A stretch of 64,000 nt of DNA from Alphaproteobacteria bacterium (lineage in GTDB: Bacteria > Pseudomonadota > Alphaproteobacteria > JANQMY01): the NCBI GenBank assembly GCA_028289425.1, contig JANQPL010000009.1, forward strand, positions 62,001 to 126,000, in the 5' to 3' direction. Of the stretch, positions 1 to 64,000 are shown piece after piece (the first letter of the stretch is position 1; each line of letters starts with the position of its first letter). The notes under the pieces were generated by a model. That model was not told the origin of the DNA. It made no database searches and worked only from the letters and a program-made list of their open reading frames with translations. The position numbers and the translations under genes were made by a program.

Positions 1-1
1 A

Positions 2-466
2 GGCCAAGAGTGCTATTTCTCGGCAAGCAATGATTTCAGTACCAGCGGAATCAGCGCGTGCAATCAAGCGCTTCGGAGCGGCAATCTTGATCGGCAAGAG
101 ACCGCCGGCACATACATCAATCGCGGCATCTTGTATTTACGGATGCGCGAATTCGACAAAGCCTTTGATGACTTTCAATCGGCGCTGGAAATCGTTCCGG
201 ACATGCCGGAAGCCTTTGTCAACCGCGGCAATGTTTACTTTCATCGGGGCAACTACAACGCCGCTCTCAGGGACTATACGGCAGCGATCGACGGCGGCAC
301 GAAGCAACCCTATGCGGCTCATTACAATCGCGGTTTGGTATACGAACGCCTCGGTCAAACGGACAAGGCCATTGAGGATTTCCAGGCAGCCGTTGCCTTG
401 AGGCCCAACTGGGATCAGCCGCTACAGAAACTTGTCAAATATGGGGTCGCCCCAGCCACCAATTAA
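2..466 (+). CDS. TPR-repeat protein, C-terminal part (5' end outside window)
   Basis: The reading frame is open from the left edge to a TAA stop at 464-466, so only about 154 C-terminal residues are visible. They contain three tandem tetratricopeptide units with the usual pattern of small and aromatic residues: one around 'YINRGILYLRMREFDKA', one around 'AFVNRGNVYFHRGNYNAA' and one around 'HYNRGLVYERLGQTDKA'. TPR domains are protein-interaction scaffolds, and nothing here points to a particular partner. An internal ATG at 131 lies inside the first TPR unit and is not the true start. tldD follows 54 bp downstream on the same strand with its own ribosome-binding site. Confidence 0.8.
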   Translation, partial: GQECYFSASNDFSTSGISACNQALRSGNLDRQETAGTYINRGILYLRMREFDKAFDDFQSALEIVPDMPEAFVNRGNVYFHRGNYNAALRDYTAAIDGGTKQPYAAHYNRGLVYERLGQTDKAIEDFQAAVALRPNWDQPLQKLVKYGVAPATN

Positions 467-520
467 ACGGCATGGTACGAAACGCGGCCATGCCAGGCTT
501 AAGAGTTTTAGGAGTTCTAA

Positions 521-1954
521 ATGACCAATCCGTCTGCCACGACAGATCTTTTCTTCCAGCAAGCGGGCCTTGACCGGCGCAAAGTTCAATCGATCGTAGA
601 TGACACATTGACTGGCGCCGATGACGGAGAACTCTATCTTGAATATCAGCAGTCGGAAGGGTTTGTGTTCGACGATGGCCGGCTGAAGAATGCCAGCTTC
701 GACACAACGCAGGGCTTCGGGCTTCGCGCTATTGCCGATGAGGCAACGGGCTATGCGCACGCTTCAGAGCTTTCGGAAGACGCCATCAAACGGGCCTCCG
801 CGGCCGTTCAAGTCGTCAAGCAAAATCATTCAGGCACGGCGGCTCAAGGGCCGTCGAAAACCAACGCCAAGCTTTACGCGGAAGATAATCCGCTTAATGA
901 TCATCCCTTCGATCAGAAGGTGCGCATACTGCAAGACATCGACGCCTATGCACGTTCGAAAGATAGCCGCGTCAAGCAGGTTTCCTGTTCTCTGCTGGGG
1001 TCGTGGCAAGCGGTGGAAATCGTCCGCCGCGACGGCGAGACCTTGCGCGATATTCGCCCGCTGGTCCGGCTGAACGTGTCGGTCGTTGTGGAAGACGGCG
1101 ACAAACAGGAATCCGGTAGCTATGGCGCGGGCGGGCGCACGAGCTATGACCACTATATCGATCCTACAAACTGGCAGTCTTACGTGGATGACGCTCTTCG
1201 CCAGGCACTGCTGAACCTTGACGCGGTTCCGGCGCCCGCCGGCGAGATGCCGGTGGTACTGGGTCCCGGATGGCCGGGGATTTTGCTGCACGAGGCCATC
1301 GGCCATGGGCTTGAGGGTGACTTTAACCGAAAAAAGACGTCGGCGTTTGCGGGCTTGATGAACGAACGGGTTGCGGCACCCGGCGTGACCGTTGTGGATG
1401 ACGGCACGCTGAGCGATCGGCGCGGTTCGCTCACGATTGACGACGAAGGAACGCCGACAAGCAAGACTGTTCTCATCGAAGATGGCATTCTGAAAGGCTA
1501 CATGCATGACCGGATGAACGCGCGGCTCATGGGCATGGCGCCGACGGGCAACGGGCGGCGCGAATCATTTGCGTGCATGCCCATGCCCCGCATGACCAAT
1601 ACCTATATGGTATCGGGCGATGCAGATCCGGAAGAGATCCTCCGTTCCGTGAAAAAAGGTATGTACGCTGTTTCGTTCGGCGGGGGTCAAGTGGACATTA
1701 CCAATGGCAAGTTCGTGTTTTCATGCACCGAAGCCTACATGATCGAAGATGGTAAAGTCGGCGCTCCAGTCAAAGACGCGACCCTTATCGGCAACGGACC
1801 GGATGTTCTGACGAAGGTCTCCAAAATCGGCAACGACATGGAACTCGATCCGGGCATCGGCACCTGTGGCAAGAACGGCCAAGGGGTTCCCGTGGGGGTC
1901 GGTCAACCGACCCTGCTGATCGACGAACTCACGGTGGGCGGCACCGGCGGATAA
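521..1954 (+). CDS. tldD: Metalloprotease TldD
   Basis: This 477-residue protein is the zinc-bearing subunit of the TldD/TldE peptidase. The heterodimer degrades unfolded peptides and matures some ribosomal peptides and antitoxins in the cytoplasm. The zinc motif HExxxH is seen as HEAIGH at residues 257-262. A conserved Cys near the C-terminus, in 'GTCGKNGQ', is the expected third ligand. Length is normal for the family. The start is set by a TAGGAG ribosome-binding site just upstream of the ATG. The partner tldE is not adjacent but lies at 8513 on the same strand. The next gene begins 5 bp after the stop, so the two may be co-transcribed. Confidence 0.95.
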   Translation: MTNPSATTDLFFQQAGLDRRKVQSIVDDTLTGADDGELYLEYQQSEGFVFDDGRLKNASFDTTQGFGLRAIADEATGYAHASELSEDAIKRASAAVQVVKQNHSGTAAQGPSKTNAKLYAEDNPLNDHPFDQKVRILQDIDAYARSKDSRVKQVSCSLLGSWQAVEIVRRDGETLRDIRPLVRLNVSVVVEDGDKQESGSYGAGGRTSYDHYIDPTNWQSYVDDALRQALLNLDAVPAPAGEMPVVLGPGWPGILLHEAIGHGLEGDFNRKKTSAFAGLMNERVAAPGVTVVDDGTLSDRRGSLTIDDEGTPTSKTVLIEDGILKGYMHDRMNARLMGMAPTGNGRRESFACMPMPRMTNTYMVSGDADPEEILRSVKKGMYAVSFGGGQVDITNGKFVFSCTEAYMIEDGKVGAPVKDATLIGNGPDVLTKVSKIGNDMELDPGIGTCGKNGQGVPVGVGQPTLLIDELTVGGTGG

Positions 1955-1959
1955 AACCC

Positions 1960-2913
1960 ATGCGGGCCTGGCTTCTCCGGTGCGCTGTGGCCTTGTGCCT
2001 CTGGCCTGTTGCTGGGTATGCGGATGAATTGCTCATCCCGGATTTGAAGTGGGTGTCACTCGCGGAACCAGCGCTTGGCCCCCTTCTCTTTGAACCACCG
2101 GAGCCGAATAATCCGTACACGCGCGGCACCGATCTCCAACGGCAATTCGAAGTCGGACGCATCGCCTTCAGATCACCGGGCATACTGGGTGGATTGGCTG
2201 CTCGAGAGGGCATGTCGTGCAATTCCTGCCACCGAAGCGGCGGAACAAATCCGGATTTCTTTGTAAGCGGACTTTCCGATAACCCCGGCACGTTCGATAC
2301 GACGAACCCTCTGTTCAGCACCCACACCGATGACGGCGTTCACAACCCTGTCGTCATTCCCAAGCTCTTCGGCATCAAGCATACGGCGCCTTATCCCAGT
2401 GACGGGCGCTTTGAGACGCTGGAAGCGATGGTGGATCACGTGATTCTGAAAGAGTTTGACGGTTTCGCGCCGCCGCCCCTCATCGCCGAGGCGCTGATGA
2501 CCTATTTGGAGGCGCTTGAGGTGCGGCCACCGGGCATGCCGATCCAAAAATCCGCCCAACAAGATCTGGAAGAAGCCTCCCGTCACCTGAACACTGTGAG
2601 TTGGGTCCTTTCCGTTGGGGACGTGGAAACGATTGCCTTCTTGGTCAACGCATCGCGCCGTCACTTGGAGGTCATCCACAATCGATTTGACGGTTTGGAA
2701 GCCCCGCAATCGGTTCTGCTGTCGTGGAGCCTTTCGCTCAAGAAGGTGCGTTTGCTTGCGGAGCAGGAGCGGTTCGCTGAAGCAGAAGAGGCCCTTCAAG
2801 AAACGCAGCAAATGATCCTAGCGCAAGGCCCAAGCGTTTCCGCCCAGGAAGGAAACTCGCTCTACGATCCCGAGAGGCTTAGGGCTTACGTCTTCCCGCC
2901 GACAACACCCTAG
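1960..2913 (+). CDS. Secreted single-haem protein resembling the C-terminal half of MauG/cytochrome c peroxidase
   Basis: The 317-residue product starts with a signal peptide (hydrophobic to about residue 20, 'VAGYADE'), so it should act in the periplasm. One haem c motif, CNSCH, lies near residue 89. The following 'VVIPKLFGIKHTAPYPSDGRFETLE' region matches the signature of the di-haem peroxidase/MauG family around the second haem (a proline-rich strand, then TaPYxxDGxF). Classical members have two CxxCH motifs; only one is present here, followed by a helical C-terminal part of about 120 residues that I do not recognise. Peroxidase or redox-partner activity is inferred. The TAG stop is formed at the left edge of the inverted-repeat element that follows. 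Confidence 0.7.
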   Translation: MRAWLLRCAVALCLWPVAGYADELLIPDLKWVSLAEPALGPLLFEPPEPNNPYTRGTDLQRQFEVGRIAFRSPGILGGLAAREGMSCNSCHRSGGTNPDFFVSGLSDNPGTFDTTNPLFSTHTDDGVHNPVVIPKLFGIKHTAPYPSDGRFETLEAMVDHVILKEFDGFAPPPLIAEALMTYLEALEVRPPGMPIQKSAQQDLEEASRHLNTVSWVLSVGDVETIAFLVNASRRHLEVIHNRFDGLEAPQSVLLSWSLSLKKVRLLAEQERFAEAEEALQETQQMILAQGPSVSAQEGNSLYDPERLRAYVFPPTTP

Positions 2914-3222
2914 AGCGTTTCATGGTCATATTGAAACAGTTCTGTTGTCCAGCGGTGAGTGTTTCCGCTAGGCGTGGTCCGAAACGCGATGTGGGGCATC
3001 CACCCTCCGCAGCGGCAGCGCCGCTGCTGCGGAGGACGGGTCGGGTGAGGACCACAACGACGCGGACGCTCACCGATGGACAACCCGCAGGGACGGGCGC
3101 TTTTTTGCCAGGACAGTGTCGGCCGCCTCGACCGTAGCCCCACTATGCTCATCGGCGCCCTTCTTGTCCTGGCAGAAAATCGCACCGTCAGAACGATTCA
3201 ATATGACGATGAAGCGCTCTAG
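2910..3222. mobile_element. MITE-like inverted-repeat element with TA target duplication
   Basis: A non-coding block of about 309 bp is bounded by imperfect terminal inverted repeats, 2912-2944 and 3189-3220. Both read inward as AGAGCG(T/C)TTCAT..TCATATTGAA and end in GTTCTG. Each end is flanked by TA, which fits the target duplication of the IS630/Tc1-mariner group. Each repeat can itself fold (GTTTCA..TGAAAC on the left). Inside are a GC-rich hairpin at 3005-3034 and a second inverted repeat, GCCAGGACA at 3107 with TGTCCTGGC at 3165. No transposase is encoded, so the element would need one supplied in trans. It fills the whole gap between the convergent cytochrome and gshA genes and provides both TAG stops. 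Confidence 0.7.
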
Positions 3223-4580
3223 TAGGAATACTCCGCAAACAAACGGCTCATATCGCCGTTCCATGTTTCACGATATGCCCGCAACAATTCGTCAGCGGGC
3301 GTCTCGCCGGACTCGACCGTTGAGAACAATGCATTAAGAAAATGCGTTTCATCATCGCCCCAGCGGTCCTTCCGGGCACGCGCCGCAAGACCCGCCTTCG
3401 CGATATGGAGAACCCGCCCGGCGATATCCTGAAGCGTCTCGTTTCGGAAGGGCGTTTTGAGTGCCGTCTTCGGCACCTGGCGGCGCATCTCTTCCCGTTC
3501 TTCCGCCGTCCAGTCTTTCACCAGATCCCACGCCGCATCGAGCGAGGACTGATCATACAATAAGCCGACCCAAAAGGCGGGCAGCGCGCAAAGTCGGCGC
3601 CACGGCCCCCCGTCAGCACCGCGCATCTCCATGAACTTCTTAATCCGAACTTCCGGGAAGATCGTCGTCAGGTGATCCGCCCAGTCGCTGAGTGTGGGCA
3701 CTTCGCCTGGCAACTCCTCCAACTCGCCGTCGAGAAATTTTCTGAACGACCGTCCCATCACGTCAATGTATTTGCCGTTGCGGTAAACGAAATACATGGG
3801 AACGTCCAAGGCATAGTCCACATATTGCTCGAACCCGAACCCATCATCGAAAACGAACGGCAACATGCCTGTTCTATGGGGGTCGGTGTCGAGCCAGATT
3901 TGGCTGCGGTAGGACAGATAGCCATTGGGTTTATTCTCTGTGAACGGAGAATTCGCGAACAGTGCCGTCGCGATGGGCTGAAGCGCCAATCCGACCCGAA
4001 ACTTCTTCACCATGTCGGCTTCGGATGCAAAATCCAGATTGACCTGCACCGTGCAGGTGCGGAACATCATATCCAAGCCATGCGAACCCACCGTGGGCAT
4101 ATAGCGCTTCATGATTTCGTAGCGCCCTTTGGGCATGGTCTCGGTTTCTTCCAGAGACCAATTGGGCGAAAACCCAAGGCCGATAAAACCTGCGTCAATG
4201 GTCTTCGCCACGCGCTCCACTTGATCGAGATGGGTGTGCACCTCATCGCAAGTTTGATGCAGCACTTCCAAAGGCGCACCCGACAATTCCACTTGACCGC
4301 CCGGCTCAAGGCTAACAGACGCGCCATCAAGGCGCAGACCTATCAAGGTTTCGCCTTCACGTACCGGTTCCCAACCAAACTGCTGCAAGCCTTCCAGGAG
4401 AGTCTTGATCCCTTTTTCGCCGCCATAGGGCAGTGGCTCAAAAGTCCCCAGCCTGTAACCGAACTTTTCGTGTTCCGTGCCGATGCGCCAGGATTGGGCG
4501 GGCTTACACCCGTTCTCCAGAAACTCGGCCAACTGCGCGCGGCTTTCGATGGGGCCGCCACCTTCCTGCGGAATGGACAT
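3219..4580 (-). CDS. gshA: Glutamate-cysteine ligase
   Basis: This 453-residue cytoplasmic enzyme makes gamma-glutamylcysteine from glutamate, cysteine and ATP, the first step of glutathione synthesis. It belongs to the alphaproteobacterial/plant type. Visible family features are the N-terminal '[14 protein letters not shown]' glutamate-binding strand, '[20 protein letters not shown]', '[14 protein letters not shown]' and '[15 protein letters not shown]'. Length fits the family. The ATG at 4580 gives the usual short N-terminus before '[14 protein letters not shown]'. The gene converges on the cytochrome gene, and its TAG stop uses the TA at the right border of the inverted-repeat element. The glutathione S-transferase at 60180 would use the product of this pathway. 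Confidence 0.93.
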
Positions 4581-4770
4581 GTCCTGAGCAACTTTCTCCG
4601 TGGGGGGCCTAAGATCGGCCCGGCCATTTTCTTTTTTCCTATTGCGCCCATCGGAAGGCCGAGACCGGAATGAATTAGACCAACCAGCACTAACCCATAC
4701 CGCTCGTGATCATTTAACGGTTTCGGTCCGTCCCTGACAAGCCGCACAGGATGCCCATACGGAATGCAAA

Positions 4771-5526
4771 TCAGCGCCAATCCCCTCGGGTTGCCTGCCA
4801 AAGGCTTAGTGCCGCTACGGCAGCCGTGTCGGCGCGCATAATTCGCGGCCCCAAGGAAACTGGCAAAACAAATTCCTTTGATCTCAGCATCTCCCGCTCC
4901 GCCGGATCGAAGCCCCCTTCGGGGCCCAGAAGCAAAGACCATGGCCCGTCATTCGCCGCCGCCAGAGCAGCCAGTGCCGGCGCCGTGCCCGGGGCCTCAT
5001 CGCAATAGAGCATGCGCCGGCGCCGATCCCAGTTATCGAGCAGGCGGGGAAGCGGCAGCGGCTCGCAAACTTCCGGTACCGACAAGCAGCCGCATTGTTC
5101 GGCCGCCTCGATTGCATTGGCCACCAGGCGTTCCGTATTCACCCGCGATACTTGCGTCCGCGCCGTCATGACGGGCTGAAGCCGGCACGCCCCCAACTCG
5201 GTCGCCTTTTGCGCCAGATAGTCGATGCGCGCTTTTTTTAGTGGCGCGAACAAGAGCCATACATCTGGCAATTGGGTTTGCGGTTGTGTCTGAGAGACCG
5301 CTACAAGCTCCGTCCGATCCCGGGTGATCGATTGAATGGTGCAGATCCACTCGCCGTCTTGGCCGTTGAAGAGCTTCACTTTGGATCCGGCCACCTGGCG
5401 CATTACGTTGCGCAAATAATGGGTTTGATCGCGCTCAAGCGTGACCCGGCCATTCTGGGCGAGTCCATCGCGCACGAAGAGTCGGATGCTTACCTTGCCG
5501 GTTTCTGGGTCGACGCGTTCAGCCAT
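4771..5526 (-). CDS. rsmE: 16S rRNA (uracil-1498-N3)-methyltransferase RsmE
   Basis: This SPOUT-family enzyme methylates N3 of U1498 in helix 44 of 16S rRNA using S-adenosylmethionine. The knot motif is visible as 'LLLGPEGGFDPAERE' followed by 'VSLGPRIMRADTAAVAAL', which forms the SAM pocket. The open frame continues upstream to 5616, but I place the start at the ATG at 5524-5526 (protein begins MAERVDPE, 251 residues). This gives the normal family length and leaves a 73-bp gap to the divergent ubiA. It lies upstream of gshA on the same strand, with 190 bp between them in which I see no clear signal. Confidence 0.92.
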   Translation of the reverse strand: MAERVDPETGKVSIRLFVRDGLAQNGRVTLERDQTHYLRNVMRQVAGSKVKLFNGQDGEWICTIQSITRDRTELVAVSQTQPQTQLPDVWLLFAPLKKARIDYLAQKATELGACRLQPVMTARTQVSRVNTERLVANAIEAAEQCGCLSVPEVCEPLPLPRLLDNWDRRRRMLYCDEAPGTAPALAALAAANDGPWSLLLGPEGGFDPAEREMLRSKEFVLPVSLGPRIMRADTAAVAALSLWQATRGDWR

Positions 5527-5599
5527 GAATCTGCCTAACCTCTCGCGCCCATTTTGCCAATGGTTCCATCTTATTTGATACCGCACTAATATCCGCCCC

Positions 5600-6544
5600 A
5601 TGGAGCTCGCCCCCAAACGCCCCTACGAAGGACCGGTTTCAGACGCCCAGCCTAGCAATTGGGTGGATACTTACGCGCCGGCGGCCATCAGACCCTTTCT
5701 GAAGCTTGCACGTTGGGACAGGCCCATCGGTACATGGCTCCTCCTAATCCCGTGCTGGTGGGGGATCGCGCTTGCGGCACCGCTGACGGGCACACCGTTT
5801 CCTGATCCACTCTTGCTGCTGCTCTTCGCGGTCGGCGCGCTGGTGATGCGCGGCGCCGGCTGCACCTTCAACGACATTGTCGACCGTGACATCGACGCCA
5901 AAGTCGCTCGCACCCAAACCAGACCGCTGCCCAGTGGCTCCGTCACCCTGCAACAAGCCTGGATTTTTGTTGCAGTACAATGCTTTATCGGCCTTCTCAT
6001 ATTGTTATTTCTCAACCCCTTCACAGTCTTCCTGGGGGTCGCCTCGCTGGCTCTCGTCTTGGTTTATCCGTTCATGAAGAGGATCACCTATTGGCCGCAA
6101 GTCTTTCTGGGGCTTACCTTTAATTGGGGCATTCTCATGGGGTGGTCCGCCGTCACCGGAGGCCTGGAATGGACGCCCGCCTTCCTTTACGGCGCGGCGG
6201 TGTTCTGGACAATCGGCTATGACACCATTTACGCCCATCAAGACAAAGAAGACGATGCGCTCATCGGCGTTGGATCGACCGCTCTCAAGTTTGGCGAAAA
6301 CACGAAGGCCTGGCTGTGCGGGTTCTACGGATTAACGGCTGTGCTCCTCACCGTCGCGGGCAGCCTGGCCGGTCTTGGTTGGGGTTTTTACTCCATTCTC
6401 GCTCTGGGGATTATCCATCTCGCCCATCAAATTGTCAGCTTGCACACCGACCAGCCGAGGGTTTGCCTTAAAATCTTCAAATCCAACAGGGATTTTGGGC
6501 TGCTCATGTTCGGTGCAATCGTTGCCGGGAACATCACGGCTTAG
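5600..6544 (+). CDS. ubiA: 4-hydroxybenzoate polyprenyltransferase UbiA
   Basis: This 314-residue inner-membrane prenyltransferase attaches the polyprenyl tail to 4-hydroxybenzoate in ubiquinone synthesis. The first aspartate-rich Mg-diphosphate motif is NDIVDRDID at residues 91-99. The second, 'YDTIYAHQDKEDD', is near residues 207-219. About eight or nine hydrophobic helices fill the rest. Length and motif spacing are normal. It is divergent from rsmE. Its TAG stop is directly followed by AGCGGG, giving the same TAGAGCG heptamer found at both ends of the 2910-3222 element. Confidence 0.94.
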   Translation: MELAPKRPYEGPVSDAQPSNWVDTYAPAAIRPFLKLARWDRPIGTWLLLIPCWWGIALAAPLTGTPFPDPLLLLLFAVGALVMRGAGCTFNDIVDRDIDAKVARTQTRPLPSGSVTLQQAWIFVAVQCFIGLLILLFLNPFTVFLGVASLALVLVYPFMKRITYWPQVFLGLTFNWGILMGWSAVTGGLEWTPAFLYGAAVFWTIGYDTIYAHQDKEDDALIGVGSTALKFGENTKAWLCGFYGLTAVLLTVAGSLAGLGWGFYSILALGIIHLAHQIVSLHTDQPRVCLKIFKSNRDFGLLMFGAIVAGNITA

Positions 6545-6651
6545 AGCGGGCCTGGATTTGTCAGGAAAAATCAGGTTAATGGGAGGCCAACCGTCCATTT
6601 ACCTGCCTGTGGCACGATGTTCAGCGGAAGGCGTAACCAAAGGTTAGACAC

Positions 6652-7041
6652 ATGAATTTGGGGAATTCGATTGGGTTTTTGGTCGTGATTGCAGGCGTTG
6701 CAATTGGCGGTGCCGCTTTTGCCAACGATTATCACGGCGCCATGGCGTATGACGCGTCCACAGGCGCCCATGGATGGGCAAGCGACTATACGTCCAAGAG
6801 GCGCGCGGAAACGCGGGCGCTAAAGGAATGCTGGGTCTATGGCAATTCGTGCGAGGTGGTTGCGACGGTGACAAATGCCTGCGTGGCGCTTGCCAAGCGC
6901 GGGCAGTCCAATCCGGTATCGGCTTGGGCCGAAGCAGCCGATCAGAGCTCGGCTCAAGCAACAGCGCTAAGCGACTGCAAATCGAAAGCAAATGGCAAAG
7001 ACTGCGAGCTGGTATCCACATTCTGCGCGCTGCCCCAGTGA
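6652..7041 (+). CDS. Secreted DUF4189 protein
   Basis: The product has 129 residues with an N-terminal signal peptide (hydrophobic residues 5-21, cleavage expected near 'GAAFA|ND'). The mature part matches the DUF4189 pattern: 'GAMAYDASTGAHGWASDY', then regularly spaced Cys in 'ALKECWVYGNSCEVVATVTNACVAL', 'ALSDCKSK' and a final 'STFCALPQ'. The even cysteine number fits disulfide bonding in the periplasm. No enzymatic activity is known to me for this family. It lies after ubiA, and the methyltransferase begins 11 bp after its stop, so the two may share a transcript. Confidence 0.8.
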   Translation: MNLGNSIGFLVVIAGVAIGGAAFANDYHGAMAYDASTGAHGWASDYTSKRRAETRALKECWVYGNSCEVVATVTNACVALAKRGQSNPVSAWAEAADQSSAQATALSDCKSKANGKDCELVSTFCALPQ

Positions 7042-7052
7042 TCTGAAATGGG

Positions 7053-7742
7053 GTGGTCCACGGTTTGACTCGGTCCGTCCCCAAAGGTACCGACCCGGCG
7101 GCGTTTATCGAACGCAATACCCAACTCTTAGATTGCCCGCTGGTGCCTGAGATCAAGCTGCACCTTGCCAGCGAAATCGTACCCATCTGGCAACTCACCG
7201 AAGAAGAATTGGCCAAGCAAGGCGTGCCGCCGCCCTTTTGGGCATTTGCTTGGGCGGGCGGCCAAGCGCTGTCGCGATACATTCTCGATCATCCCGAGCG
7301 CGTACGCGGCAAGTCCGTTCTCGACTTTGCCGCCGGCTCCGGCATCGTTGCAATTGCGGCCGGCATGGCTGGTGCCAGCTCTGTGCTTGCCGCAGATATT
7401 GACCCTTTTTCGGTTGCCGCCTGCAGGCTGAATGCAACCGCAAACGGCATCGACATCGACGCAACGTCAGACAACCTTCTGACAGATGAGTCCATGAGGT
7501 GGGACGTCATCCTGGCCGGCGACATTTGCTATGAACAGCCGCTCGCCTCCCAAGTGGAAGATTGGCTTAGCCGACACGCCGCCAACGGTACCACCGTTCT
7601 GATCGGCGACCCGGGACGCACCTATTTGCCCAAAGAGAATATGGAAAAATTGATCTCCTACGCGGTTAAGACGACTCGCGAACTTGAGGATATGGATGTG
7701 CGGAATACCACCGTTTGGCAGCTTGAGGCAAAACGGCTTTAG
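7053..7742 (+). CDS. Class I SAM methyltransferase, ETFB-lysine methyltransferase type
   Basis: This 229-residue protein has the Rossmann SAM motif 'VLDFAAGSGIVAIAAG' near residues 89-104, an acidic 'AADIDPFSVAA' at the end of strand 2, and 'DVILAGDICYE' as the catalytic-loop strand. The opening 'PLVPEIKLHLASEIVPIW' and the D(I)CYE segment are typical of the METTL20 group. Members of this group methylate lysines of the electron-transfer flavoprotein beta subunit in alphaproteobacteria and mitochondria. That substrate is inferred from family resemblance only. The start is a GTG at 7053 just after the DUF4189 stop; a later TTG is possible. Confidence 0.75.
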   Translation: MVHGLTRSVPKGTDPAAFIERNTQLLDCPLVPEIKLHLASEIVPIWQLTEEELAKQGVPPPFWAFAWAGGQALSRYILDHPERVRGKSVLDFAAGSGIVAIAAGMAGASSVLAADIDPFSVAACRLNATANGIDIDATSDNLLTDESMRWDVILAGDICYEQPLASQVEDWLSRHAANGTTVLIGDPGRTYLPKENMEKLISYAVKTTRELEDMDVRNTTVWQLEAKRL

Positions 7743-7755
7743 GCCCGGTCACAGT

Positions 7756-8373
7756 TCAATAAACGCGTGCCATTTCTTCGCCGGCGTCCCAATCTTCGAT
7801 CGGCATGATGTAGGGCAACTCTCCGTTATCGAGAACCCAGGTATCGATAATGTATTCCTGCTGGCTATCGTTCTCTTTGACGGTGGCCACCGTATGGGTC
7901 CAGAAGGAGCGCGCAAAGAAAGACTGGGTCACCCGGCGATCGGGTGAGTGAAAGCGCAGCAAGCCGTTGTCGTTGAGCATCGTCAGGTAAGTTGCCGTGT
8001 TGATCATCTCATCGACACAGTCCAGTTGAAACTTGCGGCCGATGCCAGCAAAGCTGCCACCCACATCCTCCGATGTGCCGGTCTTTTCGCCGACGACCTT
8101 TTCCGCTTGTGCCAAGGCGAGCATAAGCTGCTTTCGCTCCTGCCCTGCCGTTTCCGGCGGTGTCTCCAAATAGTCTGTAACAGTTTGCCATTCTGATTCC
8201 GTCAGCGAGACGGCAACCGTGTTTGAGCACCCATGGCTGTGACAGACGATGAAGTCGGACGGGGTCGGGTTGGCCGAAACTCTTGACGAAATTTCGTCCG
8301 AGATATCCCTGCCGGGAATCATACAGCCAGCCAAGCCCACGGAAATTGTGGCAATCAGCAGGATGTCACGCAT
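7756..8373 (-). CDS. Conserved lipoprotein of unknown function
   Basis: This 205-residue product begins with a lipoprotein signal peptide: a basic start, a hydrophobic run and the lipobox LAGC with Cys at residue 17. The mature protein has 'FIVCHSHGCSNTVAV', a charged helix rich in Glu and Gln, then 'QLDCVDEMINTATYLTMLNDNGLLRFHSP' and a C-terminal part ending in 'PYIMPIEDWDAGEEMARVY'. Four further cysteines could form disulfides. The Cys..His..Asp layout vaguely recalls papain-like folds, but I would not assign an activity. It converges on the methyltransferase gene, with a 13-bp gap. Confidence 0.65.
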   Translation of the reverse strand: MRDILLIATISVGLAGCMIPGRDISDEISSRVSANPTPSDFIVCHSHGCSNTVAVSLTESEWQTVTDYLETPPETAGQERKQLMLALAQAEKVVGEKTGTSEDVGGSFAGIGRKFQLDCVDEMINTATYLTMLNDNGLLRFHSPDRRVTQSFFARSFWTHTVATVKENDSQQEYIIDTWVLDNGELPYIMPIEDWDAGEEMARVY

Positions 8374-8512
8374 ATCTCCCCCACAAAGCCCAAAGGGCGG
8401 CTAACCGGTTTCAAGCGCCATTGCCCCTATTTTTCCATGGATTGCTTGCGTATAAAAGACCGCCGCCGTGAGACGTTTGTGAGCTAACCCCAAATATACC
8501 CCTGGTGATGAT

Positions 8513-9865
8513 TTGACAGACATATCCCTAGACCATGTTTTGAGTATGGCCGACGACATTGTGAAACAGGCCCGGAATGCCGGTGCCGACGCGGCTGACG
8601 CGTTGGTCTATGAAAGCATCTCGCTTGCGGCCAGCTATCGCCTGGGCAAGCTGGAGGATGTGGAACGCTCTGAATCTCGCGACCTTGGCATTCGCGTCTT
8701 TGTGGGGAAAAAGCAGGCGTCCATCTCGTCCAACGATTTTAAGAAAGAGACTCTTGCACCTCTGGTGGACCGGGTGATCTCTATGGCCAAGGCGGCGCCG
8801 GAAGACCCCTATGCGGGTCTTGCCGACAAGAACCTGCTGGCCACGGAGCAAATGGACCTTGATCTGCTGGATTCATCGACGCCGCCTACCTCCGAACAGC
8901 TTTCCCAAAAAGCCGCCGCGGTGGAAGAGGCCGCCCTCGGGGTCGAGGGTGTTACGAACTCGGAAGGTGCCAGCGCCAGTTGGGGCAGCGCTACATTTGC
9001 ATTGGCCACCAGTGAGGGGTTTTGCAAAGGATACACCACCAGCCGCCACGGGATGGGGTGCGCTGTGATCGCGGGCAGCGGCACGGGGATGGAAAGGGAT
9101 TACGAATTCACCTCCGCCCGCCATGCAGACGATTTAAAATCGCCGGAAAGTGTGGGCCGGACTGCCGGCGAGCGCACCGTCAAACGGCTCAACCCGAAGA
9201 AGGCGGAAAGCCAATCGGTGCCAGTTGTCTACGATCCGCGCATATCCCGCGGACTGATCGGACATCTGGCCGGCGCCATCAACGGCCGCTCGATTGCGCG
9301 GGGCGTGAGCTTCCTGAAAGAAAAGCTTGAGAAACAAGTGTTCAAATCGTCCGTCAACGTCATCGACGAGCCCCATCGCGTGCGTGGCCTGGGATCCATG
9401 CCCTTCGATGGGGAGGGCGTAAAGACCGACAAACTATCGCTCGTCAAAGATGGTGTTTTGACAACGTGGCTTCTGGATACGGCATCGGCGAAGCAGCTCA
9501 ATCTCAAAACCAATGGGCGTGCCGCCCGGGGGACCGGCGGTCCGCCATCGCCGTCCACGTCGAACTTGTATATGACGCCCGGCGAGCTGTCGCCGGCCGA
9601 CCTCATTAAGGACATCAAGCAAGGCTTTTATGTGACCGAACTGATCGGCATGGGCGTCAATGGCGTTACCGGCGATTACAGCCGCGGTGCGTCCGGCTAT
9701 TGGATCGAAGATGGAGAGATCACTTATCCCGTCAATGAAGTAACAGTCGCCGGCAATCTGGTCGATATGTTCCTAGAACTCACACCCGCAGACGACCTTG
9801 TGTTTGAGTACGGATCAAATGCGCCGACGATCCGTATCGACGGCATGACGATTGCCGGCACCTGA
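8513..9865 (+). CDS. tldE: TldE/PmbA, partner subunit of TldD
   Basis: This 450-residue protein is the non-zinc subunit of the TldD/TldE peptidase. The fold is shared with TldD, as seen in 'EDVERSESRDLGIRVFVGKKQA', 'EGASASWGSATFALATSEGF' and the C-terminal 'YVTELIGMGVNGVTGDYSRGASGYWIEDGE'. The HExxxH zinc motif of TldD is absent, as expected (the matching stretch reads 'LIGHLAGAINGRSIARG'). The start is a TTG at 8513 preceded by GGTGATGA. An in-frame ATG 10 codons later is an alternative. The stop overlaps the start of the next gene (TGATG), so they are translationally coupled. tldD lies about 6.5 kb upstream. Confidence 0.93.
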   Translation: MTDISLDHVLSMADDIVKQARNAGADAADALVYESISLAASYRLGKLEDVERSESRDLGIRVFVGKKQASISSNDFKKETLAPLVDRVISMAKAAPEDPYAGLADKNLLATEQMDLDLLDSSTPPTSEQLSQKAAAVEEAALGVEGVTNSEGASASWGSATFALATSEGFCKGYTTSRHGMGCAVIAGSGTGMERDYEFTSARHADDLKSPESVGRTAGERTVKRLNPKKAESQSVPVVYDPRISRGLIGHLAGAINGRSIARGVSFLKEKLEKQVFKSSVNVIDEPHRVRGLGSMPFDGEGVKTDKLSLVKDGVLTTWLLDTASAKQLNLKTNGRAARGTGGPPSPSTSNLYMTPGELSPADLIKDIKQGFYVTELIGMGVNGVTGDYSRGASGYWIEDGEITYPVNEVTVAGNLVDMFLELTPADDLVFEYGSNAPTIRIDGMTIAGT

Positions 9866-10668
9866 TGAAAACAACTGAAGCGCCCCCGGACCTGCAAGGC
9901 CTCATCAACCGGGTCATCAAAGAGGCCGGCGCAATTACCCGCGACTTCATGGGCAAGAAGGTCGAGCAATGGGATAAGGGCGACGACGATCCGGTGACCG
10001 AGGCGGACATTGCCGTCGACAATTTTCTGCGGCAAGAACTCACCTCGGCGCATCCGGGTTATGGGTGGCTCTCAGAAGAAACCGCCGACAATACGGACCG
10101 GCTTTCCAAGGACCGGGTGTGGATTGTCGATCCGATCGATGGGACCCGTGCCTTCCTTAAAGGCCGGCCGCATTTCACCATTTGCGTTGCCCTCGTCGAA
10201 AACGGCCGTCCCATAAATGCCGCCATCTACAACCCTATGTCCGACGAACTGTTCGAAGCGACAGCCGGCAGAGGCGCGAAGCTAAACGACAAAAAAATCA
10301 GTGTCAGCGCGCGGGAAGAGATCGAAGGCTGCCGCATGCTGGCTTATGGGCCCATGTTCAAGCATCCCGCATGGCCGGAGCCGTGGCCCGAGATGCACCT
10401 GGAAAACCCCAACTCGGTGGCACTTCGCATCGCCTTGGTGGCCAATGGGTCTTTTGACGCCATGATGGCGCTCAATTGGAAGAGTGAATGGGACATTGCC
10501 GCCGCCGATCTGATCGTTCACGAGGCGGGCGGTCTTGCGACCAAGCATACGGGCGAACGGTTCACCTACAATCAATCCGAAGCCACGCAGCATCGAAGCA
10601 TTGTTGCTGCGGGACCGGAAATGCATCAAGCTTTGATGAAACGCATCAGCCACCTGAAGCTGCCTTAA
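9865..10668 (+). CDS. Inositol-monophosphatase-family phosphatase, CysQ-like
   Basis: This 267-residue protein has the Mg-dependent phosphatase fold with all three metal motifs: 'DPVTEADIAVD', 'WLSEET' and 'WIVDPIDGTRAFLKG' (the WxxDPIDGT signature). The C-terminal motif 'SEWDIAAADLIVHEAGG' completes the site. Members hydrolyse inositol phosphates or 3'-phosphoadenosine 5'-phosphate; in alphaproteobacteria the copy followed by a DUF4170 gene is usually annotated as CysQ. The substrate cannot be settled from sequence. The ATG overlaps the tldE stop, and the DUF4170 gene starts 12 bp downstream. Confidence 0.85.
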   Translation: MKTTEAPPDLQGLINRVIKEAGAITRDFMGKKVEQWDKGDDDPVTEADIAVDNFLRQELTSAHPGYGWLSEETADNTDRLSKDRVWIVDPIDGTRAFLKGRPHFTICVALVENGRPINAAIYNPMSDELFEATAGRGAKLNDKKISVSAREEIEGCRMLAYGPMFKHPAWPEPWPEMHLENPNSVALRIALVANGSFDAMMALNWKSEWDIAAADLIVHEAGGLATKHTGERFTYNQSEATQHRSIVAAGPEMHQALMKRISHLKLP

Positions 10669-10680
10669 CAGGTGATTTGC

Positions 10681-10938
10681 ATGTCAGAAAGCGACGCATC
10701 CGGAGAACAACTGCTTCACCTTGTGTTCGGCGGTGAATTAACCAACCTGCAGGGGACCAAATTTGAGGACTTAGAGAAGCTCGACATTGTCGGCATTTAT
10801 CCAAACTACAAGGCCGCCTATGATGCTTGGCGGGGCGCGTCCCAACGAACGGTCGATAACGCCAAGATGCGCTACTTCATCGTTCACTTGCACCGTTTGC
10901 TAGACCCCGAAGACGACCCGGATTACCTGCCCACCTAA
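10681..10938 (+). CDS. DUF4170 protein
   Basis: This small acidic protein of 85 residues has the DUF4170 pattern 'LLHLVFGGELTNLQGTKFEDLEKLDIVGIYPNY', then 'AWRGASQRTVDNAKMRYFIVHLHRLLDP'. The family is alphaproteobacterial and of unknown function; it is commonly found beside the CysQ-like phosphatase and DUF374/waaA/lpxK. Here the first neighbour is kept, but the LPS genes are 9 kb away. I take the ATG at 10681 because AGGTGA sits 5 nt upstream. The frame also allows a GTG at 10672, which would cover that ribosome-binding site. Confidence 0.85.
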   Translation: MSESDASGEQLLHLVFGGELTNLQGTKFEDLEKLDIVGIYPNYKAAYDAWRGASQRTVDNAKMRYFIVHLHRLLDPEDDPDYLPT

Positions 10939-10946
10939 CGGGCGAG

Positions 10947-11267
10947 CTACTTCCAAACCCGTTGTTTGTTGGTTTCTTCCTTTTCCCGAAAGGCGCATTC
11001 CAAATCGACCCTGGCATGGTTGGCCACGCTGATCAGCAGGATCAGCACGTCGGCGAGTTCTTCGGCCACAGGCGACACGGTGGCGGACTGATCAACCGCA
11101 ATGTCGGTTTGTTTTCGCACGGACTTAAACAGCTCCCCCACTTCTTCGCCCAGCAACAGGCATTTTTCCACGAGGGTCTGGTTTTCGAATCCCCGCTCCT
11201 TTTCCAAATCCCAAACATAGCTTTGCAAATCTTGCAAGGAAGGGTTTGCGGGCAAAGTCGGCATCAT
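10947..11267 (-). CDS. MazG-like nucleotide pyrophosphohydrolase
   Basis: This 106-residue all-alpha protein has the MazG metal-binding pattern: 'KCLLLGEEVGELFKSVRK' (ExxE) and, after a helical spacer, 'EELADVLILLISVANHARVDLE' (ExxD). Such enzymes hydrolyse nucleoside triphosphates to monophosphate plus pyrophosphate and help clean the nucleotide pool. It has a single MazG domain, much shorter than E. coli MazG. Its start overlaps the rsmD stop by 4 nt, so the order rluB-type, rsmD, mazG-like on the minus strand is probably one operon. Confidence 0.85.
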   Translation of the reverse strand: MMPTLPANPSLQDLQSYVWDLEKERGFENQTLVEKCLLLGEEVGELFKSVRKQTDIAVDQSATVSPVAEELADVLILLISVANHARVDLECAFREKEETNKQRVWK

Positions 11268-11827
11268 TGATCCTCATACTGATAGAAAAACAAATGACTA
11301 TCACCGTAGCGGCGTTGATCGAAAAGAATGAGCTGGGAGGATACTACCGGCACGGTCTGCGACCCGCGCTCAATAATGAGAATGGCGCCCTTTGATGCCC
11401 AATGCCCATTGATAACCGAATGGGCCGCACGCTCCACATCGGTGTCTGCATAGGGCGGATCCATGAAAATCACATCGAAAGGCGCGCCGACATTCGCCGG
11501 AAGAGGCCCAAGATCCTTGGCGTCGCGGCGGAACAATCGCGTTTGACCGGTCAGCCCTAGGGTCTCGATATTTTGACGTACCGCGCCGCGCGCGCCAGCA
11601 CCCGAGTCAACGAACAAGGCAAACACCGCGCCGCGAGACAAGGCCTCGAGGCCAAGCGCACCACTGCCGGCAAATAGGTCGAGAACTCTCTTACCCTCAA
11701 GGCCGCCATCCCGGTGTTCAAGAATGTTGAACAATGCCTCACGCAGGCGATCCGTGGACGGACGTGTATCGTTGCCCTTTGGCGCCACAAGACGGCGCCC
11801 TTTATGTAGCCCACCCACAATGCGCAT
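11264..11827 (-). CDS. rsmD: 16S rRNA (guanine-966-N2)-methyltransferase RsmD
   Basis: This 187-residue SAM enzyme methylates N2 of G966 in 16S rRNA. The SAM-binding motif is 'VLDLFAGSGALGLEALSRGA' near residues 48-67. The catalytic N6/N2-methylase motif DPPY is at residues 123-126. The N-terminal 'MRIVGGLHKGRRL...RPSTDRLREALFNIL' is diagnostic. Its ATG directly follows the stop of the pseudouridine synthase gene with no gap, and its end overlaps the MazG-like gene, which indicates tight coupling. Confidence 0.95.
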   Translation of the reverse strand: MRIVGGLHKGRRLVAPKGNDTRPSTDRLREALFNILEHRDGGLEGKRVLDLFAGSGALGLEALSRGAVFALFVDSGAGARGAVRQNIETLGLTGQTRLFRRDAKDLGPLPANVGAPFDVIFMDPPYADTDVERAAHSVINGHWASKGAILIIERGSQTVPVVSSQLILFDQRRYGDSHLFFYQYEDQ

Positions 11828-12610
11828 TCAGCGTTCGCCCTCGAATTTGCGAATGAACTGCCCGACCTGTTCGCGCAAAACCTTCTCGGAAACTTCCTCC
11901 ACGTCCCCCGGCTTCAACTTGCCAAGCTGGAATGGGCCATAGGATGTGCGGATCAGCCGATTGACCCGCAAGCCTAAATGCTCCATGACGCGGCGCACCT
12001 CTCTGTTTTTTCCTTCGCGCAAGCTGACGGTAAGCCAAGCATTGGCACCTTGGGCCCGGTCGAGCGTTGCGTCGATGGGGCCATAGGAAATGCCATTGAC
12101 GGTCACCCCGTCCTTTAGCCGATCCAAGTCGGTTTGTTCGATCTTTCCAAGCAGGCGCACCCGATAGCGGCGCGCCCATCCCGTGGACGGCAACTCTAGG
12201 TGACGCGAGAGCTCACCGTCATTTGTCAACAACAACAAGCCTTCCGATGCAATATCCAAGCGGCCGACGGAAATGACACGGGGCATTTTGGGCGAGAGTT
12301 GCTGGAAGACGGTTGGACGTTTTTGCGGATCGCGGTGGGTGGTCACCTGTCCGGTTGGCTTGTGGTACTTCCAAAGGCGCGGGCGTTCCCGTTCGGGGAT
12401 TTTCTTTCCATCGACCAAAATGGTCTGCGACGGCATAACTTTGGTGGCCGGGGTCAACACCACATCGCCGTCCACCACGACGCGCTGTTCGGCAATCAAA
12501 CGCTCTGCGTCCCGCCGCGAACAAATACCCGAGCGCGCCAATACCTTCGCGATCCGCTCGCCGGGGCGACCTTCCGAGGGCTGATCCTTTGCTGTATCTT
12601 CGCGGGACAT
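11828..12610 (-). CDS. Pseudouridine synthase, RsuA/RluB family
   Basis: The protein has an N-terminal S4 RNA-binding domain ('GERIAKVLARSGICSRRDAERLIAEQRVVVDG') followed by the RsuA/RluB catalytic domain with 'VGRLDIASEGLLLLTNDGEL', where the Asp in GRLD is the catalytic residue, and 'LREGKNREVRRVMEHLGLRVNRLIRTSYGPFQLG'. It should make pseudouridine in rRNA, most likely 23S U2605 if it is RluB. The frame is open to 12694, but the ATG at 12608-12610 gives a 260-residue protein and avoids overlap with the divergent tadA. It heads the operon with rsmD and the MazG-like gene. Confidence 0.9.
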   Translation of the reverse strand: MSREDTAKDQPSEGRPGERIAKVLARSGICSRRDAERLIAEQRVVVDGDVVLTPATKVMPSQTILVDGKKIPERERPRLWKYHKPTGQVTTHRDPQKRPTVFQQLSPKMPRVISVGRLDIASEGLLLLTNDGELSRHLELPSTGWARRYRVRLLGKIEQTDLDRLKDGVTVNGISYGPIDATLDRAQGANAWLTVSLREGKNREVRRVMEHLGLRVNRLIRTSYGPFQLGKLKPGDVEEVSEKVLREQVGQFIRKFEGER

Positions 12611-12678
12611 GTGGAAATCAGTGCGATCGTGTTTAACCGCCGTACTGGTTTCACAAGCCGATCCGGGTGTCCAGTCGA

Positions 12679-13128
12679 ATGGCGACAAAACCAACCTTTA
12701 TGGGCCTCGCCCTTGCGCAGGCTGAAGCCGCCGCTGCCCGCGACGAAGTGCCCGTCGGTGCGGTTCTTGTCCGGGACAATCAGGTGATCGCGAAGGCAGG
12801 CAACCGAACCCGCGAATTACAAGATGCAACGGCACATGCGGAGATGCTTGTCCTCAAAAAGGGCTTTGGCGAACTTGGCGCGGAACGGCTTACTGATTGC
12901 GATCTCTACGTCACGCTGGAGCCGTGCACTATGTGTGCGGGCGCCATTTCCCTCGCACGGATCCGGCGCCTCTACTATGGCGCACCGGATCCGAAAGCCG
13001 GTGCCGTGGACAATGGAGTGCGGTTCTTCCATCAAGATACTTGCTTGCACCGGCCCGAGGTCTATGGCGGGATTGACGAAACAGCCTGCGCGCATTTGCT
13101 GCAGGACTTCTTCGCGCAGCGCCGGTGA
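12679..13128 (+). CDS. tadA: tRNA-specific adenosine deaminase TadA
   Basis: The enzyme deaminates A34 to inosine in the anticodon of tRNA-Arg. The zinc-deaminase motifs are complete: HAE at residues 53-55 (His ligand and catalytic Glu) and PCTMC at 82-86 (both Cys ligands). 'GVRFFHQDTCLHRPEVYGGI' is the usual C-terminal substrate loop. The ATG at 12679 (149 residues) is preferred over a GTG four codons upstream. It is divergent from the pseudouridine synthase gene, with 68 bp between starts. Confidence 0.94.
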   Translation: MATKPTFMGLALAQAEAAAARDEVPVGAVLVRDNQVIAKAGNRTRELQDATAHAEMLVLKKGFGELGAERLTDCDLYVTLEPCTMCAGAISLARIRRLYYGAPDPKAGAVDNGVRFFHQDTCLHRPEVYGGIDETACAHLLQDFFAQRR

Positions 13129-13239
13129 TTGGCGCCTTCCGAGGGTGATTTCGCCCATCGAACGGGCTAAAGTTGCAGCATCTAGCCATTGAAGTGGCCG
13201 TCGCTTGGCGCCGGTCCATCCGAAAAACGGGAGAATCCC

Positions 13240-14475
13240 ATGGATTTTGAACACAATCAAAGAACAAAAGATCTGCTCGCGCGGGTCGAAGACTTTATGG
13301 ACAAGCACATCTATCCGGCAGAGCCGGTCTTCGCCGAACAGATGGAAGCGTTTGGCGACAATCGCTGGCAGGTGCCTCAAATCATCGAAGACCTGAAGGA
13401 AAAGGCCAAGGCCGAAGGCCTGTGGAACATGTTCCTGCCCGATAGCGAGTTGGGGTTTGGTCTCTCCAATCTGGAATACGCGCCATTGGCCGAAGTTATG
13501 GGGCGCAGCGGTTTCGCCTCGGAGGTCTTCAATTGCTCCGCACCCGACACGGGCAATATGGAAGTTATCGAACGCTATGGCACACCGGCCCAGAAGCAAC
13601 AGTGGCTTGAGCCGCTGCTGAACGGGGAAATCCGCTCGGCCTTTGCCATGACGGAACCGGCGGTCGCGTCGTCTGATGCCACCAACATCGAAACCGAAAT
13701 CAAGCGGGACGGCGACGAATACGTCATTAATGGCCGCAAATGGTGGACATCTGGCATTGGTGATCCGCGCTGCAAAATCCTGATCCTGATGGGCAAGACC
13801 GACACCAGCGCGGAGCGTCACGCCCAGCAGTCGCAAATCCTGGTGCCGGTCGACACCCCGGGCATCACCGTTGAACGCATGTTGCCGGTGTTTGGCTTCG
13901 ATGATGCACCCCACGGCCATGGTGAGGTGAGCTTCAAAGATGTACGCGTTCCAGCGGAAAACATCATCCTCGGCGAAGGCCGGGGTTTTGAGATCGCCCA
14001 AGGCCGGCTTGGCCCGGGCCGTATTCACCACTGTATGCGGACAATTGGCGTTGCTGAGCGGGCGCTCGAAAAAATGTGTCAGCGCTTGTTAAGCCGCGTC
14101 GCCTTCGGGAAGACGGTTTCCGAGCATTCCGTGTGGGAGCAGCGTGTGGCCGAAGCACGAACCAATATCGAAATGTGCCGCCTGCTTTGCCTCAAAGCAG
14201 CCGACATGATGGACAAGGTGGGCAACAAAATTGCCCGCGCCGAGATCGCCATGATCAAAGTAGCGGCGCCGAAAATGGCATTGCAAATCATTGATGACGC
14301 GATCCAGGCCCATGGCGGTGGCGGGGTCACCACCGATTTCGGTCTTGCGAAAGCCTATTCAGGCATGCGCACTCTGCGCATTGCGGACGGGCCGGATGAA
14401 GTGCACAACCGGACAATCGCGCGTTTGGAATACGGCAAACACGCTCAATTCAAGAAGCGGGCAGCCGCCGAATAA
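13240..14475 (+). CDS. Acyl-CoA dehydrogenase, ACAD10/11-like
   Basis: This 411-residue flavoprotein contains the acyl-CoA dehydrogenase signatures '[19 protein letters not shown]' (FAD/substrate loop), '[13 protein letters not shown]' and '[42 protein letters not shown]'. The last is the C-terminal FAD-binding block, and the GPDEVH form is typical of the ACAD10/11 branch rather than of short-chain dehydrogenases. The start is the ATG at 13240 with GGGAGA upstream; the frame's earlier TTG at 13189 lacks support. It faces an APH-fold kinase. In eukaryotic ACAD10/11 these two activities sit in one chain and handle 4-hydroxyacyl-CoAs. Confidence 0.88.
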
Positions 14476-14493
14476 ACCGGTTCCAAAGAAGCG

Positions 14494-14627
14494 AAAAGGC
14501 CGGGCTAAGGCATGATCATTCTTTTCTTAAGGATGATCATGCCACAGAGTTTTTTGTTGGTCGCGCGATCGGACGGTTAACCGGATTCCACTTAACCTGA
14601 TCGCGCTCCAGGCCCGGCCTTTTTTTG
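14494..14627. terminator. Bidirectional terminator stem with a 106-bp inserted palindromic repeat in its loop
   Basis: The arms AAAAGGCCGGGC (14494-14505) and GCCCGGCCTTTT (14612-14623, with the T run going on to 14627) are perfectly complementary and lie between two convergent genes, as expected of a shared intrinsic terminator. They are separated by 106 bp instead of a short loop. The separating DNA holds two palindromes: GCATGATCAT/ATGATCATGC (14510-14519 and 14533-14542) and GATCGCGC/GCGCGATC around 'GGTTAACCGGATTCCACTTAACC'. On the minus strand the latter reads GGAGCGCGATCAGGTTAAG, like dispersed alphaproteobacterial intergenic repeats. An insertion into the terminator loop is the simplest reading. 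Confidence 0.6.
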
Positions 14628-14630
14628 TCT

Positions 14631-15734
14631 TCAGGTGGCGCCTGCGGCCTGAGCGAAGGTCCAGGCACGCTCCGCTAAGGGCCGCACCGCATCCGCATTG
14701 GCCGCAGCATGTTCGCTTGCCGCCGTGCCGTCGCGTACCCGCCCCACAATGCCTTGAAGAATGCCCGCGAGCCGGAAAAAATTATACGCCATGTAATAGT
14801 CCATATTGGCGATCGACTCCCGGCCGGTCCGCCGGCAATAGGCGTCCGCATATTCTTTTTCGCCGGGAATGCCTAAGGCCGCGATGTCCAGATCGGCAAT
14901 CGTTGCCGTACCGCTGGAAGTGCCGCCTGCCGGCATACGCCATTGCATCATGTGATAGGTGAAGTCCGCCAATGGATGACCGATGGTGGACAGCTCCCAA
15001 TCCAGCACCGCGATCACTTTCGGTTCGGTGGGATGCAGGATCATATTGTCGAGCCGGTAGTCTCCGTGAACGATGCTGGTGCTGTCGTCTTCAGGAATGT
15101 TGTCCGGCAGCCATTCCATGAGTTTGTTCATTTCCACGATGGTTTCGGATTCCGAGGCCACATATTGCTTGGACCAGCGGGAGATTTGCCGTGCGAAGTA
15201 ATTGCCGGGGCGGCCGAAATCTTCCAACCCTAGCGCCTTGTAGTCCACATTGTGAAGCCGGGCGATGGTGTCGTTCATGGCATCGTAGATCGCCGCCCGT
15301 TCATCCCGGCCAATGCCTTGAATGTCCGGGTCCCAATAGATGCGGCCGTCGACACAATCCATGATGTAGAACATGGTGCCCGCGACGCTTTCATCCTCAC
15401 ACAGAAGATAGGTGCGCGGCACCGGATAGCCGATGCTGTAGAGCGCCGTGATAACACGATACTCGCGATCGACTGCATGGGCCGATGGCAGCAACGTGCC
15501 CGGCGGCTTGCGCCGCATGACATATTTCCTGTTCGGCGTGACGAGCTGATAGGTGGGGTTCGATTGACCGCCCTTAAACTCGTTGACGGTCATGGGGCCC
15601 TCGAACCCGTCGACCATATCGGCCAGATATTGCTCAAGTCTCTTTTCGTCAAAACGGAGCTTGTCGGCCACCGCTTTGGTGCCGGAGAATTTCTCCTGGC
15701 GTGAGAGTTCATCAGCTTCTGTCATGTGGGGCAA
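14631..15734 (-). CDS. APH-fold phosphotransferase (ACAD10/11 kinase-like)
   Basis: This 367-residue protein has the aminoglycoside-phosphotransferase/choline-kinase fold. A nucleotide-binding N-lobe ('FKGGQSNPTYQLVTPNRKYVMRRKP') leads to the Brenner motif 'IVHGDYRLDNMI' with the catalytic Asp and to the metal-binding 'VIAVLDWELSTIGHPLADF'. This subgroup resembles the kinase part of ACAD10/11 and LvaA of Pseudomonas putida, which phosphorylate 4-hydroxyacyl-CoAs, rather than antibiotic kinases. The convergent acyl-CoA dehydrogenase supports that role by inference. A second member is at 50226. Confidence 0.85.
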   Translation of the reverse strand: MPHMTEADELSRQEKFSGTKAVADKLRFDEKRLEQYLADMVDGFEGPMTVNEFKGGQSNPTYQLVTPNRKYVMRRKPPGTLLPSAHAVDREYRVITALYSIGYPVPRTYLLCEDESVAGTMFYIMDCVDGRIYWDPDIQGIGRDERAAIYDAMNDTIARLHNVDYKALGLEDFGRPGNYFARQISRWSKQYVASESETIVEMNKLMEWLPDNIPEDDSTSIVHGDYRLDNMILHPTEPKVIAVLDWELSTIGHPLADFTYHMMQWRMPAGGTSSGTATIADLDIAALGIPGEKEYADAYCRRTGRESIANMDYYMAYNFFRLAGILQGIVGRVRDGTAASEHAAANADAVRPLAERAWTFAQAAGAT

Positions 15735-15763
15735 AGCTCCTTACAATGCGTTTGCGGCGGGAT

Positions 15764-17020
15764 CTACACGGCCCGCCAGCCAATATCCTTGCGATAAAAC
15801 CCTTGTGGCCAGTCAACCTTCGCCACTGCTTCATAGGCACGGGCCTGCGCCGCCGCCGCCGTCTGCCCCAACGCCGTGATATTCAGCACACGGCCGCCAT
15901 TGGCAAGCACGCGGTCGCCATCTCCCTTCGTGCCCGCATGAAAGACCTGCACATCTTCCATCCCCCGCAGAGCGTCGAGACCGCGAATTTCGCTGCCTTT
16001 GTCGTAGGCGCCGGGATACCCGTCGGTCGCCATGACCACGGTCAAGGCGGTCTTGTCGTGCCACTGCAAGTCTACATGGTTGAGCATGCCGTCGCACGAC
16101 GCCATCAGTACCGGGACGATATCCGATTTGAGCCTCATCATCAGCACCTGGCACTCGGGATCGCCAAACCGCACATTGTATTCGATGAGTTTCGGCCCGG
16201 CATCGGCGATCATGAGACCGGCATACAACACACCGCGATAAGGCGTCCCGCGCGCTTTGAGCACGGCCACCGTCGGTTCGATGATCTCTTTCATCACCCG
16301 GTCGGTCATCGTGTCCGTCATGATGGGCGCGGGTGAGTAAGCCCCCATACCGCCCGTATTGGGGCCCGTGTCACCATCGCCCACCCGCTTGTGATCCTGG
16401 GCCGACGCAAGCGGCAAGATGTTTTCACCGTCGACAAGCGCAAAGAAGCTTGCTTCTTCGCCCACCAGAAACTCCTCGATGACGAGTTCCGCGACGCCGT
16501 AGCGGCCGGCAAAGACATCTTGGATCGCCGCGACGGCTTGCTCTTGGGTCTCCGCAATAGTGACGCCCTTGCCTGCCGCAAGACCGTCGGCCTTCACCAC
16601 AAGCGGCAATGGATGTGCCTTGCAATAGGCAATGGCATCGTCAGCGTTTGTGAATGACCTGAATCGGGCCGTCGGGATGGCCGCATCTTCGCACAGCTCT
16701 TTTGTGAACCGTTTCGATCCCTCGAGCTGAGCTGCCGCCGCGGACGGCCCAAAGGCTTTGATCCCCGCTTCCGCCAGCTGATCCACCAGACCGGCACACA
16801 GCGGGTCTTCCGGACCCACCACCACAAAATCGATTTTTTCTGACAGGCAAAAGTCGAGGAGATTGCCCATGTCGTTGGCCGGGATATCGACGCAGGTGGC
16901 TTCATTGCTGATACCTGCATTCCCCGGCGCGCAATAGAGCTGATCGCAAAGGGGGCTTGCGGCGATCGCCCAGCACAGCGCATGCTCCCTGCCCCCACTG
17001 CCAACAACCAAAACCTTCAT
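15764..17020 (-). CDS. purD: Phosphoribosylamine-glycine ligase PurD
   Basis: This ATP-grasp enzyme joins phosphoribosylamine and glycine in the second step of purine synthesis. It opens with 'MKVLVVGSGGREHALCWAI' and has the ATP-grasp segments 'PLVVKADGLAAGKGVTIAETQEQA' and 'EFLVGEEASFFALVDGE', then 'RFGDPECQVLMMRLKSDIV', the family signature. I place the start at the ATG at 17020 (418 residues, normal), since the open frame to 17062 only adds unrelated residues. xseA diverges 101 bp away. Confidence 0.95.
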   Translation of the reverse strand: MKVLVVGSGGREHALCWAIAASPLCDQLYCAPGNAGISNEATCVDIPANDMGNLLDFCLSEKIDFVVVGPEDPLCAGLVDQLAEAGIKAFGPSAAAAQLEGSKRFTKELCEDAAIPTARFRSFTNADDAIAYCKAHPLPLVVKADGLAAGKGVTIAETQEQAVAAIQDVFAGRYGVAELVIEEFLVGEEASFFALVDGENILPLASAQDHKRVGDGDTGPNTGGMGAYSPAPIMTDTMTDRVMKEIIEPTVAVLKARGTPYRGVLYAGLMIADAGPKLIEYNVRFGDPECQVLMMRLKSDIVPVLMASCDGMLNHVDLQWHDKTALTVVMATDGYPGAYDKGSEIRGLDALRGMEDVQVFHAGTKGDGDRVLANGGRVLNITALGQTAAAAQARAYEAVAKVDWPQGFYRKDIGWRAV

Positions 17021-17121
17021 AGACCCGCCGACTGTTCTTGTTCGCCCCGGAAGCGGGGCCATTTCTTGGTTCGCGCCAGTCTTGTATCATAGAGATTCAC
17101 CGTCTTGGCAAGTGAGGGCTT

Positions 17122-18567
17122 ATGGCCACATCCGATGTCGTTTCCGAGAGGGCGGCCCCCGCCGGAAACGCCTATGAATTCAGCGTTAGTGAGCTGTCCG
17201 TTGCTCTGAAGCGGACCGTCGAAGACGCCTTCGGCCGCGTGCGCGTGCGCGGTGAAATCTCGGGCCTCAAAAGGGCGGCCTCGGGGCATGTGTATCTGTC
17301 GCTAAAAGATGCCGATGCGGTGTTGGACGGAGTCATCTGGCGGTCGTCGGCGGGCCGGCTGAAATTCAAACCGGAAGACGGCTTGGAAGTGGTTTGCACC
17401 GGCAAAGTCACCACCTATCCCGGCCGGTCGAAATACCAAATTGTCATCGACCAGCTCGAGCCGGCGGGGGCCGGCGCGCTCATGGCACTGCTGGAAGAGC
17501 GTAAAAAGAAGCTGGCCGCCGAAGGCCTATTCGATTTGGATCACAAAAAGGAGCTGCCCTACCTGCCGGAAGTGATCGGCGTGGTGACGTCGCCCACCGG
17601 TGCTGTCATCCGCGATATTCTTCACCGCTTGGAAGATCGCTTTCCGCGCCATGTTTTGCTGTGGCCTGTTCTTGTCCAAGGCGACGGCGCAGCAGATCAG
17701 ATCGCCCAAGCCATAAAAGGGTTTGATGCGCTGGCGCCCGGCGGAAAAACACCAAAACCGGATTTGCTGATTGTCGCCCGGGGCGGCGGCAGCATCGAAG
17801 ATCTTTGGTCCTTCAATGAAGAAATTGTGGTGCGTGCGGCATTCGAATGCTCCATCCCGCTGATCTCGGCTGTAGGACACGAGACCGACACCACGCTGAT
17901 CGACTTTGTGTCCGACCGGCGAGCGCCAACCCCCACGGCGGCGGCTGAGATGGCCGTGCCTGTACGGGCTGAGCTCAACGCGACGGTGCTGGACCTCGCC
18001 CAGCGTCACCTGCGCGCCCAACAGCGCATATTCGATGATGGCCGGCAAAAGCTGAGAAGCCTGGCGCGGGCGCTGCCAAAGCTCACGGACTTGCTGGCCA
18101 TGCCCAGCCAAAAATTCGATTCAATTGCCGACCGTCTTCGGCTGTCACTCACCGAAAACGTTTCGAAACATCGGTTGCGCTTGTCAGGCATCTCCGCCCG
18201 CCTGCGGCCTGGACTTGTCAGCGACACGGTCACGCGCGGACTGGACCGCTCTCAGGAGCTGTCAAAACGCCTTCAAACCGCCATAGCGCTGCGCCAAAAA
18301 GAGCGCCGCGACCGTTTGGAAAATGTTTGGAAACTCATAAGATCCTTGAGTTATGAGGACGTCTTGGCACGGGGATTTGCTGTTGTCCGCAAAACGGACG
18401 GCACGTTGGTAAACACCGCACAAGCGCTTGCCACAGGCGACCAAGTGGAAATAGAGTTTGGCCGCGAAGACAGGGTTTCCGCCAAGATCGAAGGCGGCGC
18501 CCCGTCTGCGAAAAAGCAGAAGCCCACCCGAAAGCCGAAACTGGAAAACCAGGGCAATCTGTTTTAG
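17122..18567 (+). CDS. xseA: Exodeoxyribonuclease VII large subunit XseA
   Basis: This 481-residue subunit of exonuclease VII, which degrades single-stranded DNA from both ends, has an N-terminal OB-fold ('[38 protein letters not shown]') and a catalytic core with '[22 protein letters not shown]', '[19 protein letters not shown]' and '[29 protein letters not shown]'. The C-terminal half is coiled coil and ends in a basic tail. The small subunit gene xseB is not in this window. A DUF2093 gene follows 36 bp downstream. Confidence 0.95.
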
Positions 18568-18603
18568 GGCAAAAGATGTCGCAGAAGCGCGAAGGAATAA
18601 AGA

Positions 18604-18837
18604 ATGAACAAGTTTGATCCAAGTTCCGGTCTCCCCGGACTCGCAAAGCTCATTTATGGCGACGGCGAGTTTCGTGTTGTTGAGGCGGGCGCCTTCGTCA
18701 TATGTGCAGTGACCGGTCAAAAAATCCCCTTGGATGATTTGCGCTATTGGGATGTGGATCTGCAAGAGGCGTACGCGTCGCCCGAAGCCGTGCTGATGCG
18801 GCGCCAGGAGTTGAAATCAAAAGAATCAGGTGAGTGA
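18604..18837 (+). CDS. DUF2093 protein
   Basis: A 77-residue protein with the DUF2093 pattern: 'LIYGDGEFRVVEAGAFVICAVTGQKIPLDDLRYWDVDLQEAY', then a charged tail. The family is alphaproteobacterial, is often found beside xseA or lpxK, and has no known activity. GAAGGA precedes the ATG. The stop overlaps the M23 peptidase start region if the latter uses its upstream GTG, so the two are probably coupled. Confidence 0.85.
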   Translation: MNKFDPSSGLPGLAKLIYGDGEFRVVEAGAFVICAVTGQKIPLDDLRYWDVDLQEAYASPEAVLMRRQELKSKESGE

Positions 18838-18841
18838 TTTG

Positions 18842-19678
18842 ATGTACCGACTTGCGGGGCTGCTCCTTTTTCTAACGGCTTGTGCCCTGCCGGCAGCGGC
18901 TGAGTTGGATGTGACCCTTGACGGCAACCCAGTCCAGGGCGGCATGATGATCGGCACCACCGATCCGAATGCATCGGTATTCGTGGGCGACACCCAAGTA
19001 CGGGTTTCATCGGACGGCGTTTTCGTCTTCGGGTTTGGCCGGGACTTTGAAGGCCCGATTAGTTTGAAAGTCACTTTGGGCCCTTCGGAAGTGAGCCGCA
19101 CGGTGACGGTTGAAAAACGGGACTATCAAATTCAACGCATCGACGGCCTTCCCCAAAAATTTGTGGCCCCGCCGAAAGAAGTCTATGAACGCATTCAACG
19201 CGAAAATGCAGAGATCGCCCGCGTGCGCGCATTGGATACCGAGGGGGAGTGGTTTGCCAAGGATTTCATATGGCCCACACAGGGAATCATCTCCGGCGTC
19301 TTCGGCAGCCAACGTATTCTGAATGGCGAACCCAAGCGGCCCCATTTCGGCATTGATGTCGCCGCGCCCCAGGGCACCCCTGTCTTAGAAGCCGCAGGCG
19401 GTATCGTGGCCCTTGCGGAACCGGACCTTTACTACACGGGCGGCACCGTCATGGTGGATCATGGCCATGGCGTGACCGGCGTCTATTCGCACCTTGCGTC
19501 AATCGATGTGGAGGTGGGCCAGATTGTCCAACAGGGCGACAAAATCGGAACCGTTGGATCCACCGGCAGGTCCACGGGTCCGCACCTGGACTGGCGGATC
19601 AATTGGTTCAAAGAACGGCTGGACCCGCAACTCCTGGCCGGCCCCATGCCGAACGTCGAGGCCAAAGCCGAAAACTAA
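18842..19678 (+). CDS. Secreted M23-family (LytM) metallopeptidase
   Basis: The product begins with a signal peptide ('MYRLAGLLLFLTACALPAAA|E'), so it should act on peptidoglycan in the periplasm. The C-terminal M23 domain has its zinc motifs 'RPHFGIDVAAPQGTPV' (HxxxD), 'VMVDHGHGVTGVYSHL' and 'STGRSTGPHLDWRINW' (HxDW in place of the usual HxHx). The change from HLH to HLD in the last motif is worth noting, as one zinc ligand could be altered. An Ig-like region precedes the domain. I use the ATG at 18842; a GTG at 18830 is in frame and overlaps the DUF2093 stop. Confidence 0.85.
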   Translation: MYRLAGLLLFLTACALPAAAELDVTLDGNPVQGGMMIGTTDPNASVFVGDTQVRVSSDGVFVFGFGRDFEGPISLKVTLGPSEVSRTVTVEKRDYQIQRIDGLPQKFVAPPKEVYERIQRENAEIARVRALDTEGEWFAKDFIWPTQGIISGVFGSQRILNGEPKRPHFGIDVAAPQGTPVLEAAGGIVALAEPDLYYTGGTVMVDHGHGVTGVYSHLASIDVEVGQIVQQGDKIGTVGSTGRSTGPHLDWRINWFKERLDPQLLAGPMPNVEAKAEN

Positions 19679-19717
19679 AACACATCGAATCTTGCTGGGC
19701 TTTTAGGAGAATCTTTT

Positions 19718-19827
19718 CGTCATCGCGAGCCGCTGAAACGGCGGCGCGGCGATCCAGGACAACTAACCTGGAGCAAGCGACTCCTGGATTGCTTCAGGCG
19801 CCCTGATCGGGCGCCTTCGCAATGACG
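19718..19827. repeat. Dispersed intergenic repeat, copy 1 (GTCATyGCGAG family)
   Basis: A 110-bp non-coding element between the M23 gene and lpxK. It has terminal inverted repeats CGTCATCGCGAG and TTCGCAATGACG and inner arms ATCCAGGA/TCCTGGAT. A second, diverged copy lies at 46959-47088. The shared part near the left end reads GAGCCGC..AA(A/G).CGGCGCGGC. Elements of this type are common between genes in alphaproteobacteria. It lies between the end of a plus-strand gene and the end of a minus-strand gene, so it could fold in both transcripts. Confidence 0.75.
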
Positions 19828-19860
19828 CCTTACAATATCGCCGCCGGCACCAGTCCAGCC

Positions 19861-20856
19861 CTACCTTTTCAGAATTCGGTCCAATAGGGCATCGAGACGA
19901 TCGGTCTCGTTGACCGTGGCCTCAATGGCCAAATACCAAATCTGCGCCCGCGCGTCCTCGGAAAGGCGCTGCCAGTCTTTTTCCGTCGTAATGAGCGCCG
20001 CATGGGAAGAAACCGCCTTTTCCCGCAACGACGCGAGCTCTTCTTCCGTGTAAAGATGATGGTCCGGAAAGGATATCTGATCGGCCAGCGGCACGCCGTA
20101 GGACCGTAATGTACCAAAAAAACGATCGGGGTTGCCGATGCCGGCAAAAGCGAGATAGCGCCGCTTCTTGTCCATCGGTTGTTCGGTGACCGGGTGAAGG
20201 CCAACCGTTAAGACGTTCTCTTCCGAAAGGTGTTGGCGTATGAGCGCGTGCACGCCACCATCCTCGCCGACGATGATGACGCCATCTGCGCGGCGTAGGC
20301 CGTGGGCAACATGTTCCCGCAATGGACCGGCGGGTATGATGCGCCCATTTCCAAATCCCCTTTCCCCATCGACCACGACAAGCGAAAGGTCTTTTTTCAA
20401 AGACGGATTCTGAAAACCGTCATCCATTACGATGCAGTCCGCCCCTTCTTCGACCGCGAGCCGGGCACCTGCCGGCCGATCGGGAGATACGATGGTGGGG
20501 AAGCGCCGCGCGAGCAGAAGCGGTTCATCGCCCACCTCACGGGCCGTGTCGCTCATGGCATCGACCCGTCTGGGCCCCGCGGCGTTGCCGCCATATCCTC
20601 TGGTAAGAAAAAACGGATTGCCGCCGCGATCGGCAATGCGCCGAGCAACGGCCAGGGCAATGGGGGTCTTGCCAACACCGCCCGCAACCAAATTGCCCAC
20701 ACATATGACCGGAACATCCGTCCTTTTTGCCACGGTCACCGCCCGCCGAACCCGACCGCCCCAATCGAAAGCGAAACCGGCGGGAAGAAGCGCGAGTGAT
20801 GCCAGCGAGAAGCCCCGCCCCTTAGGGTACCAGAATGCGGGTTCCCGACGGCTCAT
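19861..20856 (-). CDS. lpxK: Tetraacyldisaccharide 4'-kinase LpxK
   Basis: This 331-residue inner-membrane-associated kinase phosphorylates the 4' position of the lipid A disaccharide. The N-terminal 'REPAFWYPKGRGFSLASLALLPAGFAFDW' is the family membrane-associated helix. The Walker A loop is 'NLVAGGVGKTPIALAVA', and 'DCIVMDDGFQNPSLKKDLSLVVVDGERGFGNGRIIPAGPLRE' is the LpxK signature. Its start overlaps the waaA stop by 4 nt (ATGA), so the DUF374-waaA-lpxK order is one operon. Confidence 0.95.
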   Translation of the reverse strand: MSRREPAFWYPKGRGFSLASLALLPAGFAFDWGGRVRRAVTVAKRTDVPVICVGNLVAGGVGKTPIALAVARRIADRGGNPFFLTRGYGGNAAGPRRVDAMSDTAREVGDEPLLLARRFPTIVSPDRPAGARLAVEEGADCIVMDDGFQNPSLKKDLSLVVVDGERGFGNGRIIPAGPLREHVAHGLRRADGVIIVGEDGGVHALIRQHLSEENVLTVGLHPVTEQPMDKKRRYLAFAGIGNPDRFFGTLRSYGVPLADQISFPDHHLYTEEELASLREKAVSSHAALITTEKDWQRLSEDARAQIWYLAIEATVNETDRLDALLDRILKR

Positions 20857-22163
20857 ATGGCTTTTCTTTCAGCGTCTTGCGGGGTTGGCAGGTGGCGCAA
20901 TATGGCGTCGACAATGTCATCTTGAATTTTCGTGGCCGCGGTGGCTATTTTCAACGCTTTTTGCGCCATGAGCTTGCGACGCTCTTCGTTGGCAAACAGG
21001 TCGATAACTTTCGTCGCTAGGCCTTGTGCATCCGAGACAGCACCCGCCGCTCCACTTTTCAACAGCTCTTCCACAATGGATGCGAAATTATCCGTATGCG
21101 GTCCAAGCAGCACGGCACAATCGCTACGTGCCGGCTCCAGGGGATTTTGGCCCCCATGGGGCACAAGACTGCCGCCCACAAAAGCGATCGAAGCCAGCGC
21201 ATAGATAAGGCCCAGCTCGCCCAGCGTATCCGCAAGATAGACGGCCTTCCCGGCATCGAGCGGTTCTTGCCGGCCGCGGCGGGCGTATCCAAGGCCGGAC
21301 GACGACAGCAGACCCTCAATAGCGTCGCCCCGTTCCGGATGACGCGGCACGATGATCGTCAGAACGTCAGGTTGGGAAACAGCTATTCTTCTGTGTGCGT
21401 CGATGATGATCTCGTCCTCACCGGGATGGATGCTCGCCGCCACCCAGACGCGGCGGCCGATGGTTTCCGACTCAAGGCGCGACCGTTCCGCATCGTCAAA
21501 CGGCAGCGCCGGACTTGCGAGCTTTAAGTTCCCCAAAACCTGCACATTGAGTGCGCCGGCCGAGGTGAGCCGCTGAGCCGACACGTCGTCTTGTGCAAAA
21601 CAGGAAGAAAAGCTCTGCAGCAGGTAACGGCTCAACCCGGGAACATATTCCCATTTTCGGGAAGCGTTTTCCGACATGCGCGCATTCACTAATAAGGCAG
21701 GGATTTGCCGGCGTTTGGTCTGGTGTATCAAATTGGGCCACAATTCGGATTCAACCCAAACCGCCACGTCCGGCTGCCAGTGATCCAAGAACCGCGAAAC
21801 GTATGTCGGATGATCCAACGGGATGTATTGGTGAAAGGCGCTGCCGGGCAAACGCTCTTGCATCAGCCGCGCGGATGTCACGGTTCCCGAGGTAACCATA
21901 ACCGAAAGCGCATAGCTGCCGGTGAGCCGCTTGACCAACGGCAGCACCGAGAGGGTTTCACCAACGCTTGCGGCGTGAATCCAAATCAAGGCCCCTTTCG
22001 GCCGCCGGCGCTCCGTCGTCCCGAAACGCTCCCCCAACCGGCCCGGCTCTTCCTTTCCTTTCACGACACGGCGGGAAAGATGGTTGTTTACCATCGGTCC
22101 TAGACACCGGGTGAAGACCGCGTAGGCTCTCAAGCTTAAGGGCGGCGCGCCTGCCACGGCCAT
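20853..22163 (-). CDS. waaA: 3-deoxy-D-manno-octulosonic acid (Kdo) transferase WaaA
   Basis: This GT30-family enzyme adds Kdo to lipid IVA at the inner membrane. An N-terminal hydrophobic/basic segment is followed by 'RPKGALIWIHAASVGETLSVLPLVKRL' (catalytic Glu in SVGE), 'VTSGTVTSARLMQERLP' and 'WVESELWPNLIHQTKRR'. In the C-domain 'FVGGSLVPHGGQNPLEPARS' is the nucleotide-sugar site. The frame runs on to 22517, but the extension is the antisense shadow of the acyltransferase gene. I place the start at the ATG at 22161-22163, 4 nt after that gene's stop, giving 436 residues. Confidence 0.94.
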   Translation of the reverse strand: MAVAGAPPLSLRAYAVFTRCLGPMVNNHLSRRVVKGKEEPGRLGERFGTTERRRPKGALIWIHAASVGETLSVLPLVKRLTGSYALSVMVTSGTVTSARLMQERLPGSAFHQYIPLDHPTYVSRFLDHWQPDVAVWVESELWPNLIHQTKRRQIPALLVNARMSENASRKWEYVPGLSRYLLQSFSSCFAQDDVSAQRLTSAGALNVQVLGNLKLASPALPFDDAERSRLESETIGRRVWVAASIHPGEDEIIIDAHRRIAVSQPDVLTIIVPRHPERGDAIEGLLSSSGLGYARRGRQEPLDAGKAVYLADTLGELGLIYALASIAFVGGSLVPHGGQNPLEPARSDCAVLLGPHTDNFASIVEELLKSGAAGAVSDAQGLATKVIDLFANEERRKLMAQKALKIATAATKIQDDIVDAILRHLPTPQDAERKAI

Positions 22164-22167
22164 CAAC

Positions 22168-22920
22168 TCATCCCGCCGGAGTTTGTGCCGGAAGTGGCGC
22201 GGGTTCGATCGCTGTCCGGCCGACCATTTCATCCGCCCGCGCAGTAAGTTTATTGAGCTGGTCCTCCACATTGCGGCGGGCGGCTTCCATGGTGTCTTCA
22301 TCGGCATCCGGCGGCACGTGCACTGGTTCTCCCACCATGAAGACGCCCCCACTAAAGGGTAAGGCCAGCATGAAGCGGTCCCAGGAAGAGAACACCCGCG
22401 ACCGGCGGCAGGACCAGCTGCCCGGCAAAATCGGCACACCCGACATCTTGGCCAGCAACACCACACCGCTGGAGACGCGCATTCGCGGCCCGCTCGGACC
22501 ATCCGGCGTGATCGCAACGCTTTCGCCAGATTCGAGAATTTTGAGCATCGTACGTAGAGCCGCCGCCCCGCCTTTAAGGCTTACAGCCGATTGACCAGCC
22601 TTTCTGCGGCCGGCAGACCCCCGGATCGCCCCAACGCCAAACCATTCGATCGAGTTGGCGATAAGCTCTCCATCTCTGTGATTTGAAATCAGCATACTGA
22701 TCTTCTGTTTAGTGCGCCAGAATTTCGGAAACATCATCATGCGTCCGTGCCAAAAGACGCCAATGATCGGTTGCTTCGCGGCCCAAAAGCCCCGTAGGGT
22801 ATCGAAGCCTTCATGGCGCCATCGAGCGGACCAAAACACAAGCTCGATATAGAGCGCCACCAATGTACGCACGGTGTAAATGAAGGCGCTGCTTCTTGTT
22901 ATTCTTTTGCCGATCTTCAT
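22168..22920 (-). CDS. DUF374 lysophospholipid-acyltransferase-like protein
   Basis: A 250-residue protein of the DUF374 group within the acyltransferase superfamily. It has an N-terminal hydrophobic helix, 'VFWHGRMMMFPKFW' (the catalytic region, with H in place of the usual HxxxxD start), 'MLISNHRDGELIANSIEWFG', 'GAIRGSAGRRKAGQSAVSLK' and 'VAITPDGPSGPRMRVSSGVVLLAKMSGVPILPGSWSC'. In alphaproteobacteria these genes sit directly before waaA, as here, which suggests a role in lipid A acylation. The acyl donor and position are not known. Confidence 0.8.
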   Translation of the reverse strand: MKIGKRITRSSAFIYTVRTLVALYIELVFWSARWRHEGFDTLRGFWAAKQPIIGVFWHGRMMMFPKFWRTKQKISMLISNHRDGELIANSIEWFGVGAIRGSAGRRKAGQSAVSLKGGAAALRTMLKILESGESVAITPDGPSGPRMRVSSGVVLLAKMSGVPILPGSWSCRRSRVFSSWDRFMLALPFSGGVFMVGEPVHVPPDADEDTMEAARRNVEDQLNKLTARADEMVGRTAIEPAPLPAQTPAG

Positions 22921-23162
22921 ACAGTGATCCGTGTTGCCGCGCGAAAACCAAGTCGGCGGCCGTCTGTTCTTCGGCCCGCGCTAATTTGCCGCCCGCTTAC
23001 TTTTGCGCCATTGAAGCACGAATTTCAACAATGAAAATACTATATATTACAGACACTTAAGGAAGTATCGCCGAACAATGGCGCGGTGCGGTGCGCCCGT
23101 GAGAATTAACTGAATTCACCACTGAAAGCCGCTAATCTTAATAGTTTAACGAATAGGGGTCA

Positions 23163-24992
23163 TTGGGATTGTCTACACCGAAGCAGAACTTGCTGACCCT
23201 TGACCAAAGCTCTCGCAACTTAGTGTTGCGGTTCGGCCGCGAATGGGTCGTTCCCCATTGGCGCCAACTGATCTTGTGCTTTTTCTTTATGGCGGTGTTT
23301 GCCGCTACGGCACCGGCCTATCCGTTCCTTATTCAATACGCCAACGGCCTTTTGGAACGGCAAGACCAGTCCATCATCTATCTGGTGCCGCTGCTTATCT
23401 TGATTGTCACATCCGTCAAAGGTCTTGCATTTTATTTCCAGAGCATTCTGACGAGCCGCATTACCTTACGCATTATCGCCGACATGCAAAAAAAGATGTT
23501 CGGCCATTTGGTGAACTCGGACTTTGCCCGACTGGCGCGCGACCCTACCGGCACGCTGATTTCCCGGTTCACCAATGATGTCAATGTCATTCGTGACGCG
23601 ACCTCCCGAGCGATGACAGGTCTTGTGCGGGATGTGCTGACGGTGGTCGGATTGGTGGGGTACTTGTTCTACATCGATTGGATGTTGTCGCTGATCGTTC
23701 TAGTGATTTATCCGCTTGCCGCCCTTCCCATCGTGGAGATCGGCCGGCGCTTGCGAAAAGGATCGAAAAGCAGCCAGCTTGAAATCGGCGACATGACATC
23801 GCTGCTGTATGAAAGCTTCAACGGCTCCCGCATGGTGAAAACCTATGGGCTCGAAGCCTATGAGCAGCATCGCGCCAATCGCCGCTTCGACGGCCTCTAC
23901 AAAATCCTTATGAAGATGGCGCGCAGCCGGTCGGCGCTGGACCCGTTCCTGGAAGTCTTAGGCGGCGTGGCCGTCGGCGGTGTTATCGCATTCTTGGGAT
24001 ATCGCGCGGCGATCAGCGGCGACAGCAGCGGCATCGATTCCGTTGGGGACTTTGCGGCCTTCATAACGGCCCTCTTATTGGCAGCCCAACCTGTACGCGC
24101 CATCGGAACGCTGAACGGTATATTGCAGGAAGGGCTTGCTGCTGCCCAGCGGGTGTACGAACTGCTTGACGAAGAGCCGTCCATTGTCGACGCGCCCGAC
24201 GCGCGCGCCCTGAAAACCGGTGCGGGCACGGTGACCTTCGACCACGTCTCATTCGCCTATGAAAAAGGCATCAATGCGCTTGAGGATGTCTCCATCGATG
24301 TGCCGCCTGGCAAGAAGGTCGCCTTGGTGGGACCGAGCGGCGCCGGCAAGTCCACCGTGCTCAACTTGATTCCGCGACTGTTCGACGTCACGGCAGGAAA
24401 GGTGCTGGTCGACGGGCAGGATGTTCGGGCCGTCACCATGGAAAGCCTGCGAGCGCAGATGGCGCTGGTGAGCCAAGACGTGGTCTTGTTCAACGACACG
24501 GTGCGGGCCAACATCGCGCTTGGCAGATTGGAAGCCACCAATGAGGAAATCGAAGCGGCCGCAAGGGCGGCCGCGGCGCATGATTTCGTCTCGGCGCTGC
24601 CGGACGGTTACGACACAAAAGTGGGGGACCGGGGCATTAAACTCAGCGGGGGCGAACGCCAACGCATCTCACTTGCGCGCGCCATTCTGAGAGACGCCAA
24701 GATCCTGCTTTTGGACGAAGCCACTAGCGCCCTTGACGCCGAATCCGAGCGGCGAGTGCAAGAGGCGCTCGACCACCTCACCGAGGACCGAACCTCCATC
24801 ATTATTGCCCATCGCCTGTCTACAGTGCGCAATGCGGACGTAATTTTCGTCATGGACAAAGGACGCATTTGCGAGCAAGGCACCCATGACGACCTCATCG
24901 CAAAGGACGGGCTTTACGCCAAACTTTGCCGGCTACAGTTTTTCACGAACGACGCGCCGGAGGTTGAGGAAGAGGCGGTGCATCCAGCCTGA
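23163..24992 (+). CDS. MsbA-like lipid A export ABC transporter
   Basis: This 609-residue half-transporter has an N-terminal membrane domain of six predicted helices (first 'LILCFFFMAVFAATAPAYPFL') and a C-terminal ATPase. Walker A is 'ALVGPSGAGKSTVLNL', the signature 'IKLSGGERQRISLARAIL', Walker B 'AKILLLDEATSALD', and the H-loop 'SIIIAHRLSTV'. It is divergent from the DUF374-waaA-lpxK operon, so flipping of core-lipid A is the likely role. Drug export cannot be excluded from sequence. The start is a TTG at 23163 with AGGGGT 5 nt upstream. The 242-bp divergent gap is AT-rich from 23030 on and probably holds both promoters. Confidence 0.87.
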   Translation: MGLSTPKQNLLTLDQSSRNLVLRFGREWVVPHWRQLILCFFFMAVFAATAPAYPFLIQYANGLLERQDQSIIYLVPLLILIVTSVKGLAFYFQSILTSRITLRIIADMQKKMFGHLVNSDFARLARDPTGTLISRFTNDVNVIRDATSRAMTGLVRDVLTVVGLVGYLFYIDWMLSLIVLVIYPLAALPIVEIGRRLRKGSKSSQLEIGDMTSLLYESFNGSRMVKTYGLEAYEQHRANRRFDGLYKILMKMARSRSALDPFLEVLGGVAVGGVIAFLGYRAAISGDSSGIDSVGDFAAFITALLLAAQPVRAIGTLNGILQEGLAAAQRVYELLDEEPSIVDAPDARALKTGAGTVTFDHVSFAYEKGINALEDVSIDVPPGKKVALVGPSGAGKSTVLNLIPRLFDVTAGKVLVDGQDVRAVTMESLRAQMALVSQDVVLFNDTVRANIALGRLEATNEEIEAAARAAAAHDFVSALPDGYDTKVGDRGIKLSGGERQRISLARAILRDAKILLLDEATSALDAESERRVQEALDHLTEDRTSIIIAHRLSTVRNADVIFVMDKGRICEQGTHDDLIAKDGLYAKLCRLQFFTNDAPEVEEEAVHPA

Positions 24993-25004
24993 TCCCCGAT
25001 CAGG
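24988..25004 (+). terminator. Possible weak terminator hairpin
   Basis: A perfect 7-bp stem, CCTGATC/GATCAGG, with a 3-nt loop overlaps the msbA-like stop codon and lies between two convergent genes. Only a weak pyrimidine run (TACCTTTG) follows, so its strength as an intrinsic terminator is doubtful. Confidence 0.35.
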
Positions 25005-25031
25005 TACCTTTGCAACAATCCCTGAAAACAA

Positions 25032-25715
25032 TCACTCCCGGCGCAGCACGCGATCGACAAAGGCACTCCACAGCCAACGGGGCTTAAAGCGGTTTTTGAG
25101 ATCGGCCGGGTCGTAGACGTTCTCCACCCACTCGAAGAACGGCATGGGTGCCGTTTCGTTATGACGGCGGTATTCCTCAAAGAAAAAATCCAGAACGCCG
25201 GTTTTGGATTGTTTGAAATGCCCAAAACGCCAATCGAGCTGTTTGAGGGCCGTGTCCACATCCTTGTTTTCGTGAACGAACAAATAATACGCACTCATGA
25301 AACCGGCACGGTCGGCGCCAGATTTACAGTGCAACAGGATGGGGTATTCTACCTGCTTGAACAAATCGCGGGCGCCAAGCAATCGTTCATTGGACGGACC
25401 TTCGCGGGAGCCAATGGGAAAGTCGACAAGTGTGATTCCACGCCGGACGCATTGTTCCCGTTCCAGATAATAATGCCCGCTGTCCCGCGCGCCGCGAAGA
25501 TTGATGATCGTTTTGATGCCATGCCGTTCGATGCGATTGAAATGAGGGGGCGCCGGTTGGTTTGACCGGTAAACGCCGGGCGCCACTTCATAGAAGCCCT
25601 GATAGACGGCACGGAAAAAACCGTGGTCCACAAACACCAAATCCAAATAGGCAAGCAGCCGCTGCCAGGAACTCCTCAGTTTGGGATCGATATGTTTGGA
25701 AGGCGCCGTCGACAT
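25032..25715 (-). CDS. Dual-specificity/tyrosine-phosphatase-like protein
   Basis: This 227-residue protein has the cysteine-phosphatase P-loop 'LLHCKSGADRAGFMSAYYL' (HCxxGxxR, with catalytic Cys and Arg), preceded by 'GIKTIINLRGARDSGHYYLERE' and a general-acid candidate Asp in 'LVDFPIGSREGPSNE'. There is no signal peptide. This fold acts on phosphotyrosine, phosphoinositides or other small phosphoesters. It converges on the msbA-like gene and lies 18 bp after mutL on the same strand, so it may form the end of the pgi-mutL unit. A lipid or LPS phosphate as substrate is only a guess from location. Confidence 0.75.
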   Translation of the reverse strand: MSTAPSKHIDPKLRSSWQRLLAYLDLVFVDHGFFRAVYQGFYEVAPGVYRSNQPAPPHFNRIERHGIKTIINLRGARDSGHYYLEREQCVRRGITLVDFPIGSREGPSNERLLGARDLFKQVEYPILLHCKSGADRAGFMSAYYLFVHENKDVDTALKQLDWRFGHFKQSKTGVLDFFFEEYRRHNETAPMPFFEWVENVYDPADLKNRFKPRWLWSAFVDRVLRRE

Positions 25716-25733
25716 AGAAATGAAAGGATAAAA

Positions 25734-27554
25734 TCAGCGCCGGCCAAACAGCCGCTCGATATCCTTCAGCTTGAGCTCCACATAAGTGGGGCGCCCATGA
25801 TTGCACTGGCCTGAATGGGGCGTTGCTTCCATTTCCCGCAACAAAGCGTTCATTTCGTCGCCGTTCAGTCTGCGCCCTGCCCGCACCGACCCGTGGCACG
25901 CCATGGTGGAGCAAACATCATCCAGCCGTTCGTTCAGACGATGGCTTTCGCCCCATTCGGTAAGGTCATCGGCCAAATCTTTAACCAGCCCCTGCACGTC
26001 GCAATCCCCCAGCAAAGCCGGCACTTCACGCACGGCCACCGCACCTTTGCCGAAAAGCTCAAGCACGAGACCAAGATCCGCACATTCGTCCGCGCGCGCC
26101 GCCAAACGATCCGCCGCATCTTCGTCAAGATCGACCACTTCGGGAATGAGCAGGATTTGGCGGGGCACTTTGCCGGCCGCTAGGTGATCCTTCATCCGCT
26201 CATACACCAAACGCTCATGGGCCGCATGCTGGTCCACAATAACGATACCATCTCCGGTTTGGGCAATCACATAGGTTTCGTGCAATTGGCCACGCGCCAC
26301 ACCCAGCGGATGCGTATCCGGATCGGCCGCAGGCATAGTCGCCACCGGCTGCTCCGCTCGCGCGCTTGGGGCGGACAGGCCGTTCAGGACCCCCTCTTCA
26401 GCTCTGTCGAGCGGTGCGTTGAACGCGTCTGCTGTTTCGGCAAATCCGCGCGCAGGCGGCGTCGACGGGCGGGACTGGTATTGCACGCCATTGGGTGTGG
26501 GCTCGGTGCGGAAGGCCCCCAGGGCCGCAGCCGACACGGAGGTGGAGGCCCGATGGCCCGCATCCGCCAATGCATGTTTCAACGCGCTCACGATCAGCCC
26601 ACGGACCAACCCTGATTCACGGAACCGCACTTCGGACTTGGCCGGATGCACATTGACGTCCACCTGATGGGGCGGCACTTCCAGAAACAAAACCACTTGC
26701 GGATGCCGATCCCGCGCCAGGAAATCCGCATACGCGCCTTTGATGGCCCCCAAAAAGAGTTTGTCGCGTACCGAGCGGCCATTCACAAACAGATATTGGG
26801 ATTGCGAGCTTGCTTTATTCAGCGTGGGCAATCCGGCAAAGCCCGTCAGTTTAATCCCTTCCCGTTCCGCTTCGATCGGCAGAGCGTTTTCCGCAAACTC
26901 CCATCCGAGTATGGCGCCCAGCCGCGCCCGGCGCGCATCGAACAACTCGCCTTGAAACGGCTCAACGGAAAATGCCGTGCGGCCATTGGACTTGAGGGTG
27001 AACCCCACTTGAGGATGGGCCATGGCAAGACGCTTGACGATGTCGGTAATGGCAGCAGATTCCGCACGTTCCGATTTAAGAAATTTGAGGCGCGCGGGCG
27101 TTGCGTAGAACAGATCCACCACTTCGACCCGAGTGCCCTTCGTGGTGGCGGCGATTTTGGGATCTTGCTTTGCGCCGCCGTCCACGCGCACCTGCCAACC
27201 GGCGTCGTCATCGGCGCGGCGGCTGGTAATCGCCAAGCGGCTGACGGAGCCGATCGACGGCAGCGCCTCCCCCCTAAACCCCAAGAACGATATGGCGAGA
27301 AGATCATCGTCGGGAAGTTTGGACGTGGCGTGCCTGTCGACGCAGAGGGACAAGTCCTCCCGCGACATGCCCATCCCATCGTCTTGCACGTCGATGAGAT
27401 CCTTGCCGCCATTCACGGTAGTGATGCTGATATGGGTCGCACTGGCATCAAGCGCGTTTTCGACGAGTTCCTTGACCGCACTTGACGGCCGCTCAATAAC
27501 TTCGCCGGCCGCGATGCGATTGACCAGCCCTTCTGGCAGTTGGCGGATCGTCAT
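25734..27554 (-). CDS. mutL: DNA mismatch repair protein MutL
   Basis: This 606-residue protein has an N-terminal GHKL ATPase: '[24 protein letters not shown]', '[14 protein letters not shown]', '[16 protein letters not shown]', '[21 protein letters not shown]'. A poorly conserved linker follows (about residues 330-420). The C-terminal dimerisation domain carries '[12 protein letters not shown]', which fits the DQHA(X2)E(X4)E nicking-endonuclease motif, together with 'ACHGSVRAG' and 'QCNHGRPT'. So this MutL probably nicks DNA itself, as expected where MutH is absent. Its start overlaps the pgi stop by 4 nt. Confidence 0.95.
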
Positions 27555-28867
27555 GTGGCCATTTCACTCAAGAGCTTTCTTGCCAGGACTTTGCCTTCTT
27601 CCACCGCCGGCTGGTCGAACGCGTTAATGCCGATCAGATGCGCGGCGATAATTGTTTCCAACATGAAGTGCATGAGCAACGCCCCCATGGAGGCTTCGTT
27701 CAGTTCCGACAATTTCATCACCCGCACCGGGCGGCCATTGGCCGCCAGCGTATCCGCCGTGGCGCGTTGCTCCGCATCCGTAAGATCGCCCATGGTGCGG
27801 TTCACAAAATAGGCAAGGTCCGGATCGCCGCCCGTCTGTTCTTCGGTAATCTTGCGCCCCGCGCCGGCGCTGGGCCCCATGACGACGGTGTACACCTTGT
27901 CGGCTGGTCCGCTCAAATAGAGCTGTAACTGGCTGTGCTGGTCGACCGGTCCCAGCGCGCGCACAGGCGTCGTCCCGTGCCCTTCTTTGCCCAAGCTTTC
28001 CGCCCAAAGCTGCCGATACCACATGGCGAATTGATCGAGGCGGTCGAGATAGGGCATAAGCACGCTGGTGGTAATGCCGCGCTCCCGCACCAGCCCTTCG
28101 ATGATCGCCGCCCCCACGGCAGGCGGTACGTCGCCCGGTTGCGCGCCCTCCAAGATTGGTTTCAGCACGGACGCCGCCCCCTCGCGGATTTTGACCGGGT
28201 CGAGGCCCATCATGATCGCCGGGAACAATCCGACGACGGATAAAACAGAGAAACGTCCGCCCACATTGGGATCGTGATCGAAGATCGGCAGGTGATACTT
28301 TTCGGCCAAACGGCGAAGCGGATTATCTTTTGGTTCCGTTACCACCAAAAAATGCTGTGCCAAGTAATCGCCGCCGCCCGCCCCTTGCAAGGCGGCAATG
28401 GCCGTCAGGAACTGCATCATGGGTTCGGCCGTACCGCCCGATTTGGAGATGACCAGGAAGCGCGTCGTGCGCAGATCGAGACGTGTAAGCGCTGCCTCGA
28501 ACGTTTGGGGATCGAGATTGTCGAAGAAGTGGAACCGGGGCTTACCTTCGGGCCATTCAAAGGCCGGCGTGCCATGGCCGCAAAGTTGGGCCAGCGCCTG
28601 AGCGCCCAGACTGGATCCGCCGATCCCAAGCAGGCACACATCGGTTGTATTCTTCAGGAAAGCGTCAATCGCAGGCCTTGCGGCCGCAAGATCATCGCGG
28701 GTTTCCGGCAACCTTAAGAGCGGCAGGGTTTCTTGGTCGTAGGCATCGCGAATCCATTGAAGTGCCCCCGCACTCTCGGCCAGCAGGGCATCATACCGCC
28801 CGCCCGAAAGCCCGTTCGGGCCGATCCGATCCGAAAAACAGTTTTCCGTCGTGTGGGTGTAATTCAT
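27551..28867 (-). CDS. pgi: Glucose-6-phosphate isomerase
   Basis: This 438-residue enzyme interconverts glucose 6-phosphate and fructose 6-phosphate. Visible family features are '[19 protein letters not shown]', '[20 protein letters not shown]' (sugar-phosphate site), '[20 protein letters not shown]' and '[20 protein letters not shown]'. It is shorter than E. coli Pgi (about 550) and belongs to the compact type. I prefer the ATG at 28867 to two ATGs up to 18 nt upstream. The stop overlaps mutL. With the PPi-dependent phosphofructokinase at 42929 it gives the upper part of glycolysis. Confidence 0.93.
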
Positions 28868-28959
28868 TGCGCCTCGCATCGCCAAAGGACCACCGCGGCC
28901 GATCCCAAAGCAAGACGTACCAGAGTTCGCGGCGCGCTTCCAGCGTGCCGCGGCAGCGC

Positions 28960-30297
28960 CTACCCGTCGAGATTTTCGGGCGCCCCCACAATCGAGATGA
29001 TCAAGTTTTCGGGATCGATCAAGCGTTCCGCCACGCGCTTCACATCCTCCAGGGTGACCGCATTGATCAGATCGTTGCGGGTGTCGATGTAATCGATCCC
29101 AAGCTCCTCGAGCTGGATGGCTACCAATTGGCCCGCGATTTTGGCGTTCGAATCAAACCGCAGGGGATAGGAGCCCGTAAGGTATGTTTTGGCGTTCTTG
29201 AGTTCCTCTTCGGTAATCCCTTCATCGCGCAGCCGCTGCAACTCGGCGCGCACGATCGACAGGGTCTCGCCCGCCTTTGCATTTTCCGTGGACACCTGCC
29301 CCATATAGAGGCCTGCCTGATCAAGTGGCAGAAGATAGGTGTAAATGCCATAGGTGAGCCCGCGTTTTTCGCGCACTTCTTCCATCAGGCGCGATGCAAA
29401 ACCACCGCCGCCCAGCACATAGTTCATCACATAAGCCGGCATGAAGTCCGGATCGTCCCGCAACAACCCGCGTGTGCCGAAGGTGATCACGCTTTGGGGA
29501 ATGTCGCGTTCGACCACGGACACATCGCCCGTGTTCTCAATCTCCAGGACATCCTCCGAGATAGCCGGGCTCGTGGCCGGCAAATCGCCCAGCGTTTCGT
29601 CCAGCATGCGGCTCAGCGTTTCTGCATCAATATCGCCCACAACGGCAATGAACATACGGTCGCGTGCCAAATACGTTTTGAGATAATTCTGCAAGTCTTC
29701 CTTGGTAATCGACTTGATGGTGTCGCCGGTGCCGAGCGCACGGCGCGCATAGGGGTGATCGCCAAAGGCCTTTTCGTACCAGGTCCGATTGCTGATGGTC
29801 TGTGGGTCTTCCTCTTGGCGCTCATGGGCCACCAAGAACTGGTCCCGCACCCGTTCGACGGCTTCTTCATCGAAGCGCGGCTCCATCAGGGCAAGCTTCA
29901 GCAAAGCGAATGCTTCGTCCTTGTTTTTCGAGAGGGTGTTTAAGGATGCCGAAAATGTGTCCCGCCCGGCACTGAATCCCATTCGAATGGCCAATTCCTC
30001 AAGGCGCTTCTGGAAGGCCAACGACTCCATGTCTCCGGCCCCCTCATCCAACAGAGACGACAACATGGACGCCAAACCGTCCTTACCCGCCGGATCGTTT
30101 ACGCCACCTGCCCGAAAGCCGATATTCAGAGTCACCAGCGGGATGGCGTGCTCTTCCACCAGCCATGCTTCTAATCCACCCGGCGTTTCGACCCGTTGGA
30201 TGTCGATAGCGAAGGCGGATGTGCTTTGCGCGATCGCGCCGACGACAATGACGAACAAAGCCGCGTATGGTCGCGTTACTCGGAAAAGCAATGCCAT
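28960..30297 (-). CDS. M16-family peptidase homologue without zinc motif
   Basis: This 445-residue secreted protein has a signal peptide (residues 1-30, 'SAFA|IDI') and the M16 fold ('GLEAWLVEEHAIPLVTLNIGFRAGGVNDPAGKDGLASMLSSLLDEGAG'). Where active members have HxxEH, this one reads 'GLASMLSSL' at residues 74-82, so the zinc site is missing. The C-terminal arm keeps the substrate-binding 'EEVREKRGLTYGIYTYLLPL'. Together with the active copy immediately upstream it probably forms a heterodimer like the mitochondrial processing peptidase pair, acting in the periplasm. Confidence 0.88.
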   Translation of the reverse strand: MALLFRVTRPYAALFVIVVGAIAQSTSAFAIDIQRVETPGGLEAWLVEEHAIPLVTLNIGFRAGGVNDPAGKDGLASMLSSLLDEGAGDMESLAFQKRLEELAIRMGFSAGRDTFSASLNTLSKNKDEAFALLKLALMEPRFDEEAVERVRDQFLVAHERQEEDPQTISNRTWYEKAFGDHPYARRALGTGDTIKSITKEDLQNYLKTYLARDRMFIAVVGDIDAETLSRMLDETLGDLPATSPAISEDVLEIENTGDVSVVERDIPQSVITFGTRGLLRDDPDFMPAYVMNYVLGGGGFASRLMEEVREKRGLTYGIYTYLLPLDQAGLYMGQVSTENAKAGETLSIVRAELQRLRDEGITEEELKNAKTYLTGSYPLRFDSNAKIAGQLVAIQLEELGIDYIDTRNDLINAVTLEDVKRVAERLIDPENLIISIVGAPENLDG

Positions 30298-30351
30298 GAA
30301 TGTAGTTCCTTCGGTTGGAATGATCCGTATGCGTCGCCGTTCAGATGGAAA

Positions 30352-31764
30352 CTAGGATTCCTCGGGCTCAGGCAGCAGAATGCCCGTAACCGCCCTGTCG
30401 CGAACGAGATATTTATGGGCGGCGGCGTTGACCTGTTCTGCAGTCACCGCCGAGATGCGGTCGGGCCAGGCAAGAAAATCTTCCACCGTCAAACCGGTCG
30501 TAATCGCCGCGCCGATCGAATAAGCCATCGCTTGCTGGCTGTCGCGCGCATAGATCGCGTCGGCCACAAGCGTGTTCTTTGCCCGCTCCAGCTCTTCTTC
30601 CGTGATGCCATCTTCCAAAAATTTGTTCACGGATTGAATGAGCGCCTCTTCCACATCCGCAATGTCGACGCCGGCCCGGGGCACGGCAAACACGCCGAAC
30701 TTGCCGTCATTCACCGCTTCGCCCTGATACCAAGTGCCTGCGGACGCCGCCAGTTTTTGGGTGACCACAACTTCTTGATACATACGGCTGGTGCTGCCGC
30801 CGCCAAGCACCTGTGACAGCACTTCCAAAGCTTCAGCCTCACCGTCTTCGGCGGTGGTATAGCTTGGTACGATTATTTGCTGGGTGACGCGGGCCTGTTT
30901 CGCACGCGCATCCTTTAAAATGACACGCTGTGAGGTGATGATCGGCGGGTCGGTCACCCGATTGCGCCCGTCGACTTCTTGCCGCTCGATGACGCCATAA
31001 TATTTTTCTGCCAAGGGCCGAAGTTCGTCGCCGGTGATGTCACCTGCGACCACCAATATGGCGTTGTTGGGCGCGTAATGCTGCTTGTAGAACGCAAGCG
31101 CGTCTTCCCGATCCAATTGTTCTATTTCATGCTTCCATCCGATGATGGGAATGCCATAGGGATGATGCACATAAAGTGCCGCCGACACCCGTTCGGCCAG
31201 CAAACTCAACGGCTCATTGTCTGTGCGCTGCCGCCTTTCCTCCAAGATCACCGACCGCTCGGGCAGCACCACATCGTCCACCAGCACCAGATTGGTCATG
31301 CGGTCTGCTTCCATTTCCATCACCAGCGGAAGCCTGTCCGCCGCCACCCGCTGGAAATAAGCCGTGTAGTCGAACGATGTGAACGCGTTATCCCGCCCGC
31401 CATTCCGCGCGACGATCTTTGAAAACTCACCCGGAGGGATCGATTCGGTTCCTTTGAACATGAGGTGCTCAAGAAAATGCGCTATGCCCGACTTACCGCG
31501 CGGCTCATCCGCACTGCCGACCCGGTACCACACCATGTGCGTGACGACGGGGGCCCGATGGTCGGGAATGACCACCACTTCCATGCCATTATCCAGCGTG
31601 AATGTATCAGGTGCCCATTCATCGGCGGCTGCTTGTTCCGATCCTGTTTTGGAGGTCACCTGCGACACGCCAAAAGCGCCGATCCCAACAATGATCAAAA
31701 GCAAGGCGGCAACCGCCACCCCTATGGCCGTCCGGCCGCCGGAAGATTGTGATTGGTCGGTCAC
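30352..31764 (-). CDS. M16-family zinc peptidase, catalytic copy
   Basis: This 470-residue protein has an uncleaved-looking N-terminal membrane helix (residues 13-33), so it should be anchored in the inner membrane facing the periplasm. The inverted zinc motif HxxEH is intact as HFLEH at residues 96-100, and the distal Glu lies in 'LPLVMEMEADRM'. 'AFTSFDYTAYFQ' and the C-terminal 'GGGSTSRMYQEVVVTQKLAASAG' are typical. The start is a GTG. The zinc-less paralogue follows 54 bp downstream, the usual arrangement in alphaproteobacteria. Confidence 0.92.
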   Translation of the reverse strand: MTDQSQSSGGRTAIGVAVAALLLIIVGIGAFGVSQVTSKTGSEQAAADEWAPDTFTLDNGMEVVVIPDHRAPVVTHMVWYRVGSADEPRGKSGIAHFLEHLMFKGTESIPPGEFSKIVARNGGRDNAFTSFDYTAYFQRVAADRLPLVMEMEADRMTNLVLVDDVVLPERSVILEERRQRTDNEPLSLLAERVSAALYVHHPYGIPIIGWKHEIEQLDREDALAFYKQHYAPNNAILVVAGDITGDELRPLAEKYYGVIERQEVDGRNRVTDPPIITSQRVILKDARAKQARVTQQIIVPSYTTAEDGEAEALEVLSQVLGGGSTSRMYQEVVVTQKLAASAGTWYQGEAVNDGKFGVFAVPRAGVDIADVEEALIQSVNKFLEDGITEEELERAKNTLVADAIYARDSQQAMAYSIGAAITTGLTVEDFLAWPDRISAVTAEQVNAAAHKYLVRDRAVTGILLPEPEES

Positions 31765-31880
31765 GATGAGATCAGTCCTCTATCAAGGGAGTTGCCGCAC
31801 TAAACATCGGCCGGCGACACGGCGGGCGCCGGTTTGTGGGGTCACCAATGCAACGAGATCGAACGTTGCTGTGCCGGACC

Positions 31881-32456
31881 CTAGAAGATTCCCCCGAGAA
31901 AACCACCCGAATCTTCATCAATTGATGGAGTGTCGCCATCGGTGGCCGGCCGGCCTTCGGTTTCATTTTTGCGAAGGCGCTCTGCTTCCTCCTCCGCATC
32001 GACCACAGAGATGCCGGTGGGATCTTCTTGCCAGAACAAAATCCGATCGGTGAAGCTTGTGTCATCGGACGACAATGCCGCCACCTCCTGACCCAGGACT
32101 TCTCGAATTTTCGGGTCCGCATCAATGGCGCCGGCTTTGGAAAGAAGCGCCTGTTCGCCCGCGGTTTGTCCTTCAAGCAATTCCGGGTCTATGTCACGGC
32201 GGCCGAAGACAGACTGGCGCGCACGAGCTTGCACTTCCAGTTCCGCCGGCGTTGCCTGACCTGATTTCGGCGGGCGCAGGGCATAGTCGGGCGGGATCAC
32301 AAGAGGGGCCTTTGTTAAGACCGCGAATTCATCCGGCGGATTCTTCTGGTTGGTAAAGACACTGCAGGCACCAAGGCCCAGAGCAATCATGCCCAACACT
32401 GCTGCTTGGGACAGTCGCTTTGTGTTCAATATGCCGCTCAAATTGCTGGTACCCAT
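31881..32456 (-). CDS. DUF3035 lipoprotein
   Basis: A 191-residue lipoprotein with lipobox LGAC (Cys near residue 31) and the DUF3035 core 'NPPDEFAVLTKAPLVIPPDYALRPP', followed by an acidic low-complexity tail ending in 'SGGFLGGIF'. The family is alphaproteobacterial and commonly lies next to lspA and M16 peptidase genes. Function is unknown; a link to the outer membrane is inferred from the lipobox. It follows lspA by 15 bp on the same strand, and the M16 pair lies 116 bp downstream. Confidence 0.85.
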   Translation of the reverse strand: MGTSNLSGILNTKRLSQAAVLGMIALGLGACSVFTNQKNPPDEFAVLTKAPLVIPPDYALRPPKSGQATPAELEVQARARQSVFGRRDIDPELLEGQTAGEQALLSKAGAIDADPKIREVLGQEVAALSSDDTSFTDRILFWQEDPTGISVVDAEEEAERLRKNETEGRPATDGDTPSIDEDSGGFLGGIF

Positions 32457-32471
32457 AACGAACCTCTCTAC

Positions 32472-32972
32472 TCAATATACCCGTTCACGTTCCTGCTTCG
32501 CAGGCTCTGAGCCAAACAATGAATCGATAATCAGCAGTCCTACACCTACCACGATCGCCGCATCGGCAATGTTGAATACATACCAATGCCAATCACCAAT
32601 GTAGAAGTGGAAGAAATCCGCTACTTTTCCATAGACGATCCGGTCGACCACATTCCCCGACGCCCCGCCGATAATAAGGCCCAGGGCGATCGCCAACCAG
32701 CGATTTGCCGCTTGGAACATCCAAAAAGCCAAGATCACGATCACCACAAAGGCAAATCCAATTAAAAAGTAACGGCCTGCATCGCTTTCAGCGGGAAACA
32801 ATCCGAAGCTCACCCCGGGATTCCACACCATTATGATGTTGAAAAAGCTCGTGACCTCGAAGCCTTGGCCTTCGTTGAGATTGATAAAATCAAGCCCATA
32901 CAGAAAGTACAGTTTTACAGCCCAATCGATGCAAAACGTGATGGCTGCAATCGCAAATCCAAGTCTAGGCAT
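32472..32972 (-). CDS. lspA: Lipoprotein signal peptidase LspA
   Basis: A 166-residue inner-membrane aspartyl protease that cleaves prolipoprotein signal peptides. Four membrane helices are predicted. The catalytic aspartates sit in 'GGASGNVVDRIVYGKVADFFHF' and 'FNIADAAIVVG', and 'NPGVSFGLF' is the conserved loop. The frame reaches 33014, but the ATG at 32970-32972 gives the standard N-terminus and an 8-bp overlap with ileS, a classical arrangement. It is located directly before the DUF3035 lipoprotein gene. Confidence 0.95.
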   Translation of the reverse strand: MPRLGFAIAAITFCIDWAVKLYFLYGLDFINLNEGQGFEVTSFFNIIMVWNPGVSFGLFPAESDAGRYFLIGFAFVVIVILAFWMFQAANRWLAIALGLIIGGASGNVVDRIVYGKVADFFHFYIGDWHWYVFNIADAAIVVGVGLLIIDSLFGSEPAKQERERVY

Positions 32973-35859
32973 TGGCCTCCTGCCAAATCTCGACAGCTTG
33001 TGAGCAACGGCCACACAAATCTGGTCTCTTCGGGTTCTGCCCCACGTCCGGCAAGATCATCCAACACCGGCCGCATTTCTTACCCTCAGCAAGGGCAAAA
33101 CTTACAGCAATTCCCGGTACCTCTTCCAGTCTGAAAGCACTTTCAGGCGGAACTGTGTCAGCCACGGACACCGCGGAGGTGATGGCAATTTCAGCCAGGT
33201 CTAAGCCCTTGATTATATTGTGATCTTCAGCATCTGACAGATAGAGCGTGGGCGCCGCCTCAAGGCTCGATCCGATGGTCTTCTCTCGCCGCTTGATTTC
33301 AAGCGCCCCGGTGATGACGCGGCGCATCTCTCGAAGGCGCTTCCACTTGGCCCCAAGCCCGTCATCGCGCCAGTTGCCGGCAACCTCCGGGAAGGTCTGC
33401 AAGTGGACGCTCTCGCCATCAGCGCCATGTCTGGTGAGCCACACCTCTTCCATGGTGAACACCAGGATCGGCGCAAGCCAAACCGTCAAATGGTTGTAAA
33501 GGGCGTTCAAAACCGTGCGCGCCGCGCGCCGCCGCACGCTGGATTGGGGATCGCAATAAAGCGCATCTTTGCGGATGTCGAAATAGAACGCGGACAAATC
33601 ATTCGTACAGAAATTAAAGAGCGTGTGGAACACACGGTTAAAACTGAAATTGTTGTAACCGCGCCGAACGTCCTCATCCAATTCCACCAGGCGATGCAAC
33701 ACCCAGCGGTCGAGTTCCGGCATTTCATCGATCGATAGCGCTTCTTTGTCCGCATCCCAATCGGAAAGATTGGCGACCATAAACCGCAAGGTGTTGCGCA
33801 GCTTGCGGTAGGCATCGGTCGTGTTCTTGATGATCTCCGGACCGACCCGCAGATCTTCGGTGAAGTCGGCGTTCGCGACCCACAGTCGCAATGTTTCTGC
33901 CCCGTTTTGCTTGATGACCGTTTGGGGATCGACCGCATTCTTGCCGGACTTGGACATCTTATAGCCCTTTTCGTCCAGCAGAAAACCGTGAGTCAACACC
34001 GCTTCATAAGGCGCCCGTCCTCGCGTACCACAGGCTTCCAAAAGGGACGACTGGAACCACCCGCGGTGCTGGTCTGACCCTTCTAAATAAAGAGATGCGG
34101 GCCATTTCAAATCATCGCGCTCTTCAAGAACGAAAGAGTGGGTCGATCCGGAATCGAACCAGACATCCAGAATGTCTTGGACCATCTCGTAGTCATCGGA
34201 ATTGTAATCATTGCCCAGAAAGCGGGACGGCTCGCTCGAAAACCAAACGTCTGCACCTTCCTTGTCGACCGCGTCGATGATCCGTTCATTGACGGCCTCA
34301 TCGCGCAGCACCTCGCGCGTCTTCTTGTTGACGAACAGGGTCAGCGGCACGCCCCAGGCACGCTGGCGCGAGACAACCCAGTCGGGCCTTGTTTCCACCA
34401 TGGACCGGATGCGGTTTTTGGCGCGCGGGGGGTGCCATTCCGTTTCGTCGATGGCGGCGAGCGCCTTTTCCCGCAATTGGTTCTTCTCCATACTGATGAA
34501 CCATTGGGGCGTATTCCGAAAGATCAGCGGGGCCTTTGACCGCCACGAATGCGGGTAAGAGTGAACCAGTCGCCCTTTTGCCAGCAGCGCGCCTTTGTCG
34601 ATCAGCTCACCAATCACCGCGCCGTTGGCGTCGCCATCCTTGCCATTGGGTTTAAGCACACACTTGCCGGCAAAAAGCGGCACGTGGTCGTAATAGATCC
34701 CATCTTCGGCAACCGTATGGGGCACTTCAAGGCCATGCTTCATGCCCACTTCGAAGTCATCCTGTCCATGACCGGGTGCCGTGTGAACGAACCCCGTGCC
34801 GGTGTCGTCAGTCACATGATCCCCTTCCAAAAGCGGCACGTCGAAATCATAGCCGTGCCCACGGAACGGGTGCGCCAGCGTGACACTTTCGAGACCAGAG
34901 ACGGAGGATACTTCGTTCAGTTCCTCAATGCCTGCTGCCGCGCGCACTTCTTCTTTCAAGGTTTTTGCAAGGACAATTTTCTCGCCGGGTTTTGCAAAGC
35001 TGCCTTCTTGGCAGGCACCAACTTCGTAGAGTGCATAATCGATCTTTTCCGAAAAACAAACGGCGCGGTTCCCCGGGATCGTCCAAGGCGTCGTTGTCCA
35101 GATAACGATGCTGGCCCCCTTCAGATCGCCAGGCCCCTCAACCACGGGAAATCTGACCCAGATGGTGGGGGATTTGTGATCGTTGTATTCAACCTCCGCC
35201 TCCGCAAGGGCCGTCTTTTCAACAACCGACCACATCACCGGCTTTGACCCCAGATAAAGCGACCCGTCCATCAGGAATTTCAAGAACTCGCGCACGATGT
35301 GGGCTTCTGCGCTGAAACTCATAGTGGTGTACGGATTATCCCAATCGCCTTCGATGCCGAAACGCTTGAACCCTTCGCGCTGGATGTCGACCCATTTGGC
35401 GGCGTAGTCGCGGCATTCTTTTCGAAACTCGTTGATTGGCACCTGATCTTTGTCTTTGCCCGCGGCCCGGTAATGCTCTTCCACCTTCCATTCGATGGGA
35501 AGCCCGTGACAATCCCAGCCCGGGACATAGTTCGAATCCTTGCCCATCATCTGTTGGGAGCGAACCACCATGTCCTTGAGGATCTTGTTGAGCGCGTGAC
35601 CCATATGCACCTCGCCATTTGCATAAGGGGGACCATCGTGCAGCACGAATTGTTCCCGTCCCTTCGACCGTTCACGCAGCAGCCGATACAGATCCATCCC
35701 GGCCCAACGGTCGAGCAGTTTCGGTTCCGCCTTTGGCAAGCCGGCCTTCATGGGAAAGTCCGTCTTCGGAAGAAACAGAGTGGTTTTGTAATCGAGGGCC
35801 GAGCCGTCGTCTCTAGGCCGCTCTTCCACCGCACCGGCAGAATCGTCTCGTGATGTCAT
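32965..35859 (-). CDS. ileS: Isoleucine-tRNA ligase IleS
   Basis: This 964-residue class I synthetase has the HIGH-type motif 'PYANGEVHMGHALNKILKD', the KMSKS loop 'GYKMSKSGKNAVDP', the editing domain between them ('WTTTPWTIPGNRAVCFSE') and the C-terminal zinc finger 'CGRCWMILPDVGQNPKRPDLCGRC'. This is the bacterial type, without the eukaryote-like C-terminal extension. It is coupled to lspA. The 203 bp upstream, before ribF, show no structure I can name. Confidence 0.96.
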   Translation of the reverse strand: MTSRDDSAGAVEERPRDDGSALDYKTTLFLPKTDFPMKAGLPKAEPKLLDRWAGMDLYRLLRERSKGREQFVLHDGPPYANGEVHMGHALNKILKDMVVRSQQMMGKDSNYVPGWDCHGLPIEWKVEEHYRAAGKDKDQVPINEFRKECRDYAAKWVDIQREGFKRFGIEGDWDNPYTTMSFSAEAHIVREFLKFLMDGSLYLGSKPVMWSVVEKTALAEAEVEYNDHKSPTIWVRFPVVEGPGDLKGASIVIWTTTPWTIPGNRAVCFSEKIDYALYEVGACQEGSFAKPGEKIVLAKTLKEEVRAAAGIEELNEVSSVSGLESVTLAHPFRGHGYDFDVPLLEGDHVTDDTGTGFVHTAPGHGQDDFEVGMKHGLEVPHTVAEDGIYYDHVPLFAGKCVLKPNGKDGDANGAVIGELIDKGALLAKGRLVHSYPHSWRSKAPLIFRNTPQWFISMEKNQLREKALAAIDETEWHPPRAKNRIRSMVETRPDWVVSRQRAWGVPLTLFVNKKTREVLRDEAVNERIIDAVDKEGADVWFSSEPSRFLGNDYNSDDYEMVQDILDVWFDSGSTHSFVLEERDDLKWPASLYLEGSDQHRGWFQSSLLEACGTRGRAPYEAVLTHGFLLDEKGYKMSKSGKNAVDPQTVIKQNGAETLRLWVANADFTEDLRVGPEIIKNTTDAYRKLRNTLRFMVANLSDWDADKEALSIDEMPELDRWVLHRLVELDEDVRRGYNNFSFNRVFHTLFNFCTNDLSAFYFDIRKDALYCDPQSSVRRRAARTVLNALYNHLTVWLAPILVFTMEEVWLTRHGADGESVHLQTFPEVAGNWRDDGLGAKWKRLREMRRVITGALEIKRREKTIGSSLEAAPTLYLSDAEDHNIIKGLDLAEIAITSAVSVADTVPPESAFRLEEVPGIAVSFALAEGKKCGRCWMILPDVGQNPKRPDLCGRCSQAVEIWQEANA

Positions 35860-36062
35860 TTTGGTAACCTTGCAAAGGAATCGGAACTCTTATCAAACGC
35901 ACACCCGATCGCAGCGGCCAACCTGCCGGTCAGCGCGCAACCGGGCTCATAATTCGCCCGGAGAATATCCCGATCTTCCTGGAGGACATGCCAAACATGG
36001 CGGCGTTCATTCCTTTCTTTGCGAGGCTGCCTATACCAGGCAGGCATCTGCTTCGTCCACCC

Positions 36063-37109
36063 CTACTGTCCCCGGTCGTGACCTACAATTTCGTCCAACC
36101 CCCGCTCATACGCCGTCAACAACTCCCGATTCTTATCGAGGATCGCCTTGGCGGCCTCGCAGTCTTTGGCGATTTGCGCTTTCAAACTGTCCAGTCCGTC
36201 GAACTTTGTTTCGGGCCGCAGAAACTCCACAAGGGAGACGCGGATGTGTTGACCGTAAAGATCCCCTTTGAAGTCGAAGAGATGGACCTCGAGCAGCACA
36301 TCTTCTTTGTCGAAAGTGGGACGCCGACCGATATTGGCAACGCCGTCGACAATTTGAGTGTCGGTCCGGCCGCCTGCGCCCCTGGCGTCGCGATCTTCAA
36401 ATTCCACTTGGACGGCATAAACGCCCAGCTTGGGAACAATATAGTTTTCAAGCGATACGTTCGCTGTTGGAAATCCGATCGTTCGGCCGCGCTGGTCGCC
36501 TTTCAGGACCCGCCCCTCTACCGACCACCAATGGCCTAGCAGATCGGCCGCTTGGCCCGGACGCCCTTCCGACAAATGTTCCCTAATTTTTGTCGATGAA
36601 AACACTTCAGGCGCGGACGCATCTTCGGCGCCGTGAAGGGTCATGGGCTCGACCACCGTGACACCGAAGCCTTCCATTAGTCCCATCCAAGACAAGACAG
36701 AGGTATCCCCGGACCGTCCGCGGCCGAAGGCATAGTCGTAGCCCACAACCACGTGCAACACACCAAGGCCTTTGATCAAGACATCATCCACGAACTCGGG
36801 CGCAGTCTTGTTGGCCATATGTTCGTCAAATGTGAGGGCATAAAGCGTATCGACGCCTAAGCGTTCCAGCAGGCGCGCTTTGTCTCGAAAGGACATGAGC
36901 CTGAATTCAGGTCCACCCGGCTGGAAATACTCCCGGGGGTGAGGTTCGAATATGATCACCCCTAACGGCACGCCCAATTCGTCAGCAAGCGCTGCCGCAT
37001 TGGCGACCACCGCCTGGTGCCCCCTGTGCACGCCATCGAAATTGCCAATGGCCACGACCGGTCCCCGCAAGGTGGGCGCGATGTCTTTATAATGGCGAAC
37101 GATCTGCAT
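36063..37109 (-). CDS. ribF: Bifunctional riboflavin kinase/FAD synthetase RibF
   Basis: This 348-residue enzyme makes FMN from riboflavin and then FAD. The N-terminal adenylyltransferase domain shows 'AIGNFDGVHRGHQAVV' and 'VVGYDYAFGRGRSGDTSVL', with 'FSSTKIREHLSEGRPGQAADLLG' as its closing motif. The C-terminal kinase domain has 'GDQRGRTIGFPTANVSL' and 'YAVQVEF'. It lies upstream of ileS-lspA on the same strand, an order common in proteobacteria, though the 203-bp gap suggests a separate promoter for ileS. Confidence 0.95.
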   Translation of the reverse strand: MQIVRHYKDIAPTLRGPVVAIGNFDGVHRGHQAVVANAAALADELGVPLGVIIFEPHPREYFQPGGPEFRLMSFRDKARLLERLGVDTLYALTFDEHMANKTAPEFVDDVLIKGLGVLHVVVGYDYAFGRGRSGDTSVLSWMGLMEGFGVTVVEPMTLHGAEDASAPEVFSSTKIREHLSEGRPGQAADLLGHWWSVEGRVLKGDQRGRTIGFPTANVSLENYIVPKLGVYAVQVEFEDRDARGAGGRTDTQIVDGVANIGRRPTFDKEDVLLEVHLFDFKGDLYGQHIRVSLVEFLRPETKFDGLDSLKAQIAKDCEAAKAILDKNRELLTAYERGLDEIVGHDRGQ

Positions 37110-37249
37110 TGAGGGGTTCGGTCATCCTATAGGGAGAACTCAGGTAAGCCCGGCATACAACGCCGCGGGCGCCGGTCAGAGCGCGCGCACTGTAACCGAC
37201 GAGATTTGACCCCACAAGTCAGCGGCCGGCCCGTCCCCAACGCCATCGC

Positions 37250-38515
37250 CTACGCGCTTTCCGCTTTGGGCAAGTCAGCCTCAAAATTGGGTCTCAGCCG
37301 GGGAAGCCGCCCGCTGCCTGTGTCGAGACCGGTCTCGTCGATCGGCCGCGGGTGTCCGAAAACAAAGCCCTGGCCGAAATCTACGTCGTACTCAAGGACC
37401 CCAATAACGGATTGTTCGTCTTCGATCTTTTCCGCAATCAGGTCGACGCCGTTGCGCATGGCAAGCTCTTTAAAGTCGGCCGCATGAATGCGGGCGCCGG
37501 CTTCTTCCATGCCGCCGAGCAGAATTTGGCCATCCACTTTCAGGAACCGGAAGTTCTTCTGACGCAGATCGTGCAGGTCGAAATCAAGAGTGGTGACCCT
37601 GTCCATGGAAAATGAAAAACCCAAATCGGCGAGCCGCAAAAGATTGTCCCATTCCCAGGAATGACATTGCTCGATGGCTTCTTGCGCGAACTCGAAAACA
37701 ATGAACTTCGCAAGATCGGCGTTCAGTTCCATATATTCTATGAATTGGGGGAAGAATTCCGGATCCCGCAGCGTGTGGGCGGAGATGTTGCAGAAGATCG
37801 CCACATCATTCGCTTTATGATTAAGGCGGCGCATCACCTGGACACAGCGGAACAACAACAGGTTATCGACAATCGACATCAGACCCGCCGGCTCCGCCAC
37901 CTGAAGGTATTGGTTGGGCATGATCAGCGTGCCCTCCGTATCGCGCAGGCGCGAGAAGGCCTCGTAGTAACGAATGCGCCGCTGGGGCAGGCTGACGATC
38001 GGCTGAAGATAAAGGTCGACGCGGTTGTCTTCCAACGCGTCGTGAACGACGCTCAGTAGAAGGTCGTTTCCTTGATAAACCTTTTCTCCCTCGCCCGACA
38101 TGGTTTCTGGTGAGCGCCCTACATTCCCCAGCTTCAAGGACGGGGGCGCCTTTTCATGAAGCTGTTTGATCAATCCCTCGAGCACCTGCACCTCCGCGAC
38201 GATTTCCTGATTCCGGGTACGGACATTCCTGTCGAGCGAGACGGAGAGATCGTTCAATGCTGTTTTGGCATCGGCGAATTCTTGCTGCAGCGTCCCGTAG
38301 GCTTGCTTCAGGGTCCGGAGTTCTTTGGCAAAGCGTTTTCTCTCGCGGCTGCGCGACAGTGCCGCGTGACCGTTCGCGAGAATCACGAACAAGCCGGCAG
38401 ACGCAAGCGATGCCTCCAACAGCGAGAATGCCTGGAAGCTGTGGAGGCCGACACCCAGGATCGCCGCCGAGACGATGTAAATGCAGGCCAGCAGGATGTT
38501 CAGAAGTGATGACAT
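37250..38515 (-). CDS. Membrane-anchored degenerate EAL-domain protein, TipF-like
   Basis: The architecture is two N-terminal membrane helices ('LLACIYIVSAAILGVGL' and 'ASLASAGLFVILANGH'), a coiled-coil stretch (about residues 65-125) and a C-terminal EAL domain. The EAL signature is changed to EAF in 'RIRYYEAFSRLRD'. The metal-binding DDFGTGYS block reads 'LADLGFSFSMDRV', so c-di-GMP hydrolysis is unlikely, although binding may remain. This layout and degeneracy match TipF of Caulobacter, a c-di-GMP-responsive flagellar positioning factor. That is a family-level inference; no flagellar genes are in the window. The ATG at 38515 is chosen as the start. Confidence 0.75.
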   Translation of the reverse strand: MSSLLNILLACIYIVSAAILGVGLHSFQAFSLLEASLASAGLFVILANGHAALSRSRERKRFAKELRTLKQAYGTLQQEFADAKTALNDLSVSLDRNVRTRNQEIVAEVQVLEGLIKQLHEKAPPSLKLGNVGRSPETMSGEGEKVYQGNDLLLSVVHDALEDNRVDLYLQPIVSLPQRRIRYYEAFSRLRDTEGTLIMPNQYLQVAEPAGLMSIVDNLLLFRCVQVMRRLNHKANDVAIFCNISAHTLRDPEFFPQFIEYMELNADLAKFIVFEFAQEAIEQCHSWEWDNLLRLADLGFSFSMDRVTTLDFDLHDLRQKNFRFLKVDGQILLGGMEEAGARIHAADFKELAMRNGVDLIAEKIEDEQSVIGVLEYDVDFGQGFVFGHPRPIDETGLDTGSGRLPRLRPNFEADLPKAESA

Positions 38516-38630
38516 ACAGATTTCGAAGCCGCTACGGGCAGTGTACAAAGCTGTCGCGAAGTTTATCTGGCGTCATCCTGAGCGATCGAAATTTCTAATT
38601 TGTTAACCACGCGGGCAGGCGCAGGGCCAC

Positions 38631-38663
38631 AAAAAACCCTCGACGGGCTTGCCGCCGAGGGTT
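38631..38663 (-). terminator. Intrinsic terminator of the OmpA-family lipoprotein gene
   Basis: On the minus strand a stem ACCCTCG/CGAGGGT (arms 38656-38662 and 38637-38643) with a GC-rich loop is followed by six T residues (38636-38631). It lies 25 bp after the stop of the OmpA-type gene and upstream of the EAL gene, so the two are separate units. Confidence 0.85.
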
Positions 38664-38687
38664 GTGTCTTTGCTGATATCTGGCGCG

Positions 38688-39353
38688 TTACGCGGTAAAG
38701 GGCGAGATCTGGATCTCCACCCGCCGGTTTGCTTCCCGGCCGGCCATGGTGTTGTTGTCCGCAATCGGCTGGTTCTCGCCAAAGCCTTGAACGATCAAGC
38801 GCTGAGACATCACCTGCTGTGACGTCAGATACTGGGCGACGCTGTTGGCGCGCCGTTCCGAGAGCGCCAGATTGTATTGGTCCGACCCGGTCGAGTCCGT
38901 ATGGCCTTTTACGTCCACATAGGACTTCTCAAATTCGTTGAGGACGATGGCCACCGAATTGAGCACATCGTAGAAGCTCGACCTGATGTCAGACTGATTG
39001 GTGTCGAAGGTGATGTTGCCGGGCATGTTCAAGATGATGTCATCGCCCACGCGGGTCACGCTCACACCGGTGCCCTGCAGCCTTTCGCGCAGTTTGGCTT
39101 CTTGGCGGTCCATATAGGCGCCGACGGCACCGCCCGCCAGCGCGCCGATCCCGGCGCCGATCAAGGCATTGCGGCCCGCTTGCTTGCCACTTGACGTGTT
39201 GGTAAGCGCCCCAATGGCAGCGCCGGCTAAGGCGCCGATCCCTGCCCCTTTGGCAGTGTTGCTGGCTTTCTTCTCGCCGGTATAGGGGTCGGTGGTGCAC
39301 GCGGCCAGCGCGAACGTGGCGCCAATCAAAAGAATTCCGACTTTTTTCAACAT
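38688..39353 (-). CDS. OmpA-family outer-membrane lipoprotein (YiaD/Pal-like)
   Basis: The 221-residue protein starts at the ATG at 39353 with a lipoprotein signal ('ILLIGATFALAAC', lipobox LAAC). A glycine-zipper region with repeated 'GAGIGALAGGAVG' units (about residues 35-80) is followed by the OmpA-type peptidoglycan-binding domain: 'ITFDTNQSDIRSSFYDVLNSVA', 'VDVKGHTDSTGSDQYNLALSERRANSVAQYL' and 'GFGENQPIADNNTMAGREANRRVEI'. It should tether the outer membrane to peptidoglycan. It stands alone with its own terminator. Confidence 0.92.
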   Translation of the reverse strand: MLKKVGILLIGATFALAACTTDPYTGEKKASNTAKGAGIGALAGAAIGALTNTSSGKQAGRNALIGAGIGALAGGAVGAYMDRQEAKLRERLQGTGVSVTRVGDDIILNMPGNITFDTNQSDIRSSFYDVLNSVAIVLNEFEKSYVDVKGHTDSTGSDQYNLALSERRANSVAQYLTSQQVMSQRLIVQGFGENQPIADNNTMAGREANRRVEIQISPFTA

Positions 39354-39544
39354 GAGTCCCGAGATCTCCATTCTTGCTCGCCCACTAAGTGACAGGTTGA
39401 CGACGCGATTGAGATGAGAAAGACAATGGTTTCATCTATTACATCTTAATAGTTCATGAACACGCCGGCAGACGCGACGCAGCTTTCCATCCAAAGCAAG
39501 TCATAAGGTGGGCCGATTCGGAAAAAATGAAGGGAAAATATGAC

Positions 39545-40321
39545 ATGAGTTTGTTCGATCTCAGCGGAAACGTTGCGGTTGTCACCGGCGCCACCAAGGG
39601 CATCGGCAGGGCCATCGCCGAAAGAATGGCGGAACATGGTGCGAAAGTGGTGGTTTCCAGCCGAAAAATGCCGGCTTGCGAGGAGGTCGCCGCGGAGATA
39701 AATGAGAAATATGGCAAGGGCGACGAAGTGGCGATACCGGTCGCCTGCAATATTTCCCATAAAGACCAGCTCCAGGCGCTGGTCGACCAGACACGGGCCA
39801 AATGGAGCAAGATCGATACGCTGGTGTGCAACGCGGCGGTCAATCCCTATTTCGGCCCATCCATCGACTGTCCGGACGAAGCGTTCGACAAGATCTTTGC
39901 CTCAAATGTGAAGTCCAACTTTTGGCTCGCCAATATGGTGCTGCCGGAAATGGGCGAGCGCGGTGAGGGCTCGATCATCATCATTTCGTCGATCGGAGGA
40001 TTGCGCGGATCGCCCATCCTCGGCGCCTATGGCATCTCAAAGGCCGCGGACTTCCAGCTTGCCCGCAACATCGCCGTGGAATGGGGACCGAAAGGCATTC
40101 GTGCCAACTGCATCGCGCCGGGCTTGATCAAAACCTACTTTTCCCAAGCGCTCTGGCAGAACGAGGAGATCCTCAAACGGTCCACCGAGGGCGCGCCGCT
40201 GCGCCGCATCGGTTTGCCGGACGAAATCGCCGGTGCCGCGGTGTTTTTGGCAAGCCCGGCCGGCGCCTTTACCACAGGCCAAGGCATTGTCATAGATGGC
40301 GGTCAAACCATCAGCCAATAA
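39545..40321 (+). CDS. Short-chain dehydrogenase/reductase
   Basis: This 258-residue NAD(P)-dependent oxidoreductase has the cofactor motif 'VTGATKGIGRAIAERM', 'VCNAAVNPYFG', the catalytic Ser in 'IIIISSIGGLRGSP', Tyr and Lys in 'YGISKAADFQLARNIA', and the C-terminal 'ITTGQGIVIDGG'-type end (here 'FTTGQGIVIDGGQTISQ'). It resembles the DHRS4/FabG-like group. The substrate is unknown. The ATG at 39545 has AAGGGA at a good distance; the earlier ATG at 39527 would cover that site. Confidence 0.87.
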   Translation: MSLFDLSGNVAVVTGATKGIGRAIAERMAEHGAKVVVSSRKMPACEEVAAEINEKYGKGDEVAIPVACNISHKDQLQALVDQTRAKWSKIDTLVCNAAVNPYFGPSIDCPDEAFDKIFASNVKSNFWLANMVLPEMGERGEGSIIIISSIGGLRGSPILGAYGISKAADFQLARNIAVEWGPKGIRANCIAPGLIKTYFSQALWQNEEILKRSTEGAPLRRIGLPDEIAGAAVFLASPAGAFTTGQGIVIDGGQTISQ

Positions 40322-40335
40322 TCCCAAAAAAAAGA

Positions 40336-40361
40336 GGCCTCGCCGCTGGGGTGGCGAGGCC
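40336..40361 (-). terminator. Strong hairpin with A-tract upstream; minus-strand terminator
   Basis: A perfect 9-bp stem, GGCCTCGCC/GGCGAGGCC (40336-40344 and 40353-40361), is preceded by eight A residues interrupted only near the stem. Read on the minus strand it is followed by a T run and looks like a good intrinsic terminator. On the plus strand, where the SDR gene ends 15 bp before it, there is no T run after the stem. It may still slow plus-strand transcription, or guard against transcription entering from the right. Confidence 0.6.
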
Positions 40362-40503
40362 GAGTTGCTGGGGTAATTGCCTTGGGTAAAGGGGCTCAAC
40401 TGTTCAACTGAACGATTGATGGTCTAGATATAGGTATGGGGCGGTTTTGGGTCTGTAGCGAAAGTCACAAACCTGTCACCTAGCGAGAGAACGGAGACAC
40501 CAA

Positions 40504-41244
40504 GTGGGATCAAAAGGGCCAAATCCAGTGCCGGGCACGGCCGCGGGTCTTTCGGACATCAAGCTGTTTGAGGGCTTGAGCGAGGGCGATCTCCAGCATA
40601 TTGCCCAATTGTGCCAATGGCGGGTGTGGAACAAGGGGTCGCAGATCCTGGACCGGCAAAGTCCGGACCGGGACATCTACTTTGTGCCCAAAGGATCCGT
40701 CCGTATCGTGAACTTTTCCATGTCCGGCCGCGAAGTGGCTTACGCAACTGCGGAGGCCGGCGACTATTTCGGCGAGATATCCGCCATTGACGGCAAAGCC
40801 CGGTCGGCCAATGTGGTGGCACTGGAAGAATGCCATCTCGCGTCGCTCGGTCCGGAGCAATTCCGCGACCTACTCACCAAACACTCTTCTATCGCCGTGC
40901 GCGTTCTGGAGAAGCTCGCGAGCATCGTGCGCACCTGCGACGACCGGATCATGGATCTTGCAACGCTGAGCGCTTATCAGCGCGTCTATTGCGAGCTGCT
41001 GGATTTGAGCAAACAAGATCCGGTGCGCGCCGACTCATGGATGATCTATCCGCTGCCGACACAGGCGCAAATCGCAGCCAAAGCCAGCACCACGCGCGAG
41101 ACCGTGGCGCGGGTGCTCAGCCAGCTCACCGGCGACGGCATCACCGAACGCAAGGGACGCACGCTCTACATCCGGGAACTCGACACGCTTCGGCAGCTGG
41201 CAGATCGTCTGTCTAAGGAAGAAGTCGCCGCCGGCGCCGAATAG
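40504..41244 (+). CDS. Crp/Fnr-family transcriptional regulator
   Basis: A 246-residue regulator with an N-terminal cyclic-nucleotide-binding fold ('LFEGLSEGDLQHIAQLCQWRVWNKGSQILDRQ', 'GDYFGEISAIDGKARSANVVALEECHLASL') and a C-terminal winged helix ('TQAQIAAKASTTRETVARVLSQLTGDGITERKGRTLYI'). It lacks an N-terminal cysteine cluster, so it is not an oxygen-sensing FNR. The GEISAIDGKARSA pocket keeps the Glu and Arg/Ser positions of cAMP binders. The start is a GTG at 40504 after GAGAACGGAGA. Upstream, GTTCAACTGAAC at 40402-40413 is an imperfect palindrome that might be an operator. Confidence 0.88.
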   Translation: MGSKGPNPVPGTAAGLSDIKLFEGLSEGDLQHIAQLCQWRVWNKGSQILDRQSPDRDIYFVPKGSVRIVNFSMSGREVAYATAEAGDYFGEISAIDGKARSANVVALEECHLASLGPEQFRDLLTKHSSIAVRVLEKLASIVRTCDDRIMDLATLSAYQRVYCELLDLSKQDPVRADSWMIYPLPTQAQIAAKASTTRETVARVLSQLTGDGITERKGRTLYIRELDTLRQLADRLSKEEVAAGAE

Positions 41245-41261
41245 CGGCTCAAATTGAAAGA

Positions 41262-41286
41262 GGCCCTGAAGAATTTCCCCAGGGCC
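41262..41286. terminator. Hairpin between convergent genes
   Basis: The arms GGCCCTG and CAGGGCC enclose an 11-nt A/T-rich loop. It lies between the Crp-type regulator (plus) and the His-rich protein gene (minus). A pyrimidine-rich tract follows on the minus strand (CTCTTTCAATTT). A second weak inverted repeat, CTGACA/TGTCAG, is at 41305-41333. Together they probably end both transcripts. Confidence 0.5.
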
Positions 41287-41346
41287 CCCATTCACGTCGC
41301 TTTCCTGACACAGCAGGATTTTTAGTCTGTCAGATTATACCCTGAC

Positions 41347-41829
41347 TCAGTAATACTCGATTACATAGCGGCTGCCGCGAACGACATAACCGTGGCCATA
41401 CCGATCATAGCACATGGTGCCGCCGATCTTGGCGCGATAACCGTTATGATAGCCATATTTATATACCGGATGGCAAGCCCTACGGTGACGATAATGCCGC
41501 CCATGGCCATGCCCGTAGCCGTGATCGTAGTGGGCCCGGCGGCCATGATGCCCATGACCGCGATGGCCCCGATGGCCGTAATGCCCATGATGACCCCGGC
41601 GGTGCCGGTACCAATGGCCCGATCTGTGGCCGTGGTGCCGGTAATGGCGGTGCTTGTGGCGACGATGGGAGTAGCCGTGCCCATGGCCCCGGGAAATGTA
41701 CAGACCGAATGAATCCGGGCCGATATGAATACCTGCACGGCCATGATCGGCCCTGGCTTCGATGGATGTGGCTACCATTAGACAGAGGGCTGCGAGAGAC
41801 GCCGCAACGGAGATCCCGATTCTTTTCAT
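41347..41829 (-). CDS. Secreted histidine-rich protein
   Basis: The 160-residue product has a signal peptide (residues 1-27, 'SIEARA|DHG'). The mature chain holds about 30 His in roughly 100 residues, mixed with Gly, Arg and Tyr, in runs such as 'RRHKHRHYRHHGHRSGH' and 'HRGHRGHGHHGRRAHYDHG'. A C-terminal part with two Cys and many Tyr ('ACHPVYKYGYHNGYRAKIGGTMCYDRYGHGYVVRG') looks more ordered and resembles small secreted proteins of alphaproteobacteria. High His content suggests binding of Zn, Ni or Cu in the periplasm; this is inferred from composition only. It is a monocistronic minus-strand gene facing the regulator gene. Confidence 0.7.
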   Translation of the reverse strand: MKRIGISVAASLAALCLMVATSIEARADHGRAGIHIGPDSFGLYISRGHGHGYSHRRHKHRHYRHHGHRSGHWYRHRRGHHGHYGHRGHRGHGHHGRRAHYDHGYGHGHGRHYRHRRACHPVYKYGYHNGYRAKIGGTMCYDRYGHGYVVRGSRYVIEYY

Positions 41830-41910
41830 GCTCTTAACCCCGCACTTCCTGATTCCAGCAACATGGCAGACAATGGCGGAGCCTATATGAACCCAATCTG
41901 AATAGTTTGT

Positions 41911-42969
41911 TCATCTTTGGCTCTCCGGGGCGGGCATCAATGTGCCGGCTCTAATGGCCCGGGCCGTCAGCACGGAAATGATCGCCACTGCTGCGGTGCA
42001 AAAGGCCAAGGACCCAAGGCCCACCATGTGCGCGGCAGCAGTCTGTGTCGCAATGGCATACTGGATTGCTACGGTCGCCAATGCCGCCGTTGGGAAAGTG
42101 CACGACCACCAGGTGGGCGAAAAGGGGGTGTCCCGAAACCGCCGCCACAGGGCCATCAACAGCACGGCAAAGAAGACCGCGATGTAGAACAACACCTTGC
42201 CCACAATGGTGTTCATCTCGCCGGTGAGTTCCCCCAGGGCGAGCGCCGCGAGCGAAGGCGGCGCCAAGAAGATGAACAGGGTGGGATTAAGCCGCGCCGG
42301 AAACGGGCCCAAAAAGATCACGCGGTAGAGCAGGATCACAAACAGGATCACCCAGAAAACAAAACCGATCGCAAAGAAGAACCAGGACAGCTCTTCGAAC
42401 CCTAACTGCCGGCCGGTAATCGGCGCCAGCAGATTTCCGGCCGACGGCAAAAACCAGCCGGGATTGACGAAGGTCACATCGCAGTCCCGCTCAAACCAGC
42501 GGGCAATAATGGCAACGGCCAAGGCAAATTGGGTGACGGCCCCAACAATCCACAGCACCGTCGCCACCACCGGCGAATAGACCAACAGAGCGCCCGCAAA
42601 GGCCAGAACGCTCATGGAGAAGGTCGCAAAAAAACTTGCACTAACCGGGTCGCGAAACTCGGCCGCAATGGCCGACGGATCGGACAGATAGCGCCTGACT
42701 TGACTGGCGGCCAAACTGCCAAAAACGATCAGACCACAGATCAAGATCAGGTCGGCAATCGCCGTTGGCACCCCATAGGCGCTGCCCGCCTGACGCCACG
42801 CCGTTGCAAGCCCCGCATAGCCCAAGCTTGCGGAAAACAGCGACACGGGCAGCGAGCCCGTCCAGCCGCTGGGGGGTTTGGCAAGCTCGGTCAAGCGCGG
42901 CCTCGTTGACGGTGTCGATGCCCCTTCATCAGTACAGATACATAGGTTTGCCCAAGACCTGTCCCACAT
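41911..42969 (-). CDS. TehA/SLAC1-family membrane transporter
   Basis: About ten hydrophobic helices fill this 352-residue protein. Segments typical of the TDT/SLAC1 anion-channel family are visible: '[17 protein letters not shown]' (P-V-G type loop), '[20 protein letters not shown]' and '[20 protein letters not shown]'. Members export dicarboxylates, sulfite or other anions, or affect tellurite resistance. The ATG at 42969 overlaps the phosphofructokinase gene by 41 bp and adds a hydrophilic N-terminus. A TTG at 42894 with GAGG upstream is a plausible true start. Confidence 0.8.
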
Positions 42970-44083
42970 GGGGCCGATAGGCGTTCACGTCGTAAAGCGC
43001 GTCCACATCAACACGCTTTTCCCCTTTAATGCAGGTATCTCCCGGCACGGTGGTGTAGCGCCCTTCTTGGACCGCGGTCATCAGACCGGACTTTCCATCC
43101 TTCAGCAGTTGAATGGCCATGGTCCCGTAATTGGTGGCCACCATGCGGTCGAGCGCGTCGGGCGCCCCGGTGCGCATCAGATAGGCCAAACTTTGGCTGA
43201 TGATGTTGACCCCCGTATGGGCCTTGATCTCTTCCGCCACCATGGGGCCGACGCCGCCCAATTTACGGTGGCCATAGGCATCCGCTTCACCGCTTTCGAC
43301 CACCTCGCCGCCTTCCATGATCGCCCCTTCGGAGACAACCACCATGGCATAGTTGGACGGGTTCGCTTTTCGGTCCTCCACAAGATAATCGGCCAATGTC
43401 CGTACGTTGAAAGGCACTTCGGCAATCAAAGCGCGGTCCGCATCCGCCAAATATCCGGAGATGAGCGCCGTCTCGCCCGAATTTCGCCCGAACACTTCCA
43501 CCACCGCGATGCGCTCATGGCTGCCCGCCGAGGTGCGCAGCGCCGTCAGCATTTCCACCGAGCGGCTCACCGCCGTCGAAAAGCCGATGCAGTAATCGGT
43601 GCCGAACACATCATTATCCATGGTCTTGGGAACGGAAACAGCGGTCACCCCTTCCTGATGAAGGCGCGCGGCGTAAGACAATGTGTCGTCGCCGCCAATG
43701 GGGATCAGCGCATCGATGCCCAAATGCTCCAGCACCTTGATCACATGAGGCGTGCAGTCGATCCTGTCCTCGCCTGCCTTCGGCGACAGCCCGCTCAGGA
43801 AATCAGGCAAATCTTGCGGCTTCACTTTGCTGGGATTCGTCCGTGACGTGTGGAGCACTGTTCCACCTGTCCGGTCGATCGTCCGTACCGCCGCATTACT
43901 CAAGGGCATCAACCATTTTTCGCGCGCCTGCGGGTCGTCCGGGTTGAAGTTGAGCGGCCCCGCCCACCCCCGGCGAAAGCCGACGACCTCCCACCCCAGT
44001 TCTTCGGCACGCCGCACCACCGCTTTGATGCAGGGGTTGAGCCCCGGCACATCGCCGCCGCCCGTCAGTATCCCAATTCGCAT
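42929..44083 (-). CDS. 6-phosphofructokinase, pyrophosphate-dependent type
   Basis: This 384-residue enzyme of the PFK family has '[21 protein letters not shown]', the phosphoryl-donor loop '[12 protein letters not shown]' (residues 128-139) and '[22 protein letters not shown]'. The GGDD (rather than GGDG) and PKTxDND (rather than PGTIDND) forms are the two residue changes that mark PPi-dependent enzymes. It would phosphorylate fructose 6-phosphate reversibly. The ATG at 44083 has AAGGAG upstream; the TTG two codons earlier is not needed. The DSD1-type gene ends 12 bp upstream. Confidence 0.88.
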
Positions 44084-44095
44084 CGCCAAAACTCC

Positions 44096-45262
44096 TTATT
44101 GAGAGCACCCGCGGGCATCCACGGGCCAAATATCCACCAGCACATCGCCGCGGACGCAGTGATACCAGTCGTACAGATTTACGGTCGGGTCGCAATGGGG
44201 CACGACGCAACTAACGGACGTTCCCAAATCAACTTTTTCGTTTTTGTCTTTGAGCAGCACGCCGCCCTGCTCGTCCCCGAAGAAAAAGTAGCTGGCACCA
44301 TCGGGCGCGCCCTCGTGAATGATCGGCGGGTCCGCATCGGTCGAAAAGGATTTCAGGCCCGCATCCGTCGTCACCAGGCCTGGCGTGTTGTTGCTGATCA
44401 CCGTGGACTGAACAAACAGCGCCGTTTCGAAGGGGATCGGCGCATTATTGGCAATGGGCACCTCATTGTATTCCCGGTCCATGAACACGTAAGACCCGCC
44501 TTGCAGATCGGTCAGCACGCCGGCCTCCGGATCTATGTTGAAGGTCCCCGTGCCGCCGCCGGTAAGGATCTCGCAGCCAATCCCTTCCGTACGCAAACGA
44601 TCGCGCATATCGCCCAATTGGCGCATAGCGTCGAGCGATTTGGTCTTGCGCTCGTCGAAATCATGCACATGCATCAAATGGCCCGCATAGGCCTGCAGAC
44701 CACGAAAGGTCAGATGAGAGGCACCGTCGATGAAATGAGCAAGCGCGCTTGCCAAATCCCCTGGCGCGATGCCCGTGCGGTGTAGCCCCACATCCAGGTC
44801 GATCGCCAGGCTGATCGTCAAGCCCGCCCTTTCCGCCGCCTGTTGGATTTCCAGGGCCGTCTTTTGATTGTCCACCGTGAGGATCAAATCTTCGGTCTGC
44901 CGGGCAAGCTCCATGGCGCGGGCAATGGAGCCTTCCGTAACCACTGGCGAGGTGAGCAGCAATTTATGGATGCCCTTCTCGGCCAGCGCTTCAGCTTCGG
45001 CCAGCTTGGCACAGCAGATCCCAACGGCGCCTGCTTCCAATTGCAGCCGCGCAATGTTGGCGGACTTATGGGTTTTGGCGTGGGGCCGGAGCCCGATGCG
45101 GTGTTTCTCGCAGAACACCGTCATATAAGCGAGGTTGTGTTCAAGCTTGTCCAAGTCCAGCACCAGCGCGGGGGTTGGGATCTGATAGCGGGACCCTTCC
45201 CGACCGATTAAGTGTGCTGTTTTGGGACGCCGGGTGATGGCGAATTCGGGGGCTGTCGTCAT
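44096..45262 (-). CDS. DSD1-family PLP enzyme (D-threonine aldolase / D-serine dehydratase-like)
   Basis: This 388-residue fold-type III PLP protein has the Lys in 'LRPHAKTHKSANIARLQLEAGA' (Lys63 forms the aldimine), 'DLDVGLHRTGI' and the C-terminal metal site 'VSCVVPHCDPTVNLYD' (His and Cys ligands), as in metal-dependent D-threonine aldolase and eukaryotic-type D-serine dehydratase. The family also contains 3-hydroxy-D-aspartate aldolases, so the exact substrate is open. It is followed by PPi-PFK after 12 bp and probably starts that operon. Confidence 0.82.
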   Translation of the reverse strand: MTTAPEFAITRRPKTAHLIGREGSRYQIPTPALVLDLDKLEHNLAYMTVFCEKHRIGLRPHAKTHKSANIARLQLEAGAVGICCAKLAEAEALAEKGIHKLLLTSPVVTEGSIARAMELARQTEDLILTVDNQKTALEIQQAAERAGLTISLAIDLDVGLHRTGIAPGDLASALAHFIDGASHLTFRGLQAYAGHLMHVHDFDERKTKSLDAMRQLGDMRDRLRTEGIGCEILTGGGTGTFNIDPEAGVLTDLQGGSYVFMDREYNEVPIANNAPIPFETALFVQSTVISNNTPGLVTTDAGLKSFSTDADPPIIHEGAPDGASYFFFGDEQGGVLLKDKNEKVDLGTSVSCVVPHCDPTVNLYDWYHCVRGDVLVDIWPVDARGCSQ

Positions 45263-45910
45263 GAGCGAACCTTACTGAATTGGCGCAGCCAGTCTATGGC
45301 CGAAAACAGCCTTTGGACCCCAAAAACGCCTTGACGAGATGGGTGCATGGGGTTGATGCGATGTTTGAACGCCCGGCCTGCCCACTCCCCCTCCCAACCA
45401 CCCGGATACGGTACCCTGCTGGGTGCCCCCGGGTCCGCGCTCCGCGCGGCCCGAGGACAAGGTTCACGGGAGGGGGAGCGGGCGGCCAGGACCATGACAA
45501 AAGATGGGCGCATGGGGTTCATCCGAATTTCTGCATTCAATCGCGGTTGTCGCCCCAGCACCCGTGTCTGGCCTCCGGCCAGCACGGGCATAAATTCCAA
45601 CAGGGGGCCATAAACACCGCCATCCGCCTCTTTGACACAGGGGGTATGGATTCCAGTCTTCGAGCCCGAAAAGAAAAGGTGCTCGAAACTGGAATGACAA
45701 CAAGGAAGTGTCATGCCCGCCGTAAGGCGGGTATCCAATAGCGATCGCCGCACATTGCGGGCGCGCGGTCCACGCAAAGGCGAAAACCAAAATGAAGAGA
45801 ATCGTTGAAATGCCATTAGATTCCCGCCCTGACGGTCGGGAATGACATTGTCGGGTTTGGCTCGGTCTGGGGCCATGACGCACCTTAAATCCATGGCCTC
45901 CCCTTACTCT
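45263..45910. repeat. Repeat-dense non-coding stretch
   Basis: No gene is supported here. The stretch is a patchwork of intergenic repeats. ATGGGyGCATGGGGTT occurs at about 45339 and again at about 45503. A long inverted repeat, ATTCCAGTCTTCGAGC (45650-45665) with GCTCGAAACTGGAAT (45681-45695), is followed by a unit bounded by TGTCATGCCCG (about 45709) and CGGGAATGACA (about 45846). A 55-bp segment at 45547-45605 (CCCCAGCACCCGTGTCTGGCC..) recurs inverted at 49578-49630. A GGTCCGCGCT..GGCCCGAGGAC block near 45430 recurs inverted at 47039-47073. Confidence 0.6.
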
Positions 45911-46054
45911 TAGTGTACCACAATGCACGGATCGGCGCCCCATTAACCACCTTTCTTGTTAAGTCGCATGCGGACGAAACTTCACCTTTCGTTAACCATG
46001 AAACTCACGTACGACGAAGGCGCGTTTGGGAAATCGGATTAACTGGGGCAGATT

Positions 46055-46813
46055 ATGAAACCGCTTTGGATTTTGGGCGGCATTTGCATTGCAGCCGTCG
46101 CGCTTAACGACACGGCGCACGCAGAGCCCATGAGCGACATTCAACTCAACGGTATGACCGTCAATCTAGGCCATAACGGCAATTTCGGCGTGAACAATAC
46201 CGGCTGGAACAATATTGGCGCCAGCAACAATGGTGCGGGAAACATCGGCAAAGAAAATGGCAACATCGGCAATGTCGGCAAAAATAACGGGAATGTCGAT
46301 GTGGAGCAGCAATTTCTAAGCGACGGCCCGCCGGAAGAGCCGTTCAATGGCGCTGGCGGCAGCTACAATATCGGCCAGGACAATGGTAACCGAAGCGGCG
46401 GCATGAGGAACGGCACAGCGGGAAGTTTCAATATCGGCAAAAACAACGGCAACAATACAGCGGTCGGCAACACCCTTGTCGACGACGCGACGGCAGTAAC
46501 CGCCTCTCACAACATCGGCCAGGACAACGGCAACGACAGCACAGCCCTTGCACTCGCCAGCGCGAATGGCGAGGCACACGCTGTATCCGGATCATACAAT
46601 ATCGGCAAAGGCAACGGTAACGGCGCCTTCGCGGGCGCCGTAGCGCCCAACGGGAGTATGGCCTTTGCAGGTGCGGGCAGCGGGAACATCGGTGCCGGCT
46701 TCGGCTCGCCCAGTACCGCGATCGCGTCGGCACCGCCCGGTGGTTTTGCTACCGCCACGGACGGATTTGGACAGGTGGGCACACCCATCCCCAACATGCC
46801 GAGCCTACCTTAG
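46055..46813 (+). CDS. Secreted NIGxxNGN-repeat protein
   Basis: A 252-residue protein with a signal peptide (residues 1-23, 'TAHA|EP'). The mature chain is rich in Asn, Gly, Ala and Ser and carries a recurring octapeptide NIGxxNGN: residues 63 (NIGKENGN), 105 (NIGQDNGN), 126 (NIGKNNGN), 153 (NIGQDNGN) and 182 (NIGKGNGN), with looser forms at 53, 71 and 211. Spacing settles at 21-29 residues, and the spacers are Ala/Thr/Ser-rich. I know no function. The pattern recalls beta-solenoid or curlin-like repeats and the NxGxGNxG repeats of mycobacterial PPE proteins, without real homology. It is monocistronic with its own terminator. A TTAACCAT sequence at 45992, like a CtrA half-site, lies upstream. 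Confidence 0.72.
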   Translation: MKPLWILGGICIAAVALNDTAHAEPMSDIQLNGMTVNLGHNGNFGVNNTGWNNIGASNNGAGNIGKENGNIGNVGKNNGNVDVEQQFLSDGPPEEPFNGAGGSYNIGQDNGNRSGGMRNGTAGSFNIGKNNGNNTAVGNTLVDDATAVTASHNIGQDNGNDSTALALASANGEAHAVSGSYNIGKGNGNGAFAGAVAPNGSMAFAGAGSGNIGAGFGSPSTAIASAPPGGFATATDGFGQVGTPIPNMPSLP

Positions 46814-46878
46814 AGGCATTCCGAGCCGCACAAATTTGTTTTGCATTCGGTGCTCCGTTCCCCACGGAGCGCCCCCTT

Positions 46879-46907
46879 AAGCCGGGCGGCCCCTTCCCGG
46901 CTTTTTT
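46879..46907 (+). terminator. Intrinsic terminator of the repeat-protein gene
   Basis: The perfect arms AAGCCGGG and CCCGGCTT (46879-46886, 46896-46903) with a 9-nt loop are followed by six T residues. It lies 66 bp after the stop codon of the NIGxxNGN-repeat gene. Confidence 0.9.
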
Positions 46908-46958
46908 CTTTTTCCGCTCAACCGTCAAACCACAACGTTCGTTTCTACCACTTCCCTT

Positions 46959-47088
46959 GTCATTGCGAGCCGCCATAAGGCGGCGCGGCAATCCAGAAAA
47001 GGCAACCAAAGACCAAGAGGCTCAGGATTGCTTAGCCTGTCCTCCGGCCGAGCAAAGCGCGGACCGGGGGGCGCTTCCTCGCAATGAT
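46959..47088. repeat. Dispersed intergenic repeat, copy 2 (GTCATTGCGAG family)
   Basis: A 130-bp non-coding element with termini GTCATTGCGAG and CGCAATGAT. The left part (GAGCCGCCATAAGGCGGCGCGGCAATCC) closely matches the copy at 19718-19827. The middle is different and includes a GTCCTCCGGCCG..GCGCGGACC block shared with about 45430. The 150 bp that follow, up to the lipoprotein gene at 47241, show no structure I can name except the GGGGGA ribosome-binding site. Confidence 0.7.
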
Positions 47089-47240
47089 GGTCTTTCTAGG
47101 TCAGACGGATAGGAGAGAGTTGCCGATTCATACCTTTGAGATCTTGCCGATCAACCTACTTTTCTTGTGCGCAACCATGAGGTGAAGTAGCATTTTGCAA
47201 CGGCGTGAGCAGGGCGTTTTGCCGTCTTTGGGGGACCTAA

Positions 47241-47561
47241 ATGATGCGACTCATTCCACTTGTTCTAGTTCTGTTTCTTGCCGCATGTGCAAGTTCTACT
47301 CAAGTTACAGGTTGGAAGGGTCAACCAATAGCTGATTTGGTCTATGCCTGGGGCGTCCCTGACGCTCGCCAAGACTTCACCGATGGACGCATGATTGTTG
47401 AATATAGATTCGACAGTTTTTATTCCAACCTTCACCTGTTCTGTACGGCAACCTTCAAATCTGACACGAGGGGTATCATTGTAGACGCCGACTACACAGG
47501 CAATCCCGGCGGCTGCAACAGGCTGTTGGGTTCTAAGCCAAAGCCCCCTCAGTCTCGGTAA
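47241..47561 (+). CDS. Small lipoprotein of unknown function
   Basis: A 106-residue product with a clear lipoprotein signal (hydrophobic run ending in the lipobox LAAC, Cys near residue 16). The mature part 'GWKGQPIADLVYAWGVPDARQDFTDGRMIVEYRF' resembles the start of SmpA/BamE-like or 'outer membrane assembly' folds, in which a short helix is followed by strands. Three further Cys lie in 'LFCTATF' and 'GGCNRLL'. Base composition is visibly lower in GC than its neighbours, and repeats flank it, so it may be a recent arrival. GGGGGAC precedes the ATG. Confidence 0.72.
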   Translation: MMRLIPLVLVLFLAACASSTQVTGWKGQPIADLVYAWGVPDARQDFTDGRMIVEYRFDSFYSNLHLFCTATFKSDTRGIIVDADYTGNPGGCNRLLGSKPKPPQSR

Positions 47562-47763
47562 GTCGATCACCTCGCCTAAAGGGTCGCTCCTCCGCCGTCC
47601 GCCAAGAGCAAGCGGCCGGGAATGACGGCGCGTTTTCTAGCAACCCCTTCCCACAACGCGCATTTCACCTACCTCTCTTGCGCGTGCTTGAATTCTGTGG
47701 ATAACAGCGCGGGGCCGTGAGGGTCTCAATCGTCAAACACAAGTCCGGGAAGCAGGAAACCAC

Positions 47764-49467
47764 ATGTACAAGGAACTGAAAGAAGTCTGGGGGGAACTCA
47801 CCGCGGAAGGTGAGATGTTCGCCGTCACCGAAGTGGAGGTGCGCGGCCAGAAGCTCAAAGCTTTTGCCATGGCACCGCCCAGCCTGCGCGAGCTGTGGCA
47901 GCTCTCCGCCGGTTATGCGGACCGGGATTATCTGGTCTATCAGGACGAACGCTGGACCTATGCTGAGGCCCACGAACAGGTGGCGTCAGTCGCCAATTGG
48001 CTGCTGGCAAACGGGGTTCAGCCCGGCGACCGGGTGGCGATCGCCATGCGCAACTATCCCGAATGGCTGCTCTCTTATTGGGCGATCGTGTCCGTCGGCG
48101 CGGCCTGTGTGGGCATGAATGCTTGGTGGGTCACGGACGAAATGCTCTTTGGCATTGAAGATGCGAGCCCGAAAGTGATTATCGGGGATCAGGAACGGCT
48201 GCACCGCATTGCCGATCACTCGGACAAACTGGGCGGTGCAACCCTGGTGGGTGTGCGCTTGGACGAAGATTTGCCCTGCGAAACCGTTCCGTGGACGGAC
48301 CTTATCGCCAAGGGCGGCGCGCTGCCGGAGGTGACCGTCGACCCGGACGATGATGCGTGCATCTTCTATACCTCCGGCACCACAGGTCGGCCCAAGGGCG
48401 CCCAGCTCACCCATCGGGGCTGTGTGAACAATGTGATGAATGTGGCTTTTGCGTCCATGGCGCAAGGCCGCGCCGTGGCGCGGGCCCAAGGCACCGAAGA
48501 AGAATTGCTGGCACAAGAACCGCCGGTTCCGTCGGCGCTGGTCACGACGCCTTTGTTTCACGTGACGGCGAACAATTGTGTGGCCCATGCGGCGACCCTA
48601 GCGGGCGGCAAGCTTACCCATATGTATCGCTGGGATGCGGGCGAAGCGCTCAGGCTGATCGAGCGGGAGAAGGTAACGGCCCTGACCGGCGTGCCGGTGA
48701 TGGCGCGGGAAGTGATCAATCACCCCGATTTCGCCAATACCGATACGTCCAGCTTGATGACCTTGGGCGGCGGCGGCGCGCAATTGCCGCCGGACCTGGT
48801 GGGCAAGATCGACAATTCCGTGGAAACCGCCAAGCCAAACACGGGCTACGGCATGACGGAAACCTGCGGCATCATTACCGCAATCGCCGCCGAATTCTTT
48901 GTGGACAGGCCCGACAGCGCGGGCCCGGCCATGCCCACTTTCGATGTGCGCTGTGTGGACGAAGACGGCAACGATGTACCGCCCGGCGAAGCGGGGGAGA
49001 TCTGGGTGAAAGGCGCACCGGTCATCAAAGGCTATCTCAACCGGCCCGATGCAACCGCCGAGACCATTACCGATGGCTGGCTGCACACGGGTGATATGGG
49101 GAAGCTCGACGAAGACGGCTTCATTTACATTGTCGACCGGGTGAAAGACATGGTGCTGCGCGGCGGTGAGAACATCTATTGCGCGGAAGTGGAAAACACC
49201 ATTTTCAAGCACGACGCGGTGGCCGAAGTGTCCGCCTTCGGCATTCCCGACGACCGGCTGGGGGAAGAAGTGGGGGTCGCCGTGGTGCTGCGCGATGGTC
49301 TGTCGGTAACCGCCGATGAGCTGCGCGCCCATTGCGCGGACTTAGTCGCCAAGCACAAGATCCCGCGCTACATCTGGTTTCTGGACAAGCCCCTGCCCCG
49401 CAATGCCAATGGCAAATTCCTGCGCCGGGAACTGAAGGAGAGTTTGAAGCTTGAAGAGGCGGCGTGA
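47764..49467 (+). CDS. Acyl-CoA synthetase (AMP-forming)
   Basis: A 567-residue ANL-superfamily ligase. The adenylation motifs are 'ACIFYTSGTTGRPKGAQLTH' (P-loop), 'NTGYGMTETCGI' and 'DGWLHTGDMGKLDEDGFIYIVDRVKDMVLRGGENIYCAEVE', with the C-terminal catalytic Lys in 'LPRNANGKFLRREL'. This branch acts on medium/long-chain or branched fatty acids to give acyl-CoAs. Together with the APH-type kinases (14631, 50226) and the ACAD10/11-like dehydrogenase (13240) it fits fatty-acid or hydroxy-acid breakdown; this is an inference, since they are not adjacent. The gene has its own start at 47764, about 200 bp after the lipoprotein. Confidence 0.9.
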   Translation: MYKELKEVWGELTAEGEMFAVTEVEVRGQKLKAFAMAPPSLRELWQLSAGYADRDYLVYQDERWTYAEAHEQVASVANWLLANGVQPGDRVAIAMRNYPEWLLSYWAIVSVGAACVGMNAWWVTDEMLFGIEDASPKVIIGDQERLHRIADHSDKLGGATLVGVRLDEDLPCETVPWTDLIAKGGALPEVTVDPDDDACIFYTSGTTGRPKGAQLTHRGCVNNVMNVAFASMAQGRAVARAQGTEEELLAQEPPVPSALVTTPLFHVTANNCVAHAATLAGGKLTHMYRWDAGEALRLIEREKVTALTGVPVMAREVINHPDFANTDTSSLMTLGGGGAQLPPDLVGKIDNSVETAKPNTGYGMTETCGIITAIAAEFFVDRPDSAGPAMPTFDVRCVDEDGNDVPPGEAGEIWVKGAPVIKGYLNRPDATAETITDGWLHTGDMGKLDEDGFIYIVDRVKDMVLRGGENIYCAEVENTIFKHDAVAEVSAFGIPDDRLGEEVGVAVVLRDGLSVTADELRAHCADLVAKHKIPRYIWFLDKPLPRNANGKFLRRELKESLKLEEAA

Positions 49468-49494
49468 GGGTATCGCACGAGAGACGAAATTCCC

Positions 49495-49640
49495 CAGGTG
49501 TCGCCCCAGCGAAAGCTGGGGCCCATAACCACTACCCTTTGCATCATCAGCACAAGGATTATGGACCCCAGCTGAAGTTTCTGCTCGTGCCGGCCGGGGG
49601 CCAGACACGGACGCTGGGGGCACAGTTTGTCATCCCGTCA
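49495..49640. repeat. Intergenic repeat cluster
   Basis: The stretch between the acyl-CoA synthetase and the small membrane protein holds GCCCCAGCGAAAGCTGGGGC (49502-49521, a perfect hairpin) with CCCATAACCAC and the inverted partner GGATTATGGACCCCAGC near 49557-49573. A 55-bp segment from 49578 to 49630 matches 45547-45605 in the opposite direction. No coding sequence is supported. Confidence 0.65.
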
Positions 49641-49664
49641 GCCTTTTGCCGGCCCTCAGATTGA

Positions 49665-50069
49665 TCATGGCCCCAATGAGATGATCGGAAAGAGTACGTA
49701 AGCAATGTGGATGGCATATAGGCAGTTTACAAAACCGCTTAATGTGTAGGTGTCGCCGAACACGCTCCATTGAACGTCGGGCATAAGTCCGGAAACCACA
49801 TACACGATGGGTAATGTCGCGTAGAGCGCAATCCAAGCGGCAATAATCTTGCTGTCGTTGCTACCTCCCACGATGCGCGCTTTCTCAATCAGGAATCCGA
49901 ATCCCAGGACCAATCCCGCGCTTAGAAAGACGTAGAGCGGAGCAAACCCAGAGTCCGGACCGTCGCTGGAAAAACTAAAAGAAACGACGATAACCAAAAT
50001 GGTTGCGACCAAGGTATATATGCGGAGATATTGCTGGGCTGTTGGCAGTTGCTGATCTTCATTGGACAT
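49665..50069 (-). CDS. Small four-helix membrane protein of unknown function
   Basis: A 134-residue protein with four predicted membrane helices: 'LVATILVIVVSFSF', 'LYVFLSAGLVLGFGFLI', 'IIAAWIALYATLPIVYVVS' and 'CLYAIHIAYVLFPIIS'. Loops are short and charged residues are few. I recognise no family. It lies alone between two repeat clusters. Confidence 0.55.
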   Translation of the reverse strand: MSNEDQQLPTAQQYLRIYTLVATILVIVVSFSFSSDGPDSGFAPLYVFLSAGLVLGFGFLIEKARIVGGSNDSKIIAAWIALYATLPIVYVVSGLMPDVQWSVFGDTYTLSGFVNCLYAIHIAYVLFPIISLGP

Positions 50070-50105
50070 GACGCATCGTCCTCACAAGCATTGCCCTCAG
50101 CATAT

Positions 50106-50207
50106 CACCCTCCCCTGACCCCTCCCATCAAGGGAGGGGAACACTTCTTCGGCTTGACGCAGCTTTGTCCCTCCCCCCTTTGATGGGGGGAGGTTAGGAG
50201 GGGGGTG
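50106..50207. repeat. Inverted-repeat intergenic element
   Basis: A non-coding 102-bp palindromic element. The left arm CACCCTCCCCTGACCCCTCC..ATCAAGGGAGGGG pairs with the right arm, which reads CCTCCCCCC..GATGGGGGGAGG..AGGAGGGGGGTG. It lies between the membrane-protein gene and the end of the APH-type kinase gene and could act as a transcript stabiliser or weak terminator. Confidence 0.7.
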
Positions 50208-50225
50208 GCAATATCAAAACCAGCT

Positions 50226-51275
50226 TCACCCGGTCAGCCGCTTATATGCCTGTTCCGCCAGGGTCATGGAGTGGTTCATGCGTTCGAAGAGCCGCTCCAA
50301 GTCCACCCCTTCGGTGCTTTTCTTGCCCGCCATGTAGCGCGCGTAGACCCCATGAATGATCGCCGCGCCCTTCCAGCGGTTAAAGCCCACATAATAATCG
50401 AGCAGGGAGAGGTCCCGGCCCGTCTTCTCTGCATAGCGCTTGGCCAGCGCCTCGCGCGACGGAAATCCGGGAACCGAGGTTGCCGTTCCGTCTTGGATCA
50501 AGGCTTGGTCCTGAGGATGCGGAAACTGAATAAGTGCATAGGCAAGGTCGGCCATGGGGTCGCCGAGGGTGGAGATCTCCCAATCGACGACGGCCGCCAC
50601 CTGGTGGTTCGGCCCGATCAGCACATTGTGTAATCCATAGTCCCCGTGAACCACCCGCGCGGGCCCCTGCTCCGGCACATTGTCCAAGAAATACGCCTGC
50701 AACTCATGGGCCCGCGGATCGTCGTGTTTGGCGTCTTCGATGGAGGCGGTCCAGGAGCGGTACCAGGTCTTGAGCTGGCGCGCCACGTAACTGTCTTTTT
50801 TGCCAAGGTCGCCCAAGCCCACTGCGTCCGGATCGACACTGTGCAAATCCGCCAGCACATCGATGAAGTGGAAAGCCGCCTGTTGCCGTTTGTCCTCGGG
50901 CAGCCACTTCTCCGTATCCTCGGAATTGTAGAGCGGATGCCCGTCGATCCAGCCCATCACGTAGAACCAGGCCCCGGTGACATCGGGGCTTTCGCAGAAG
51001 CCATAGGCGGCGGGTACGGGGACGGGCGTGTCCGCAAGGGACGAAATCAGCGCCCATTCCCGGCTCATATCATGGGCCTTGGGCAGAAGCTGGCCTTCCG
51101 GCGGGCGGCGGATGACAGCGACCCGGCCCTGCCCATCTTCCAGCATGTAGGTGAGGTTCGAATGGCCGCCTTCGAGCTTGGTCCATTTGAAGGGCGGGCT
51201 CAGGCCTTCCACATTTTCTGCGATCCAGGCCTCGACGGCGTCCACATTGTATCCAGGTAGGTCTCTTTGCCCCAC
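50226..51275 (-). CDS. APH-fold phosphotransferase, second copy
   Basis: A 349-residue protein of the same subgroup as the one at 14631: 'KLEGGHSNLTYMLEDGQGRVAVIRRPPEG' (N-lobe), 'RVVHGDYGLHNVLIGPNHQVAAVVDWEISTLGDPMADLAYAL' with the catalytic HGDxxxxN and the metal-binding Asp, and a helical C-lobe. Family knowledge suggests acyl-CoA or small-alcohol kinase activity like ACAD10/11 or LvaA rather than antibiotic resistance. It converges on the acyl-CoA synthetase region. Confidence 0.83.
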   Translation of the reverse strand: MGQRDLPGYNVDAVEAWIAENVEGLSPPFKWTKLEGGHSNLTYMLEDGQGRVAVIRRPPEGQLLPKAHDMSREWALISSLADTPVPVPAAYGFCESPDVTGAWFYVMGWIDGHPLYNSEDTEKWLPEDKRQQAAFHFIDVLADLHSVDPDAVGLGDLGKKDSYVARQLKTWYRSWTASIEDAKHDDPRAHELQAYFLDNVPEQGPARVVHGDYGLHNVLIGPNHQVAAVVDWEISTLGDPMADLAYALIQFPHPQDQALIQDGTATSVPGFPSREALAKRYAEKTGRDLSLLDYYVGFNRWKGAAIIHGVYARYMAGKKSTEGVDLERLFERMNHSMTLAEQAYKRLTG

Positions 51276-51364
51276 GGGTGCATCCTTGGTCTTGTTGGTT
51301 TGATCTATGTACTAGGCGATCAGCGCCCTGTCTTCCAGCGCGTCAATGCCGTTCGCCTCCCATT

Positions 51365-51471
51365 GTCATCTTCGCGAACGCTAAGATCCAGTATTCCGTG
51401 ACCTATCGGCCCCGGGCGAATAACCCGCCAAAGGCACGGGATACTGGATCCCCTCTTTCGAGGGGATGACG
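51365..51471. repeat. Intergenic inverted repeat bounded by GTCATC/GATGAC
   Basis: The outer ends GTCATC and GATGAC enclose long arms GATCCAGTATTCCGTGAC (51385-51402) and GGCACGGGATACTGGATC (51433-51450) and a small hairpin CCCCTC-TTTC-GAGGGG. This is the 'GTCAT..GATCCAG' type of dispersed repeat. The rest of the gap from 51276 to 51536 holds nothing else I can support. Confidence 0.65.
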
Positions 51472-51536
51472 TCCGGGGTTTGGACCTAGGCCGAAGCACA
51501 AACTCCCTCAAATCATTGTTTTGGCGACAAAACTTC

Positions 51537-51565
51537 TTGACTCGGCGCGCCCAAATTTCTATATC
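51537..51565 (+). promoter_or_regulatory. Candidate groESL promoter
   Basis: TTGACT (51537-51542) and TATATC (51560-51565), 17 bp apart, form a good housekeeping-type promoter. The CIRCE operator begins 10 bp after the -10 box, so a bound HrcA would block it. A preceding CTTC could also serve a heat-shock sigma factor. Confidence 0.6.
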
Positions 51566-51574
51566 CCGGCCACT

Positions 51575-51602
51575 GTTAGCACTCGGATACGTGAGTGCTA
51601 AC
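51575..51602 (+). promoter_or_regulatory. CIRCE operator (HrcA site) with an 8-nt spacer
   Basis: The arms GTTAGCACTC and GAGTGCTAAC are perfect inverted repeats upstream of groES. The core TTAGCACTC and GAGTGCTAA match the CIRCE consensus exactly, but the spacer GGATACGT is 8 nt instead of the usual 9. Binding by the HrcA repressor is known for CIRCE; hrcA itself is not in this window. Confidence 0.9.
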
Positions 51603-51651
51603 ACTCCCTATCACAATGTTTCGGAAATCCAATTAGGAGGAGAGTGCGAGA

Positions 51652-51966
51652 ATGAGATTTCGTCCTCTGCATGATCGTGTGGTGGTCCGCCGCCTCGACG
51701 AAGATACGAAGACACCGGGTGGCATCATCATCCCGGATACCGCACAAGAAAAGCCGATGGAAGGCGAAGTGGTTGCCGTGGGCCCCGGGGCCTTCAACGA
51801 AGATGGCGACCGCATCAAGCCCGACGTTCAAGCGGGCGACCGAGTCCTCTTCGGCAAATGGTCGGGCACGGAAGTGAAGATCGACGGGGAAGACCTGCTG
51901 ATCATGAAAGAGTCCGACATTATGGGTGTCATCGAAGTTAAAAAGAGCACGAAGAAAGCAGCGTAA
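51652..51966 (+). CDS. groES: Co-chaperonin GroES
   Basis: A 104-residue lid protein for the GroEL folding chamber. '[43 protein letters not shown]' contains the mobile loop that contacts GroEL, and '[34 protein letters not shown]' closes the fold. AGGAGG-type ribosome-binding sites precede both genes of the operon. groEL follows after 53 bp. Control by HrcA is indicated by the CIRCE site upstream. Confidence 0.97.
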
Positions 51967-51998
51967 ATCCCTGATTTGACGCTGTTTTTTGTAACTAG

Positions 51999-53669
<1,671 letters not shown>

Positions 53670-53692
53670 TCTGCCTGGCTCATAGAATTACG

Positions 53693-53721
53693 AAAGGGGT
53701 TCCTTCGGGAACCCCTTTTTT
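53693..53721 (+). terminator. Intrinsic terminator of groESL
   Basis: An 11-bp stem, AAAGGGGTTCC/GGAACCCCTTT, with a stable TTCG loop is followed by a run of T. It ends 11 bp before the hisG stop on the opposite strand and may serve both. Confidence 0.95.
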
Positions 53722-53731
53722 GTTCAATGAC

Positions 53732-54712
53732 TTACCGCAGCCTTTTCACCAACTTATCGAACAATGGGTTGGCCTCGGCGAAGACGTAATCGGTCTTGAG
53801 GGCGGCGATTTCTTCTGCCACGCCCTCGGCCCGCAAGGCGGCGATGGCCTGGTTGAGCTTGTCTTCGGGGCAGTACATTTCCATGTAGGTGCCCACATTG
53901 AGGCGGGCGTTTTTCGGTACGGTGCAGTCGAACTTCTTTTCGAAGTCGGCCGCCAGCGCGGCGGCATCCCCCTCATACCAAAAGCGAATAAGCTTCTGCC
54001 GGCGGGCAAGCCGCGCGGCCTGCACCACATCCAGGAGGGTGCGCACGGATTTCTTGGCCGCCGCCGACCAGCGCGCGGTCAAGGAGGCCGCCAGATGGGC
54101 TTCACTTTTGAGAATAACCCCGTCGTCTAACACTTTGAGATTATTGGCTGTCAGGGTCGTGCCGGTGGAGGTGATATCGACGATGAGTTCCGCACTGCCC
54201 GCCGCCGGCGCGCCTTCCGTGGCCCCCAAGCTTTCGACGATGCGGTAATCGCTCACCCCGTGCGACGCGAAGAAGCCGCGTGTCAGCGACAGATATTTCG
54301 TGCCCACGCGCAAGCGCCGGCGATGGCGATTGTGAAAATCCACCGACACCTCTTCCAGGTCGGCCATGGTGCGCACATCGATCCAGGATTGGGGCACGGC
54401 CACCACCACATCGGCGCGCGCAAACCCCAGGGGCAGAATGCTGGAGATGGTATCGTCCGGATTAGCAGCACGTTCCAAAATCAGGTCTTCGCCTGTGATA
54501 CCCAAATGGGCCGCGCCCGCTTCCAACACGCCGGGAATTTCGCCGGCCGACAGAAACACCACTTCCACATTGGGCACGTGCTTTAAGGCCCCCGTATAGC
54601 CGCGCGAGTCGTCGCCCGTGACCACGGGAATGCCGGCTTGCGCAAAAAACTCCACGCAGCCTTCTTGGATGCGGCCCTTGGAGGGCAAGGCAACGGTCAG
54701 CGCGGCGCTCAT
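53732..54712 (-). CDS. hisG: ATP phosphoribosyltransferase catalytic subunit HisG
   Basis: The enzyme condenses ATP and PRPP in the first step of histidine synthesis. The protein is 326 residues with 'LTVALPSKGRIQEGCVEFFAQAGIPV', 'EVVFLSAGEIPGVLEAGAAHLGITGEDLI' and the PRPP loop 'GSAELIVDITSTGTTLTANNLKVLDDG'. It lacks the long regulatory ACT-like domain and depends on HisZ, which is encoded just upstream, yet it is longer than the roughly 230-residue short form. The ATG at 54712 overlaps the hisZ stop by 4 nt. Confidence 0.93.
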   Translation of the reverse strand: MSAALTVALPSKGRIQEGCVEFFAQAGIPVVTGDDSRGYTGALKHVPNVEVVFLSAGEIPGVLEAGAAHLGITGEDLILERAANPDDTISSILPLGFARADVVVAVPQSWIDVRTMADLEEVSVDFHNRHRRRLRVGTKYLSLTRGFFASHGVSDYRIVESLGATEGAPAAGSAELIVDITSTGTTLTANNLKVLDDGVILKSEAHLAASLTARWSAAAKKSVRTLLDVVQAARLARRQKLIRFWYEGDAAALAADFEKKFDCTVPKNARLNVGTYMEMYCPEDKLNQAIAALRAEGVAEEIAALKTDYVFAEANPLFDKLVKRLR

Positions 54713-55890
54713 GTCCGGCCCCCCGATGCGGCCAGCAAACGTTCGGTCCAAATCGCGCAGCCCACCGCCGGCACCGGCTTGGGCGCCCCTAATTCGGTCA
54801 AAAGCTGATCGTACCGCCCGCCGCTCACAATCCGTTCTTTAGCCTTGCCTTTGCCGCCGCGCAGCTCGAACACGAAGCCCGTGTAATACTCAAACGACCG
54901 GCCGAATTCGGTGGTCAAGATAGCCTTCTTCAGATCAATGCCGGTGTCGGCCATTAGGGCGAGACGCTTTTCCAATTGGTCGACGGCGGTCTGCACATTC
55001 TTGCCCGCGCCCTTCAGGACATTGCGGATTTGGCCAAGCGTCTTCTCCGGGCGGCCGGAAATTTCCAGATAGGCGTTGATCCGGTCCACCTGGTCTTTGG
55101 GCAAAATAGCCGACGAGCGCCCGGCCGCCTGCTCCAGAAACCGTTCGGCGATCTCAGATACCGACCGTCCGCCCACGGGCGAAATGTCGGCAATGTCGAG
55201 CACTTCATGCACAACGGCCCGGGCCTGATCGTCATTCATGGCCCCCAGCGCATTGAGCAAGGCATCTTGAGGCGCCGTCTCGCCGGCGGCGCCATCCGAC
55301 ATGCGCTGGAGCAGCGAGCGAAAATAGTCCCGCCGACGCAGTTGGCGCCGCAACCGGCCGCGCCATTGTTCACTGAGATCGAGCCCATCGAGCACGGCCT
55401 GAAACACACCGAGATCGCCGAGCTCCAATTCGAAGGACTTAAGGCCCGCGGCCTCGCACACCTCTATGGCCAACGACACCACTTCCACATCCGCCGCCAA
55501 CCGGTCTTTCACGCCCAAACATTCAACACCCGCCTGCATGAATTCGTTCGGGGCATCCTTGCCGGGCGGCTGATAGCGATAGGCCGTGCCGTTGTAGCAA
55601 AAGCGCGCCACACCGGACGCTTTAGGATTGCGCCCCAGAAACATACGGCAGGTGGGGATGGTGAGATCCGGGCGCAGGCACAGCTCATTTCCGGCCTGAT
55701 CGGGAAACACATAGATGCGCCGCCTTATGTCCTCGCCCGAACGGTCGAGGAAAACGTCCGCCGGCTGAAGCACCGGCGGTTCAACGGACTCGTACTTATT
55801 GTTCCGGAAGATGTCCTTCAGCTTGGACGCCTGCCGTTCCAACGCTTCAAGCGTCGGCGCATCATATTCGGCGACACGGAAGGTGGTCAT
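54709..55890 (-). CDS. hisZ: ATP phosphoribosyltransferase regulatory subunit HisZ
   Basis: This 393-residue class II synthetase-like protein has lost aminoacylation function and activates short HisG. It has 'EPPVLQPADVFLDRSGEDIRRRIYVFPDQAGNELCLRPDLTIPTCRMFL' (motif 2-like) and the C-terminal 'SFEYYTGFVFELRGGKGKAKERIVSGGRYDQLLTELG'. The ATG at 55888-55890 is chosen because it overlaps the hisS stop by 4 nt; the longer frame to 55989 runs inside hisS. hisS-hisZ-hisG is an operon common in alphaproteobacteria. Confidence 0.93.
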   Translation of the reverse strand: MTTFRVAEYDAPTLEALERQASKLKDIFRNNKYESVEPPVLQPADVFLDRSGEDIRRRIYVFPDQAGNELCLRPDLTIPTCRMFLGRNPKASGVARFCYNGTAYRYQPPGKDAPNEFMQAGVECLGVKDRLAADVEVVSLAIEVCEAAGLKSFELELGDLGVFQAVLDGLDLSEQWRGRLRRQLRRRDYFRSLLQRMSDGAAGETAPQDALLNALGAMNDDQARAVVHEVLDIADISPVGGRSVSEIAERFLEQAAGRSSAILPKDQVDRINAYLEISGRPEKTLGQIRNVLKGAGKNVQTAVDQLEKRLALMADTGIDLKKAILTTEFGRSFEYYTGFVFELRGGKGKAKERIVSGGRYDQLLTELGAPKPVPAVGCAIWTERLLAASGGRT

Positions 55891-57395
55891 GACGCGCCTG
55901 CCGGAACATGACGGGCAAGCATCTCTTTGACTTGGCCCACAAGTTCCTTGCGGTCGATGGCGATTTGGGCGGGCTGGCCCTTGCGCCATTCTTCGGAGGT
56001 TTCGATTTCCGATGAAAGCGCCGCCCCCAGAATAAGATCTTTGAGGGTCACTTGACCGGCGTTGCGCTCGTCTTCTCCTTCGATGACCACAACGGGCGCA
56101 TTGCGCTTGTCGGCATATTTGAGCTGGGCGCGCATGCCGCTGCCGCCGAGATAAAGTTCCGCGCGCACGCCCGCATTGCGCAGCTCCGTCACCATCTTCT
56201 GGTAGCGGCCGATTTGTTCGTTATCCATCACCAACACCACGACGGGCCCGAACCGACGTGCCTCGCCGGCCGTGTCGCGTGCGACCAGTGCCGACAAGAG
56301 ACGGTCGACACCGATGGAAATGCCGGTGGCGGGCACTTCCACCCCTTTGAAGCGCTTCACCAGATCGTCATAACGGCCGCCGCCCGCAACGGAACCGAAC
56401 TGCACCACCTGCCCTTTGTCGTTGGTGACTTCGAAGGTGAGCTCGGCCTCAAACACGGGACCGGTGTAATATTCCAGGCCGCGCACCACGCTGGGGTCGA
56501 TCTCCACCGTACCGCTGTTGCTGCCAGATGCCTCCACGAATTCGGCGATCTGTTCCAGTTCGCGCACGCCCGCAAGGCCCGCTTCCTGATCTTTCACCAG
56601 TTCTTCAAGGCGCTTACACACCGCCTCGTTGCCGCCGCCGCCCGCTTCCACAAAGCCCATCACCAGATCGATTTGGCTGGGGTCGAGGCCCGCGCCATCT
56701 GTGTAATCGCCCGAGTCATCCAAGCGCCCCTTGCCCAGTAAAGCGCGCACACCGTCGCCCCCCAAACGATCGAGCTTGTCCACTGCACGCAGCACGGTGA
56801 GGCGTTGCCGGTAGCCCTCGTCCGTTTCCGCATCCCCGCCGATGGCGTTCAAAATGCCATTGAGTACTTTGCGGTTGTTCACCCGCACTTTGAATTCGTC
56901 TGCCTGCAGACCAAGTGTGCTGAGCGTCTCGGCGACCATCACGCACAGCTCCGCATCGGCCGCCATCAACGGCGTGCCCACCGTGTCCGCATCGAACTGG
57001 TAAAACTCGCGATAGCGGCCCGGCCCCGGCTTTTCATTGCGCCACACGGGTCCCACCTGATAGCGCCGGAAGGGCTTTGCCAGACTGTCGTAACGCTCCG
57101 CCACCAACCGGGCGAGCGGCGCCGTCAAGTCGTACCGCAGGGCGAGCCATTGTTCGTCATCGTCCTGAAACCCGAAGACACCCCCCATGGGGCGGTCTTC
57201 GTCGGGCAGAAACTTGCCCAAGGCATCCACATATTCAATGGACGAAGTTTCCAGAGGATCGAAGCCGTATTGTTCGTAGACGGTCCGGATGCGGTCGATC
57301 ATGTCCAGGCGCGCAGAGACATCCCCCGCAAATTGATCGCGAAAGCCGCGGGGCAGCCTGGCCTTGGGCCGAAATTTCTTTTCTTTCTTTGCCAT
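55887..57395 (-). CDS. hisS: Histidine-tRNA ligase HisS
   Basis: A 502-residue class II synthetase of the alphaproteobacterial type. Motif 1 is near 'RLDMIDRIRTVYEQYGFDPLETSSIEY', motif 2 'PVWRNEKPGPGRYREFYQFDADTVG' and motif 3 'GFGSVAGGGRYDDLVKRF...TGISIGVDRLLSAL'. The C-terminal anticodon-binding domain begins at 'VVVLVMDNEQIGRYQKMV'. It is longer than E. coli HisS, as is usual for this clade. It heads the operon with hisZ and hisG. Confidence 0.95.
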   Translation of the reverse strand: MAKKEKKFRPKARLPRGFRDQFAGDVSARLDMIDRIRTVYEQYGFDPLETSSIEYVDALGKFLPDEDRPMGGVFGFQDDDEQWLALRYDLTAPLARLVAERYDSLAKPFRRYQVGPVWRNEKPGPGRYREFYQFDADTVGTPLMAADAELCVMVAETLSTLGLQADEFKVRVNNRKVLNGILNAIGGDAETDEGYRQRLTVLRAVDKLDRLGGDGVRALLGKGRLDDSGDYTDGAGLDPSQIDLVMGFVEAGGGGNEAVCKRLEELVKDQEAGLAGVRELEQIAEFVEASGSNSGTVEIDPSVVRGLEYYTGPVFEAELTFEVTNDKGQVVQFGSVAGGGRYDDLVKRFKGVEVPATGISIGVDRLLSALVARDTAGEARRFGPVVVLVMDNEQIGRYQKMVTELRNAGVRAELYLGGSGMRAQLKYADKRNAPVVVIEGEDERNAGQVTLKDLILGAALSSEIETSEEWRKGQPAQIAIDRKELVGQVKEMLARHVPAGAS

Positions 57396-57546
57396 GATCG
57401 TGTGTCCGGGGCCCGTACAGCCAAAGAGGCCAGGCCAATGGGCGCCTTACCTAACCCATCGCTTGGCCGGCGGCAAGGAGTTGAATTCACCGCCCTGTGA
57501 GCAAGGTTTACCTGACGGAAGGCCGCCAAATCGTTAATTTCAGTCC

Positions 57547-58263
57547 ATGATCAGCGTCATCATCCCTACGTTGGACGAGGCCCATAACCTGCCGCGCGTG
57601 CTGGAGGCGCTGGCGGCCGAGCCCACCCCTCATGAGGTGATCGTGTCCGATGGCGGCAGCGCGGATAACACTTGCGCCATTGCCCGATCGTTTGGCGTGC
57701 GCCTCATCGAAGGGCCCGCCGCCCGGGGGGCACAATTGCGGCGCGGGGCGGACGCAGCGGGGGGCGATACCTTCTTCTTCCTGCATGCCGATTGCCGGAT
57801 TGCACCCAGCACGCTTGCCGCCATTGAACGCTGTCTTTCACAATCCTCGGATTTGATCGGCGGCAATTTTGCGCTGTTGTTCGACGGGGGCGATGGCTTC
57901 AGTGAATGGCTTAACGGGTTTTACGCATGGTTCCGGGAGAAGGGCCTGTACTACGGCGATAGCGGCGTGTTCATCCGCCGCCGGACTTATGATGAGTTGG
58001 GCGGCATTCCCGACTGGCCGTTGATGGAAGATTTCCGCTTTACCCGATTGATGGAACGATACCGGCGCGCCGGCCGCGGGGACACCATCTGCATTGCCGA
58101 CCCGCCCCTTGTCACCTCTTCCCGGCGTTTCAGCAACAAATCCCCCGCCTACATCTTCTGGCACTGGTGCCTGATCCACGGGCTTTACTACGCCAATTTC
58201 CCGACCGCGAAGCTGGCGGCATGGTATTATCACGACCGCGCGAAGTGGTGGGCAGCGAAGTAG
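57547..58263 (+). CDS. Family 2 glycosyltransferase (TIGR04283 type)
   Basis: A 238-residue GT-A enzyme with 'ISVIIPTLDEAHNLPRVLEAL', the nucleotide loop 'EVIVSDGGSADNTCAIARSFG' and the DxD-like 'FFFLHADCRIAP'. The later 'GVFIRRRTYDELGGIPDWPLMEDFRFTRLMER' includes the ED(F) catalytic region. Its acceptor is unknown; such genes are usually single or paired with a TIGR04282 gene. The last 66 bp, coding for 'FPTAKLAAWYYHDRAKWWAAK' and the stop, are repeated at 60060-60125 on the far side of the inserted patch. Confidence 0.85.
   Translation: MISVIIPTLDEAHNLPRVLEALAAEPTPHEVIVSDGGSADNTCAIARSFGVRLIEGPAARGAQLRRGADAAGGDTFFFLHADCRIAPSTLAAIERCLSQSSDLIGGNFALLFDGGDGFSEWLNGFYAWFREKGLYYGDSGVFIRRRTYDELGGIPDWPLMEDFRFTRLMERYRRAGRGDTICIADPPLVTSSRRFSNKSPAYIFWHWCLIHGLYYANFPTAKLAAWYYHDRAKWWAAK
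58198..58263 (+). repeat. Direct repeat, left copy (glycosyltransferase 3' end)
   Basis: 66 bp at the 3' end of the glycosyltransferase gene. The partner at 60060-60125 differs at only a few positions (TAT/TAC, GCG/CCC, AAG/AAA, GCA/GCG and the stop TAG/TAA). The differences are mostly silent, so the two copies come from diverged homologues rather than a fresh duplication. Confidence 0.9.
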
Positions 58264-58275
58264 TTAAGAACTACA

Positions 58276-58371
58276 ATGAAAGATGCGACTCAGTCATTTC
58301 CAATCGAAACGCGCGAAGCCGCGTCTTTGAGCGCTAAATACGTTGTAGTGACTAACGGGTCTCGAAGATAA
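58276..58371 (+). pseudogene. Short ORF or 5' remnant upstream of the AAA-TOPRIM gene
   Basis: A 31-residue frame (MKDATQSFPIETREAASL.., ending 'AKYVVVTNGSRR') is in the same reading frame as the AAA-TOPRIM gene and is separated from it by a TAA and six codons. It lacks a good ribosome-binding site. 'AKYVVVTNG' recalls the N-terminal domain of type I restriction HsdR proteins, but the match is too short to rely on. It is either a leader peptide, the 5' end of the ATPase gene cut by a stop, or a remnant. Confidence 0.35.
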
Positions 58372-58389
58372 CCAAGCGAGCGCAGAACA

Positions 58390-59727
58390 TTGCGTGTATT
58401 TCAGTTTGATGAAAAGCCGGTTGTTGGACTTTCGCAAACAACCGAGAAATTCTTGAGTGAAGCAGAGACGTACTCCCTAAGCGTTCTTTGTGGAAGAAAC
58501 AATTGCGGCAAGTCATATATCTTGAAGACTTTGGCCGAGCGTATCGGGGAAGCCGCCAGTTACCTCGGTCCCGCTAGATACCAGAACTTTACCATACTCG
58601 CTCCTTATCAGCCACAGCGGGGAAGAAAGAGAAGAATTCAGGAGCACCAGAATTTCATCTCAAACTGGCACAACCAATCGCAAAACGTAGATAACTCACC
58701 TCGAAACCTCCAGTCGGCCATTGCTGAAATGTCAGACGCCGATCGGGCTATTCTTATCGAAATCATGGAAGTCCTACTCGGTGTAAAAATGGAAATACGT
58801 CACACCGTCGACGACAACGAAATGTCTAATAAGTACGTATCGGTCGATGGCCACAACATCTCATTCACGAGCTCTGGCTATCGGCTTACCGCGAGTTTGA
58901 TTACGTCTTTATTAGACAAAGAATACCAAGTCTACTTAATCGACGAACCAGAGCTTGGAATTAGCCCTGAAGTTCAGGGCATCATTGCCGACTTCCTATT
59001 TGACTCAAAAAACAGAACCAAATACTTCGCCCATATCAAATCTCTTGTGCTGGCGACTCACTCAACAATTTTCCTCGACCGCAAAAATTTCCGCACAAAT
59101 TATTTCGTTGAGAAGAATCAAGATGAAATAGTCATGACTCGTGCTTCATCGCCTGCGGAGATAAACAAAATACACTTCTTCCTTTTAGGAAACCGGCTTG
59201 AGCACCTTTATCTTCCTTCTTCGATTGTGATCGTAGAAGGTAAAACCGATCACCAGTTTATCGAACGTGCCTTAATTACACGTTTCCCCGACAATCAGAT
59301 CAGCGTGGTGTCAGCAAATACCGACAACAGAGTCAAAGAAGTTCTAAAGATGGCGCAATCTCTTCTGGGAGACATCCAAAAAGGTCCATTCAGAAATCGA
59401 GTGTTCGTAATTCTCGATTCTCGCCATCAGACTTCATTGATCGATCAATTAGAGAGAATGGGGCTGCCGAAAGAGCAGATAATTGTTTGGAGTCAAAATG
59501 GAATTGAGCACTGCTATCCGCGACAGATTCTCCAACATATTTTTGGAGCCGAAGGCCCAATCTCTATAAGTGGCGACGTTGTAGAGATTAATGCAGTTAG
59601 AAAAACAAAGAGCGATTTAGCTGACGAAGTGGTGGCGCGGCTCACCAAAGATTCTCAGTTTCCAGAAGAGTTTGAATGTCGTTTCTTGAGTAAGATCTCT
59701 GAAACCATTGAGCATCCGACATTGTGA
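58390..59727 (+). CDS. OLD-like AAA ATPase with C-terminal TOPRIM domain
   Basis: A 445-residue protein with two domains. The N-terminal ABC-type AAA ATPase has Walker A GRNNCGKSY (residues 35-43), a signature-like 'FTSSGYRLTASL' (159-170), Walker B 'VYLIDEPELGISP' (181-193) and the H-loop LATHS (221-225). The C-terminal TOPRIM domain starts with 'IVIVEGKTDHQFIE' (279-292, Glu283). The second acidic motif, 'FVILDSRHQ', has Asp343 but Arg in place of the second Asp of DxD. A DUF4435-like 'WSQNGIEHCYPRQIL' follows. The family includes OLD, GajA and other phage-defence nucleases. The start is a TTG at 58390. Base composition is AT-rich, unlike both neighbours. It is the only intact gene in the insert. 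Confidence 0.82.
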   Translation: MRVFQFDEKPVVGLSQTTEKFLSEAETYSLSVLCGRNNCGKSYILKTLAERIGEAASYLGPARYQNFTILAPYQPQRGRKRRIQEHQNFISNWHNQSQNVDNSPRNLQSAIAEMSDADRAILIEIMEVLLGVKMEIRHTVDDNEMSNKYVSVDGHNISFTSSGYRLTASLITSLLDKEYQVYLIDEPELGISPEVQGIIADFLFDSKNRTKYFAHIKSLVLATHSTIFLDRKNFRTNYFVEKNQDEIVMTRASSPAEINKIHFFLLGNRLEHLYLPSSIVIVEGKTDHQFIERALITRFPDNQISVVSANTDNRVKEVLKMAQSLLGDIQKGPFRNRVFVILDSRHQTSLIDQLERMGLPKEQIIVWSQNGIEHCYPRQILQHIFGAEGPISISGDVVEINAVRKTKSDLADEVVARLTKDSQFPEEFECRFLSKISETIEHPTL

Positions 59728-59729
59728 TC

Positions 59730-59899
59730 AAGTCTGAGAGATGCTCTGAGGTGGATTGTCAATCTGATTTCAGAGCGGCAAAGAAAGCCGTATCTATTTT
59801 TACAATGATGCACTCAATCCAGAACGCTCCGCTGCGAATCTTGCCAAGTATCTGGAAAAGCTCAAGATCTTGCTCAAGCTTCAAGCTCCGATACGTTAG
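59730..59899 (+). pseudogene. Frameshifted gene remnant downstream of the ATPase
   Basis: After the ATPase stop the same frame encodes 'SLRDALRWIVNLISERQRKPYLFLQ' and stops. Another frame then encodes 'KESRIYFYNDALNPERSA' and 'ANLAKYLEKLKILLKLQ' up to a TAG at 59897-59899. Read with one frameshift near 59800 these join into one helical, protein-like segment. I do not recognise the family. It looks like the 3' end of a lost gene. Confidence 0.4.
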
Positions 59900-59941
59900 G
59901 CAAGACGCATAATTTTGGAAGATGTCTGAGCAGCCCGAAAA

Positions 59942-60059
59942 TCACCCGGCCACACGCCACTGCACCAGGGTGAAGGGCGGGTCGGCGTCGCGGTGGTGTT
60001 CGAAGACGGCCGCAACCGGCGCGCCGATGATCACCTCTTGCTCGGGATCACCGAGCAAG
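59942..60059 (-). pseudogene. C-terminal fragment of a DUF35 OB-fold protein
   Basis: On the minus strand, ending in a TGA at 59942-59944, 40 residues read 'NLLGDPEQEVIIGAPVAAVF' then 'EHHRDADPPFTLVQWRVAG'. The I-G-x-P-V-x-x-V-F-E pattern followed by a short acidic loop and a final aromatic/basic strand is that of the C-terminus of DUF35 (acyl-CoA-associated OB-fold) proteins. The reading is lost where the 66-bp direct repeat begins, so the gene is cut at that junction. Confidence 0.6.
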
Positions 60060-60125
60060 TTCCCGACCGCGAAGCTGGCGGCATGGTATTACCACGACCG
60101 CCCCAAATGGTGGGCGGCGAAGTAA
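60060..60125 (+). repeat. Direct repeat, right copy (glycosyltransferase 3' end)
   Basis: This copy encodes 'FPTAKLAAWYYHDRPKWWAAK' and a TAA stop, with no upstream part of a glycosyltransferase gene in frame. With 58198-58263 it bounds the inserted patch of about 1.8 kb. Confidence 0.9.
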
Positions 60126-60179
60126 TCAGCGCGACAATAAAATCTGTATACTGAAAATAATCTCCCGACCTCCCGGTTT

Positions 60180-60785
60180 CTAGTGTAAATCGGGATCGTG
60201 ACTTGTCCGATACGCTGGCCGCGCTTTGATCCGGCTGACATAAGCGGACACTTTCGCTGAGGGGGACGCCAGCAAACCAAAGCGCACGAAATAATCCAAC
60301 GTGCCGCCGAAGACCACATCGGCCGCCGTAAACTGTTTGCCCAAAACCCAGCCTTCTTCGGGTGTCATGGCATCAATCGTGGCCAAACAGCGCTCCAGGT
60401 CGCCCCAACCGACCGATTGAGCAGAATAGTCTTTGAGGCCCAGCTGGTTGACCGTAAACATGGGCTCAAGCGTGGTGCCGGGAAAGAACAGATAACGGTA
60501 GTAGCGGCCCCTTTCCGCCGACCCCACGGGCGGCGCCAAGCCCTTTTCGGGAAACTTGTCAGCCAGATAGGCGCAAATGGCCGCCGCTTCGGTCACCACA
60601 ATGTCGCCGTCCACCAGAGCGGGCACTTTGCCCATGGGGTTTATTGCTCGGTATTCAGGACGATTGTTTTCGCCATTCGGAAAGTCGATAAAGACCTGCT
60701 CATGCGCGGCATCGAGCTCCGTAAGCATCCAATGGGTCGTGACTGCCCGGCTCATGGGGTGGAAATAGTGTTTCATCTGGGGCAT
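60180..60785 (-). CDS. Glutathione S-transferase family protein
   Basis: A 201-residue protein with an N-terminal thioredoxin-like domain: 'MKHYFHPMSRAVTTHWMLTELDA' carries the Ser/Arg active-site region, and 'NPMGKVPALVDGDIVVTEAAAICAYLAD' holds the cis-Pro (VPAL) and the glutathione-binding 'TEAAAI' (usually ES). A helical C-terminal domain follows ('WVLGKQFTAADVVFGGTLDYFVRFGLL'). It should conjugate or reduce small electrophiles with glutathione. ATGs at 60785 and 60776 are both possible starts. Confidence 0.9.
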   Translation of the reverse strand: MPQMKHYFHPMSRAVTTHWMLTELDAAHEQVFIDFPNGENNRPEYRAINPMGKVPALVDGDIVVTEAAAICAYLADKFPEKGLAPPVGSAERGRYYRYLFFPGTTLEPMFTVNQLGLKDYSAQSVGWGDLERCLATIDAMTPEEGWVLGKQFTAADVVFGGTLDYFVRFGLLASPSAKVSAYVSRIKARPAYRTSHDPDLH

Positions 60786-60828
60786 CGGCCTTTGCGTTAG
60801 AGAGTGACGGTGTGCATGTTACCGCCAT

Positions 60829-60867
60829 CCTCCTGACAACCTTGTGTCAGGAGGCATGACCATGGTC
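60829..60867. promoter_or_regulatory. Two palindromes in a divergent promoter region
   Basis: A perfect 10-bp stem, CCTCCTGACA/TGTCAGGAGG (60829-60838, 60845-60854), and a nearby 10-bp palindrome, GACCATGGTC (60858-60867), lie between the divergent GST and DUF4336 genes. No T run follows, so they are better read as an operator or an mRNA 5' hairpin than as a terminator. No regulator is encoded nearby. Confidence 0.45.
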
Positions 60868-60895
60868 AAAGAAATCCTAGGAAGGATAACGCGTT

Positions 60896-61594
60896 TTGCC
60901 CGCCAAATTGGTACAGCCCTTTGGTGACAACATCTGGACCGTGGACGGGCCGGTCGTCACCTCGTTCGGCTTTCGCTATCCGACCCGCATGGCGATTATT
61001 AAGCTCGCCGATGGCGGCCTCTTCGCATTGTCGCCGATTGCGCTTTCGGAGGATCTTCGCGGTGAAGTGGATGCGATTGGCGCCGTTACGCACATCGTCG
61101 CACCGAATTCGCTGCATCATCTGTTTCTAACGGAATGGCAGACCGCCTATCCCGGCGCGCAGGTCTATGCACCGCCCGGCCTGCGGCAGCGGCGCAAGGA
61201 CATTGCCTTTGACGGCGATATCGGGGATGGCCCCGCCCCCTGGTCCGGCGATATCGATCACGTGGCGGTCAACGGCAATGTGCTCACTACGGAAGTGGTG
61301 TGCTTCCACCGCGCAAGCGGCACGGTGCTGTTCACCGACCTTCTGCAAAACTTCAGCCCAGATTGGTTCACTGGCTGGCAGGCGATGATTGCGCGCCTGG
61401 ACTTGATGGTCGGTGACGAGCCTCAAGTGCCGCGCAAGTTTCGTGTCGCTTTTACCAACCGAAAGGCGGCGCGCGCGGCGGTGCGCCAAATCCTCGCCTG
61501 GCCCGCAACCCAGGTGCTGATGGCCCACGGAACCCCGGTCCGGGAAGACGGTGCCGCCTTCATCGCCCGCGCCTTTCAATGGCTCATCCGCTGA
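60896..61594 (+). CDS. DUF4336 protein (metallo-beta-lactamase-like fold)
   Basis: A 232-residue protein with the DUF4336 sequence features: 'GDNIWTVDGPVVTSFGFRYPTRMAIIKLADGGLFALSPIAL', 'AVTHIVAPNSLHHLFLTEWQTAYPGAQVYAPPGL', 'EVVCFHRASGTVLFTDLLQNF' and a final 'VLMAHGTPV'. The His pairs are those of a degenerate metallo-beta-lactamase fold. The activity of the family is unknown. The start is a TTG at 60896 with AGGAAGGA upstream. Confidence 0.82.
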   Translation: MPAKLVQPFGDNIWTVDGPVVTSFGFRYPTRMAIIKLADGGLFALSPIALSEDLRGEVDAIGAVTHIVAPNSLHHLFLTEWQTAYPGAQVYAPPGLRQRRKDIAFDGDIGDGPAPWSGDIDHVAVNGNVLTTEVVCFHRASGTVLFTDLLQNFSPDWFTGWQAMIARLDLMVGDEPQVPRKFRVAFTNRKAARAAVRQILAWPATQVLMAHGTPVREDGAAFIARAFQWLIR

Positions 61595-61658
61595 TGCCCG
61601 CGCCGCCTAACGGGGCACCGGGCTTGCAAACGCAGGCGACCCTCCGTACCACTTTCCC

Positions 61659-62144
61659 ATGGCACGCTTGCTGATCGTTTATCACTCCAAGACCGGCGGC
61701 ACCCGGCAAATGGCGCAGGCCGCGGCCGACGCGGCCCGCGCGGAAGCGGACGTGGCGTTGAAACGGGCGCACGAAGCCGGTCCCGACGATCTGCTTGCCG
61801 CCGACGGCTACATCTTCGCAACGCCCGAGAATCTTGCGGCCATTGCCGGCATCATGAAGGATTTTTACGACCGCTGTTATTATCCCGTGCTCGGACGGAT
61901 TGAAGGCCGCCCTTATGCTCAGCTCATCTGCGCTGGGTCGGATGGCGAAAACGCCGCCCGTCAAACGGCGCGCATCGCCACCGGCTGGCGCCTCAAACAA
62001 GTGCAGGAACCGATTATCATCTGTACACACGCACAAACGCCGGAGGCGATCTTGGCGGAAAAGACCATCGCGCCCGGCGATCTCGACCGCTGCCGCGAAC
62101 TCGGCGCGGCCATGGCGGCCGGACTTGCGATGGGTGTGTTTTAA
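61659..62144 (+). CDS. Flavodoxin-fold protein / FMN reductase-like
   Basis: A 161-residue cytoplasmic protein with the FMN phosphate loop 'LLIVYHSKTGGTRQMAQAAADAA' and 'DGYIFATPENLAAIAGIMKDFYDRCY', typical of the NADPH-dependent FMN reductase/flavodoxin superfamily. 'LICAGSDGENAARQTARIATGWRL' is the second FMN loop. The electron donor and acceptor are unknown. The small membrane protein follows after 15 bp. Confidence 0.82.
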   Translation: MARLLIVYHSKTGGTRQMAQAAADAARAEADVALKRAHEAGPDDLLAADGYIFATPENLAAIAGIMKDFYDRCYYPVLGRIEGRPYAQLICAGSDGENAARQTARIATGWRLKQVQEPIIICTHAQTPEAILAEKTIAPGDLDRCRELGAAMAAGLAMGVF

Positions 62145-62159
62145 ACGGAAGGAAGCGCC

Positions 62160-62369
62160 ATGATACTTCAGATCGTCCGTTGGCTGTCCGCCTGGATCCC
62201 GATCACGTTGGGCGCCGGTTGTATCGTGTTCGTGACGATCGTCTCGCACGCCGGCGCGTGGAAGGTGCCCGGCTGGCTGTTGCTGGTTTTGGTGCCCGTG
62301 GGCCTTGTCACGTTGGGCATCGGCACACGGCGCTGGCGTGCCCTCTACGCACCGGAAGAAGAGCAATAG
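62160..62369 (+). CDS. Small two-helix membrane protein
   Basis: A 69-residue protein with two membrane helices ('IPITLGAGCIVFVTIVSHAGA' and 'VPGWLLLVLVPVGLVTLGIG') and a charged C-terminus. I recognise no family. GGAAGG precedes the ATG. It is probably co-transcribed with the flavodoxin-fold gene. Confidence 0.6.
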   Translation: MILQIVRWLSAWIPITLGAGCIVFVTIVSHAGAWKVPGWLLLVLVPVGLVTLGIGTRRWRALYAPEEEQ

Positions 62370-62382
62370 GCAATCGTGCGGC

Positions 62383-62403
62383 AAAAAGGGGCGCTGCCTC
62401 CTT
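62383..62403 (-). terminator. Terminator of the PQQ dehydrogenase gene
   Basis: On the minus strand AAGG-A-GGC / GCC-CCTT forms a 7-bp stem with one bulged A and an AGC loop, followed by five T. It lies 13 bp after the dehydrogenase stop. Confidence 0.6.
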
Positions 62404-62415
62404 CTCGGCGTTCGA

Positions 62416-64000
62416 CTACTGCCCCGGGTCGGGTGACTCGGTTGGTGCAGGCGTGTCCGATGTGTCCGCAGCCGGCGCTTCGGGTTCCTCCGTGGACGCC
62501 TCCGCGGCCGGTTCCGTTTGTCCCGTCGACTCGGCCGCAGGCTCCGTCTCCGAGGCTTCCTCCGACGGTACCGCCGGCGCCTCTTCCCCTGGCGCTTCGG
62601 CTGCCTCCTCAGCCGGCGCTTCTGCCGGCGGTGCGGGCTCTGCCGATGCAGGCACATCAGGGGCCGGGGCCGTTGGCGCCTCCGGGGCCGCGGGCGCTTC
62701 CGCCGGCTCCGCGGCGGGGGCTTCAGGGGCTACCGGCGCGGGCACCGGTGCTTCAATACCCTCTTGCTCCGCATACGCATCATTGGCGAGCTGCAGCACA
62801 TAGGCCCTCACCTGAGCCACCTTGGTTTCGTCCAGCACATCGTCGAAGGGGGCCATGCCCGTATCGGCCAAAAGCCCCTCCAACAAAATCTCGTTATACG
62901 CCTCAAAGATGCTGGGGTCGGAAGCGCGCAGATCGGGAATGGTGTTACCTGACAGGCCCAAAAAGCCGTGACACGTGGCACAATAACGGTGGTAGATGTC
63001 GCGGCCGGCCAATACGGTGGCTTCGTCGGCTTGCAAGGCAGGCGGTTGTTGCAGCGCCGCCCGTTCAATGGCGGATCCGGGCACTTCTTTTTCGCCGCCC
63101 AGCCTGAAGGCGATGATGCGGCCGTCATTGCCATAAGTGTTCACGGCCGCTTTTTCCTCATTGTAGACCGCCAGGGGAAAGGCGCCGCCGAAACCGATGG
63201 CAAGGGCGATATATTGTTCCCCATCCACCTTATAGGTGACCGGCGGCGCGATGACGCCGCCCTTCACGTTCACATCATAAAGTGTCTCGCCGGTATCGGC
63301 CGTATAGACCACGAAGCGTCCATCGCCCGTACCCTGCAGCACCAGATTGCCGGCTGTTGCAAGCACCCCGCCATTCCAACCGGTGGGGTGGCGCACTTCC
63401 CATGCCTTCTCTTGCTTGACCGGGTCCCACGCAAGCAGCGTGCCCACCACTTCCGGCAGGTCGGCCCCTTCCTTGATCATCTCCACCAGGGTGCCGGCCG
63501 CTTTGCCAAGGTCCATGCCTAAGTTCCATGCGCCGGGCACCAGATCGAAGTCTTCTGCTTCTGCGGGCACATGCAGGGTGGGCGTTTCAAGCGCCGGGAT
63601 GTAGACCAAGTTCGTCTGTGGGCTGAACGCCATGGGCTGCCAGTTATGGCCGCCTGTTGTGGGCGGATAGACCCACTGTTCCTTGTCACGATAGGACTGA
63701 GTGGTGTCTTCCACCGGGCGGCCCGTTTCCATGTCCACATGGGTCGCCCACGTGACTTTTACATAATTTTCGGCCGACAAAAGTTCGCCTGTTTCCCGGT
63801 CGAGCACATAAAAGAAACCGTTTTTGGGCGCTTGCATGATCACCTTGCGGACGGCGCCGTCGATTTCGAGCTCCGCCAGGATCAGGTGCTGGGTGGCCGT
63901 GTAGTCCCACGTGTCGCCCGGGGTGGTTTGGTAATACCAGACCATCTCGCCGGTTTCGGGCTTGAGCGCGATGATGGACGACAAATAGAGATTGTCGCCG
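62416..64000 (-). CDS. PQQ-dependent dehydrogenase with fused cytochrome c (quinohaemoprotein), N-terminus outside window
   Basis: The frame is open to the right edge, and about 528 residues are visible. The N-terminal part has the beta-propeller tryptophan-docking repeats of PQQ alcohol dehydrogenases ('IIALKPETGEMVWYYQTTPGDTWDYTATQHLIL', 'APKNGFFYVLDRETGELLSAENY', 'YTADTGETLYDVNVKGGVIAPPVTY'). A fused cytochrome c domain carries CATCHG and a Met ligand in 'TGMAPFDDVLDE'. A tail of about 105 residues, almost only Ala, Pro, Glu and Thr, ends the protein. The enzyme should oxidise alcohols in the periplasm and pass electrons to its own haem. Confidence 0.88.
   Translation of the reverse strand, partial: GDNLYLSSIIALKPETGEMVWYYQTTPGDTWDYTATQHLILAELEIDGAVRKVIMQAPKNGFFYVLDRETGELLSAENYVKVTWATHVDMETGRPVEDTTQSYRDKEQWVYPPTTGGHNWQPMAFSPQTNLVYIPALETPTLHVPAEAEDFDLVPGAWNLGMDLGKAAGTLVEMIKEGADLPEVVGTLLAWDPVKQEKAWEVRHPTGWNGGVLATAGNLVLQGTGDGRFVVYTADTGETLYDVNVKGGVIAPPVTYKVDGEQYIALAIGFGGAFPLAVYNEEKAAVNTYGNDGRIIAFRLGGEKEVPGSAIERAALQQPPALQADEATVLAGRDIYHRYCATCHGFLGLSGNTIPDLRASDPSIFEAYNEILLEGLLADTGMAPFDDVLDETKVAQVRAYVLQLANDAYAEQEGIEAPVPAPVAPEAPAAEPAEAPAAPEAPTAPAPDVPASAEPAPPAEAPAEEAAEAPGEEAPAVPSEEASETEPAAESTGQTEPAAEASTEEPEAPAADTSDTPAPTESPDPGQ

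Follow-up and report, generated by a model that had tools for sequence, protein, structure and literature searches.

A compact OLD-like ATPase/TOPRIM gene, probably a lone antiphage effector, in a patchwork of foreign fragments behind a glycosyltransferase gene

The OLD proteins for which broad antiphage defense has been proven so far require partners, the helicase of Gabija or a retron (PMC10568477). In Thermus OLD, the metal ligands are E377, D431, and D433 together with D381, S478, and E480, and the metal-A triad has the form E, D-x-D (PMC7049728). Integrons are known to carry antiphage genes (Darracq 2025, Kieffer 2025, and Getz 2025, in the passages of PMC12444791 that cite them). The locus described here lies in a window of 64,000 nucleotides, the whole stretch of alphaproteobacterial DNA that was analyzed. 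It contains, in a patchwork of foreign scraps, a single acquired gene whose product is probably an OLD-like nuclease, with ABC ATPase and TOPRIM domains, that serves as a lone antiphage effector, a function assigned from family, fold, and neighbors.

Layout and Composition of the Locus

The locus comprises the following features, where G001 is the other species of the genus available for comparison.

57547–58263, + strand: intact, resident glycosyltransferase gene adjoining hisS (TIGR04283-like, 177.9 bits against a cut-off of 182)
58194–58262, + strand: left repeat copy, the 3' end of the intact glycosyltransferase gene
58264–58389, no strand: AT-rich leader (46.8% GC) with no recognized gene and no attC-like fold (DNA fold z-score -0.59)
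58390–59727, + strand: gene for a compact OLD-like protein of 445 residues with an ABC ATPase and a TOPRIM domain
59768–59899, + strand: reading frame of a 43-residue C-terminal gene fragment
59942–60058, - strand: fragment at 67.5% GC that comprises the final 38 codons of an OB-fold (DUF35-type) gene of foreign origin
60056–60125, + strand: right repeat copy, an orphan glycosyltransferase 3'-end fragment with its own stop codon
60180–60785, - strand: glutathione S-transferase (GST) gene that flanks the insert on the right; G001 has it next to the same right-hand neighborhood

The direct repeat of 66 bp reported in a preliminary description of this DNA is present and extends leftward to 69 bp (58194–58262 and 60056–60124, identity 63/69). 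It is not a chance match, because the runner-up ungapped match to it in the entire window reaches just 35/69. The differences are mainly silent, as had been noted: over the in-frame 69 bp up to the stop codons, six of the seven fall on third codon positions (P ~0.007 for at least six of seven at an expected rate of 1/3), and each glycosyltransferase end was therefore being translated as the two diverged. An identical core (58198–58229) lies at the inner edge of the repeat and is followed by the mostly silent differences. An imperfect inverted repeat, GTTAAGAACTACAATG and CGTTGTAGTGACTAAC (58262–58357, ~12/16), begins at the glycosyltransferase stop codon, in an orientation that is not that of attC.

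Between the repeat copies lies 1.67 kb of DNA at 44–47% GC (58264–59935), as compared with 62% before it and 57–62% in the flanking genes, and the edge in base composition falls directly behind the glycosyltransferase stop codon. By block, the GC content is 46.8% in 58264–58389, 44.2% in 58390–59727, 45.2% in 59728–59935, and 67.5% in 59936–60055; the AT-rich insert described earlier is thus real in its drop to 44–47% but is not uniform, the 120 bp that adjoin the right copy being at 67.5%. As described, the insert has one intact gene (58390–59727), which encodes the 445 residues from a TTG at the start position of its relatives, and pieces of other genes, namely the OB-fold gene 3' end and the 43-residue C-terminal fragment. 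The OB-fold fragment has 58–68% amino acid identity to proteins from Cupriavidus, Delftia, Variovorax, and Burkholderia and has no second copy in its own genome (G000) or in G001; it is truncated at the start of the right repeat, and the two share CAAG at the joint. The 43-residue fragment had no match in plasmids, and its weak Pfam match as an MpAgo-like protein (E 0.011) was taken as chance. A GTTAGGC near 59895, considered as an integron core site, is unpaired and overlaps the stop codon of this fragment's frame. Scans for promoters and terminators gave nothing beyond chance, and no Rfam RNA family matched in 57000–61000. No second intact gene or further defense gene was seen in the insert, so that of the small acquired defense island proposed earlier the acquisition stands but the island amounts to one intact gene.

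The Protein and Its Family

The earlier identification of an OLD-like AAA-TOPRIM protein agrees with the Pfam domains, the PADLOC matches, and the predicted OLD-type TOPRIM fold. AAA_15 and AAA_21 of Pfam score above their cut-offs, the OLD-like TOPRIM match is weak and below its cut-off, and all six members of the alignment, which comprises the window protein and five close relatives, match the PADLOC models AriA, Old, and ATPase-Toprim weakly. The ATPase motifs are intact (Walker A GRNNCGKS, Walker B YLIDEPE, and H-loop ATHS), the TOPRIM motifs are EGKTD, LDSRH, and NGIE, and E283, D287, D343, H346, and E373 are invariant across the six aligned members. Foldseek and VIA matches to the full model lie chiefly in the ATPase, and the TOPRIM domain was therefore folded alone from six sequences. 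The best match of this model (pLDDT 86) is the C-terminal region of Burkholderia pseudomallei OLD (Z 11.4, 152 aligned residues, rmsd 3.5), followed by Xanthomonas OLD, Thermus OLD, and GajA at Z 9–11, against a Rossmann background of ~8; the OLD C-terminal regions are matched at Z 10–11 over 128–160 residues. The ATPase domain is closest in fold to PtuA/AriA/OLD.

When ligands are matched to those of Thermus OLD by motif and fold, rather than from a solved structure, the TsOLD metal-A triad (PMC7049728) is incomplete: E283 and D343 are present, but the position of D433 is occupied by R345 and, in the other five aligned members, by V or I. H346, one residue further on, is the invariant histidine. 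Because the second metal-A Asp is missing, the protein is not placed among the canonical Class 1 OLD nucleases and, as read from its motifs, is a variant of that class; the known two-metal mechanism may not be available to a TOPRIM domain lacking the complete triad. The protein nevertheless most likely works like a Class 1 OLD nuclease. The protein would act alone, with a dimerized ATPase domain that would sense an infection-linked signal, in the form of DNA ends or of a phage protein. It would then switch on the C-terminal TOPRIM domain, which would cut nucleic acid and so end the infection, possibly through death of the cell. This mode of activation and this substrate are our inference.

Members of this family are scarce and occur in more than one phylum. 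There are seven including that of the window, and the other six are in unrelated bacteria. One scan of species genomes gave the five close relatives, from Marinobacterium (55% identity), Oceanihabitans, a contig labeled Pleurocapsales, Roseateles, and Polaromonas; the sixth (L095) came from a sample of genomes of the class to which the Polaromonas genome (G507) belongs. Among samples of 190, 398, 399, and 369 genomes, L095 was the sole find apart from the window's genome and G507, and, with the window's own genome counted, the family was present in 3 of the ~1,300 genomes searched. The nearest relatives come from Gammaproteobacteria, from Bacteroidota, and from a contig labeled cyanobacterial. 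The ATPase had no match in plasmid and phage records, and the viral contigs gave either none or generic ATPase similarity only.

From the sites that surround them, the Roseateles (L058) and Marinobacterium (L055) relatives are clearly integron cassettes. The L058 gene is the first cassette behind an integron integrase (4799–5638; TIGR02249, 244 bits against a cut-off of 265) that is broken after about two-thirds of its length, and the cassette start, GTTAGGCGTCTC, is over 12 nt the exact complement of its own attC start (0/1000 shuffles); the L055 gene has attC-like sites on both sides. The cassette signature was not significant for Oceanihabitans (L056) and L059 and was nominal only, at an implausible position, in the Pleurocapsales contig (L057). 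A full-size Old gene follows the relative in L056, a CBASS cyclase adjoins that in L057, and in L095 (6697–10532) the relative lies between transposase-like genes identified by reading the sequence.

The replacement of the second metal-A Asp in all six aligned members would suit a mobile housekeeping or repair ATPase, or a protein with an inactive TOPRIM domain that works by binding only, and we regard this as a rather unlikely alternative to a defense effector. The patchy distribution, the integron cassettes, and the defense genes beside some relatives fit defense instead, and the invariant E, D, H, and E residues are unlike those of a dead domain. With the antiphage reading, a broader proposal can be made tentatively: the members may form a compact stand-alone OLD-like antiphage family, for which the searched libraries have no dedicated model and which spread between phyla largely by integron cassettes, whose TOPRIM domain, with D-x-x-H for D-x-D, cuts nucleic acid differently or only binds it. 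If true, this would bear on the question, raised in PMC10568477, of whether a single bacterial OLD-type gene can defend broadly alone. A cassette-borne one-gene family would be an easy test case for defense by a lone OLD-like protein, and the altered metal site would show flexibility of TOPRIM catalysis.

Acquisition and Placement of the Insert

The ATPase gene was almost certainly acquired, because the congener has the same flanking genes without it. This comparison of the locus is with one other species of the genus, G001, in a fragmented assembly, in which the glycosyltransferase gene (77% nucleotide identity, with hisS its neighbor there too) lies with hisS, hisZ, and hisG on one contig in the order seen in the window at 77–79% nucleotide identity, and the GST gene is followed on a second contig by the homologue of the 62416–63999 gene, again in the window's order, at 76–79% nucleotide identity. 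The alignment of relatives at this locus, suggested earlier as a check, thus gives the same flanking genes and no ATPase, but the two contigs break between glycosyltransferase and GST, one at 188 bp behind the glycosyltransferase gene and the other at the GST stop codon. Across this gap, the comparison supports an acquisition on the lineage of the window. The contig ends (L023 1–110 and L036 1–104) have similar terminal repeats, with 20/27 bases alike and CTAG in each, and the end on the glycosyltransferase side recurs on another contig; an insertion sequence probably lies between the two genes in G001. The genome G002 keeps a glycosyltransferase relative, but its gene order differs and it is uninformative for the site. 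To the right of the GST gene, a DUF4336 gene and a flavodoxin-like gene (60896–62144) precede the next gene in the window, and neither was found at that place in G001. The locus itself is an ordinary case of foreign DNA lodged between a pair of housekeeping genes.

The recent acquisition proposed in the preliminary description is supported by the codon usage of the ATPase gene, with a GC3 of 47.5% as compared with 68–76% in its neighbors, and by the finding of no ATPase relative in the G001 assembly or elsewhere among 190 related genomes, its own excepted. That a single congener was compared, and that its assembly breaks at the site, leaves slight room for the ATPase gene to be an old resident lost from the congener, the repeat being a local duplication. 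We consider this very improbable given the GC3, the lack of relatives in the 190 genomes, and the position of the nearest relatives outside the Alphaproteobacteria; the repeat copies, moreover, differ at third codon positions, unlike a decaying duplicate.

Placement by homologous exchange, as first suggested, is possible but unproven and is one of several routes to the same anatomy. A plausible account, although one we hold short of probable, is that one side of the incoming DNA paired with the glycosyltransferase 3' end and that the other joined illegitimately, inside the foreign OB-fold gene fragment. Such one-sided pairing is the cheapest account of the placement; it would explain why the OB-fold fragment is cut with CAAG at its joint and why no recombinase is present. 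The earlier remark that no integrase is near is correct in that none lies within the insert, and the five tyrosine recombinase matches of the genome are on other contigs. A somewhat less likely account, between which and one-sided pairing the data do not decide, is that a site-specific element restored the glycosyltransferase 3' end and has the repeats as its attL and attR, its integrase having been deleted or acting in trans (a cis-mobilizable remnant). The element e14 uses the end of the icd gene as its target and restores the gene with its own 3' end. Here too, the repeat spans the end of the gene as far as the stop codon, the glycosyltransferase gene stays intact, the identical core lies at the inner edge with mostly silent differences beyond it, and both copies diverged under coding constraint. 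In addition, the right (displaced) copy agrees with the sister species G001 at five of six informative positions and the left at one (two-sided sign test ~0.2). This makes it doubtful that the right copy came with the inserted segment, as had been claimed, and fits an insertion that restores the 3' end no less well than homologous exchange; if either copy is the newcomer it would, if anything, be the left 3' end, although six sites give a weak indication. Against a site-specific element are the lack of an integrase in the insert, the absence of the glycosyltransferase gene end from all viral contigs in a pattern search, and the 67.5% GC OB-fold fragment beside the right copy, which would be odd for element DNA. 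Arrival as an integron cassette at a non-classical (attG) site, with later loss of attC, would accord with the cassettes of L055 and L058 and with the G/TT step at which the AT-rich block begins after the glycosyltransferase stop codon. It is nevertheless improbable, because there is no R''/R' pair around the window gene and no attC-like fold (z 0.46 and -0.59), and because cassette insertion makes no 69-bp repeat.

Comparison with Described Systems

The insert differs from a site-specific integrative element in having no integrase gene within the repeats. It is linked to integron-borne antiphage cassettes through L055 and L058, which have attC hairpins and, in L058, an adjoining integrase, whereas the window copy lacks an attC and is not part of an integron. 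Unlike Retron-Eco8 (Class 3 OLD), the predicted nuclease of the window has no reverse transcriptase or ncRNA beside it, and it scores 37 bits with the Retron-Eco8 effector model against a cut-off of 250. The best PADLOC match is AriA of PARIS, over the ATPase part (128–230), and the ATPase fold is similar; however, there is no separate AriB gene, and the TOPRIM domain is in the same chain and nearer to OLD. Gabija GajA (Class 2 OLD) has the same two domains and is matched by the TOPRIM model, but the window protein is shorter and is adjoined by the glycosyltransferase gene, the scraps, and the GST gene rather than by a GajB UvrD/PcrA/Rep-like helicase.

The Class 1 OLD nucleases (P2 Old and Thermus scotoductus OLD) are likewise encoded by single genes and have an N-terminal ABC ATPase and a C-terminal TOPRIM domain. 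The window protein has no helicase or retron partner, its predicted architecture is an ABC ATPase followed by an OLD-type TOPRIM domain, and the fold match to T. scotoductus OLD (6p74) has Z 10.3 over 128 aligned residues with an rmsd of 3.3. It differs from this class in its length, 445 residues as compared with ~528–580, and in its metal-A site, where R345 stands at the third position of the triad in place of the second Asp and an invariant His follows one residue on.
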